Shown one piece after another: positions 1-38,842 of a DNA stretch of 38,842 nucleotides. Source of the stretch: Acidobacteriota bacterium. Its GTDB lineage: Bacteria; Acidobacteriota; Vicinamibacteria; Vicinamibacterales; UBA8438. The stretch is taken from positions 63,245-102,086 of the forward strand of contig VXME01000077.1 in assembly GCA_009861545.1 (NCBI GenBank), given 5' to 3'. The notes under the pieces were generated by a model that made no database searches, had not been told where the DNA came from, and was given only the letters and a program-made list of their open reading frames with translations. The translations under genes and the position numbers were made by a program. The stretch's first letter is position 1, and the number at the start of each line of letters is the position of its first letter.

Positions 1-44
1 GTGATTTAGGGGTTGTCCGCCCGGCCGCCAGACTGCACAATAGC

Positions 45-59
45 GCTGGGAGTCTGCGC
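45..59 (+). repeat. Partial copy of the dispersed leader repeat
   Basis: The 15 bases GCTGGGAGTCTGCGC also occur at 2332-2346 and 23199-23213, where they open a longer structured repeat. Only this opening part is recognisable here, and the hairpin arm that should follow is not. It lies 54 bp before the first gene, in the same orientation as the better copies relative to their downstream genes. It may be a decayed copy. Confidence 0.5.
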
Positions 60-113
60 GGCCGAAGTGTGTCGACGCAGGCGGTGCTGTTCCGGCGGAC
101 GCAGGAGGACGAC

Positions 114-2309
114 ATGAGCACGAAGCGGCGCATGATCGGCGGGTATGCGGCGGCGGCGTTCCTGGCGGCGGCTCTCGCGGTGCTCGGCCCTCCCGTGGCG
201 GCCCAGGACGACGACATCAGCGGCGTCGTGACCAGCGCGGCGGGTCCCGAGGCGGGTGTCTGGGTCATCGCCGAGACGCAGGATTTCGAAACCGGCTTCC
301 GGAAGATCGTCGTGACCGACGACGACGGGCGCTTTCTGGTGCCGGACCTTCCGGACGCCGCCTATGAAGTGTGGGTGCGCGGCTACGGCCTGGCCGATTC
401 GGAGAGGACTTCCGCACGGCCCGGCGATGATCTCGCCCTGACCGCCACCGTGGCCTCGTCGCCGCACGAGGCGGCGGAGATCTATCCGGCCAACTACTGG
501 TACTCGCTGCTCGAGGTGCCGCCGGCGAGCGACTTTCCGGGCACGGGCCCGCGCGGCAACGGCATCGGCACCGCCATGCGGACGCAGGCCGACTGGGTCG
601 ACCGCCTGAAGGACGGCTGCCAGCTCTGCCACCAGCTCGGGAACAAGGCGACGCGCGAGATGCCGATGCTCGATCTGGACGACTTCGACTCGGCCGAAGA
701 CGCGTGGGAGTACCGCATCCGGGCCGGCGGAGCGGGACCGGCGATGGCGGTCGAGATCAACCGCATGGGCCGGCCGCGCGCACTCCAGTTGTACGCCGAC
801 TGGAGCGACCGGATCGCCGCCGGCGAGCTGCCGCCGGTGCCGCCGCGGCCGCAGGGGCGCGAGCGCAACCTCGTCCTCAGCATGTGGAAGTGGGGCCATC
901 CGCGCGGCATGGTCCACGACGAGATCACCACCGACAAGCGCAACCCGACGCTCAACGCGAACGGACCGATCTACGGGGTCGGCGGGGCGGGTCTCGTCAT
1001 CACCGATCCGCGCACCCACACGTCGGTCCGCATGGACCTGCCGACCCGCATCGAGCGGCCGAGAAGCAACGTCTCCTATCAGGGATCCTCAACGGCGATC
1101 CCGTCGCTCTACTGGGCCGGTGAGCCGCCTGCCGGCCTGCAGAGCCGCAGCGCCCACAACCCGATGCTCGACGACAAGGGGCGCCTCTGGATCACGCAGG
1201 CGGTCCGGCCGAACGACGTGCCCGACTGGTGCCTGGAGGGCTCGGATCACCCGTTCGCGCAGTACTACCCGATCCAGCACCGCGCCGAGTCGCGCCAGGT
1301 GTCCTACTACGACCCGGAGACCGGCGAGTTCGAGTTGATCGACACCTGCTACTTCACGCACCACCTGCAGTTCGCCGACGACGCGGACGACACGCTCTGG
1401 CTGAGCGGCTCGACCGAGGCGATCGGGTGGCTGAACACGCGGCTCTACGACGAGACCGGGGACGAGCGGGCGTCGCAGGGCTGGTGCCCGACCGTCATCG
1501 ACACCAATGGCGACGGCCGTATCACGAAGCCGTGGAACGAGCCGGACTACAACGGCGACGTCGAGATCGACCCGTCGCGCGACACCCGCATCGGGAGCCT
1601 CGACAAGTTCAAGCGCGCCTACGGGGTGATACCGCATCCGGACGGATCGGTCTGGATCACGCGGCGCTTCGACGTGCCGGGGCGGCTGGTCCGGCTGGAG
1701 CTCGGCGACAATCCGCCCGAGACCTGCATCTCGGAGGTCTACGAACCGCCGTACGATCCCGCCGACCCGAATGGGTGGGGTTACGGCCCGCGCGGCATCG
1801 ACGTGGACCGCAACGGCGTGATCTGGACGGCGCTCGGCGGCAGCGGCCACCTCGCCAGCTTCGATCGCACCAAGTGCGCGGTCCTGAACGGGCCGGACGC
1901 CACCGGGCAGCACTGCCGCGAGGGATGGACGCTGTATCCGACGCCGGGACCGACGTTCAAGGGTTTCGAAGGCTCCGCGAACGCCGACTACCACTACTAC
2001 AACTGGGTCGATCAGTTCGACACGCTCGGCCTCGGCGCAAACACACCCATTGCGACGGGAACCACGTCGGACGCGCTGCTCGCACTCGATCCGGACAGCG
2101 GCGAGTGGGTGATCATGCGCGTGCCGTATCCGCTCGGTTTCTACAGCCGCGGCCTCGACGGCCGGATCGACGATCCGGACGCCGGTTGGAAGGGGCGCGG
2201 CGTGTGGTCGAGCTTCAACACCGGATCGCCGTTCCACCTCGAAGGGGGCAAGGGGGCGACGAGCGAGATCGTCCAGTTCCAGATCCGGCCGCATCCGCTG
2301 GCGAACTAG
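114..2309 (+). CDS. Secreted carboxypeptidase-regulatory-like / lyase-type beta-propeller protein with one haem motif
   Basis: The 731-residue product starts at the ATG at 114, five bases after a perfect AGGAGG (103-108). An upstream in-frame start at 69 would place a hydrophilic stretch before the signal peptide and is less likely. Residues 1-30 are a signal peptide ending VAAQ. Residues of about 33-110 (SGVVTSAAGPEAGVWVIAE, DDGRFLVPDLP) match a carboxypeptidase-regulatory-like beta-sandwich. CQLCH at residues 169-173 is a c-type haem attachment motif. The rest has repeated blocks (DDKGRLWITQ, HPDGSVWITRR, DRNGVIWTALGG) typical of Vgb/NHL-type propellers. This suggests a periplasmic electron-transfer or substrate-binding protein. 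The substrate is unknown. It sits upstream of the ankyrin/DUF1592/DUF1552 cluster. Confidence 0.8.
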   Translation: MSTKRRMIGGYAAAAFLAAALAVLGPPVAAQDDDISGVVTSAAGPEAGVWVIAETQDFETGFRKIVVTDDDGRFLVPDLPDAAYEVWVRGYGLADSERTSARPGDDLALTATVASSPHEAAEIYPANYWYSLLEVPPASDFPGTGPRGNGIGTAMRTQADWVDRLKDGCQLCHQLGNKATREMPMLDLDDFDSAEDAWEYRIRAGGAGPAMAVEINRMGRPRALQLYADWSDRIAAGELPPVPPRPQGRERNLVLSMWKWGHPRGMVHDEITTDKRNPTLNANGPIYGVGGAGLVITDPRTHTSVRMDLPTRIERPRSNVSYQGSSTAIPSLYWAGEPPAGLQSRSAHNPMLDDKGRLWITQAVRPNDVPDWCLEGSDHPFAQYYPIQHRAESRQVSYYDPETGEFELIDTCYFTHHLQFADDADDTLWLSGSTEAIGWLNTRLYDETGDERASQGWCPTVIDTNGDGRITKPWNEPDYNGDVEIDPSRDTRIGSLDKFKRAYGVIPHPDGSVWITRRFDVPGRLVRLELGDNPPETCISEVYEPPYDPADPNGWGYGPRGIDVDRNGVIWTALGGSGHLASFDRTKCAVLNGPDATGQHCREGWTLYPTPGPTFKGFEGSANADYHYYNWVDQFDTLGLGANTPIATGTTSDALLALDPDSGEWVIMRVPYPLGFYSRGLDGRIDDPDAGWKGRGVWSSFNTGSPFHLEGGKGATSEIVQFQIRPHPLAN

Positions 2310-2331
2310 ACGGTGCGCATGACCCGGGACG

Positions 2332-2417
2332 GCTGGGAGTCTGCGCCGTAGAACGGTGCAGATTCCTGGTCAGGCCCGATCGGGTGGCAAGCGGAGCCAC
2401 AAGCGACGATTGTCGGG
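2332..2417 (+). repeat. Dispersed structured repeat, copy A, upstream of the ankyrin gene
   Basis: The copy begins with an imperfect hairpin at 2335-2367 (15-base arms GGGAGTCTGCGCCGT and ACGGTGCAGATTCCT, loop AGA). A core ending CGACGATTGTCGGG at 2417 follows. The core at 2358-2417 aligns without gaps, at roughly 80% identity, to the reverse complement of 36550-36609, and with an insertion to 23225-23308. It lies 47 bp before the ankyrin gene and points towards it. It could be a REP-type element or a structured leader. Confidence 0.7.
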
Positions 2418-2463
2418 TCGGGGCGTCGATACGGGTAGGCGCCGCGAACGGCGTCGAGAGGTG

Positions 2464-3954
2464 ATGATGCGAGTCATCGGAAACGCATGCGCACTGGCGT
2501 TCGTTCTGGTGCTGTCTGCCGGTAGCGTGTCCGCCGGTGCGAACGAAGGCTTCCTGATCGACGCCGTAAGGGCGCGGGACATGGGGGCGGTCGAGGCACT
2601 TCTACGGACGTCGGCCGACGTGAACGCGCCGGCCGCCGACGGGGCGACCGCGCTGCACTGGGCCGCCTACAACGACTCTCTGCCGCTGGCCGATCGACTG
2701 CTGCGCGCGGGGGCCGACATCGATGCGGCCAACGACTACGGCGTGACCCCGCTGTCGCTGGCGTGCGACAACGGGTCCGCGCGCATGGTGATGCGCCTGC
2801 TCGATGCGGGCGCGGACGCCGACGCGGCCCGCTCGACGGGCGAGACGCCGCTGATGACGTGCGCCCGCACGGGGAACGTCGATGCGGTGCGTGCATTGCT
2901 GAACGCCGGCGCCGACCCTTCCGCGGCGGAGACCTGGCAGGGCCAGACGGCGCTGATGTGGGCGGCGGCCGAGGCGCACACGGAGGTCGTGCGGGCGCTG
3001 GTCGACAAGGGGGCCGATGTGCATGCGCGCACGGCGGGCGGGTTCACCGCCCTGGCGATCGCGGCTCGCGAGGACGAGCCGGAGCTCGTCGCGTTGCTGC
3101 TGCGCGCCGGGGCCGACGTCAACGCGACCGCCCCCGGCGGCGCCACGCCGCTGGTCGTCGCCACGGTTCGCGGACATACCCGGCTGGCGATGTTCCTGCT
3201 GGACCAGGGGGCCGACCCGAATGCCGGCGACGCCGGGTACACGCCGCTGCACTGGGCCGCCGGTTCCTGGCATTCGGAGTTGACCGGCAGCCTGCGCGGC
3301 ATCGAGACGGCGCGCGACGAGGAGTGGCGCTCGCTGAACGGGGTGCGCGACGGCAAGCTGGAGCTGGTCGAGGCGCTGCTGGCGCACGGCGCGGATCCCG
3401 ACGTGCGGCTGGTCAACCACCCGCCGCAGTTCGGGTTCGCGAGCCAGCGCTTCCGCGTCAGCATCGTCGGGGCCACGCCGTTCCTGCTCGCCGCGATGGA
3501 CGCCAACGTGGCGGTGATGGACGCGCTGGTCGCGGCCGGCGCCGACACGCGGCTGGCGACCGACGAGGGGACGACGCCGCTGATGGTGGCATCCGGTCTC
3601 GGGCGGGTTCCCGCGGAGACGCGGGTGACCGAGCCGGACACGCTCGATGCGGTGCAGTTCGTGCTCGATCTGGGCGCTGACGTGGACGCGACCAATGCGG
3701 TCGGCCGCTCGGCGCTGCACGGCGCCGCGCACATCCGCTCGGACGCGGCCGTGCAGCTCCTCGTCGATCACGGGGCGACGGTGCAGGTCGCGGATCAGCG
3801 CGGCATCACGCCGTTGATGATCGCCGAGGGGGGTGGGCACATCCTGCTGCCGGGCCTCGGCGGGGGAAGCACCGCCGATCTGCTGCGCGCGCTCGGCAGC
3901 GCGGAGACGACCGAGAGCTTCATCGACATCTTCAACGAGGGACCGATTCGGTGA
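2464..3954 (+). CDS. Secreted ankyrin-repeat protein
   Basis: A 496-residue protein with a signal peptide (CALAFVLVLSAGSVSA) followed almost entirely by ankyrin repeats, visible as recurring units such as DGATALHWAAYNDSLPLADR, LLRAGADIDAANDYGVTPLS and GQTALMWAAAEAHTEVVRAL. About eleven units can be followed. An insertion after the unit near residue 260 (HSELTGSLRGIETARDEEW) breaks the regular spacing. ATG codons at 2464 and 2467 are both possible, with a GAGAGG at 2456-2461. Ankyrin repeats are protein-binding scaffolds. Here the protein is exported and followed directly by a DUF1592 gene, so it may organise the secreted haem/DUF1552 proteins. A second ankyrin gene closes the cluster at 11741. 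Confidence 0.9.
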   Translation: MMRVIGNACALAFVLVLSAGSVSAGANEGFLIDAVRARDMGAVEALLRTSADVNAPAADGATALHWAAYNDSLPLADRLLRAGADIDAANDYGVTPLSLACDNGSARMVMRLLDAGADADAARSTGETPLMTCARTGNVDAVRALLNAGADPSAAETWQGQTALMWAAAEAHTEVVRALVDKGADVHARTAGGFTALAIAAREDEPELVALLLRAGADVNATAPGGATPLVVATVRGHTRLAMFLLDQGADPNAGDAGYTPLHWAAGSWHSELTGSLRGIETARDEEWRSLNGVRDGKLELVEALLAHGADPDVRLVNHPPQFGFASQRFRVSIVGATPFLLAAMDANVAVMDALVAAGADTRLATDEGTTPLMVASGLGRVPAETRVTEPDTLDAVQFVLDLGADVDATNAVGRSALHGAAHIRSDAAVQLLVDHGATVQVADQRGITPLMIAEGGGHILLPGLGGGSTADLLRALGSAETTESFIDIFNEGPIR

Positions 3955-3983
3955 CGGCCGGGGGAGTCCGGCAGCGGGAGACG

Positions 3984-6431
3984 ATGATGGCGAGGGCAAC
4001 CGGGCTGGCCACGGCCTTCGTGACGGGACTCGCGCTCGTCCTGTGTGTCTTCGCCACGCCCGCGGCGGCCCAGGCGCCCCGCGCTGCGGCCTCGCCCGCG
4101 CAGCCGGCCGTGCAGGCGCACGGGGCGCCGTCGGCACCCGACGCCGCGACCTGGCGAGCCGTGCTCGACCGCTACTGCGTCACCTGCCACAACCAGCGTC
4201 TGCTGACGGGTAACCTCGCCCTCGACGGCGTCGACGTTGCGCACGTCGGTGCGGATGCGGCGGTCTGGGAGAAGGTTCTCCAGAAGCTGCGCACGCAGGC
4301 CATGCCGCCCCCGCGCCGGCCGCGGCCCGACGCCGAGACCTACGGCGCGTTCGCGATGTGGCTGGAGTCCGCCCTGGATGGAGCTGCCGCCGACCGGCCG
4401 AATCCCGGCCGGCCCACCATCCATCGCCTCAACCGGCTGGAGTACACGAACGCCATTCGGGACCTGCTCGATCTGGAGATCGACACGGCGACGATGCTGC
4501 CGGCCGACGACCTGGCCTACGGCTTCGACAACAACGCCGACATCCTGACCGTGGCGCCGGGGCTGCTGGAGCGCTACATGTCGGCGGCGCGCAGGATCGC
4601 GCGGCTGGCGGTGGGCGATCCGACCATCGAGGCCGACGCGGTGCGCTACCCGCTGTCGACCCTGCTGGTGCAGGACGATCGCATGAGCGAGGATCTGCCG
4701 TTCGGCTCGCGCGGCGGCGCGGCGGTCCGGCACCACTTCCCGCTCGACGGCGAGTACCTCGTCCGCATCGGTCTGCAGGGCGGCGGCCGGCGCGAGCCGC
4801 AGGAGATCGATGTGCGGGTGGACGGCGCCCGGCGCGCACTGCTGCGGGTCGGCAGTTGGCCGGAGGGTGCGGATCCCGGTGCGGCGCGCGTGGTGGAGCC
4901 CGGCGAGCCTCTACAGGTCCGTTTCCCGGCCCGCGCCGGCACGCATGTGGTGAGCGTGTCGTTCACGAAGCGGACGGCGGTGACCGAGGGGATGGCGCCG
5001 AGCCGGTTGCCGATCTGGACGTTCTCGACCGGCCGCGGATACGTCCAGCGGATGGCGCTCGAGAGCGTGGAGATCGAGGGTCCCTTCAGCCCCGACACGC
5101 TCGGCCGCGGCACCGGCGGCGACGGCGAGGCGGCCAGCCGGCGGCGCATCTTCGTCTGCCGGCCCGCGACGGCCGAGGAGGAAGGGCCGTGCGCCGACGA
5201 GATCCTGGGGACGCTGGCGCGGCGGGCGTTCCGCCGGCCGGTCGACGAGATCGATCTCGAGGTGCTGCGCGGCTTCTATGCTGAGGGCCGCGACGAGGGC
5301 AACTTCGACGCCGGCATCCAGCGGGCGCTCGAGAGCATGCTGGTCGATCCCGAATTCCTGTTCCGCATCGAGCGCGACCCGGCGGGGATCGACCCTGTCA
5401 CACCCTACCGCCTGACAGACGTCGAGCTGGCGTCGCGGCTGTCGTTCTTCCTCTGGAGCAGCATCCCCGACGACGAGCTCCTGGATGCCGCGGAGACGGG
5501 AACCCTCGGGGATCCGGATGTGCTCGAGCGGCAGGTGCGGCGGATGCTCGCCGACGAGAAGGCGGGCGTGCTGGTGTCGAGCTTCGCCGCGCAGTGGCTG
5601 CATCTGCGCCGCATGCGCACGGTGTCCCCGGACGTGAACGCCTTTCCGGGGTTCGACGACAACCTGCGGGACGCGCTGGTGCGCGAGACGGAGCTGTTCG
5701 TCGAGAGCCAGATGCGGGACGACCGGAGTGTGGTGGATCTGCTGGACGCCGACTACACCTTCGTCAACGAGCGTCTGGCGCGGCATTACGGGATCCCGAA
5801 CGTCTACGGATCGCGCTTCCGGCGCATCGACCTGCCGGGTGAGGAGCGGCGCGGCCTGCTCGGCCACGGCAGCGTCCTGACGGTGACGTCGCTGGCGACG
5901 CGGACCTCGCCGGTCGTGCGGGGCAAGTGGGTGCTGGAGAACATCCTCGGCACGCCGCCGCCCCCGCCGCCGCCCGACGTGCCGGACCTGCCTGAGCGGG
6001 CCGACGACGGTACGATCACGTCCCTGCGAGCGCGGCTCGAGGCGCACCGCGCGAACCCGGTGTGCTCGAACTGCCACGCCCGGATGGACCCGCTCGGCTT
6101 CGCCCTCGAGAATTTCGACGCGGTCGGCAAGTGGCGCGACAGCGGCGTCGCCGGCGCCCCGATCGACCCCTCCGGCACGCTCCCCGACGGAACCGCCTTC
6201 GACGGTTTTCCGGGCTTGCGGGACATCCTGCTGGAGCGGCGCGAGGAGTTCGTCACCACCGTCACCGAGAAGCTGATGACCTACGCGCTCGGCCGCGGGG
6301 TGGAGCATTACGACCGGCCGGCCATCCGCGCGATAGTGCGCGAGGCCGCAACGAACGACTACCGCTGGTCGTCGCTGATTCTCGGCGTCGCCCGGAGCCT
6401 CCCGTTCCAGATGAGGAGATCGGACTCATGA
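3984..6431 (+). CDS. DUF1592-family secreted cytochrome c-like protein (first paralog)
   Basis: An 815-residue protein with a cleavable signal peptide (about residues 1-30, ending PAAAQ). A c-type haem motif CVTCH (65-69) with MPPP at 107-110 as a possible axial Met is followed by the usual multi-domain order of this family. DUF1587 carries HRLNRLEYTNAIRDLL, then come the DUF1595/1592 regions (LASRLSFFLWSSIPDDELL), the DUF1588 signature RTSPVVRGKWVLENILG and a C-terminal DUF1585 region. A second CSNCH lies at 694-698. The biochemical role of the family is not established; two haem motifs point to electron transfer. Starts at 3984 and 3987 are both possible, with GGGAG at 3976-3980. The stop overlaps the DUF1552 start by four bases (ATGA), indicating translational coupling. 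Confidence 0.92.
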   Translation: MMARATGLATAFVTGLALVLCVFATPAAAQAPRAAASPAQPAVQAHGAPSAPDAATWRAVLDRYCVTCHNQRLLTGNLALDGVDVAHVGADAAVWEKVLQKLRTQAMPPPRRPRPDAETYGAFAMWLESALDGAAADRPNPGRPTIHRLNRLEYTNAIRDLLDLEIDTATMLPADDLAYGFDNNADILTVAPGLLERYMSAARRIARLAVGDPTIEADAVRYPLSTLLVQDDRMSEDLPFGSRGGAAVRHHFPLDGEYLVRIGLQGGGRREPQEIDVRVDGARRALLRVGSWPEGADPGAARVVEPGEPLQVRFPARAGTHVVSVSFTKRTAVTEGMAPSRLPIWTFSTGRGYVQRMALESVEIEGPFSPDTLGRGTGGDGEAASRRRIFVCRPATAEEEGPCADEILGTLARRAFRRPVDEIDLEVLRGFYAEGRDEGNFDAGIQRALESMLVDPEFLFRIERDPAGIDPVTPYRLTDVELASRLSFFLWSSIPDDELLDAAETGTLGDPDVLERQVRRMLADEKAGVLVSSFAAQWLHLRRMRTVSPDVNAFPGFDDNLRDALVRETELFVESQMRDDRSVVDLLDADYTFVNERLARHYGIPNVYGSRFRRIDLPGEERRGLLGHGSVLTVTSLATRTSPVVRGKWVLENILGTPPPPPPPDVPDLPERADDGTITSLRARLEAHRANPVCSNCHARMDPLGFALENFDAVGKWRDSGVAGAPIDPSGTLPDGTAFDGFPGLRDILLERREEFVTTVTEKLMTYALGRGVEHYDRPAIRAIVREAATNDYRWSSLILGVARSLPFQMRRSDS

Positions 6432-7786
6432 TCATCACGAAGAAGACGCTGCCCCGGCGCACCGTGCTGCGCGGACTCGGGACGGCGGTGGCGCTGCCGC
6501 TGCTCGACGGGATGGTGCCGGCGCTGACCGCGCTGAGCCGGACGGCGGCCCGGCCGAAGCCGCGCCTGGGGTTCGTGTACGTCCCGCACGGCGCCGTGAT
6601 GCGGAACTGGACCCCACCCACGGAAGGGGCGGGCTTCGATTTCACGCCGATCCTCAAGCCGCTGGAGCCGTTCAGGGATAACCTGCTGGTGCTGTCCAAC
6701 CTCGATCACGCGCCGGCGGCGCAGATGCCGGGTGACCCGGCCGGGGGGCACGGACGCATCACGGGCGCGTTCCTGACCGGCGTGCACGCGAAGCCGACCG
6801 AGGGGGCCGACTTCGAGGCGGGGGTGTCGGTCGACCAGATTGCGGCGGCGAAGCTCGGCCGGCAGACGCAGCTCGCCTCCCTCGAGGTGGGCATCGGGCT
6901 GCCGGAGTTCGGCGGCGCCTGCGATGCCGGCTTCAGTTGCGCGTACATCAGCACGCTGTCCTGGAGCACGCCGACGACCCCGCTGCCGATGGAGAGCAAC
7001 CCGCGCGCGCTGTTCGAGCGGCTCTTCGGGGACGGCACGAGCACCGACCCGGAGGCGCGGCGCGAGCGGATGCGCAAGGACCGCAGCATCCTCGACGCGG
7101 TGACCCGCAAGGTGGCCCGGCTGCAGGACGGGCTGGGCGCGGCGGATCGGGCCAAGCTGACCGACTATCTCGCCGCGGTGCGCGATGTCGAGCGCCGCAT
7201 CCAGCGGGCCGAGGCGGATGCCGACCGCGAGCTGCCGGTGGTGGACCGGCCGTCGGGGAGCATCCCGGCCTCGTTCGACGACTACGTCAAGGTGATGTTC
7301 GACCTGCAGGTCCTGGCCTACCAGGCCGATCTGACCCGCGTCATCTCCTTCCTGATGACGCCGGAGCTGACCGCGCAGACCTATCCGCAGATCGGGGTGC
7401 CCGATCCGCACCACGCGCTGTCGCACCACGAGAACCGGCCGGAGAGTCTGGAGAAGCTGACGAAGGTCGGCGTCTACCACACGTCGCTGCTCTCCTACTA
7501 TCTGGACAAGCTGCGGGCGACACCCGACGGCGACGGCACGCTGCTGGATCAGGTGGCGATCCTCTACGGCAGCGGGATGAGCAACAGCAACCTGCACAAC
7601 ATCCAGAAGCTGCCGATCCTGGTCGCGGGCGGCGCGGCCGGTCAGCTCGAGGGGAATCGCCACTTGCGCTACGCCGACGAGACGCCGCTGACGAACCTGT
7701 ACCTGACGCTGCTCGGCATGATGGACGTGCCGACCGAGAACTTCGGCGACAGCACCGGCGAGTTGCGGTACCTGACGGGCGTCTGA
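6428..7786 (+). CDS. DUF1552-family secreted protein (first paralog)
   Basis: A 452-residue protein that starts inside the stop of the DUF1592 gene, with AGGAG at 6414-6418. The N-terminus (KTLPRRTVLRGLGTAVALPL) has an RR-containing Tat-like signal. The family's histidine-rich motif is intact at residues 326-336 (DPHHALSHHEN). DUF1552 proteins belong to an uncharacterised HxxSHH group that is regularly paired with DUF1592 proteins in Planctomycetes and Acidobacteriota. The histidine cluster is probably a metal site. Tat export would fit a protein folded around a cofactor before transport; that is inference. The second paralog lies at 10387. Confidence 0.92.
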   Translation: MIITKKTLPRRTVLRGLGTAVALPLLDGMVPALTALSRTAARPKPRLGFVYVPHGAVMRNWTPPTEGAGFDFTPILKPLEPFRDNLLVLSNLDHAPAAQMPGDPAGGHGRITGAFLTGVHAKPTEGADFEAGVSVDQIAAAKLGRQTQLASLEVGIGLPEFGGACDAGFSCAYISTLSWSTPTTPLPMESNPRALFERLFGDGTSTDPEARRERMRKDRSILDAVTRKVARLQDGLGAADRAKLTDYLAAVRDVERRIQRAEADADRELPVVDRPSGSIPASFDDYVKVMFDLQVLAYQADLTRVISFLMTPELTAQTYPQIGVPDPHHALSHHENRPESLEKLTKVGVYHTSLLSYYLDKLRATPDGDGTLLDQVAILYGSGMSNSNLHNIQKLPILVAGGAAGQLEGNRHLRYADETPLTNLYLTLLGMMDVPTENFGDSTGELRYLTGV

Positions 7787-7845
7787 GCTGTCGGACGGGC
7801 TCGATCCGTCTGACGGCGATCCGAGGCCGGGCGGAAGCCGGGAGA

Positions 7846-10341
7846 ATGAGGGCGATGCAGCGGGGATTGTGCCGCGGGCTCCTGGGACAGCGGTTTCTCG
7901 TCGTGGTCGGGTTGCTGGCTGCCTGCATGGGGCCGGCGACGGCGCGACCCGGCTTCGCGCAGCCCGAGAACGCCGCCGTCCCGGCAGGTGCGTCGGGCGG
8001 CGGTGCGGAGGTCGAAGCGGTCCTGAGCCGTTACTGCCAGGCATGCCACAACCGCCGCTCGACGGTCGGCCGCGAGACCGGGCTGGCGTTCGACGCGCTC
8101 GACGTCGGCGAGATCGCCGGCGACGCGGAGCGCTGGGAGCACGTCGTCCGGCGGCTTCGCAACGGTTCGATGCCCCCGGCGGGCCGGCCGCGGCCGAACC
8201 CGCAGGCCTACGACCGGGTCGCGACCTGGCTGGAGACCCGGCTCGACGCGGCCGCCGCCGCCAACCCCGATCCGGGCCGGCCGGCCGTTCTCCATCGTCT
8301 GAACCGCGCCGAGTACCGCAACGCGGTGCGCGATCTGCTCGCGCTCGATGTCGACGTGTCGTCGCTCCTGCCGCCGGACACGTCCAGCTACGGCTTCGAC
8401 AACATCGGGGACGTCCTCGGCCTCTCGCCGCTCCTGCTCGAGAGCTATCTCGCCGCCGCGAACCGCATCAGCCGGCTCGCCGTGGCCAGCGATTCCGGCG
8501 TTGCCGTGACCGCCGACGTCTACCGCGTATCGACCGAGCTGACCCAGCGCGACCGCCTGGACGGGCTTCCGTTCGGCACGCGCGGGGGCACGCTGGTCGA
8601 CCACTTCTTTCCGGTCGACGGCGAGTACGAGATCCGGGCGCGCCTCGCCCGCAACGGCGCCTCGGGCAACGGCGGCGACATCGTGGGGTTGAACGAGCCG
8701 CACCAGGTGGAGTTCGCGGTCGATGGCGAGCGGGCCGGGCTGCTGACCGTTGGAACGGACCTCTCGACCGGGGATTCCGATTGGGATGCGAGTCCACGGG
8801 AGCCGGGTGACGCCAATCTGCGCGTTCGCGTGCCGGTGCAGGCGGGGCCGCGGCGCCTGGCCGTCTCGTTCCTTCGACGCCCCGCGGCGCAGGTCGAGCG
8901 CGTGCGCCGCCCGTTCCTGCGCGCGCTGCTGGAGCACGACCGGACGCACGATCTGCCGTACGTCAGCGAGGTGATCGTCACCGGGCCGTACGGTCCGGCC
9001 GTGCCGGAGAGCACGCCGAGCCGGGACCGCATCTTCACCTGCCGGCCCGCGACGGCAGGCGCAGCCGAGCGCGCGTGCGCCGAGGAGGTCCTGACGATCC
9101 TGGCGCAGCGGGCGTTTCGCCGCCCGGTCGACGCCAACGACCTCGGCGTGCTGCTGCCCTTCTACGAAGCGGGCCGCCGCGAGGGAGGCTTCGAGCGGGG
9201 CATCGAGCAGGCGCTGGCCCGGCTCCTGGTCAGCCCGTCGTTCCTCTTCCGGATCGAGCTCGATCCGGTGGACGCAGCGTCCGGCAGGGGATACCCGGTC
9301 GAGGATCCGGCGCTCGCTTCCCGGTTGTCGTTCTTTCTCTGGAGCAGCCTGCCCGACGATGAGCTGCTCGACCTCGCCGACCGGGGCGAGCTGAGCGATC
9401 CGGACGTGCTGGAGCGGCAGGTGCGGCGCATGCTGGCCGACCCGCGCGCGGACGCGCTGGCGGAGAACTTCGCCGGGCAGTGGCTCTATCTGCGGAACGT
9501 GCCGGCGGCGCGGCCGGACTTCCGGCGCTTTCCGAACGTCGACGACAACCTGCGGCACGCGTTCCGCCGCGAGACGGAGCTCCTGTTCCAGAGCATCGTC
9601 CGCGAGGACCGCAGCGTCATCGATCTGCTGGCCGCCGACTATACGTTCGTCAACGAGCGCCTGGCGCGGCACTACGACATCCCGCACGTATACGGGGATC
9701 ATTTCCGGCGCGTCGGCACCGCCGGCCATCCGATGCGGGGCGGGCTGCTGGGGCAGGGCAGCATGCTCACCGTGCAGTCGCTGTCGACCCGCACGTCGCC
9801 GGTGAAGCGCGGCATCTGGATTCTCGAGAACATCCTGGGGACGACGCCGCCCGACCCGCCGCCGGACGTGCCGGAGCTGGAGGCCAGCGCGAACGACGGC
9901 CGCGAGCTGACGATGCGCGAGGCGATGGAGCGGCACCGCGCGAACCCGACGTGCGCGGCATGCCATCGGCTGATGGACCCGCTGGGGCTGGCGCTGGAGA
10001 ACTTCGACGCGGTCGGCCGCTGGCGCGAGACGGACGGGTCGGGCGCGCCGCTGGATGTTTCTGGCGCGCTTCCCGACGGCACTCCCTTCACGGGAGTCGC
10101 GGCGTTGAAGCAGGCGCTGCTTGCGAATCCGGAGCCGTTCCTGCGGACGCTGACGGAGAAGCTGCTGACCTACGCGCTGGGGCGCGGCCTGGAGTACACC
10201 GACGCCCCGGCGGTGCGGCGGATCGTGCGCGAGGCGGCGTCCGGGGAGCATCGTTTCTCGGCGCTGGTGCTCGGCATCGTGAAGAGCGTGCCGTTCCGGC
10301 AGCGGCGGTCGGCCGGCGCCGCGCCGGAGACGGTAGACTGA
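7846..10341 (+). CDS. DUF1592-family cytochrome c-like protein, possible lipoprotein (second paralog)
   Basis: An 831-residue paralog of the gene at 3984 with the same order: CQACH at 64-68, DUF1587 (HRLNRAEYRNAVRDLL), DUF1592 (LASRLSFFLWSSLPDDELL), DUF1588 (RTSPVKRGIWILENILG) and a second CAACH at 703-707. The hydrophobic N-terminal segment contains LLAAC at residues 23-27, a plausible lipobox absent from the first paralog. It may therefore be membrane-anchored, although an ordinary signal-peptidase site (GFAQ) follows at about residue 39. The long upstream open frame from 6937 overlaps the DUF1552 gene and is not coding. The ATG at 7846 is preferred over 7855; the ribosome-binding site (GGGAG at about 7840) is close and not ideal. 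Confidence 0.9.
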   Translation: MRAMQRGLCRGLLGQRFLVVVGLLAACMGPATARPGFAQPENAAVPAGASGGGAEVEAVLSRYCQACHNRRSTVGRETGLAFDALDVGEIAGDAERWEHVVRRLRNGSMPPAGRPRPNPQAYDRVATWLETRLDAAAAANPDPGRPAVLHRLNRAEYRNAVRDLLALDVDVSSLLPPDTSSYGFDNIGDVLGLSPLLLESYLAAANRISRLAVASDSGVAVTADVYRVSTELTQRDRLDGLPFGTRGGTLVDHFFPVDGEYEIRARLARNGASGNGGDIVGLNEPHQVEFAVDGERAGLLTVGTDLSTGDSDWDASPREPGDANLRVRVPVQAGPRRLAVSFLRRPAAQVERVRRPFLRALLEHDRTHDLPYVSEVIVTGPYGPAVPESTPSRDRIFTCRPATAGAAERACAEEVLTILAQRAFRRPVDANDLGVLLPFYEAGRREGGFERGIEQALARLLVSPSFLFRIELDPVDAASGRGYPVEDPALASRLSFFLWSSLPDDELLDLADRGELSDPDVLERQVRRMLADPRADALAENFAGQWLYLRNVPAARPDFRRFPNVDDNLRHAFRRETELLFQSIVREDRSVIDLLAADYTFVNERLARHYDIPHVYGDHFRRVGTAGHPMRGGLLGQGSMLTVQSLSTRTSPVKRGIWILENILGTTPPDPPPDVPELEASANDGRELTMREAMERHRANPTCAACHRLMDPLGLALENFDAVGRWRETDGSGAPLDVSGALPDGTPFTGVAALKQALLANPEPFLRTLTEKLLTYALGRGLEYTDAPAVRRIVREAASGEHRFSALVLGIVKSVPFRQRRSAGAAPETVD

Positions 10342-10386
10342 CGGATCAACGACAGGTCAGGTTCGGAGAGGAGCGCGGGAGGAATC

Positions 10387-11733
10387 ATGCTGATCACGAA
10401 GCGGGCGTTGCCCAGGCGGACGTTTCTCCGAGGCGCCGGCGCCGCGCTGGCGCTGCCGTTGCTGGACGCGATGGTGCCCGCGGCCTCCGCGCTGTCGCGG
10501 ACCGCGGCCAATCCGGTGCGGCGGCTGGGGTTCGTCTACTTCCCCAACGGCGCGAACATGTTCCAGTGGCAGAGCAAGGGGGAGGGCAAGGCCTTCGAGC
10601 TGTCGCCGACCCTGGCCCCGCTGGGCCCCTTCCGCGACGCGGTGACGGTGCTGTCCGGGCTCGACAACGATCCGGCGAATCCGTGGGGCGACGGCATCGG
10701 CGACCACCCGCGCGCCGGTTCCTCGTGGCTGAACGCCACGCATCCGCTCAAGAGCGAAGGCCCCGCCGTGCGCGCGGGGACGACCATCGACCAGATCGCC
10801 GCGGCCGAGATCGGGCGGGACACCCCGCTCGGTTCGCTGGAGCTCTGCCTGGAGCCGGCCGGCTGGATGGGCACCTGCGGCGGCAGCGGTTACAGTTGCG
10901 CCTACACCGACTCGCTCTCCTGGCGGACGCCGAGCACGCCGCTGCCGGCCGAGCACAACCCGCGCAACGTGTTCGATCGGATGTTCGGCGACGGCGCCAC
11001 GCCGGAAGAGCGCCACGCCCTGCGGAAGCGCAACCGCAGCGTGCTCGACTCGGTAACGGAGGAGATCGCCGGTCTGGAGCTGCAGATCGGTCCGCGGGAT
11101 CGCGTCCGTCTGACGGAGTACCTGGATGCGGTGCGCGAGATCGAGCGGCGCATCCAGCGCAGCGAGGCGCACAGCGCCGCCATGCCCGACGCCGAGCGCC
11201 CGCTCGGGGTGCCGGACGCCACCGGGGCGCACGCCAAGCTGATGTACGACCTGCAGGTGCTGGCGTTCCAGGCCGATCTGACCCGCGTCTTCACGTTCCA
11301 GTTGGGACGCGAGACCAGCCAGCGCGCGTTTCCGGAGATCGGCGTGCCGGACCCGCACCACGCCACGTCGCACCACCAGTACGATCCGGAGCGGCTCGCC
11401 AAGATCGGCCTCATCGACACCTACCTGGTCCAACTGTTCGCCTACTTCCTCGACCGGCTGCAGTCGACGCCGGATGGAGACGGGACGCTGCTGGACCACG
11501 CCATGGTGATGTACGGCGGAGGCATCAGCGACGCCAATCAGCACAGCCACACCGCGTTGCCGCTGCTGGTCGCGGGGCGCGGCGGCGGCAGACTCGCCGG
11601 CGGGCAGCACCTGGCATACCCCGCGGGGACGCCGCATGCGAACCTGCTCGTGAGCCTGCTCGACAAGGCCGGCGTGCCGGTCGAGCGTATCGGTGACAGC
11701 ACCGGGCAGCTTCGCGAGCTGTCCGGCGTGTAG
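10387..11733 (+). CDS. DUF1552-family secreted protein (second paralog)
   Basis: A 448-residue protein preceded by a good GGGAGGA (10376-10382). It shares the Tat-like start (ITKRALPRRTFLRG), the block SLSWRTPSTPLPAEHNPR and the histidine motif DPHHATSHHQY (from residue 322) with the DUF1552 protein at 6428. The gap after the second DUF1592 gene is 45 bp, whereas the first pair overlaps, so coupling is looser here. It is inferred to work with the DUF1592 partner in the periplasm. Catalytic activity is unknown for the family. Confidence 0.92.
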   Translation: MLITKRALPRRTFLRGAGAALALPLLDAMVPAASALSRTAANPVRRLGFVYFPNGANMFQWQSKGEGKAFELSPTLAPLGPFRDAVTVLSGLDNDPANPWGDGIGDHPRAGSSWLNATHPLKSEGPAVRAGTTIDQIAAAEIGRDTPLGSLELCLEPAGWMGTCGGSGYSCAYTDSLSWRTPSTPLPAEHNPRNVFDRMFGDGATPEERHALRKRNRSVLDSVTEEIAGLELQIGPRDRVRLTEYLDAVREIERRIQRSEAHSAAMPDAERPLGVPDATGAHAKLMYDLQVLAFQADLTRVFTFQLGRETSQRAFPEIGVPDPHHATSHHQYDPERLAKIGLIDTYLVQLFAYFLDRLQSTPDGDGTLLDHAMVMYGGGISDANQHSHTALPLLVAGRGGGRLAGGQHLAYPAGTPHANLLVSLLDKAGVPVERIGDSTGQLRELSGV

Positions 11734-11740
11734 GTGTGCC

Positions 11741-13333
11741 GTGGAGGAATCCCGCGCAGGCACCGAGAGCGGCGGGACGTCCCGGCATCCGGCGCCCGCC
11801 GCGACGGGCGGGCGTCTGGTGAGCGGGTTGCTGGCTCTCGTGCTTTGCACGGGGGCCGGCGCGGCGGCAGCCCAGTCGCCGCTCATCGAGGCGGTGAAGC
11901 AGGGCGACGGGGCCGCGGTGCACAGCTTGCTCGAGCGGGGGGCAGCCGTCGACGCGCCCGAGATCGACGGCACCACGGCGCTCCACTGGGCGGTCCACCG
12001 CGACGACGGCGACATCGCCGCCCTGCTGATCGACGCCGGGGCGGACGTGACGGCGATCAACCGCTATGGGGTGGCGCCGATCGCGCTGGCCAGCCTCAAC
12101 GGCAGCGCGCCGATGCTGGCCCGGCTGCTGGCCGCCGGGGCGGACGCGAACCAAGCCCAGCCGGAAGGGGAGACCGCGCTGATGACCGCGGCCCGCACGG
12201 GCCAGGTCGAGGCGGTCCGAGTCCTCCTGGATCACGGCGCCGACGTCAACGCGGCCGAGCAGTGGCGCGGCCAGACCGCGCTGATGTGGGCCGCGGCCGA
12301 GGGTCACACGGCGGCGGTACGGGAGCTGATTGCCCGCGGCGCGGATGTCCACGCCCGGTCGGGACACGTGGAAGCGGCTGCAACCGGAGAGGTGGCCGGC
12401 GGCGATGCCGGCGCGGCGGATGGTGCGGCGGCGCCGCGCGGATTCTCGGCGTTGCTCTTCGCCGTTCAGGGCGGTCATCTCGATGCCGCGGCCGTCCTGG
12501 CCGATGCCGGTGCGAATGTCGACGACATGACGCCGGACGGCTCCAGCGCGCTGGTCGTCGCCATCGACAACCGCCACTACGAGCTGGCCGCGTGGCTGCT
12601 GGACCGCGGCGCCGATCCGAACGCCGACGGCGTCGGCTGGACCGCGCTCCATACCGCCGTGCTCGCGCACCGTCCGCATTTTCGCGTCGTGCCGGATCCA
12701 TCCCCCACCGGCAACCTGAGCAGCGGCGCGCTCATCGAGGCGTTGCTGGCCGCCGGGGCCGACCCGAACGCCGCGTCCCGCGAGCGCGTCCGGCTGGCCA
12801 CGCAGACCTCGCCGCTGTACCCCACGGAGGGAGTGACCCCGTTCCTGCTCGCCGCCATCGCCGCGGACGTGCCGCTCATGCGCCTGCTGCTGTCTCACGG
12901 TGCCGATACGAGCGTCACCACGGCGAGCGGATCGACGGCGCTGATGGCGGCTGCAGGGGCCGCGACCTACGCGGGGCAGGGCGCCGGTTCGGAAGCCGAT
13001 GCGCTCGATGCGGTCACGCTGCTGCTCGACGCCGGCGTTGATGTACATGACGCCGACGAGGCCGGCAACACGGCGCTGCACGGGGCGGCGAACCGGGGCG
13101 CCAACGCCGTCATCGAGCTGCTGCTCGCCCACGGTGCCCGCCTGGATGCGGCCAACGGACGGGGCTGGCTGCCGGTGACCATCGCCCAGGGGCCGATAGA
13201 CACCATCGAGCCGTTTCCCGAGACCTATGCGCTGCTCCGGGAGCGGTCGTTGGCGGCGGGCGTGGACGTGCCCGAGTGTCCAACCTGCGCGCTCGGAATC
13301 CTGCACGACGACGCGCTGATTGCCGACCGCTAG
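11741..13333 (+). CDS. Second secreted ankyrin-repeat protein
   Basis: The product is about 530 residues. No ATG fits. GTG codons at 11693 (inside the previous gene), 11741 and 11819 are in frame; 11741 is chosen as the first after the upstream stop, but 11819 would begin right at the signal peptide (VSGLLALVLCTGAGAAAA). Ankyrin units are clear, for example GTTALHWAVHRDDGDIAALL, GETALMTAARTGQVEAVRVL and GNTALHGAANRGANAVIELL. A low-complexity Ala/Gly/Glu insert (about residues 205-230) interrupts them. It resembles the ankyrin gene at 2464 in layout and closes the module. Confidence 0.85.
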   Translation: MEESRAGTESGGTSRHPAPAATGGRLVSGLLALVLCTGAGAAAAQSPLIEAVKQGDGAAVHSLLERGAAVDAPEIDGTTALHWAVHRDDGDIAALLIDAGADVTAINRYGVAPIALASLNGSAPMLARLLAAGADANQAQPEGETALMTAARTGQVEAVRVLLDHGADVNAAEQWRGQTALMWAAAEGHTAAVRELIARGADVHARSGHVEAAATGEVAGGDAGAADGAAAPRGFSALLFAVQGGHLDAAAVLADAGANVDDMTPDGSSALVVAIDNRHYELAAWLLDRGADPNADGVGWTALHTAVLAHRPHFRVVPDPSPTGNLSSGALIEALLAAGADPNAASRERVRLATQTSPLYPTEGVTPFLLAAIAADVPLMRLLLSHGADTSVTTASGSTALMAAAGAATYAGQGAGSEADALDAVTLLLDAGVDVHDADEAGNTALHGAANRGANAVIELLLAHGARLDAANGRGWLPVTIAQGPIDTIEPFPETYALLRERSLAAGVDVPECPTCALGILHDDALIADR

Positions 13334-13348
13334 CTCTCCAGGGCTTGA

Positions 13349-13561
13349 TCAGTCTCCGTCACGGGTGGGCGCTGCAGGCCGAAGCAGGGCGCCTTCGACG
13401 TGTGCGACCCGTTCCGCCAGGCTGGCGACACGCTCGGCCAGGTTCGTGAAGTCGCGGCGCAGGTCCCTGATCTCCTGGCGCATGTCGCGAAGATCCGATC
13501 GGAGCCACGCGGCGAGGGCTACGATCAGGGCGGGCGTGAGCCAGGGCACGAAGGCCTCCAT
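13349..13561 (-). CDS. Small membrane-anchored coiled-coil protein
   Basis: Up to 70 residues: a short N-terminal hydrophobic helix (WLTPALIVALAAWL), then a charged heptad-rich helix (LRDMRQEIRDLRRDF, ERVASLAERVAHVEG) that should form a coiled coil outside the membrane segment. Two starts compete. The ATG at 13561 has no ribosome-binding site, and its own second codon forms part of GGAGG. A GTG whose first base is 13549 lies about five bases after that GGAGG and would give a 66-residue protein. A TAGAAT-like -10 occurs just upstream (about 13568-13573, minus strand). The function is unknown. It lies convergent to the ankyrin gene and divergent from the PQQ gene. Confidence 0.7.
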   Translation of the reverse strand: MEAFVPWLTPALIVALAAWLRSDLRDMRQEIRDLRRDFTNLAERVASLAERVAHVEGALLRPAAPTRDGD

Positions 13562-13607
13562 ATATCGATTCTAGCGTGCGGCTATCATGAGGGCCAGGGA
13601 GCGAAAG

Positions 13608-15425
13608 ATGACCTCATTCAATCGTGTGCGTATTCGACCGTTTGCGGCGGTTCTGACCATGGTCGCCTTGATCGCGGGCGCGTCGTCCGCGGCCGGCCAG
13701 CAGGGGCGGACAACGACGCGGGGCGAGCTGCCGAACATCACGGCGGGTGGCCAGACCAACTGGACGAGCCACAACCTCGACCTCGACAACAGCCGCTACT
13801 CGGCGCTCGACGAGGTCGACACGGACACGATCGGCGGGCTGGCCGAGCGCTGGTCCTACGAGGTGGCGGCCGGCATCGACATCGCCCAGGTAACGCCGCT
13901 CGTGATCGACGGCGTGATGTACTTCCACGCCGGGCCCAGCGTGATCGCCATCAATGCGGTTACCGGAGAAGAAGTCTGGAGCCTCGAGCTGAACGAGGCG
14001 CGCCGCAACCGGGTTCGCGGACCGACCTATGCGGAAGGGAAGATCTACGCCTACAACGGCCCGAGTCTGGTGGCCGCCGACGCGAAGACGGGTGAGCTCG
14101 TCGAGTCGTTCGGCGACGGCGGCGTGCTGCCGGTCGTCGGGCTGGCGCTGCAGACCAGGTATCCCGACACCTATCCGCCGACTCTCGACCCGCACGAGCT
14201 GGGCTACCGGATCACGGCCGCACCGGCGTACCACGACGGGACGCTCTACGTCGGGGCCGCGCTATCGGAGGGGCATATCCCGGGCGGCCTGGTGATCGCC
14301 ACCGACGCCGCGACGGGAGCCATCGAGTGGGTGTTCAACACCATTCCGCAGCGCCCGCAGGACGACGGGTGGGAGATTGCCGCGGACACGTGGGGCGACG
14401 GCCAGCGCGCCGGCGGCGGTGTCTGGACGCAGCCGGCCATCGATCTGGACCTCGGGCTCATCTACTTCAACACCGGCAACCCGTCGCCCGACTACGACGG
14501 GTCCGCGCGGCCCGGGGCCAACCTGTTCACCAACTCCACCGTGGCCCTCGACCTGGAGACGGGCGCGCTGCGCTGGTACTACCAGGCGATCCACCATGAC
14601 CTGTGGGACTGGGACCACGTGACGGGACCAGTGCTCTTCGACGTCACGGGCGCCGACGGCGAGACCATCCGCGGCGTCGGCTCGGCCGGCAAGAACTGCC
14701 TGCTCTATCTTTGGGACCGCGAGACCGGCGAGCCGATCAACCCGATGGTCGAGACACTGATGCCGACCGAGAGCAACGTACCGGGTGAGGTGGTCTACCC
14801 GACGCAGCCGATCCCCTACAACGCGCGCGGCGTGCAGATGACGCCGTTCTGCGCCACCTACGTGCACCTCGACGATCCGGAGCTGCAGGCGCAGAGCCGG
14901 CCGATGTACACGCCGTACTCGATCGAGGAGCACCTGATCGTGGCCCACGGCGGATCGAGCTTCGGCTCGCCCGCGTTCAGCCCGCGCACCGGGCTGCTCT
15001 ACGTCACCGGCAAGAACGCGGCGGTCTCGATGATCGTCCGGCCGCTCGGCGACAGCCTCGAGCCGGGGCCGCACGGCGACGGCCACAGCGCGAACTTCGA
15101 GGAGTTGAGCCGCATTCCCGCCTACACGCCCACGACGACCCTGACCGCCTACGAGCCGGCCAGCGGCGAAGAGGCGTGGCAGGCCGTGTTTCCCGCGCTC
15201 AGCCCCATCGGGGCGAGCGGCAACCTCGCGACCGCGGGCGACCTCGTGTTCCAGGGGGCGGACGACGGCGCGTTCTACGCCTTCCACGCGGCGACCGGGG
15301 AGCAGTTGTTCCGGTATCAGGCGCAGCGTCCGATCCGGTCGAGCCCGATGACCTACCAGGTGAACGGAAAGCAGTACGTGACGGTGATCGCGACCAACAC
15401 GATCCTGACCTTCGCGCTGCCGTAA
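13608..15425 (+). CDS. PQQ-dependent dehydrogenase (quinoprotein), periplasmic
   Basis: A 605-residue protein with a signal peptide (ALIAGASSAAG) and the repeated strands of an eight-bladed quinoprotein propeller: DAKTGELVESFGDGG, DAATGAIEWVFNT, DLETGALRWYYQ, YEPASGEEAWQA and HAATGEQLFRYQ. HHDLWDWD is the conserved block near the PQQ site, with the Asp pair typical of PQQ alcohol and sugar dehydrogenases. There is no C-terminal cytochrome domain and no CxxCH, so electrons must go to a separate acceptor; the haem-motif proteins at 114, 3984 and 7846 are candidates by proximity only. The start at 13608 follows AGGGAG (13596-13601). The substrate cannot be told from the sequence. Confidence 0.9.
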   Translation: MTSFNRVRIRPFAAVLTMVALIAGASSAAGQQGRTTTRGELPNITAGGQTNWTSHNLDLDNSRYSALDEVDTDTIGGLAERWSYEVAAGIDIAQVTPLVIDGVMYFHAGPSVIAINAVTGEEVWSLELNEARRNRVRGPTYAEGKIYAYNGPSLVAADAKTGELVESFGDGGVLPVVGLALQTRYPDTYPPTLDPHELGYRITAAPAYHDGTLYVGAALSEGHIPGGLVIATDAATGAIEWVFNTIPQRPQDDGWEIAADTWGDGQRAGGGVWTQPAIDLDLGLIYFNTGNPSPDYDGSARPGANLFTNSTVALDLETGALRWYYQAIHHDLWDWDHVTGPVLFDVTGADGETIRGVGSAGKNCLLYLWDRETGEPINPMVETLMPTESNVPGEVVYPTQPIPYNARGVQMTPFCATYVHLDDPELQAQSRPMYTPYSIEEHLIVAHGGSSFGSPAFSPRTGLLYVTGKNAAVSMIVRPLGDSLEPGPHGDGHSANFEELSRIPAYTPTTTLTAYEPASGEEAWQAVFPALSPIGASGNLATAGDLVFQGADDGAFYAFHAATGEQLFRYQAQRPIRSSPMTYQVNGKQYVTVIATNTILTFALP

Positions 15426-15606
15426 GGGGAGTTGGTCGCCTGCGGGCAATCGTTCGATGCCGACGTCGCTCCGGCCACGGGCGAGGAGCCGGGCGGATTT
15501 GTCTGTCGTGAACTGACCCCCGTCGCGTGTCTTCCTGACCCTGCGCTGCCATTCTCGGAGTCGGCATCGCGCCGGCAGAAGGCGTGTCACAATGCAGGGA
15601 GGTCAG

Positions 15607-16620
15607 ATGAGACGACCATCTCGGCGTTGTTACGGCGTCGCGTCCGTTGCGGTCTGCCTTGTCGTCCTCGGCGTCACGGGCTGTCGCCCTCCGGATTTCG
15701 TTCGCGAACTTCTCATTGCCTACCACCAGGAGGGTGTCGTCGCGGAGTTGCGTGAAGGTGCCGAGGCGGGCGACGCCGAGTCGCAATGGAGGCTCGGCCG
15801 GATGTACTCAACCGGCATGTGGGTGCCGCGAGACCCTGCCATTGCAATCTCCTGGTATCGCCGCGCTGCCGGTCAGGGGCACGTCGAGGCGCAATTGGAC
15901 TTGGCGTCGAGCTATCTCTTGGGCGCCGGCGTCGCCGAAAACGAAGCGCAAGCGGCCGTCTGGTACCGCAAGGCGGCCGAGCAGGGGGACGCGTATGCGC
16001 AGACCGAGCTCGGCATCCTCTATTCCGAGGGTCGGGGCGTGGACCGAAACGACGTTTCGGCGCACGTGTGGTTCAGCGTCGCCGCGTCGCGGGCCGACGG
16101 CGACGTTCGGGAGCGGGCGGCCGGCCTGCGCGACACGGCTGCCGAGCGCATGACCCCCGTGCAACTGGAAGAGGCCGAGCTTCGCGCACAGGAGTGGAAC
16201 GCGGCGCATCCACTGGTCTCACCGGTGGACGCCTACGAGCTGGTGAGCTCTCGGCTGCGCGAGTCGGTCAAAATCGATTTCTCCGCCGCGTCACGGACGT
16301 TGCTAGTGGCGCTTCAGCGGCCGTGCCGCTACTGCGACGACTCGCTGCCGTTCTATCGGCGGCTGCAGGCGCGCGCGGACGGGCGGGACGGGGTGCGGAT
16401 TGTCGTGGTGGCACCGCCGCGCAACCGCGGGATGGGCGACTACCTGGCGTTGGAGGGCTTCGAGCCGGACGCGGTGGTTTTCGCAGACCCGGAGCGGTTT
16501 CCGGCATCGGGCACGCCGACCCTGATGCTGGTGGACACGGAAGGCTCGCTCACGCATTCGTGGATCGGGTTGCTTGATGCCGACCAGGAAGGGGAGGTGC
16601 TCAACGTACTCTTCCGGTGA
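15607..16620 (+). CDS. Lipoprotein with Sel1 repeats fused to a thioredoxin-like domain
   Basis: A 337-residue protein starting four bases after AGGGAGG (15596-15602). The lipobox is VLGVTGC. Three Sel1-like repeats follow (DAESQWRLGRMYSTGMWVPR, HVEAQLDLASSYLLGAGV, DAYAQTELGILYSEGRGV). The C-terminal third looks like a thioredoxin fold: VALQRPCRYCDDSLPFYRRL holds a CxxC at C240/C243, and ASGTPTLMLVD matches the strand with the cis-Pro of thioredoxins. A membrane-tethered redox or disulfide protein is likely, with Sel1 repeats for partner binding. The joining of these two modules is unusual. The gene appears monocistronic; the next gene starts 59 bp downstream. Confidence 0.8.
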   Translation: MRRPSRRCYGVASVAVCLVVLGVTGCRPPDFVRELLIAYHQEGVVAELREGAEAGDAESQWRLGRMYSTGMWVPRDPAIAISWYRRAAGQGHVEAQLDLASSYLLGAGVAENEAQAAVWYRKAAEQGDAYAQTELGILYSEGRGVDRNDVSAHVWFSVAASRADGDVRERAAGLRDTAAERMTPVQLEEAELRAQEWNAAHPLVSPVDAYELVSSRLRESVKIDFSAASRTLLVALQRPCRYCDDSLPFYRRLQARADGRDGVRIVVVAPPRNRGMGDYLALEGFEPDAVVFADPERFPASGTPTLMLVDTEGSLTHSWIGLLDADQEGEVLNVLFR

Positions 16621-16679
16621 CCCGACGGCGAGGCCGGCCGCGCGGCGTCATAGAATGGACGCCGTGACTCGGAGGCGTC

Positions 16680-17891
16680 GTGGAGGCTGATCGTCGTTTG
16701 CTGACCCGTGTCGTGCTGCGCAACTACAAGAGCATTGCCGCATGTGACGTCTCGCCTGCGCAGTTGACGTTTCTGGTCGGTCCGAACGGCTCGGGCAAGA
16801 GCAACTTCCTCGACGCGCTGCGTTTCGTTGCCGATGCGGTTCGGTTTTCGCTCGACCACGCGCTGCGGGATAGAGGCGGGATCGGCGAGGTTCGGCGGAG
16901 GTCCGGGGGCCATCCCAATCACTTCGGGATTGGCATCAAGCTCGGTCTGGCACAGTCGGCGGCAAGCTACGCGTTCACGGTCGGCGCAAAGCCACGCGGC
17001 GGGTACGAGGTGCAACGCGAGGAGTGCCGCGTCGCTCGATACGACGGCAGCGAGCGTCACTTCTACTCGGTCGAGCGTGGGCGAGTTGCCGAGAGCACCC
17101 TGTCCCCATCTCCCGTCGCCGCCGATGATCGCCTCTACCTCGTGAACGTCTCGGGTGTCGAGGCTTTTAGACCCGTATATGACGCGCTCGTGGGCATGGG
17201 GTTCTATAGCCTGAATCCCGAAGCGATCCGGGAGCTTCAGTCGCCCGACCCGGGCGATCTGCTGCAGCGGGACGGAGGTAACATCGCCAGCGTACTTGCC
17301 AATCTGCGCACCCGTTCACCTGACGTCAAGAAGCGGGTCGAGGAGTACCTGGGCAAGGTGGTTTCCGGAATCTCGGGCGTCGACGAAAGGTCTGTCGGCC
17401 CCAAGGAGACCCTGGAGTTCAGGCAGGAGGTGCGCGGGGCTCGCTACCCGTGGCGGTTCTTTGCGAGCAGCATGTCGGACGGAACGCTGCGCGCGCTGGG
17501 TGTGCTCGTCGCGCTGTTTCAGGGATTCGCCGGCGCGGAATCGACTCGGCGATGCGTCGGTATAGAGGAGCCCGAGGTCGCTCTGCACCCGGCGGCCGCG
17601 GGAGTTCTGATCGACGGGCTCCAGGACGCCGCGGAGCAGGCACAGATCCTCGTCACGAGCCACAGCCCCGATTTGCTGGACAACAGGGAGATACCCGACG
17701 ATGCAATCATCGCGGTTGTTGCGGAACATGGCGAGAGTCGCATCGGTCCTCTGGATGAAGTAGGACGGTCTGCGCTCAGGGATCATCTCTACACCGCCGG
17801 CGAGCTCCTCCGCATGAATCAACTGCGCCCTGACCCGAGCGTCTTCGAATTGCGACCGGAACAGCTTCACCTGTTCCACGTCCTGCCATGA
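16680..17891 (+). CDS. ABC/OLD-type ATPase (AAA_21-like), partner of the TOPRIM-like gene
   Basis: A 403-residue ATPase with a GTG start four bases after GGAGG (16671-16675). Walker A is GPNGSGKS at residues 34-41. The C-terminal half has the SMSDGTLRALGV signature loop, Walker B with adjacent acidic residues GIEEPEVALHP (from residue 294), and an H-loop VTSHSPDLLD. This is the SMC/RecF-like architecture of OLD-family and RloA-like ATPases, but there is no TOPRIM nuclease domain at the C-terminus. That activity may be supplied by the next gene, three bases downstream. The pair resembles split OLD/PARIS-type anti-phage systems. A CATAGAAT at about 16649 may be the -10 of its promoter. Confidence 0.88.
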   Translation: MEADRRLLTRVVLRNYKSIAACDVSPAQLTFLVGPNGSGKSNFLDALRFVADAVRFSLDHALRDRGGIGEVRRRSGGHPNHFGIGIKLGLAQSAASYAFTVGAKPRGGYEVQREECRVARYDGSERHFYSVERGRVAESTLSPSPVAADDRLYLVNVSGVEAFRPVYDALVGMGFYSLNPEAIRELQSPDPGDLLQRDGGNIASVLANLRTRSPDVKKRVEEYLGKVVSGISGVDERSVGPKETLEFRQEVRGARYPWRFFASSMSDGTLRALGVLVALFQGFAGAESTRRCVGIEEPEVALHPAAAGVLIDGLQDAAEQAQILVTSHSPDLLDNREIPDDAIIAVVAEHGESRIGPLDEVGRSALRDHLYTAGELLRMNQLRPDPSVFELRPEQLHLFHVLP

Positions 17892-17894
17892 GCG

Positions 17895-18491
17895 ATGGCA
17901 AGAATCGTTGCCATCGTCGAGGGGCATGGCGAGATGGACGCGGTCCCGATTCTGCTAGGCCGAATCGCCGAGGCGGTCGCCCCGGCTACCGACGTCGCTA
18001 TTCTCCCGCCGATACGCGTCGACCGGTACGGTGTCGTTAAGCAGGGAGAGCTGGAACGGGCCGTCGAGTTGGCAGCTCGAATGACTGGAACCGACGGGAG
18101 CATTCTACTGCTGCTGGACGCCGACGACGATTGCCCGGCAGAACTTGGTCCCGCGCTGTTGGAGCGAGCCAGGGCTGCGCGACCGGATCGCATGATTCGC
18201 GTCGTGCTCGCAAAGGCAGAGTACGAAGCGTGGTTCCTTGCGGCGACGGCATCGATTGCCGGGCGCTGCGACATTGACGAAGCCGCGGCGCAACCCGACG
18301 ATCCAGAAGGGATCAGAGACGCAAAAAGGTGGCTGACCGCACGGATGCCCTTCGGTCGCTCATACCGTCCGACTCGGGATCAGGCGAACCTGACGGAGGA
18401 CTTCGACCTCGATGCCGCCCGGCAGGCAGCGCCCTCGTTCGACAAGCTGTGGCGGGACGTCAGTGCGTTGCTGGCGCCGGATACGCCTTGA
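17895..18491 (+). CDS. DUF4276-like protein with a TOPRIM-type acidic signature
   Basis: A 198-residue protein starting three bases after the ATPase stop, so the two are co-transcribed and probably act together. The N-terminal strand-turn AIVEGHGE contains an invariant-looking Glu (E9). LLLLDADDD places a DxD at D75/D77. Glu followed by DxD is the TOPRIM metal-binding pattern. VVLAKAEYEAWFLA is the conserved middle motif I associate with DUF4276. It would be the nuclease or effector to the adjacent ATPase. The assignment to DUF4276 is from memory of the motif, and nuclease activity is inferred. Confidence 0.75.
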   Translation: MARIVAIVEGHGEMDAVPILLGRIAEAVAPATDVAILPPIRVDRYGVVKQGELERAVELAARMTGTDGSILLLLDADDDCPAELGPALLERARAARPDRMIRVVLAKAEYEAWFLAATASIAGRCDIDEAAAQPDDPEGIRDAKRWLTARMPFGRSYRPTRDQANLTEDFDLDAARQAAPSFDKLWRDVSALLAPDTP

Positions 18492-18544
18492 GGTGATGCC
18501 CTCTTTCGCCGCAGTCAACCGCATCCGACGACACCCGGCACGCG

Positions 18545-19222
18545 TCACGCCAGGTGCCGCCGGTAGAACGCGAGCATCCGCGTCCAGCACTCGGCGGCGT
18601 ACTCGGCGTGGTAGACCTCGGCGCGGGTGTCGTTGAAGAAGGCGTGGTCGGCGCCCTCGAAGATCGTGATCTCGACCTCCTTGCCGGCCGCCCGCAGGTC
18701 GGCCTCCAGCTTGCGGGCGACCTCCGGGGTGACGAAGCCGTCCTTCTCGGCGAAGAATCCGAGGACCGGCGCCCGCAGGCTCGCCAGATCGGGTGTGACG
18801 TTGGGGTGGATGCCGTAGAAATCGACGCAGGCGCCGACCTTCGCGTTTGCGCACGCGGCGAACAGTGAGAGCTGGCCGCCCATGCAGAACCCGACGGTCC
18901 CGACCCGGTCGCCGGTCGCCTCGTCGCGGGCAAGCAGGTAATCGACAGCGCCGCGCAGGTCCCGTTCGGTCTGCTCGATATTGAGCGCCATCATCAGCTT
19001 GCCGGCGTCGTCGGGGCTCGCGGCGGTCTCGCCGTGGTACATGTCGGGCGCGAGCGCGACGAAGCCTTCGCCGGCGAAGCGGTCGGCGACGTCCTTGACG
19101 TGATCGACGAGCCCCCACCACTCCTGGATGACGATCACGCCCGGACCGGAACCGGACGCCGGTGTTGCCAGGTAGCCGCCGGAGCTCTTCCCGTTCGCCG
19201 CGAACTCGACCATCCTGCCCAT
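18545..19222 (-). CDS. Dienelactone hydrolase family protein
   Basis: A 225-residue cytoplasmic alpha/beta hydrolase. The catalytic triad is visible: nucleophilic Cys in GFCMGG, Asp in FAEKDGFV and His in GADHAFF. QEWWGL carries the Glu typical of the family. The length matches dienelactone hydrolases. Family members open dienelactones in chlorocatechol breakdown, but many homologues have unknown substrates. The start at 19222 (MGRMVEF) is preceded by GGAGAGGAG on the minus strand. It lies 53 bp downstream of the SGNH hydrolase gene on the same strand, and convergent to the ATPase/DUF4276 pair. Confidence 0.9.
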   Translation of the reverse strand: MGRMVEFAANGKSSGGYLATPASGSGPGVIVIQEWWGLVDHVKDVADRFAGEGFVALAPDMYHGETAASPDDAGKLMMALNIEQTERDLRGAVDYLLARDEATGDRVGTVGFCMGGQLSLFAACANAKVGACVDFYGIHPNVTPDLASLRAPVLGFFAEKDGFVTPEVARKLEADLRAAGKEVEITIFEGADHAFFNDTRAEVYHAEYAAECWTRMLAFYRRHLA

Positions 19223-19275
19223 CGTCCCGCGCTCCTCTCCTTCTCTCGCTACCCTTGCAGCGCTTGCCGCCCGCT

Positions 19276-20718
19276 TCAGTCCTCGGTCGTCGCCGACACC
19301 GCGCGGCCGTCGACCGCGATTCCGGACAGGCTCTGCGCCCGGTTGTCGAACCGGTCGTCGGAGAGCGGCGCGTACAGCTCCAGACTCGACTGCAGGAGGC
19401 CGCCGGCGTGCAGCAACCCGACCTCGTCGGCGTGCAGGCCCGCCCGGTGCACCATCCAGTCCCTGTAGTCGGCCGGGGCGGGGACCGCGGTCGACCAGTC
19501 GGGGCCGGGGCCGCCGAGCACGAAGCGGTCGGGCTGCAGCCGCTCGTCGATGGTGCCGACGAGCCGTCCGTCGACGTAGAAGTGGGTCTGGCCGCGCGCC
19601 ACGTAGTGGGTCAGCGTCACGTGATGCCACTGGCCGTCGGCGCCCGGTTGCGGCGACGTGGCCGCGTTGCCGTTGGCGGAGGTGTAGACCCAGCGGCCGT
19701 TCTGAATGGCGATGGTGGCCTGGAAGCGCCGTCCGGTGGGGGTGAGCGTCATCGCCTCGAAGTCGAGCTCGGCGCGGCGGAAGGGAACCGTGACCCAGTC
19801 CACCTCGTGGCCGACGGTCTGGCCGCCGATGCTGGCGATGGTGCCGTCGCCCTCGGCCCGTACCTGGAAGGTCAAGCCGAACGAGCGCATGGTCTGGTCG
19901 ACGTTCAGCGTCAGCGGCGACCGTCCGCGGCCGCGCACCCGTGCGAAGCCGGCCGCGGTAGACCGGGTCGGGGTCGGCTTGCCGGCTTCGAGGGCATCGA
20001 AGAGGGTGGGTACAAAGGCGTGGAACATCTCGGTGTGGCCGGCCGCGTTGGGATGGATCGGCTCGGGGAAGAAGCCCCGCGCCCAGCGGCCGTAGCCGTC
20101 GTCGATGGCCCCGAGCAGGTTGACGCTCGGCACGTCCCAGGTGTTGATCAGCAGGTTCGTGGCCCGCGTGTGGGCGTACTCCGCCTCGGTGAAGTCGCCG
20201 CGCGTGTAGGTGAGCCCGATCACCGGCACGATGCCGCGCTCGCGGGCGCGAGCGATCAGACGCTGCAGGCCGTCGGCGAACTGTTGCGCGACGGCGTCGG
20301 CCGCCTCGCGCGAATCCGCGCAGCGGGGCGACGGCTGACCGGGCGGGCAGCGCATGATGCCCTCGTTGCCGAGCGACAGCGCGATGACCACGTAGCCCGG
20401 ATTGACCGGCGTCAGATAGCGCGTGCCGGGGTCCGGCTCGCCCTCCGGCTCGAAGCGCGGGGTGATGGTGATCGTGTTGTCGCCGCCCCGCGAGACGTTC
20501 AGCACTTCCCATCCCCACGGCTCCAGCAGCTCGCGCAGGCGGCCGGTGTAGCCGCCGAGGTTGAGCTCGTCGCCGGTGCCGTTGGGGACCGACGATCCCC
20601 ACAGGGCGATGCGGCGCGGGCGTTCGCCGTCGTCGGACGATTGCGCGGCGGCGCCGCCGGCTGCTAGAAGCAGAACGATCAGCACGAAGAGAACGCGGCG
20701 GAAGTCGGCAAATCGCAT
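19276..20718 (-). CDS. Secreted SGNH/GDSL hydrolase with LamG-like C-terminal domain
   Basis: A 480-residue protein. The signal peptide ends GGAAAQ. The SGNH blocks are present: nucleophile Ser in IALWGSSVPNGTG, block II Gly in SRGGDN, block III Asn in LSLGNEG, and the catalytic Asp/His region HPNAAGH. From about residue 285 the protein becomes a concanavalin/LamG-like jelly roll (WHHVTLTHYVARGQTHFYVD, GRLVGTID). Esterase activity on a carbohydrate or acyl substrate outside the cytoplasm is likely. The start at 20718 follows GAGAGGT. Confidence 0.85.
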   Translation of the reverse strand: MRFADFRRVLFVLIVLLLAAGGAAAQSSDDGERPRRIALWGSSVPNGTGDELNLGGYTGRLRELLEPWGWEVLNVSRGGDNTITITPRFEPEGEPDPGTRYLTPVNPGYVVIALSLGNEGIMRCPPGQPSPRCADSREAADAVAQQFADGLQRLIARARERGIVPVIGLTYTRGDFTEAEYAHTRATNLLINTWDVPSVNLLGAIDDGYGRWARGFFPEPIHPNAAGHTEMFHAFVPTLFDALEAGKPTPTRSTAAGFARVRGRGRSPLTLNVDQTMRSFGLTFQVRAEGDGTIASIGGQTVGHEVDWVTVPFRRAELDFEAMTLTPTGRRFQATIAIQNGRWVYTSANGNAATSPQPGADGQWHHVTLTHYVARGQTHFYVDGRLVGTIDERLQPDRFVLGGPGPDWSTAVPAPADYRDWMVHRAGLHADEVGLLHAGGLLQSSLELYAPLSDDRFDNRAQSLSGIAVDGRAVSATTED

Positions 20719-20916
20719 GACTTGACCTCTCTTGCACGAAGGGTTCGTTCTGGCCGTTCGCGTGCGAACTCCAGACGCCAGCAGAGAACCTGGAAACGCG
20801 CCGGCGACACCCGGTGCCGCTCGGCTTGCCCGGTGCTTGCCGGCGACGCGCAGAATAGCACGTCGGAGAGCGCCAGTTCGTGGCCGGGTCCCGCGTCTCG
20901 TGCCGCGCCGCTGGTC

Positions 20917-21714
20917 CTACCGGGAGGTAACGTCGGTGACCTCGCCGGCGGCGTCGACGAATCCGAGGCGCCCGTTACCGACCTCGCCGAGCGAGGCCAT
21001 GAATGCCCCCTGCCCGTCCAGGAAGATGATGCTCGGGGCGCCGTCCTCCGCCACGCCGGCGACGAGGCGCGTGCCGGCCGCGCCGCCGAGGTTGAGCACC
21101 GTGGCGTCGCCGACCGCGGTCAGGACGGCCCGTCGCCGGTTGTTGGCCGAGAGCGCCAGTTGCGGCATGTGGTCGCTGCCGACGGTGAGCGATGCGGCTT
21201 CCTGTCCGGCGCCGTCGGCGAGCGCCAGGCGGGGCAGGCCCTCGGCCGTCAGATGCAGTTGCAGGCGACCGCGCGCCCCGTCGCCGAGGGTCAGGATCGG
21301 CCGGCCCTGGACCGCGCCGAACAGTCCCTGCCCCTCGGCTTCGGCCCCGGCGACGACGATGGCGTCGCGGCCCTGGACCGTGGCGCGCAACCGCGTCTCT
21401 CCAGTCGGGCCGTTGAGCTGGATGAGCGGCGTCCCGTCGGGCTCGACGCCGAACGTACTGCGCACCTGGCCCGCCTGGTCGTAGAGCGTGATCGACGCGA
21501 GTCCCCCGGGGTCGCTGCCGGCGAGCACACCGCGCAGCCGTCCCGCGCCGTCGACCAGGTTCACCTGCGTTGCGGTGACCACGCCGGCCGTCCCCTGCGC
21601 CTGCACCCCGCCGGACATCGACAGGTTGGTCGCGGCGCCGCCCGCGAACGAGGCGGCCAGCATCGCGACTATCGTCCAGAGGCGCTCACGCGCCCGCCCG
21701 TGTTGTTTCGACAT
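20917..21714 (-). CDS. Secreted repeat-built beta protein of unknown function
   Basis: A 265-residue protein with a hydrophobic export segment (TIVAMLAASFAGGAA). The rest is built from a degenerate repeat of about 20-40 residues with a D-x-x-G-x-x-R-x-x-hydrophobic pattern: LVDGAGRLRGVLAG, LYDQAGQVRSTFGV, LNGPTGETRLRATV, FLDGQGAFMASLGE, FVDAAGEVTDV. This regular spacing suggests a beta-solenoid or propeller-like fold. I know of similar hypothetical proteins but no defined function. The start (MSKQHGRARE) has GGGAG eight bases upstream. It is 113 bp downstream of the MFS gene on the same strand. Confidence 0.75.
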   Translation of the reverse strand: MSKQHGRARERLWTIVAMLAASFAGGAATNLSMSGGVQAQGTAGVVTATQVNLVDGAGRLRGVLAGSDPGGLASITLYDQAGQVRSTFGVEPDGTPLIQLNGPTGETRLRATVQGRDAIVVAGAEAEGQGLFGAVQGRPILTLGDGARGRLQLHLTAEGLPRLALADGAGQEAASLTVGSDHMPQLALSANNRRRAVLTAVGDATVLNLGGAAGTRLVAGVAEDGAPSIIFLDGQGAFMASLGEVGNGRLGFVDAAGEVTDVTSR

Positions 21715-21827
21715 CTCTTGCTCCCGTGGTTGATTCGTTGTCTGCCGGCCAGCGTCCAGTGTCTGCCGCGGTCGTCCCGCGGCCGTTCTCCATGCTGCCG
21801 GTAGAGAACGGTTCCATGCGGCCCGCC

Positions 21828-23126
21828 TCACGCCTCGGTCGCCGTGAATCGGCGCCCGCGGGTCTCGGGCCCCAGCCAGACGACCGCGGCCACGAGCAGG
21901 CCGGACGCCGCGATGCAGACCATCATCGCCGACCCGGTGGTCATTCCGCCATCCTGCAACCGTCCGAGGACGAAGGGCGTCAGCGACCCGAGCGCCGCGC
22001 CCACGTGGTAAGAGAGTCCGGGACCGACGCCGCGCACGGCGGTGGGGAATCGTTCCGTGAGATACGCGGGGGCCATCCCCCAGATGCCGCCCCCCGAGGC
22101 GCCCATGACGACCGCCCCGACGGCGAGCCCCGCGTCGCCCGTCGCGCCGACGTAGGCCGGAATCGCCGCCACGCCGGTCAAAGCCGCCGCCGCCACCGCG
22201 CCCCGCCGGCCGAGCCGCGTCCCGGAGGCGTGTCCCCAGAGCGCCATTCCCACGACGGCGCCGAGATTGAACGCGAGGAGGTAGCCGAGGGGCTCGCGGC
22301 CCGCCTCGCGCAGGAAGGTCGGGTACCAGAAGCTGAGCGAGTAGTAGGAGAACATGAACGCGCCCATCAGGATCGACGCCTGCACGGTGGCCCACAACAG
22401 GTCGGGCCGGAGCAGTTGCAGTATCGACACGCGCTCGGCCGCGCTCTCGGTGCCTGCCTCCCGCAGGTGGCGCTGGCGTTCGAGCCAGACCGGGCTCTCG
22501 CTGATCCCCGACCGGATCCAGGGCACGAGCAGCGCCGGCGCGACCCCGACCCAGAACATCACGCGCCAGCCGAGCGTCGATCCGTCGGCGTCGCTGAGTG
22601 GATCCGGCAGGCCGGTGAACAGGGGATAGACGTAGTGGAACGTCAGGGCGGCCAGCATGTAGCCCCAGAACCAGCCGCCCTGCAGCAGTCCGGACGCCAG
22701 TCCGCGCAGACGCGCCGGCCACTGCTCTAGGGCCAGGGGCATGCCGGCCGCCCACGGGCCGCCCATCCCGATGCCGAACAGCGCCCGGAAGGCGAAGAGC
22801 ATCGCGTACGACGTCGAGAAGCCGCTCAGGAACGCGAACAGCGAGAACCAGAGAATCGACAGCATCAGGGGCAGCTTCCGTCCGTAGCGGTCGGCCATCA
22901 TGCCCGCCCCCAACCCGCCCACGAGCCGGAACATCAGCGTTACGGTTCCGAGCGCGCCGGCCAGCGCACGGTCGACGGTGAAGCTCTGCTGGATGTCGAT
23001 CAGGATGAACGTCAGGATGGTGAAGTCGAACGCGTCGAGCATCCAGGCGAGGAAGGTGGCGGCGAACACCTTCCTCTGCTGGCGATCGACCTCTCGGTAC
23101 CACGGCCGTGTCGGCTGTTTCACCAT
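21828..23126 (-). CDS. MFS transporter, sialate/organic-acid:H+ symporter-like
   Basis: A 432-residue protein with about twelve hydrophobic segments. WMLDAFDFTILTFIL opens TM1, and GAGMMADRYGRK is the MFS loop 2-3 signature. FRALFGIGMGGPWAAGM resembles TM4 of the SHS/NanT-like carboxylate symporters. APAYLTERFPTAVRGVGPG matches the second-half signature. Substrates in this group include sialate, lactate and aromatic acids and cannot be told apart here. The start at 23126 (MVKQPTRPW) has GGGGA eight bases upstream; a start at 23144 lacks one. It is divergent from the secreted carboxylesterase, which may supply its substrate (inference). Confidence 0.88.
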   Translation of the reverse strand: MVKQPTRPWYREVDRQQRKVFAATFLAWMLDAFDFTILTFILIDIQQSFTVDRALAGALGTVTLMFRLVGGLGAGMMADRYGRKLPLMLSILWFSLFAFLSGFSTSYAMLFAFRALFGIGMGGPWAAGMPLALEQWPARLRGLASGLLQGGWFWGYMLAALTFHYVYPLFTGLPDPLSDADGSTLGWRVMFWVGVAPALLVPWIRSGISESPVWLERQRHLREAGTESAAERVSILQLLRPDLLWATVQASILMGAFMFSYYSLSFWYPTFLREAGREPLGYLLAFNLGAVVGMALWGHASGTRLGRRGAVAAAALTGVAAIPAYVGATGDAGLAVGAVVMGASGGGIWGMAPAYLTERFPTAVRGVGPGLSYHVGAALGSLTPFVLGRLQDGGMTTGSAMMVCIAASGLLVAAVVWLGPETRGRRFTATEA

Positions 23127-23154
23127 CGGAGCGTTCCCCGCCATGGCAAACGAA

Positions 23155-23308
23155 GGCCGCAGCGCGACCCTGTGGTCGCGTTCGGCGACGGTTTCCGGGC
23201 TGGGAGTCTGCGCCGTGGAACGGCGTAGACTTCCAGTCAGGCCCGGTTGGGCGGCAATCGGAGGCCGCAGCGCGACGGCAGCGGTCGCGTTCGGCGACGA
23301 TTGTCGGG
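23155..23308 (+). repeat. Dispersed structured repeat, copy B, with a tandem partial unit
   Basis: The complete unit spans 23199-23308. It has a near-perfect hairpin at 23202-23234 (15-base arms, loop GGA, 13 of 15 positions matched), the core with CAGGCCCGGTTGGGCGGCAA, and the end GACGATTGTCGGG. An internal insertion of about 25 bases distinguishes it from copies A and C. The tail of a preceding unit is present at 23155-23200, giving a period of 108 bp (GGCCGCAGCGCGAC at 23155 and 23263). It lies between divergent genes and points towards the carboxylesterase, 97 bp from its start. Confidence 0.75.
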
Positions 23309-23404
23309 CTAGGATCGGACAAGCGCACCTTATCAGAGAGACGGCGCAAACGAGACGCGGGGGCGACGCGCGAGCGCGTGCCGCGACGACAGCGGAGACC
23401 ACAG

Positions 23405-25075
23405 ATGACCATGATCCGGTGCATTTCCATCCTTCGTGCCACGGCTTGCGCGGCTGTCGTACAGGTCCTCGCGTTCGGCGGCGCCGCCGCGGCCGGCGCC
23501 CAGACCGTCCTCGATCCCGGGACACCGGTCATGGTCACCGGCGGCGCGATCCGGGGGGCCGTCTCCGCGCGCGACGAGGGAATCATCGCTTTCAAGGGGA
23601 TCCCCTACGGCGCGCCGCCGGTCGGCGATCTGCGCTGGCGCCCGCCCGCACCGGTCGTCGGCTGGGAAGGTGTGCGCGACGCATCCGAGAGCGCCGCGAT
23701 CTGCATCCAGAATGGCGGCCGGAGCGTCACCCAGGACGAGGACTGCCTGTTCCTCAACGTCTGGGCGGCGCGCGAGTCGAGCGAGCCGCGGCCGGTGCTG
23801 TTCTGGATCCACGGCGGCGGTTACACGGGCGGCTCCGGGTCGACCGCCATCTACGACGGCGCGCCGCTCGCCGCGGATGGAGCGGTGGTGGTCACCATCA
23901 ATTACCGCCTGAACGTCTTCGGTTTCCTCGCGCACCCGGCGCTGTCGGCCGAGTCGCCGCACGGCGCGTCCGGGAACTACGGCCTGCTGGACACGGTGGC
24001 GGCGCTCGAATGGGTCCGCGACAACATCGCGACGTTCGGCGGCGATCCCGGCCGGGTGACGATCTTCGGCGAGTCGGCCGGCGGCGGCGCGGTCATGTCG
24101 GTGATGCTCATGCCGCAGGCGGAGGGACTGTTCCACCGGGCCATCGCCCAGAGCAACTGGATCAACGGCTGGGACCGGCCGCTGGCCGAGGCGGCGCGCG
24201 GCTGGGAGGCGGCCGAGGAGCAGGGACTCCGGGTGGCCGCCGCGCTCGGTATCGCGGGGACCACCGACGAGGCGCTGGCCGCGATGCGCGCGGCGAGCGC
24301 CGCCGATGTGCTGGCAGCGTCGAACGCCGACGCGGGCAGCCCGTTCCTGCGGACCGGCAACGTCTGGGCCCCCAACGTCGACGGCTGGGTCATCCCGGAC
24401 GACCCGCTGGCGATGTACCGCGCCGGCCGGCAGCACCAGGTGCCGCTCATCACCGGACTGAACGGCAATGAAGGCTCCCTGATGACGCGCAACATGGACG
24501 TTCCGGACGCCGCCGCATTCGAGGAACACGTCCGGTCGGTCTACCCGGAGTTGGCCGACGAGATGCTGGCGCACTACGACGCGTCCTCACCCGACGCCGC
24601 GCGGGCCGCCATCGACAAGGTGATCCACGACCTCTATTTCGCCGGGCCGGTGCGGGCACACGCCGAGTCGCAGGCCGCGGCCGGCGCGCCGACGTGGCTC
24701 TATCACTTCACCCGCGTGCCGCCGACGCCTTGGGGCGCCGATCTCGGATCGCACCACGCGGCGGAGCTGGTCTACGTCTTCGGCACGCTGACGCGGCGCG
24801 AGGAGGGCGGCGAGCGCCCGCTCGGTCTCACCCCGGTGGGCGACTACACCGACACCGACACCGGTCTTTCCGCCACGATGCGCGGCTACTGGGTGCAGTT
24901 CGCCGCCACCGGCAATCCGAACCGCGGCGGGCTGCCGCCGTGGCCGGTGTTCGATCCGGAGACCGATCGGCACCTGGAGTTGAGCTCGGTGATCACACCC
25001 GGCACGGGGGTCGATACCGAGGGCGCGGCGCTCTGGGAGGCGCTGGAGGCGAACCGTCGCGGCGGCGGGGAGTGA
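23405..25075 (+). CDS. Secreted type-B carboxylesterase
   Basis: A 556-residue alpha/beta hydrolase with a signal peptide ending AAAGAQ. Family hallmarks are the N-terminal FKGIPYGAPPVGDLRW, DEDCLFLNVW, the oxyanion-hole strand WIHGGGYTGGSGS, and the Ser elbow FGESAGGGAVM. Acidic NGNEGS and His in GSHHAAELVYVFG complete the triad. An ester substrate outside the cytoplasm is expected. GGAG at 23394-23397 supports the start at 23405; the open frame extends upstream through repeat B but lacks coding character there. Divergent from the MFS gene. Confidence 0.92.
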   Translation: MTMIRCISILRATACAAVVQVLAFGGAAAAGAQTVLDPGTPVMVTGGAIRGAVSARDEGIIAFKGIPYGAPPVGDLRWRPPAPVVGWEGVRDASESAAICIQNGGRSVTQDEDCLFLNVWAARESSEPRPVLFWIHGGGYTGGSGSTAIYDGAPLAADGAVVVTINYRLNVFGFLAHPALSAESPHGASGNYGLLDTVAALEWVRDNIATFGGDPGRVTIFGESAGGGAVMSVMLMPQAEGLFHRAIAQSNWINGWDRPLAEAARGWEAAEEQGLRVAAALGIAGTTDEALAAMRAASAADVLAASNADAGSPFLRTGNVWAPNVDGWVIPDDPLAMYRAGRQHQVPLITGLNGNEGSLMTRNMDVPDAAAFEEHVRSVYPELADEMLAHYDASSPDAARAAIDKVIHDLYFAGPVRAHAESQAAAGAPTWLYHFTRVPPTPWGADLGSHHAAELVYVFGTLTRREEGGERPLGLTPVGDYTDTDTGLSATMRGYWVQFAATGNPNRGGLPPWPVFDPETDRHLELSSVITPGTGVDTEGAALWEALEANRRGGGE

Positions 25076-25196
25076 GTCAAGAGCGGGTCTGCACACGGAG
25101 AGACTCGCGCTCGCTGGCTTGGACTCGTCGAGACGGGGCCGGCAAGGTGAAGGAGGCGCTGACGACGACGTGCACACGATATCTGCAACGAAATCA

Positions 25197-25225
25197 TTGC
25201 CAAAAAAAACATTGCCGCATATCAT
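25197..25225 (+). promoter_or_regulatory. Predicted sigma70-type promoter of the STAND ATPase pair
   Basis: TTGCCA (25197-25202) and TATCAT (25220-25225) are separated by 17 bases, including a run of eight A. Transcription would start near 25232, leaving a leader of about 27 bases before the ATG at 25259. This AT-rich patch stands out against the high-GC surroundings. Confidence 0.55.
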
Positions 25226-25258
25226 GATCGCATCTGTCTCGGTGCCTGGAAGACGTGA

Positions 25259-26488
25259 ATGCGCAACATTACCGGGCCACCGGTTGTGGACGAGGACCTT
25301 TATGGACGCGAGTACGAACTGACTCGCCTCTGGGAAAAGCTGGAGCAGGGCGAACATGTTCTGATGCTCGCTCCCAGGCGGGTCGGCAAGACCAGCCTGA
25401 TGCTGGAACTCCGCCGCGCGCCTCGCAGGAAGTGGGATGTCGTCTACGTTGACGTCGAAGGCGCCGCCGGCGCCGCGGACTGCGTGGCGGCCATTGTCGC
25501 CGCGCCGGCGGCCGATCCCAGGTATCGGAACCGCTTCGAGGCCATCCCGTTCTCGAACGCCGTCAAGGACGTCCTCGCGCGTCTGCAGTCCGTCAGCGTC
25601 GACGTCTTGCGTGTCGAACTGAAGGACGCAATCGGTCGCGAGTGGGAGCATGCCGCCGATCAGCTTCTGGCGCGCCTGACGAGTCTGCCGGACACCGGCG
25701 GCAATCTCCTGATCATCATCGATGAACTGCCGCTTCTGGTTTCCCGGTTGCTGCGGGCCGGTGAACGGAGGCACGAGGCGGAAATGCTGTTGTCCCGCCT
25801 CCGGCATTGGCGCCAGGCCCCGGCTCTACGCGACCGGATCCGCACGTTGATCGGCGGATCGATTGGTCTCGAAGGTATCCTCCGGCGCGTCGGCCTTTCC
25901 GGCTTGATCAACGACCTCGCACCGTTTCACGTGACGTCATGGAACAGAACTGTCGCCGTCGAGTTTCTCCGAGGCTTGGGGAGCCACTGCGATTTCCATC
26001 TCAGCGAGACATTCATCGCCCGGATGATGGACCTGTTGCAGGACCCCGTTCCATACCACGTACAGCTTTTCTTTTCGGCGCTTCGCGACGCCTGCCGCGG
26101 CGAGGCGTCCCGCGTTTCGCGGGAGATCATCGAACGATGTTTCGAGGAGCGGCTCGCCGGCGCCGGAGGGACGGCCCATCTGGATCACTACGCGGAACGT
26201 CTCGAGATCGCATTCGACGAGCAGGAACATGACCTCGCGCACGACATTCTGAGTCGTGCCTGCCGGCGCAAAGGGGGCGTGAGGCTCACCGCGCTCGGCG
26301 ATATGCGCGGGCAGAGCGAACCGGCGGTTCAGTCAGTGCTGCGGGATCTGGAGGTCGACGGGTATCTGAGGCGCGCGGGCAGCCGGGTCGAGTTCCGCTC
26401 GAACCTTCTGCGGGTATGGTGGCGCAAACACCACGCACGGAGCATCACGCCATGGTTCGCCGGCGGCTCTACAACCCAGCCCAACTGA
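25259..26488 (+). CDS. STAND/AAA-type ATPase with C-terminal winged helix (first of overlapping pair)
   Basis: A 409-residue protein. It opens with the YGRE box (DEDLYGREYELTRLWEKL) common to prokaryotic STAND-like ATPases. Walker A is APRRVGKTS (from residue 38) and Walker B LLIIIDELPLL (D155/E156). GGSIGLE is the probable sensor strand. The last about 80 residues read as a winged helix (RLTALGDMRGQSEPAVQSVL, DLEVDGYLRRAGSRVEFRS). It lacks a recognisable effector domain. The 3' end overlaps the next ATPase by 37 bp. Relatives act as regulators or defence ATPases. The role here is open, and pairing with a TPR-bearing ATPase suggests a sensor complex. Confidence 0.82.
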   Translation: MRNITGPPVVDEDLYGREYELTRLWEKLEQGEHVLMLAPRRVGKTSLMLELRRAPRRKWDVVYVDVEGAAGAADCVAAIVAAPAADPRYRNRFEAIPFSNAVKDVLARLQSVSVDVLRVELKDAIGREWEHAADQLLARLTSLPDTGGNLLIIIDELPLLVSRLLRAGERRHEAEMLLSRLRHWRQAPALRDRIRTLIGGSIGLEGILRRVGLSGLINDLAPFHVTSWNRTVAVEFLRGLGSHCDFHLSETFIARMMDLLQDPVPYHVQLFFSALRDACRGEASRVSREIIERCFEERLAGAGGTAHLDHYAERLEIAFDEQEHDLAHDILSRACRRKGGVRLTALGDMRGQSEPAVQSVLRDLEVDGYLRRAGSRVEFRSNLLRVWWRKHHARSITPWFAGGSTTQPN

Positions 26489-28977
26489 CTCCGGACGAGT
26501 TGAAGACGTCGTTCGTGGCACGCAAGGACACCCTTGCGGAAATGCTCCGTCTTCTCGGCGAGCAGATGCCGAACCGACCCTGCCAGCACGTCATGCTCCT
26601 CGGGCCGCGGGGTATGGGCAAGACCACCCTCGGTTTGCGTTTCCTGCACGCAATCCGCGAAACCCCCGACCTTGCCGCAAACTGGCAGCCGGTGCCATTC
26701 GACGAGGAGAGCTACGGGGTCGACACCCTGGCGGACTTCTGGATTACGGCCTTGCAACACCTGACCGGGGCCACCGGACAGCCGCGTTGGGCAAAGCGGG
26801 CGGCGGCGCTGGTCGAAGACGAGGAGGACGTGGAACGGATCGCAGCCTACGCTCTCGCAGCTTTGCTCGACTTTTGCCAGGCAACCAGGAAGCGGCTGGT
26901 CCTGTTCGTCGAGAGTCTGGATGTCGTGTTCGCCCAGATTCGAGACAAGCGCGACATGCACGCGTTACGCGCCACCCTGATCGAGCGGCCGGACATTCTG
27001 CTGATCGGGTCCGCCAACGCGGTCTTCGATGGCCTCGTGAGCCGTGGCGAGCCGTTCTACGAGTTCTTCCGAATCATCGCTCTCGATGGTCTCGGACTGG
27101 AAGATGCTCGACAAATACTGGCGGCGATTGCAGACAGCGAGGGTCGGCCGGAGGTGACGGATACCCTGCAACGCGACAGCGGCCGGCTGGAGACCATATG
27201 CCGGCTGACGGGCGGCAATCCGAGGCTCTTGGTGCTTGCCAGTCGAGTACTGATCGAATCACCGCTCGGACGTGCGTTCGAGGATCTGGAGCGGCTTGTC
27301 GACGAGCAGACGCCGTACTTCAAGGCCCGGATCGAGGCGCTGCCCTTTCAGGCTCGAAAGGTATTCCATTGTCTCGCGGACGGATGGGCGCCGATGCTGG
27401 CGAAGGAGGTGGCCCGCGCCGCGGGCCTGGGCTCGTCACACGCCAGCGCTCAGCTCAGGCAACTGGTGAACAGGGGCTATGCGAAAGAGATCTGGTTGCC
27501 GGGCGCAAGTCGGACGCGATACGAAGTCAGCGACCGGTTCTACAACATCTATTATCTGCTGCGCTTCTCGCGCACGGGGCGCGATCGTCTCGAACGACTC
27601 GTCGCCTTCCTGCACGACCTCTTCGGACCGGCCGGCATGCGCAAGATGTATCCGGCCGCGCTGGCAAGGCTGCGAACGGAGCGGGCAAGTACCGAAGAAG
27701 TCTCCGAATGGCTTGACGTTCTGGTTCACCACGTGGCTCGCGACCTGCACTACGAAGGACGTGACGAATGGCGCCGTGGGGCGGTGGATCTCGCCTTGAA
27801 TCGTGTAGGTGCGGACTCGCCTGTCGTCGGTGAGATCGAGCGGGCGTTTGCTCTCGGGGACGCAGAGGCGATATGCAGGAAAATCATAGCGGACCGACCG
27901 GAGCACGCGGGAGCATGGGTATTACTGGGTATTGTATTGGTCCAGGATGAACGCATTGAAGACGGCATTGCCGCGTTTGAGCACGTACTGAAGGACGCCA
28001 CCCCTGATGACCCACCGGAATCTCGTTCCATGGCTGCCGGAATCCTGGCATACAAGGGGTGGGCTCTTCATAAGCAAGATCGTCACGAAGAAGCGCTTGC
28101 CTCCTGCCAACGAGCGGCCAAGTACGTGCGTCCGGACGATCCCTTGATGCTACGCTATACGGCTGCCGTAGCCCTGAGACTCAGCGTGGCTGTTCTCCTG
28201 GAGTCCGATCGCCATAAGGAGGCCGTCGCTGTTCTGGCCCGGGCGGCGAGCTATTTTCGCGTGGACGATCCGGCAGCGCTGCGACATGAAGCGGTCAGGG
28301 TGCTATGGGCCAAGGGAGTCGCTCTTTCCCATCTGGAACAACATGAAGAGTCAATCGCGGTATGGCGTCAGGCGTCCGAGTACCTCAGATCGGACGACCC
28401 GGTCGAGTTGCGCCGTTCAGCTTCCACGTTGCTGGCCGTCGGGAGTCGCTGGTTGAATTTCCGTGGGAAGTTCGTTGCGGCGGAAGCTTGTTGCAGGCGG
28501 GCGACGGAGCTCGACCCGCTGCATGACGAATCATGGCGTGTCCTGGCGGAGGGGATTCTCTGGCAAGAGGATGAGCGTTTGCAGGAAAGCGAGGACTGCG
28601 CCCGCCGGGCGGTGGAACTGGCGCCGAACAAATCGAGGGCGTTGCACACGCTTGCCGACGTGCTGGCGCGCCGCGGAGAATGGACGCAGGCCCTGGATCA
28701 ACTTGAACACGCTCTGCGCATCGGCGGCGATGACTTTCAGGAACAGAAATGGCCGGGCTTGACGGATTCGCTCATTCCGGCGGTTGCCGCCGGCCATGGA
28801 CCGCGCGTCAGGCGGATAATGGAAAATGCCGGGTTGGTTGAGTCGATGGAGCCGCTCTGGCACGCGATCAGGGCGGAACTGGGCGAAGAACTCGAACCCT
28901 TACCCACGGAGATCATGGAAACAGTGATCGACATCAGACAGGAGATTGCATCTACTCCCGCGTCGCGTCCAGGCTGA
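26452..28977 (+). CDS. STAND-type ATPase with winged helix and TPR-like repeats (second of pair)
   Basis: An 841-residue protein if started at 26452 (MVRRRLYN, CGGAG upstream); an ATG at 26416 would add 12 residues. Walker A is GPRGMGKTT (51-59); the Walker B region is RLVLFVESLDVVF. NPRLLVLASRVL and a winged helix (ARAAGLGSSHASAQLRQLVN) follow. From about residue 460 to 800, TPR-like helices repeat: AGAWVLLGIVLVQDERIEDG, ILAYKGWALHKQDRHEEAL, AKGVALSHLEQHEESIAVW, LHTLADVLARRGEWTQALDQ. This NTPase-wHTH-TPR order fits a STAND sensor. The last eight codons (TPASRPG and part of the preceding codon) lie in DNA matching a cupin gene tail in antisense, so the native C-terminus may be altered. Confidence 0.82.
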   Translation: MVRRRLYNPAQLTPDELKTSFVARKDTLAEMLRLLGEQMPNRPCQHVMLLGPRGMGKTTLGLRFLHAIRETPDLAANWQPVPFDEESYGVDTLADFWITALQHLTGATGQPRWAKRAAALVEDEEDVERIAAYALAALLDFCQATRKRLVLFVESLDVVFAQIRDKRDMHALRATLIERPDILLIGSANAVFDGLVSRGEPFYEFFRIIALDGLGLEDARQILAAIADSEGRPEVTDTLQRDSGRLETICRLTGGNPRLLVLASRVLIESPLGRAFEDLERLVDEQTPYFKARIEALPFQARKVFHCLADGWAPMLAKEVARAAGLGSSHASAQLRQLVNRGYAKEIWLPGASRTRYEVSDRFYNIYYLLRFSRTGRDRLERLVAFLHDLFGPAGMRKMYPAALARLRTERASTEEVSEWLDVLVHHVARDLHYEGRDEWRRGAVDLALNRVGADSPVVGEIERAFALGDAEAICRKIIADRPEHAGAWVLLGIVLVQDERIEDGIAAFEHVLKDATPDDPPESRSMAAGILAYKGWALHKQDRHEEALASCQRAAKYVRPDDPLMLRYTAAVALRLSVAVLLESDRHKEAVAVLARAASYFRVDDPAALRHEAVRVLWAKGVALSHLEQHEESIAVWRQASEYLRSDDPVELRRSASTLLAVGSRWLNFRGKFVAAEACCRRATELDPLHDESWRVLAEGILWQEDERLQESEDCARRAVELAPNKSRALHTLADVLARRGEWTQALDQLEHALRIGGDDFQEQKWPGLTDSLIPAVAAGHGPRVRRIMENAGLVESMEPLWHAIRAELGEELEPLPTEIMETVIDIRQEIASTPASRPG

Positions 28978-29074
28978 CCACCGGCTCGACACCGACCACC
29001 TCCGCGCTGTGGACCGCCCCGCGCGGCACGGCGAGGCAGTTGCCGGCTTCGAGCACGGCGTCGACGTCGCCCAT
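28952..29074 (-). pseudogene. Duplicated 3' fragment of the cupin gene
   Basis: These 123 bases align without gaps to 31006-31128, with 11 mismatches by my count (about 91% identity). They encode the last 40 codons of the cupin gene at 31006, including the stop: MGDVDAVLEAGNCLAVPRG and VVSLDATRE. There is no usable start or upstream cupin sequence beyond 29074. The match begins exactly at the stop codon on the low-coordinate side. The direct repeats at 28952 and 31006 bracket the DUF4143 ATPase gene. Confidence 0.85.
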
Positions 29075-29439
29075 GGTAGCTGACCCCCGCCGTCGCACTT
29101 GCCCTCGAACGCGACGCCCTCGGCACCGGCTCCATCGGCGACGCGAGGTCGAGATCGGCCAGCAGGAGTACAATCGCCAGCGTCCACCCCGGCGTGAGGC
29201 GGCAAACGAACACGTTTCCCACATCCGGTTGTGGCTGCTGTTCGAACCGTCTCCGTCCGCCGTGAGTAGCAAATCTTTGCGCTCGTGCTCCTGGCGCTGC
29301 GGTCACCGAGGCTGGTTATCGGATTGGCGCTCTTGGCGGTATGGTGCTGGGCGTAGTGATGCGGGTCATCCTCGTGGCTGCGGGGTTCCCGGTGCGGGGG
29401 GAGCCGGCTTCGCAGTCGGATTCTGGACCGGACGAACGC
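29075..29439. other. Gene-less debris between the cupin fragment and the DUF4143 ATPase
   Basis: About 365 bp with no convincing gene. Short open stretches on both strands look like gene remnants: a hydrophobic plus-strand piece (LVLLALRSPRLVIGLALLAV, roughly 29280-29345) closed by stops, and a minus-strand piece reading TPGWTLAIVLLLADLDLA. Neither has a start with a ribosome-binding site. No repeat, tRNA or terminator was recognised. It probably records past insertion or deletion events. Confidence 0.5.
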
Positions 29440-30951
29440 TCACCGCAGCAGCAGGAAGGTCGACAGCGGAAGACTGACGATCCGCGGGTCGTCCACCACG
29501 CCGGAGGCGTCCTGAGTGATCAGGATGCCGAAAGCGGCGTTGTTCACCGTCTTCTCGAGGAACGAACGAAGACCCGCGGTGTCGCGGTGGGGATCGATGC
29601 GTCGCTGATACTTGACCTCGACCGGTACGCGCAGGACGCCGACGGTCAGCACGAAATCCACCTCGCGATCGGCGCCGCGCTCGGGCCAGTGCGCGATGTC
29701 GAGCCCGGCGACCAGGGATGCGGCCGAGCCGAAGACGCTCTCGGCGAGGTGTCCGGCCTGTGTCGTCAGGTCCGGGCGCTCCGCGAGGGCGTCCGGTGCG
29801 AGCGGGACCTGTTCCTGCAGCCAGCATGCGCGTAGCGCGTGGTCGGCGAGGCACAGCTTGGGACCGCCGCGGTTCTTTCGCAGACGCACGTCCAGCGGCG
29901 GGACGAGCCTGACGAGGAGCGTGTCTGCCAACAGGTTGAGATAGCGCGTCACCCGCCGTCCGTCGACGGGCATGTTCAGCGACAGGCCGACCTGCTCGGC
30001 CAGCTCCGATATGGCGGGGGCGAGGCCCGCGTAACGGCAGGTCAGTTGAAGGAGGGCCTCCAGCAACCCGACGTCTCGTCGGCGGCCTCCGTTGGGAACA
30101 TCGTGGCGGATCACCCTGCGAATCACGGTTTCCTGCAGGAGATCGGAAAGATCCGCCCAGTCGACGTTCTTCCGTTTGTGGACGATCGGGTAGCCCCCGC
30201 GTTCCGAGAAGTGCCGGAAGGCGTCCGTTCGGAAGCTTGAGTGCCGCAGGCCATGCTCGCGGAGGTCGGTCCAGAACGCCTTGTCGACGATGGCGCTCAG
30301 GCCGTTTGTGGGAAGAAACGGCTTCGGGGTCTCCAGTCCGTGCAGCGGACCGATCTCCGTCAGGGAGAAAACGCCGGCTTCGATAGTGCTGATCCGTCCG
30401 GCGAGGCTGTCGCGTCCCTGCTCGATGCGCAGGGCGGAACTGCCGGTGATCATGGTGCGCACGGAAGCGTTGTCCACGAGGAACTTCAATTGCACGTGCC
30501 AGCCGCTCACGACCTGCACCTCGTCGAAGAGGAGATGCGCCCATCGACCGGCGCGGGCCAGGCGGTTGAAGTGCGTTCCGGCGATGTGGTGCTCGAACCA
30601 GTCCGCGATGCGCAGGATCGGGTCCACGAGAGCCTGCAGCGACCCCAACTCGTCGAACTGCACGCGGAGGATCCTGTTCGGCGGGATGCCCTCGGCCAGT
30701 AGGTCCTCGATGATCTGGAGCTGCGCCGTGGTCTTGCCCACCTGACGGGGGCCGCGCACCGCGACGATGGGTGCAAGTTCCAGATTCAACCGGCGCCGGA
30801 TCTGGCCGACGAGGTGGCGTCGCGGGCCGGGTTGCACCGGCGCGGGCTCGCCCGTCCACCAGGGGTTCTGGCGGCGCAGATCGGCGACCAGACCTGGAGG
30901 AAGCTCCGGGACAGGGAACACCGAACCGCTTTCGTTCATGGATCGGATCAT
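29440..30951 (-). CDS. AAA ATPase with DUF4143 domain
   Basis: A 503-residue protein. Walker A is RGPRQVGKTT, and the Walker B region LLFDEVQVVSGW is followed by the MITGSSALRI sensor. The C-terminal part (ISELAEQVGLSLNMPVD, RYLNLLADTLLVRLVPPL) is DUF4143-like. The last segment GADREVDFVL ... VPVEVKYQ has the E/D...ExK pattern of PD-(D/E)XK nuclease-like folds common at the end of these proteins. Such ATPases are widespread accessory genes of uncertain function. Starts at 30951 and 30939 are both possible, neither with a strong ribosome-binding site. It is downstream of the cupin gene on the same strand, and flanked by the duplicated cupin tails. Confidence 0.88.
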   Translation of the reverse strand: MIRSMNESGSVFPVPELPPGLVADLRRQNPWWTGEPAPVQPGPRRHLVGQIRRRLNLELAPIVAVRGPRQVGKTTAQLQIIEDLLAEGIPPNRILRVQFDELGSLQALVDPILRIADWFEHHIAGTHFNRLARAGRWAHLLFDEVQVVSGWHVQLKFLVDNASVRTMITGSSALRIEQGRDSLAGRISTIEAGVFSLTEIGPLHGLETPKPFLPTNGLSAIVDKAFWTDLREHGLRHSSFRTDAFRHFSERGGYPIVHKRKNVDWADLSDLLQETVIRRVIRHDVPNGGRRRDVGLLEALLQLTCRYAGLAPAISELAEQVGLSLNMPVDGRRVTRYLNLLADTLLVRLVPPLDVRLRKNRGGPKLCLADHALRACWLQEQVPLAPDALAERPDLTTQAGHLAESVFGSAASLVAGLDIAHWPERGADREVDFVLTVGVLRVPVEVKYQRRIDPHRDTAGLRSFLEKTVNNAAFGILITQDASGVVDDPRIVSLPLSTFLLLR

Positions 30952-31005
30952 GAAGCGGGACGTCGATGGTTGGGCGAGCCGCGGATCCGGACCGAGCGAA
31001 TCCCG

Positions 31006-31314
31006 CTACTCCCGCGTCGCGTCCAGGCTGACCACCGGTTCGTCGCCGACCACCTCCGCGCTGTGGAGCGCGCCGCGCGGTACGGCGAGGCAGTCGCCCG
31101 CTTCGAGCACAACGTCGACCTCGCCCATCGTCATCCGGAACCGGCCGGAGACGACGGCGTCGATCTTGTCGATGCCGTGGGTGTGCGGCGGGAAGCGCGT
31201 GCCGGGCGGATAGACGTAGCGCGACACGGCGTAGCCGCGCGCCTCCAGCTTGCGCCGAAGGGCCTGCTCGGAGAGCGGCCCCTCGGCGGCGGCGTCCCAG
31301 TGCTCGACGCTCAC
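31006..31314 (-). CDS. Small cupin-fold protein
   Basis: A 102-residue single-domain cupin. Motif 1 is FPPHTHGIDKIDAVVSG, with HxH present but the usual Glu not obvious. Motif 2 is GDCLAVPRGALHSAEV, with P-x-G-x-x-H. The GTG start at 31314 overlaps the deacetylase stop by four bases (GTGA), so translation is coupled. Cupins of this size bind a metal and small ligands and may act as isomerases or dioxygenases; the substrate is unknown. Its 3' 123 bp are duplicated at 28952. Confidence 0.85.
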   Translation of the reverse strand: MSVEHWDAAAEGPLSEQALRRKLEARGYAVSRYVYPPGTRFPPHTHGIDKIDAVVSGRFRMTMGEVDVVLEAGDCLAVPRGALHSAEVVGDEPVVSLDATRE

Positions 31315-32294
31315 AGCCCCGCCTGCTCCTTCACGTAGCGCGCCACCTGCTCGTGCGTCGCGAACCAGACGTCGCCTTTCGCCTTGATGTGGTCGACGAG
31401 CTCCTCGAGGATCACCATGCGCGAGCGGTGGCCGATGATGTGCGGATGCGTGGTCAGGAGGAACATCGTCCCTTCCTCGTAGGCCTTGTCGAACTCGTCG
31501 ATGTAGACCTGCAGCAGCTCGCGGGGCGGCGTGTAGCTGTTGCCGCGCGGGTTCAGCAGCGGCGCGTCGTCGAGGATCCACTCCACCGGCAACTCGACGA
31601 TGCCGGTCGGCTCACCGTTCTGCATGAGCTCGTAGGGGCGGTCGTCGGCCATCAGCGAGCTGTCGTAGAGGAATCCCATCCCGCGGATGATGTCGAGCGT
31701 GTTGGGGCTGAAGTTCCACGACGGGGCGCGGTAGCCGACGGGGCGGCTGCCGGTGACCTGCTCCAGGTAGTCGGTCGCGCGGATGACGAGGTCCCGTTCG
31801 GTCTCGGCGTCCAGCGCACTGTTCAGCTCGTGGATCCAGCCGTGCACCGCGAACTCGTGGCGCCCCGAGGCCTGGATGACATCGATCATGTCCGGCCGCA
31901 GCACCAGGCTGACCGCCGGGATGAAGAACGACGCCGGGATCTCGTGCCGGTCCATCAGGTCGACGACCCGCTGCAGGCCGACCCGCGCGCCGTACTCGCC
32001 CTGGGACATCGCGCCGATGGATGGATTGGCGTTGCGCCCGATCAGGATGGTGTCGTTGTCGACGTCGAACGAGATCATCACCGCCACGCGGGCGCCGTTC
32101 GGCCACGATTCCGGCTGCAGGCTGCGGCCGGCGCGGACGCGGTTGGCGATGGCCCGGATCTCGTCGAGGTCGAGGTAGATGCCCGGCTGATCGGTCTGGG
32201 CCCGCACGGCGTTCGTCAGCAGGCTGCTGCCGGCCAGCCAGCCCAAGGTAGTGGCGGCGGCGATGCTCGCGATGCGCTTCCAGGTCATGGTCAC
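31311..32294 (-). CDS. Secreted polysaccharide deacetylase-like protein (PuuE/CE4 type)
   Basis: A 327-residue protein with an N-terminal export segment (ASIAAATTLGWLAGSSLL). NodB-type motifs are present: ISFDVDND (catalytic and metal Asp), VHGWIHEL, GYRAPSWNFS and LLTTHPHIIGH. The arrangement resembles the PuuE/allantoinase-like branch rather than chitin deacetylases. The GTG at 32294 overlaps the peptidase stop by four bases; an ATG at 32288 has better spacing from GAGGGA. It lies in an overlapping operon with the S9 peptidase upstream and the cupin downstream. Confidence 0.88.
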   Translation of the reverse strand: MTMTWKRIASIAAATTLGWLAGSSLLTNAVRAQTDQPGIYLDLDEIRAIANRVRAGRSLQPESWPNGARVAVMISFDVDNDTILIGRNANPSIGAMSQGEYGARVGLQRVVDLMDRHEIPASFFIPAVSLVLRPDMIDVIQASGRHEFAVHGWIHELNSALDAETERDLVIRATDYLEQVTGSRPVGYRAPSWNFSPNTLDIIRGMGFLYDSSLMADDRPYELMQNGEPTGIVELPVEWILDDAPLLNPRGNSYTPPRELLQVYIDEFDKAYEEGTMFLLTTHPHIIGHRSRMVILEELVDHIKAKGDVWFATHEQVARYVKEQAGL

Positions 32295-34348
32295 TGTCCC
32301 TCGTCGTCCGCGGTTTCCGCCGGCTCCGCCTCGTGCGGCTGGTCCTCGCTGATCGGCGGGTTGTCCACGTGCTCGCCGAAGAACGCGGCGTAGCGCCGCA
32401 GGCGATCCATCTGGTGCAGCGGCTCGACGATGCCGTGCCCCTCGCGCGGGAAGCGGACGAAGGTGACGTCCTTGCCGAGGTCCCGCAGCGCCCGGTAGAA
32501 CTCGACCGACTGCTCCGGGGGCACCCGCGTGTCGCTGCCCCCGTGCATCAGGAGCACCGGGCTCTTCACGTCGGCCACGTAGGTCATGGGGGAGTGCTCG
32601 CGGTAGTTGTCGGTGGCGGTCCAGGGCGTCCCGCCGAAGAACGACGCCAGGTAGTCCTGGAGGTCGTTGGTGCTGTACATGCTGTAGAGGTTCGTCAGAC
32701 CCGCTCCCGGCGAGACGGCCTTGAAGCGATCGGTCTGGGTGACGATCCAGGCCGACAGATACCCGCCGTAGCTCCAGCCGTAGCAGATGAGGCGATCAGG
32801 GGCGGCCCAGCCCATCTCGATGGCGTGATCCACACCGGTCATCACGTCGTCGTAGTCGGTGATGCCCCAGTTGTCGATGTTGGCGCTCACGAACGCCTGG
32901 CCGTAGTTGGTGCTGCCGCGGAAATTGGGCTGCAGGACGACGTAGCCGTTGCCCGCGAAGAACTGGGTCGTGGCGTTGAAGGCGGCCAGGGACGCGCCCG
33001 TGGGTCCGCCGTGCGGATTGACGATGAACGGATAGGCGACGCCTTCCTCGTAACCGACCGGCTTCGTCAGCACGCCCTCGACCGGGTCGCCGTCGCTGTT
33101 GGTCCAGCGGACGGTCTCCACCGTGCCGAGTTGCACGCCCTCATCCCGGAGCCAGGCGTTCGCGTCGGTCAGGCGGACGGGCTCGCCGCCGGCGGTGGCG
33201 GTGTAGATCTCCGAAGGCCGGTCGGGGCTGGTATGGACCCACGCCCAGCGCGTTCCGTCGTCGGAGAGCGACCAGGCGCTGTTGCGCCCGCCCGGCGCCG
33301 ACGCGGTGATCACCGCACCCGACTCGACGCTCACCCGGAACAGGCCGTTGGAGGTGCCCTCGCCGGTCGGCCAGAAGACGTACCGCCCGTTCGCCGACCA
33401 GATGGGGACCGAGAAGTTCCGGTCGACGTCCTCCAGGAGCACACGCGGCTCGCCGCCGCCGGCCGGGGCCAGGTACAGCTTGTCGTGCAGCGTGTTGCTC
33501 GAAGCGGCGGCGTTCGAGGCGAACGCGATGGTCCGGCCGTCGGGAGACCACCGCGGCGACGTGTCGCTCCCGCCGTTCTCGTGGAGCAGGCGCCGCTCGC
33601 CGGTCTCCACGTCGACTACCCACAGGTCGCTGCGCCAGGCGTCGTTGGCCGTCGGATTGGGGCGGGTCTCGAACGCCACCTGCCGCGAGTCGGGCGACCA
33701 GTCGGGATTCCGGACCGTGAAGTCGCCCTCGGTGAGCCGCCGCGTCTCGGAAGTGTCCAGATCGTGCAGCCAGAGATGTGTCATCCGGTGCAGTGCGTCG
33801 ACCACCTCGGCGTCGCCCTGTTCTCTCCTGCGCTTCTCTTCCTCCTCGGGGAGCGGGTCGCGCGCCGTGAACAGCAGCGCCGAGCCGTCGGGCGCGAACG
33901 AGAACGAGCCCACGGATTCGTCGTGCCCGGTCACCTGCCACGCCTCGCCGCCGTCGGCGTACAGGAAGTGCACCTGCGTCTTCGCGTCCGATTCCTCGCC
34001 GCGTGCGGCCAGGAAGGCGATGATCCCGCCGTCGGGCGACCACGCCGGCGCGGTGGCGTTCTGCGGACCGCGCGTGAGCTGCCGGTTGCCGGTCCCGTCG
34101 ACGCGGACGCGCCACAGGTGGGTGACCGCGGCCAGGTCGTCGGCGTCCATGTCGCGCGTCCTGAGCGTGTAGGCGACCCACTCGCCGTCGGGCGACAGCT
34201 CGGGGGACCCGACCTGGTTTATGCGCAGGGTGTCGCGGGCGGAGAGGACGCGGGGCCCGGCTTCCTCCTGCGCCAGGGCCGGGCTCCCGCAGACGACGAG
34301 CGTCACGCCCGCGGCGACGATGACAAGGGGTATCCGTTGACTTCGCAT
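32291..34348 (-). CDS. Secreted S9-family (prolyl oligopeptidase-type) peptidase
   Basis: A 685-residue protein starting at 34348 with AAGGA upstream. The signal peptide ends PALAQ. The N-terminal two thirds are a beta-propeller of TolB-like strands (SPELSPDGEWVAYTLR, APAWSPDGGIIAFLA, NPDWSPDSRQVAFET, SPRWSPDGRTIAFAS). The C-terminal alpha/beta hydrolase domain has Ser in CYGWSYGGYLSAW, Asp in MHGGSDTRVP and His in PREGHGIVEP. This is a dipeptidyl/acylaminoacyl-peptidase-type enzyme acting on exported peptides. Its start lies two bases beyond the stop of the small membrane protein. Confidence 0.93.
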   Translation of the reverse strand: MRSQRIPLVIVAAGVTLVVCGSPALAQEEAGPRVLSARDTLRINQVGSPELSPDGEWVAYTLRTRDMDADDLAAVTHLWRVRVDGTGNRQLTRGPQNATAPAWSPDGGIIAFLAARGEESDAKTQVHFLYADGGEAWQVTGHDESVGSFSFAPDGSALLFTARDPLPEEEEKRRREQGDAEVVDALHRMTHLWLHDLDTSETRRLTEGDFTVRNPDWSPDSRQVAFETRPNPTANDAWRSDLWVVDVETGERRLLHENGGSDTSPRWSPDGRTIAFASNAAASSNTLHDKLYLAPAGGGEPRVLLEDVDRNFSVPIWSANGRYVFWPTGEGTSNGLFRVSVESGAVITASAPGGRNSAWSLSDDGTRWAWVHTSPDRPSEIYTATAGGEPVRLTDANAWLRDEGVQLGTVETVRWTNSDGDPVEGVLTKPVGYEEGVAYPFIVNPHGGPTGASLAAFNATTQFFAGNGYVVLQPNFRGSTNYGQAFVSANIDNWGITDYDDVMTGVDHAIEMGWAAPDRLICYGWSYGGYLSAWIVTQTDRFKAVSPGAGLTNLYSMYSTNDLQDYLASFFGGTPWTATDNYREHSPMTYVADVKSPVLLMHGGSDTRVPPEQSVEFYRALRDLGKDVTFVRFPREGHGIVEPLHQMDRLRRYAAFFGEHVDNPPISEDQPHEAEPAETADDEGQ

Positions 34349-34349
34349 G

Positions 34350-34550
34350 TCATTCCTTCCGTTGCCGCAACACCCACCAGCTCGAGAACCCGGCCAGGAT
34401 GAGCAGGCCCGCATACCAGGTGGTGCTGACGATCGCGATCGTCAGGTAGATCATCCAACCGAACGCATAGGCAGGCCAGCTATCCGGGAACCACACGATG
34501 GCGGTTGAGCCTGTGGCAACCGCCCCCGCGACGACGGCAAACGTCTTCAC
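34350..34550 (-). CDS. Small two-TM membrane protein
   Basis: A 66-residue protein with a GTG start at 34550. Its hydrophobic segments (TFAVVAGAVATGSTAIVWF, AFGWMIYLTIAIVSTTW, LLILAGFSSWWVL) could form two or three helices; the short polar C-terminus is RQRKE. It stops one base before the S9 peptidase start, so it is the first gene of the peptidase-deacetylase-cupin operon. No family was recognised. Confidence 0.65.
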   Translation of the reverse strand: MKTFAVVAGAVATGSTAIVWFPDSWPAYAFGWMIYLTIAIVSTTWYAGLLILAGFSSWWVLRQRKE

Positions 34551-34611
34551 CGGTCCCCCACCGGATCGGAGACCACGGCGGGTCTCCGTCCGGCTCCCTG
34601 GGTGGTGTCCT

Positions 34612-35688
34612 CTATATCGGGTGCTGGATCTGCAGCACCTCGTAGATCCGCACCACCGCGCGCGGGTCCGCGCTTCGCGCGCGCGCGCCGTAGGCGTCCT
34701 GGTGCGCGCTGAGGTCGATGCGTGCGGCGGCCTCGTGTGCCGGCACCCCTTCCGCGCGCAGCTTCGACGCCTGCGCCCAGAGGTCGCGCAGATAAGCCTG
34801 CAGGTCGTCGATCTGGCTGCGGTCGCGGAGCGGTGCGCCGTGGCCCGGCACGATGATGTCGAAGTCGAGCGCCTTCAGCCCGTCGAGGCTCGCCGGCCAC
34901 TCGTTTACGAACCCGTCTCCCATGTACGGCAGGCCGTTGGCGCCGGGGCTGCCGACGAAGAAGTCGCCGGTGAAGACGATGCGCTCTTCCGGCAGGAAGA
35001 CGATGGTGTCGCCGCCGGTGTGACCGCGGCCGACGAAGTGGAGCTGCACCTCGCGCCCGCCCTTCACCAGGGTCATCGTGTCGTTGTAGGTGACGTTCGG
35101 GGCCTTGACGACCGTCTCCTGGATCGCGTTGTAGTGCGCCTTGCGGATGCGCAGGTCCGTCTCCAGTCTGGTGCGCTCGGCCGCGTCGGTCGCTACGGCG
35201 AGTTGCGCCTCGATCTGTTCGATCTGGCCCGGGATGGCGGCCGAGAACGATCGGTTGGTGCGCTGGTTCAGCGGGTCTGCCAGGTGCTGCGAGCGCGTGT
35301 AGTCGTGTCCGACGATCTCCACGTCGTCGCCGAAGAGCTGGTTCCCGTGCGAGTGGTCGAAGTGGAAGTGCGTGTTGAACACGTACCGGATCGGCTTGTC
35401 GGTCACCTCCGACTTGATCTCCGCGATCAGCTTGCGGGCCGCCGCCGGCGTGACGGTGGTGTCGACGAGCATCGCGTGGTCGTCGTTGACGATTACCAGC
35501 GAGTTGCTCATCGTCGTCATCGCGCCGGTGCCGGTCGCGAAGAAGACGCCGTCGCCGATCTCCTCGAACCGCCAGGCCGCCGCGCCGTCGGTCGGATCCG
35601 TCTCCTGGGCCGCCACCAGCAGACCGGTCGTGAGCAATGTCGCCGCGAGAACCGCGGCCCGCGCCGTGCTGCGTCGTGTCTTGAACAT
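34612..35688 (-). CDS. Secreted metallo-beta-lactamase-fold hydrolase
   Basis: A 358-residue protein whose start (MFKTRRST) follows GAGGAAC. The signal peptide ends LLVAAQ. The zinc motif NTHFHFDHSHGN (HxHxDH), later GRGHTGGD and VPGHGAPL are all in place, so it should bind two metals. A long helical stretch (PGQIEQIEAQLAVATDAAER) between the motifs is like the insert of alkylsulfatase- or quorum-type homologues. Function is hydrolytic, but the substrate is unknown. It precedes the small membrane protein by 61 bp. Confidence 0.9.
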   Translation of the reverse strand: MFKTRRSTARAAVLAATLLTTGLLVAAQETDPTDGAAAWRFEEIGDGVFFATGTGAMTTMSNSLVIVNDDHAMLVDTTVTPAAARKLIAEIKSEVTDKPIRYVFNTHFHFDHSHGNQLFGDDVEIVGHDYTRSQHLADPLNQRTNRSFSAAIPGQIEQIEAQLAVATDAAERTRLETDLRIRKAHYNAIQETVVKAPNVTYNDTMTLVKGGREVQLHFVGRGHTGGDTIVFLPEERIVFTGDFFVGSPGANGLPYMGDGFVNEWPASLDGLKALDFDIIVPGHGAPLRDRSQIDDLQAYLRDLWAQASKLRAEGVPAHEAAARIDLSAHQDAYGARARSADPRAVVRIYEVLQIQHPI

Positions 35689-35775
35689 GTCGTGCGTTCC
35701 TCTTCTTTCGTTTCCTTCAATCCTTCGGTTTCGCTGTCGCATGCGTTCACCGTGCCGTCGGTGGCGCAAGGGTTC

Positions 35776-36450
35776 TCAGTCGGCGGTCGCCCTGCCCGCG
35801 ATCTCCGGGTGATGGTGCTCGACGTACAGGAAGCCGTGGTACACGCCGGTGCGGTGCGCGCGCCGCGCCTGATCCCGCACGTGAATCGTGAGTGTCCGCG
35901 GGGCCTTCGCCTCGTAGCAGTTGCCCCGGCGCGCGGTGGCGAGATGCTGAAAGAGCATTCGCTGCTCGGGAGCTCTGCGAAACCTCTCCCGTTCCGCTGA
36001 ACCGACGTCCGTGTAGGCGCCGCCGAACCACTGGTCGATCGGGCTCGGACGGTGGTCCACACGGCGCAGGTAGCGTCGGTCGACCGAAGCCATCTCGCGC
36101 TCCAGGGCTGCCGCGACGCGGGCGGTCTGCACGCAGGTGCCGAGCGTGCACTCGGCGTGATCATCGCGTGTCTGGACGCGGTGGGCGATCGGCATCAGCA
36201 ACTGCGTCTGCAACTCGCGGAGGGCGGCGGTCGGCTCGCCGAAGTACGCCAGTCCGTAGGCGGCCTGGACCACGTAGCAGTCGTTCGGATGCAGCGTCGC
36301 CACCTCGACCGAGGGCTCGTCGACCGGCAGGACCCAGTAGTACGTGTCGGGAGCGGCGCGTGGTGCCTGCTGCGCCGCCGGGGCCGGACCTGCCAGGCAT
36401 CCGACGGCCACGGCCCCCGCCGCGAACACCGCGCGCCCCAAGCGGTCCAT
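35776..36450 (-). CDS. Secreted protein of unknown function
   Basis: A 224-residue protein with a signal peptide (VFAAGAVAVGCLAGPAPAAQ). No family was recognised. Four Cys in the mature part (NDCYVVQ, AECTLGTC, GNCYEAK) could form disulfides. The rest is rich in Arg, with HHHPE near the end. The ATG at 36450 has no strong ribosome-binding site; a TTG precedes it. A TAGAAT at about 36457-36462 (minus strand) lies directly after repeat C. Confidence 0.6.
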   Translation of the reverse strand: MDRLGRAVFAAGAVAVGCLAGPAPAAQQAPRAAPDTYYWVLPVDEPSVEVATLHPNDCYVVQAAYGLAYFGEPTAALRELQTQLLMPIAHRVQTRDDHAECTLGTCVQTARVAAALEREMASVDRRYLRRVDHRPSPIDQWFGGAYTDVGSAERERFRRAPEQRMLFQHLATARRGNCYEAKAPRTLTIHVRDQARRAHRTGVYHGFLYVEHHHPEIAGRATAD

Positions 36451-36463
36451 CAACGCATTCTAG

Positions 36464-36609
36464 CCCGACAATCGTCGCCACCGGCTCCTCTTGCCGCCCA
36501 ACCGGGCCTGTCCAGGCGTCTGCACCGCTTCTGCGGCCCAGAAGCCTGGCCCGACAATCGTCGCCACCGGCTCCTCTTGCCGCCCAACCGGGCCTGCCCA
36601 GGCGTCTGC
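36464..36609 (-). repeat. Dispersed structured repeat, copy C: tandem pair, period 86 bp
   Basis: Bases 36464-36523 and 36550-36609 match at 59 of 60 positions. Between them lies a hairpin at 36512-36549 with stems CCAGGC/GCCTGG, TCTG/CAGA and CCGC/GCGG and loop TTCT. A second hairpin at 36602-36620 sits at the equivalent place of the second unit. Read on the minus strand the order is hairpin then core ending CGACGATTGTCGGG, as in copies A and B. It ends 14 bases before the secreted unknown gene at 36450, in the same orientation. Confidence 0.85.
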
Positions 36610-36694
36610 GGCGCGGACGCGAGGCGCCGAAGTTACAGAGAATTCACGTGAAGATGCTTGGGGCCATGTAACTTTGGGTTAAGATGGTTAGTTG

Positions 36695-36717
36695 GGCAGG
36701 GACCGATCAGCCCTGCC
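36695..36717 (+). promoter_or_regulatory. Stem-loop upstream of a small ORF
   Basis: A perfect 7-bp stem GGCAGGG/CCCTGCC with a 9-base loop. It ends 11 bases before a perfect ribosome-binding site (AGGAGG, 36729-36734). No U-run follows, so it is not a classical terminator. A leader structure is possible. Confidence 0.4.
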
Positions 36718-36739
36718 TGTACGGCAAGAGGAGGAAACG

Positions 36740-36931
36740 ATGCCGACACGACGACAGACGAACGGGGCGACTCTCGCCCGTAATGCCCACCCGCGGCTGC
36801 GGCTCTCCGCCGCGCCGCTTCGCCAGCACTCCCACGCGTCTCTTCGACGCGCGACCGACGCCGGACGGTCACTGGACCTGCGGACCGTCTACCGGCAGTT
36901 CGTGCGACGTCTCTGGTTCGCGGCCTCGTAG
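36740..36931 (+). CDS. Possible 63-residue basic small protein
   Basis: An ORF of 63 codons starting five bases after AGGAGG (36729-36734), the best such site in this part of the window. The product is Arg-rich without Lys (MPTRRQTNGATLARN, LRTVYRQFVRRLWFAAS). I recognise no family. Longer ORFs in other frames cross this stretch without start signals. It could be a small regulatory protein or a leader peptide for what follows; the strong initiation signal is its main support. Confidence 0.4.
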   Translation: MPTRRQTNGATLARNAHPRLRLSAAPLRQHSHASLRRATDAGRSLDLRTVYRQFVRRLWFAAS

Positions 36932-36960
36932 CCGGCCACCCAAGCCGCAGCGCATGCGCT

Positions 36961-37020
36961 CCGCCGGAACCGGGCGACATCCGTCCTCGGATGTCATCCG
37001 CCCGGCGGTAGGGACCGCCG
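36961..37020 (+). repeat. Cluster of overlapping hairpins
   Basis: GACATCCG/CGGATGTC with loop TCCT is enclosed by CCGGGC/GCCCGG (36970-37005, small bulge). CCGCCGG (36961-36967) can pair alternatively with CCGGCGG (37002-37008). GGCGGT-AGGG-ACCGCC (37005-37020) is a further hairpin. These mutually exclusive pairings in a gene-less stretch suggest a structured RNA or DNA element. Confidence 0.5.
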
Positions 37021-37042
37021 CCCGTCGAATTTTTCAAATTCG
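37014..37042 (+). repeat. Left inverted repeat of the low-GC island
   Basis: ACCGCCGCCCGTCGAA (37014-37029) matches the reverse complement of 38761-38776 at 15 of 16 positions. A small palindrome CGAATTT-TTC-AAATTCG (37026-37042) adjoins it, as one does on the right side. Base composition falls visibly just inside. Confidence 0.55.
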
Positions 37043-37138
37043 CCTCGCCCGCGGCCGCGTGTTACCATGCAGGAAGTCGCATTGGGGAGCGTTCGCCCGG
37101 GTCAGCGTTTTCGTGGTACCCTAACGGAGGTGATGCCT

Positions 37139-37405
37139 ATGGAAACAACAACACGCACGGAAGCTCCTAAGTCGGCGTCGGCTAACCGATGGACTTTCAG
37201 CCTGGACTTGTCACGAAGACTCGATGTCACTTGTGAAACTGCCAGGGCGCTGCCCAATGCGACTAGCGACGGCCCCAAACCCAAGACAAAGGCCACCCGC
37301 CGAAATTCATCTCTCATCAGCGGTGAAGTACTCAATGACTTGTTTTGCCTTGAACGCGTTGGGCTTTGGAGGAGGTGGGCGATGGCGAAGATAAGTGGTG
37401 ATTAA
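37139..37405 (+). CDS. Hypothetical protein of the low-GC island
   Basis: An 88-residue ORF started at METTTRTEAPKS, seven bases after GGAGG in a perfect GGAGGTGAT (37127-37135). The ATG at 37133 is closer than ideal. The product is basic and soluble (LDLSRRLDVTCETARALPN, GPKPKTKATRRNS). No family was recognised. Codons use more A/T than the host genes. Near its end, GGAGGAGGTG precedes an in-frame ATG at 37382 that would encode only MAKISGD; this may instead serve the next ORF. Confidence 0.45.
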   Translation: METTTRTEAPKSASANRWTFSLDLSRRLDVTCETARALPNATSDGPKPKTKATRRNSSLISGEVLNDLFCLERVGLWRRWAMAKISGD

Positions 37406-37406
37406 T

Positions 37407-37577
37407 ATGAAGTTCAGGTCACTGGTAGTGGCGAAAAATGTTTCTCTGAGCCTCATACGTACATATCAGTATGAGACTAGACTGACCCATCGGGCTGCGA
37501 AGGAATTGGCCTTACACGTTCTTTGCCTGACGGGCAGCGAGCTTGCTCGAATGGTTGGAATCAAGATGAAGTTTTGA
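37407..37577 (+). CDS. Possible 56-residue ORF of the low-GC island
   Basis: Starts MKFRSLVVAKNVSLS two bases after the preceding stop, with GGTGAT (37397-37402) four bases upstream. Residues such as RAAKELALHVLCLTGSELAR could form helices. No family was recognised. Short length and weak initiation make it uncertain. Confidence 0.3.
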   Translation: MKFRSLVVAKNVSLSLIRTYQYETRLTHRAAKELALHVLCLTGSELARMVGIKMKF

Positions 37578-37603
37578 CGCCCTCCCCTCCCCCGTGGTAG
37601 GCT
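37574..37603 (+). promoter_or_regulatory. Predicted promoter of the membrane/GIY-YIG pair
   Basis: TTGACG (37574-37579) and, 18 bases later, TAGGCT (37598-37603) preceded by TGG, which forms an extended -10. Transcription would start near 37610, about 30 bases before the ATG at 37642. Confidence 0.45.
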
Positions 37604-37641
37604 TTCGTTCGCCAAGCATCGAGAAGGGAGAAGGGGGAGGA

Positions 37642-38262
37642 ATGAGTAGAACAAGAATTGCTGAGACGGTTGTCGCGATGTTGGTTACACAAGCTATTAT
37701 GGCGACGGTTAATCAAGTTACGCCTGTGCTTACGTTTGAAGTGTTCACTGGGGTAACTGTGGTGGTTGCTGTGCTGGTACTTGTGGCGACTATTATTCGT
37801 GAAGCGATTGCCAGTCGTGAGCGAACCTACGTGCACGGTGCCTTACCTTTTCGGGAATTACCCGCGGTCGATACCCCGCGAGCGTACGTGAAAGTCAATC
37901 TTTGGCTTTTTATGCCAACCCTAGATGGACTAACCGATATTGAAGTCGAGGACACAGTGAAAGGCCAGGTGGGAAAGTGGGGTATGGCTGGGGGTGTAGT
38001 ATGGAACATCACCAGACGGGAGCCAGGTATCGAGCTTACCATACATAGGATAAAATCAAGGGAAGAAGAAGGAGGGGAAGACCCGAAGCATAGAAGTCTA
38101 TTCTGTTATTTCGCTGCGGAGAATGCCGGCGAGGCGTTACTGTGTCGGAAGGGGGACGAGGTGGTTTTTGTTGGGCGGGTGAAGGCGGCAAAGGCAAGCT
38201 GGACGAGCCTCGGCAAGTGTGAGTTGGTGCTACACTCGCCGGCGGCGCCGGCTGAAGGTTAG
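37642..38262 (+). CDS. Two-TM protein with a possible OB-fold soluble domain
   Basis: A 206-residue protein started after GGGGGAGGA (37633-37641). Two hydrophobic segments (TVVAMLVTQAIMATV and FTGVTVVVAVLVLVATII) are followed by a soluble domain from about residue 60. The end, GDEVVFVGRVKAAKASWTSL then GKCELVLHS, has the strand pattern of tRNA_anti-like OB folds; that is a resemblance, not a firm call. A charged loop (KSREEEGGEDPKHRS) lies between. Lower-GC codon use than the host. It is 12 bp upstream of the GIY-YIG gene, so the two form an operon. Confidence 0.7.
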   Translation: MSRTRIAETVVAMLVTQAIMATVNQVTPVLTFEVFTGVTVVVAVLVLVATIIREAIASRERTYVHGALPFRELPAVDTPRAYVKVNLWLFMPTLDGLTDIEVEDTVKGQVGKWGMAGGVVWNITRREPGIELTIHRIKSREEEGGEDPKHRSLFCYFAAENAGEALLCRKGDEVVFVGRVKAAKASWTSLGKCELVLHSPAAPAEG

Positions 38263-38274
38263 GGAGCAAGCGAA

Positions 38275-38580
38275 ATGGCTAATGGTACCGTTGCGTGGGG
38301 TGGTTACGTTTTTCATGTTTGTGATTATGACACTGACTGGAAAGACGCTCCGGGTGTCTACATTTTTACCGGAGTGAATCAAAAGAACAATTGGATTCCT
38401 GTATACATTGGTGAAACAGGGTCGTTCAGTGACCGCATGGCGGGACATGAGAGATGGGAGCAGGCTCGACGCCTTGGGGCCACTCACGTCCATGCTCGGG
38501 TCGTGCAAGGGGATAGGCAGGTAAGGGTAGGGATTCAGGACGAATTGGTTCAGGCATATAGCCCTCCTCTGAATAGATAG
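38275..38580 (+). CDS. GIY-YIG nuclease family protein
   Basis: A 101-residue single-domain protein with GGGAG (38262-38266) eight bases before the ATG. GIY-YIG motifs: GVYIFTG (GIY), PVYIGETG (YIG), a catalytic-type Arg/His region SDRMAGHERWEQAR, and Glu in IQDELVQAYSPPLNR with the terminal NR typical of the family. The length is that of stand-alone GIY-YIG domains. These cut DNA in homing, repair, restriction and anti-phage settings. It is co-transcribed with the two-TM protein. Confidence 0.85.
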   Translation: MANGTVAWGGYVFHVCDYDTDWKDAPGVYIFTGVNQKNNWIPVYIGETGSFSDRMAGHERWEQARRLGATHVHARVVQGDRQVRVGIQDELVQAYSPPLNR

Positions 38581-38842
38581 AGGACGAACCGCCCGAAAAC
38601 CACACACCTACTCACCGACCTGGAAAGGTTGGGTCGTGCTACACTTGGAGTTGAGTGGAAGGTGGCGGGTAGACTTCTTTCCTACCTGAGTTTGCCCTTG
38701 TTGTTCGGGGTTCCACCGTTCACCCTCTTCCGCGCGCACGCATGAGCCGGAAATTCGAATTTCGGCGGGCGGCGGTTTCCGGTACGGCCCAGTAGTGTCC
38801 CAGGAATTACTCCAATAGATTCAATAGGTTACCGGGACCTCC
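38581..38842. other. Gene-less right edge
   Basis: No ORF with a start signal is seen. GGAAAGGTTGGGTCG near 38622 does not pair with an upstream partner. The right inverted repeat (38750-38776) is listed separately. Beyond it, AGTAGTGTCCCAGGAATTAC (38791-38810) and an AATAG-containing AT-rich tail run to the window end; this might be the edge of another mobile element, but no transposase is visible. Confidence 0.5.
38750..38776 (-). repeat. Right inverted repeat of the low-GC island
   Basis: The palindrome GAAATTCGAATTTC (38750-38763) is followed by the inverted partner of the left repeat (38761-38776, 15 of 16 matches to 37014-37029). The two ends are 1763 bp apart and face each other. Confidence 0.55.

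Follow-up and report, generated by a model that had tools for sequence, protein, structure and literature searches.

The window, that is, the whole 38,842-nucleotide stretch of DNA analyzed here, carries several copies of a short repeated element composed of a first hairpin (P1), a linker, and a second hairpin (P3). A covariance model, built from an alignment in which copy A and one of the copy C units were rows, matched one full unit at 2332..2421 on the plus strand (copy A; 87.8 bits) and one full unit at 23199..23312 on the plus strand (copy B; 89.2 bits). On the minus strand, copy C was resolved into a downstream full unit at 36460..36550 (59.8 bits) and an upstream unit with a shortened P1 at 36546..36625 (59.5 bits). 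The two units stand head to tail, the 3′ CCAG of the upstream unit being the 5′ foot of the next. The model thus agrees with the preliminary description of this DNA, in which A, B, and C had been placed here and C read as two minus-strand units. The foot of copy A is CTGG (2333-2336), and the TAG stop codon of the upstream gene (2307-2309) lies 23 bp before it. Copy B has the feet CTGG (5′) and CTAG (3′) and a 25-nt additional hairpin within the P3 loop; this extra hairpin (23260-23290) represents a long form of the element, and approximately eight other copies in the host genome (G000) have one. The partial tandem unit previously ascribed to copy B does exist (about 23155-23198) but is what remains of the 3′ part of a different copy that is older (23155..23198, plus strand), and the related genome G002 has this remnant without copy B.

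Two further sites in the window are related to the element. At about 43..59 on the plus strand, direct inspection revealed a decayed 5′ arm of P1 only (CTGGGAGTCTGCGCGG), which had no covariance-model match at E ≤ 1 in the window search; this fragment D, formerly counted as a fourth copy, would at best be a piece of a decayed element. The GTAG at 31006..31009 on the minus strand is an empty target, as determined by alignment with the G002 orthologue, which has a complete element there. Its TAG is the stop codon (31006-31008) of the minus-strand gene ending at 31006.

A unit is approximately 90 bp long (about 86 bp and a foot of 4 bp) and runs from CTAG through an 18-bp hairpin P1, the linker, and hairpin P3 with its tandem G-A internal loop to GGG-CTAG. 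The consensus reads G-CTAG-GAGTCTGCGCCG-TAGAA-CGGCGTAGACTTC-TAG-TCAGGCCCGGTTGGGC in the first half and, after TCAGGCCCGGTTGGGC, GGCAATCG-GA-GCC-GCA-GGC-GA-CGATTGTC-GGG-CTAG in the second half. P1 comprises 16-18 bp with CTAG as its foot, and P3 comprises 8 + 3 bp on either side of a conserved tandem GA/GA internal loop; in the longer form, as in copy B, an additional GCGCGACCGCAGCGGTCGCGTTC hairpin lies inside P3. Across 60 distinct copies, 91.6% of the cells were paired. Changes on both sides of a pair were observed at 13 pairs and in 48 cells, compared with 5.8 and 10.5 in shuffles, and none of 500 shuffles reached either value; because the sequences are related, the shuffles alone do not amount to a probability. 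Slid controls were also far below the observed counts. Both P1 and P3 covary, and most of the weight came from the P3 variants GGC/GTC, GCC/GGC, GGG/CCC, and ACC/GGT across genera. The hairpin arms are therefore compensated, as had been proposed, but the stem of copy C is not entirely replaced: only its outer 6 bp were changed, to another perfect pairing, and the rest was mostly kept. The folding energy was -55.4 kcal/mol (z -7.6) for the sense strand versus -38.1 kcal/mol (z -3.8) for the antisense strand, and the non-Watson-Crick cells included 131 G-U versus 36 A-C. These results demonstrate that the folds of P1 and P3 are maintained, with a preference for the sense strand. No Rfam family matched the window at the gathering score, a relaxed threshold gave a chance-level match only, and visual inspection of the consensus revealed no integron attC boxes (RYYYAAC/GTTRRRY).

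The genome-wide covariance-model search that the preliminary description had suggested yielded 81 matches at E ≤ 0.01 in the host genome (6.35 Mb) and 152 or more in the near-complete genome G006, from another genus within the same family; the G006 figure is a lower bound, as 150 candidates were scored. These are copy numbers of the REP-like kind (>50-100 dispersed hairpins outside genes). By sequence alone, BLAST with the consensus recovered 43 pieces in the host genome, where the exact 14-base core CGACGATTGTCGGG occurred 26 times versus 0 for the reversed pattern. The element-rich genera were g1, g4, g9, and some of g6, and the element was not found in the other searched genera of the same family and order. 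A pattern scan covered about 85,000 species genomes, and the matches listed came almost all from Vicinamibacteria, Vicinamibacterales, or Acidobacteria MAGs, with one contig among them binned as a gammaproteobacterium. The distribution of the element is limited to a single family of the Vicinamibacterales and, within it, to some genera. In the host genome, C40:67210 and C42:72343 hold a divergent subfamily whose P1 is longer (CGCAGAACGCAACGGAGTGCG...) and whose linker is GGAGCGGGGGGGATGGGCCG; it also forms the third unit of an array in G003 (L111). At C99:17155 of the host genome (L017), the same 3′ end, CGACGATTGTCGGGCTA, comes after a different hairpin (CTACGGATCTGCC...GGCAGATCCGTG), possibly marking a distant sister family.

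Comparison of orthologous loci identified three sites without the element, at which one unit plus four bases had been inserted at CTAG-like targets. First, the window reads CGGGA-GTAG-CGGG at its empty target, where filled G002 reads CGGGG-CTAG-unit-CCAG-CGGG. Second, G002 lacks copy B, and its junction reads GCTAGGATACGGAC (CTAG); since the older upstream remnant is common to the window and G002, copy B was inserted at the terminal CTAG of the older copy. Third, a host-genome copy on contig C5 (L001) is missing from G002, and the gap there is exactly four bases, CTAA. In G003, the copy B site holds three consecutive units of three subfamilies, which, together with the position of copy B at an older foot, indicates that arrays lengthen through successive insertions at CTAG feet. 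The element is thus dispersed and mobile, inserting at CTAG-like tetranucleotides and leaving a CTAG-type foot on both sides; each insertion adds new CTAG feet, so that head-to-tail arrays grow even from different subfamilies. The CTAG-type feet on both sides and the four-base empty sites may reflect the target and 4-bp duplication of an insertion sequence (IS) of the IS1182 family, but the left and right feet are often unlike in young copies, and strict target duplication was seen only where the target was CTAG-like. Other empty-site candidates were mostly matches between adjacent array units and were discarded, and a G002 element site near window position 3990 was too rearranged for its ends to be fixed. 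The site orthologous to copy A in G002 holds unrelated sequence. In the host genome, a tail on the minus strand of C67 (130957-130991) starts exactly at the inner CTAG and lacks P1, which was either excised or lost in a deletion spanning the two CTAG feet.

To describe the placement of the element, 172 distinct full-length copies were compared with genes predicted by a caller written for the host genome. The underlying genomes are MAG assemblies, and the context statistics derive from about 1.19 Mb of G000, 0.4 Mb of G006, and about 0.33 Mb of G002, together with loci around matches. In 60 of the 172 copies, the upstream gene on the same strand had its stop codon at the 5′ foot: in 39 of these it was the TAG of CTAG itself, and in 16 it was a spare TAG that the P1 loop provides in frame. 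In the latter copies CTAG had become CCAG or CTGG, and the reading frame runs C-CAG-GAG-TCT-GCG-CCG-TAG. Another 20 of the 172 had the stop codon of a convergent gene at the 3′ foot CTAG. Altogether, a stop codon fell exactly at an element foot in 77/172 copies and in 25/37 young copies, and only 7/172 lay within genes. These genomes are GC-rich, and the tetranucleotide CTAG is very rare in them (in the host, 200 occurrences in 1.19 Mb versus 3560 of CATG); its depletion in the host genome is more than 10-fold relative to CATG, CAAG, or CTTG. Outside the elements, native CTAG sites were divided into 65 coding, 55 stop, and 60 intergenic sites, so that about a third were at stop codons, and young elements into 3 coding, 25 stop, and 9 intergenic. 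CTAG targeting combined with the loss of in-gene insertions therefore explains the stop-codon placement to a large extent, with some excess at stops. The element is mobile DNA that inserts at rare CTAG sites, very often at the TAG stop codon ending a gene.

The element is also strongly oriented. Between co-directional genes, 80 copies had the sense and 14 the antisense orientation (p about 2e-12, with copies treated as independent), and the ratio was 18:3 in young and 62:11 in old copies. The polarity relative to the chromosome strand in G006 was weak (p about 0.035). The direction of transcription is thus a better guide to orientation than the replication arm is, and this speaks against insertion on the lagging strand. 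An orientation with transcription, as described in the preliminary description, is borne out. The distances claimed there (14-97 bp ahead of a gene) agree roughly with the gaps to the downstream start given by the gene calls in the window (48 bp for A, 92 bp for B, and about 9 bp for C), but among the 172 copies a same-strand downstream gene followed only 108 of the 158 for which a downstream gene was called (about two thirds), and the starts were a median of 96 bp away with a broad spread.

These distributions bear on whether the element is a cis-acting RNA regulator in gene leaders, the interpretation first put forward. The covarying structure, the sense orientation, and the same-strand gene downstream of about two thirds of the copies would suit a leader, but the copies are anchored to the stop codons of upstream genes at the 3′ ends of their neighbors, orthologous sites exist in filled and empty states, arrays mix subfamilies, and 31/172 copies lie between convergent genes. 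Furthermore, downstream function is not conserved and no Rfam match was obtained. The proposed association with secreted proteins was marginal and was given no weight: a crude predictor placed signal peptides in 47% of downstream genes, slightly more than the 36% of all genes (p = 0.03). A regulatory role in leaders is accordingly very unlikely.

The data could instead implicate the transcript of the upstream gene. According to this explanation, the element would be a host-beneficial 3′-UTR element, acting in transcript-end protection or in a terminator-like manner, spread by transposition and kept by RNA selection. The sense-strand fold, the G-U polarity, and the 80:14 sense bias are all consistent with it. 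On the other hand, no T run follows P3, the presence of the element varies between closely related genomes, the bias already exists in young copies, and remnants and decay are common; we regard a benefit to the host as possible but doubtful.

The mobile palindrome that had been named as the main alternative, of the REP/REPIN type, proved essentially right as to mobility. REP sequences are likewise short, hairpin-forming, high-copy, and intergenic, mostly 3′ of genes, according to two reports on the REP type (PMC2817692, PMC3116915). The element described here differs in its two unlike hairpins, its link to CTAG and stop codons, and its lack of RAYT apart from a Y1 fragment in G003; in contrast to REPINs and BIMEs, there is no inverted pairing, and the units stand head to tail and share CTAG. 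Similarly, unlike hairpins near both ends and a tetranucleotide target beside the left hairpin recall IS200/IS605 elements, but the element-rich genomes lack a Y1 transposase and the replication-arm polarity is slight. Mobilization on single-stranded DNA by a RAYT (Y1 HUH) transposase, or as a palindrome-ended element of the IS200/IS605 type, would account for the high copy number, the hairpin beside a conserved tetranucleotide, the strand-specific fold, and the location 3′ of genes. However, Y1_Tnp (PF01797) had no match in G000, G001, G002, G006, G011, or G013, all of which are element-rich; G003 has a single Y1 fragment only, and Y1 is commoner in element-free relatives. The strand polarity in G006 is weak rather than near-total as lagging-strand insertion predicts, and the arrays run head to tail instead of alternating. 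RAYT mobilization is largely refuted by the absence of Y1, one fragment aside, from the element-rich genomes searched, and this group of explanations is highly improbable. Neither the RAYT partner nor the REPIN pairing that had been expected of a mobile palindrome was thus found in the host genome.

A candidate mobilizer of another kind was identified in G006: an insertion sequence of 1582 bp that encodes an intact transposase of the IS1182 family (NF033551, 360.6 bits, with the cut-off at 270; Pfam DDE_Tnp_1 over cut-off). The gene is present there in five full-length copies. Many 110-111-bp MITEs in the same genome have the same ends as this IS, CTAG-GAGTCTGCGCCG[C/T]AG (terminal inverted repeat CTAG-GAGTCTGCGCCG[C/T]AGAA) or close variants. 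Two IS copies are flanked by CGAG on both sides, a true 4-bp duplication, and others by CTAG. On G006 contig C1 (L113-L132, L133, L147, L155, L159, L162), several IS and MITE copies adjoin and share one CTAG. In the host genome, IS fragments occur at contig ends, and contig C7 starts with an IS right end sharing its CTAG with an element; IS remnants were found in G000, G001, and G015. The left end of the repeat is identical to the IS terminal repeat at 20 of 21 bases, and its first 20 bases are accordingly an IS1182 end. The P1 hairpin holds both IS terminal-repeat arms back to back.

The likeness to the IS1182 IS and MITEs thus comprises a nearly identical 5′ 20 nt, 4-bp CTAG-type feet, and the co-occurrence of IS and repeat in G006. 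The repeat differs in its strand-specific structure, in the back-to-back arms of its hairpin, and in its right end, which reads inward CTAG-CCCGACAATCGTCG, unlike the IS1182 terminal repeat; an inverted copy of the terminal repeat was not found there, and comparison of the IS interior with the repeat tail by eye gave no convincing similarity. Ordinary two-ended transposition is therefore unexplained. MITEPsy1 of Pseudomonas syringae, by comparison, has terminal repeats of the ordinary kind, 18 nt long and originating from ISPsy2, and the available part of its description reports neither stop-codon placement nor structured RNA. Intact IS1182 genes with the shared end were found only in G006, with none in G002 despite many young copies. 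MAGs often lose IS copies. From the shared terminal sequence and the CTAG/CGAG duplications, the likeliest mobilizer would be an IS1182-family element, and we only infer this role because the right end of the repeat lacks the IS terminal repeat. Double-stranded cut-and-paste would predict neither the sense-strand structure nor the orientation, and the G-U preference of the sense strand is unexpected for a purely double-stranded process. The sense bias, no weaker in young than in old copies, likewise counts against this mobilizer. IS1272, a relative of IS1182, has been reported to replace stem-loops in a structure-dependent manner without target duplication (PMC5678879), and by analogy a hairpin-recognizing version of the IS1182 enzyme family is plausible.

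We also considered spread via an RNA or single-stranded intermediate, SINE-like or structure-recognizing, for which the IS1182 similarity would be a borrowed end. Sense-strand structural selection in both hairpins, an orientation tied to transcription rather than the replication arm, and a right end that does not match the terminal repeat of IS1182 all favor this route. It is nevertheless quite unlikely, as 20 of the 80 stop-codon copies are antisense, no enzyme was found for it, and the shared end and CTAG target fit a DDE transposase. A bolder reading is that the element seeks stop codons, with hairpins selected as folded sense RNA or single-stranded DNA, insertion coupled to the direction of transcription, and the loop stop codon protecting the host gene. 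We consider this unlikely as well; if true, such a transcription-coupled route to stop codons would be a mobilization undescribed for bacterial short repeats. A search of the open-licence literature for stop-codon-targeting insertion sequences returned nothing matching.

Overall, the best explanation is that the repeat is probably a mobile element of the REP or MITE kind, non-autonomous and about 86 bp long, with a 4-bp foot. Under this explanation, the element would be mobilized by a DDE transposase of the IS1182 family, the 5′ arm of P1 corresponding to its terminal inverted repeat. Because CTAG is very rare, about a third of native sites are at TAG stop codons, and in-gene copies are rare, copies build up exactly at gene ends. 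An inserted sense copy would then provide a stable 3′-UTR structure for the upstream gene, and the spare in-frame TAG in the P1 loop would make insertion nearly harmless, so that sense copies may be favored over antisense ones.

Among the new facts, three are the most telling: the copies are anchored exactly to stop codons, empty sites exist, and the structure is specific to one strand. Short bacterial repeats are usually explained by RAYT transposases, and here a large short-repeat family exists without RAYT. By targeting CTAG, the element lands where harm is least, and the stop codon that it strikes is restored. It provides a clean system in which to study how a parasite reaches safe harbors when it has no dedicated targeting protein, and a testbed for the ability of IS1182-type transposases, which are already suspected to act on hairpins, to move substrates that are one-ended or folded.

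Follow-up and report, generated by a model that had tools for sequence, protein, structure and literature searches.

A putative mobile-insertion-cassette-like element with a 5-bp target duplication in an Acidobacteriota genome

Mobile insertion cassettes (MICs or MICEs) consist of coding genes between short inverted repeats, lack a transposase, and are presumed to be moved by a cognate transposase; an example given in the available excerpt of PMC5444012 is the qnrS2 cassette of plasmid pAC3, which has 22-bp repeats and carries a resistance gene. According to the part of PMC3129680 at hand, MICs are often missing from genome annotations. Tn3-derived TIMEs and composites, as far as the excerpt of PMC4133298 describes them, are another relevant group, in which inverted ends, a 5-bp target duplication, and the lack of a transposase occur together; TIMEs have 38-bp Tn3-type repeats and AT-rich targets.

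Here we describe an element located close to the end of the window, that is, the whole 38,842-nucleotide stretch analyzed, which forms the end of contig C77 (G000:C77:63245-102086). The element combines (i) terminal inverted repeats that agree at 16 of 19 positions, (ii) a target duplication and an empty site, and (iii) coding cargo without a transposase. In these respects it matches the mobile insertion cassettes described in the excerpts of PMC5444012, PMC6304161, and PMC3129680. It differs from the pAC3 qnrS2 cassette, as the excerpt of PMC5444012 presents it, in its 19-bp repeats and orphan cargo and in that no parent insertion sequence (IS) was found. In contrast to the TIMEs of the PMC4133298 excerpt, the identity between its ends fades after about 22 bp (25/38), and its target is GC rich. 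The comparison with the literature was made for kind and not for sequence, and it is not meant to imply that nothing has been published on the element or its end. Tn3-type ends start with GGGG and have TAAG at their inner edge. The ends found here lack these features: they start with GGGA and GAAA and contain no TAAG in their first 45 nucleotides. The element is best filed as a mobile-insertion-cassette-like element without a known parent, and we consider it very probable that it is a transposable element of this kind that was moved in trans.

Table 1. Positions of the element, its parts, and the adjoining features in the window
Feature	Position	Strand	Remarks
Hairpin after short upstream gene	36961..37008	+	Fold -35.1 kcal/mol, z -5.29
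Target duplication CGGTA, left copy	37006..37010	+	5 bp
Whole element	37011..38779	.	1769 bp, GC 0.536; from empty-site comparison
Left terminal inverted repeat	37011..37029	+	19 bp; 16/19 against the right repeat, 18/22 if extended
Left AT-rich palindrome	37026..37042	+	CGAATTT-TTC-AAATTCG; overlaps inner end of left repeat
Possible small ORF, 88 aa	37139..37405	+	No convincing relatives; one PHROGs match, E 0.049; may not be a gene
Possible small ORF, 56 aa from ATG	37407..37577	+	No relatives; may not be a gene
P0001, orphan gene, 206 aa	37642..38262	+	Hydrophobic N-terminal helical segment, then possibly a beta-rich part
P0002, GIY-YIG-domain protein, 101 aa	38275..38580	+	
Right AT-rich palindrome	38750..38763	+	GAAATTCGAATTTC
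Right terminal inverted repeat	38761..38779	-	19 bp
Target duplication CGGTA, right copy	38780..38784	+	5 bp
End of later, unrelated multi-copy IS	38790..38842	.	Site of contig break

An earlier sequence-only reading of the window had proposed a low-GC cassette with 16-base ends (37014-37029 and 38761-38776) that match at 15 positions and each adjoin an AT-rich palindrome. All of this was confirmed, except that the true ends lie 3 bp farther out on each side (Table 1). The left repeat reads GGGACCGCCGCCCGTCGAA and the right repeat, read from the right, GAAACCGCCGCCCGCCGAA. Directly outside both ends, and exactly in register with the inverted repeats, are the 5-bp direct repeats CGGTA, which supply the target duplication that the earlier reading had suggested looking for. 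The left flank ends in ...CCCGG-CGGTA, and the right flank starts with CGGTA-CGGCCACGTACGG when the IS described below is set aside. The empty site, likewise sought at its suggestion, exists unbroken in the same-genus genome G001, where 85 of 96 positions match the joined flanks with one CGGTA. A second same-genus genome, G003, matches the joined flanks at 47 of the first 56 positions and at 62 of all 96, with divergence growing downstream, and G013 and G019 have the left side and the hairpin in common with the element site and a different sequence beyond. All four relatives have CGGCA where both copies here are CGGTA, which fits the duplication of a single T-bearing target. Relatives in which the flanking synteny is preserved thus lack the cassette; conservation in all of them would have spoken against a mobile cassette.

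The last ~53 bases of the window are shared with the ends of five other contigs, indicating that a multi-copy IS breaks the assembly at the window end. With the neighborhood of G003 as the query, the continuation of the right flank was traced to the beginning of another contig of this genome, C119. This contig starts with the matching IS end in the opposite orientation, followed by GGTACGGCC, the same nine bases as the 9-bp IS target duplication at 38781-38789. Because these nine bases are found on both sides, an IS that inserted later and duplicated 9 bp appears to separate the right flank of the element from C119; the probable join of C77 and C119 is based on synteny and the IS duplication, not on reads. 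The two ends of the IS are CAGTAGTGTCCCAGG.. and ..CTTGGGACACTAGTG (window 38790-38842 and L072 1-49), and several contigs end where it breaks the assembly.

The base composition of the element sets it apart, as the earlier reading had claimed. Its GC content is 53.6%, compared to 69.2% in the window before the element, and the lowest value among 705 other segments of equal length is 0.617. GC3 also differs, being 0.48-0.52 in both cargo genes versus 0.87-0.92 in the three larger upstream genes measured. A scan of the region for consensus promoters found none, and Rfam and tRNA scans were empty.

The first of the two main genes, P0001, had no match in Pfam, NCBIfam, PADLOC, or PHROGs and no relative in IMG/VR, and a search of 162 genomes of the order retrieved nothing but P0001 itself. 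Three weak matches among 396 genomes of the phylum (E 0.0017-0.01) cover short stretches and were not taken as relatives. AlphaFold modeling without alignments gave models of poor quality (mean pLDDT, 48.0 and 48.9); for P0001, only a long N-terminal helix (residues 3-58), hydrophobic by sequence, is predicted confidently, and strands are predicted at low confidence for the remainder. An OB-fold was considered for the second half on the basis of strand patterns that we take to be similar, and it is not claimed.

The protein encoded by the second gene, P0002, resembles stand-alone GIY-YIG nuclease domains and the UvrC N-terminal domain (PDB 1ycz), along which its residues 24-100 align (E 0.0044), and the GVY and YIG motifs are present. 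It differs from them in its Pfam GIY-YIG score (14.4 bits, below the curated cutoff of 22.6) and in having Gln where the alignment with UvrC shows the usual Glu, which we take to be the catalytic residue of the GIY-YIG domain. This replacement bears on the activity of P0002 and not on its fold. Besides P0002 itself, relatives were found in five of the 162 genomes of the order (29-34% identity) and numbered two among the 396 genomes of the phylum; none were found in plasmids, phages, or IMG/VR. Matches of P0002 to PADLOC PDC-S14 (best E 3.5e-6) cover residues 25-60 or 18-63 only, which is the GIY-YIG motif region, and for this reason no defense system is claimed. The likeliest guess for the cargo is a nucleic-acid-directed role, e.g., defense against incoming DNA. 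A family of stand-alone GIY-YIG-like proteins of ~105 aa with the motif GATHVH was also observed (L051, L052, L053, L054, and L055); in three members scanned, Pfam gave one subthreshold GIY-YIG match.

In agreement with the sequence-only reading, no transposase or integrase was recognized in the element, either by Pfam in both main genes and ten further ORFs on both strands or by NCBIfam, PADLOC, and PHROGs in the main forward ORFs. The ends are not a common intergenic repeat, since with 0 mismatches they occur in their own genome only as the known pair. The search for other copies, also proposed earlier, thus recovered this pair and no second copy, whether at up to 1 mismatch in the same genome or at up to 3 mismatches in 22 bases in 28 genomes of the family. 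Six other single-mismatch matches in the own genome lack the palindrome and were rejected. Matches with up to 3 mismatches were present in 19 of the 28 family genomes, a count somewhat above, yet close to, that of a reversed-pattern control; again, only the known pair had 0 mismatches. When the palindrome was required, the own genome was the only match among 60 genomes of relatives. Single, unpaired end matches (four in a one-genome-per-species collection and two in IMG/VR) were taken as chance. A Tn3-family transposase was considered because of the 5-bp duplication; it was found in 2 of 40 genomes (G001 and G003), with 0 matches in the draft assembly G000, and the sequence beside the best G003 remnant is, by eye, unlike the element ends. 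The Tn3-family transposase genes in these same-genus genomes are fragmentary (L109-L113).

No cognate autonomous IS or transposon with the same ends was found in the own genome, the family genomes, the relatives, or the contig collections, and this lack of a partner would suit an autonomous transposon with an unrecognized transposase, in which the orphan, the GIY-YIG protein, or both cut the DNA. P0001 belongs to no known family, and mobile elements are among the known sources of the GIY-YIG fold, a fold of DNA nucleases (PMC1564403, in the part available). We nevertheless regard such autonomy as very unlikely, given that a protein of 101 aa, consisting of one domain in which Gln takes the place of the usual catalytic Glu, would make an improbable transposase, that the presence of just one copy does not suggest self-driven spread, and that, among the distant P0002 relatives, the two with neighbors listed showed no matching unit by eye. 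Its more specific form, an undescribed transposon type that would move by means of its own two proteins, the membrane-anchored orphan and the GIY-YIG protein, and not by a DDE transposase, is judged highly unlikely.

The structure of the site would be the same if the unit were ancestral and had been lost from the relatives by deletion between the CGGTA repeats. Such a history has a very low probability: precise loss would be needed in several relatives (G001, G003, and probably G013 and G019), the GC content and GC3 are foreign, and P0001 has no convincing relative among the 162 order genomes or the 396 phylum genomes.

By itself, the inverted repeat is unremarkable, being within chance for the window. 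It is weak evidence because the window is rich in comparable pairs: at spacings of 300-3000 bp, it has 26 raw inverted 16-mer pairs with at least 15/16 matches (overlapping registers counted separately), 2 of them inside the element and using its right end. As single strands, the ends fold no better than shuffled sequence (z 0.36, -0.19, and 0.37), so that they are sequence palindromes and not exceptional hairpins. The commonness of 15/16 pairs is what would favor a chance arrangement, in which an ordinary intergenic islet of low GC content happens to have inverted repeats. An exact 5-bp repeat directly outside, however, accompanies only 1 of the 238 other raw inverted pairs with at least 16/19 matches (overlapping registers counted separately, the element itself excluded). 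With the target duplication in register, and above all with the empty site, which largely refutes it, such an accident is scarcely credible. It is the duplication, the empty site, and the composition that make the case for a mobile element. An integron-like cassette of a site-specific recombinase is extremely improbable, too; it could draw on the palindromes near both ends and on small ORFs without a consensus promoter match, whereas the inverted ends and the 5-bp target duplication argue for a staggered-cut transposase and no integrase was recognized in the element.

The duplication and the empty site therefore support the non-autonomous mobile cassette of the earlier reading, the transposase supplied in trans being the part that we infer. 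For a cassette of this kind, a DD(E/D)-type transposase from another element would bind both ends, and the adjoining AT-rich palindromes may form part of its binding site. The unit would then be mobilized and joined to a 5-bp staggered cut just past the terminator-like hairpin. Its cargo, the orphan with an N-terminal hydrophobic segment and the GIY-YIG-domain protein, may derive from a lower-GC source. The hairpin is intact, with the element at its 3' foot, and it is conserved in G001, G003, G013, and G019. Because the insertion lies just past the hairpin, no gene was broken; as one insertion represents the target, a preference for hairpins is not deducible from it. The locus provides a clean case, documented by both the empty site and the target duplication, of a small cassette that lacks a transposase and carries genes into a chromosome, and the end sequence offers a handle for finding the moving enzyme and further cargo.

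Two features were observed upstream of the element. A 63-aa Arg-rich ORF (36740-36931) has a conserved leader and is followed by the strong hairpin, and similar DNA is present in G001, G003, G013, and G019. Farther upstream, a direct repeat (36460-36528 and 36546-36614; 86-bp spacing, 94%) is part of a dispersed repeat with many copies in the own genome and in relatives, e.g., G001, G002, G003, G006, G013, G018, G019, and G021.
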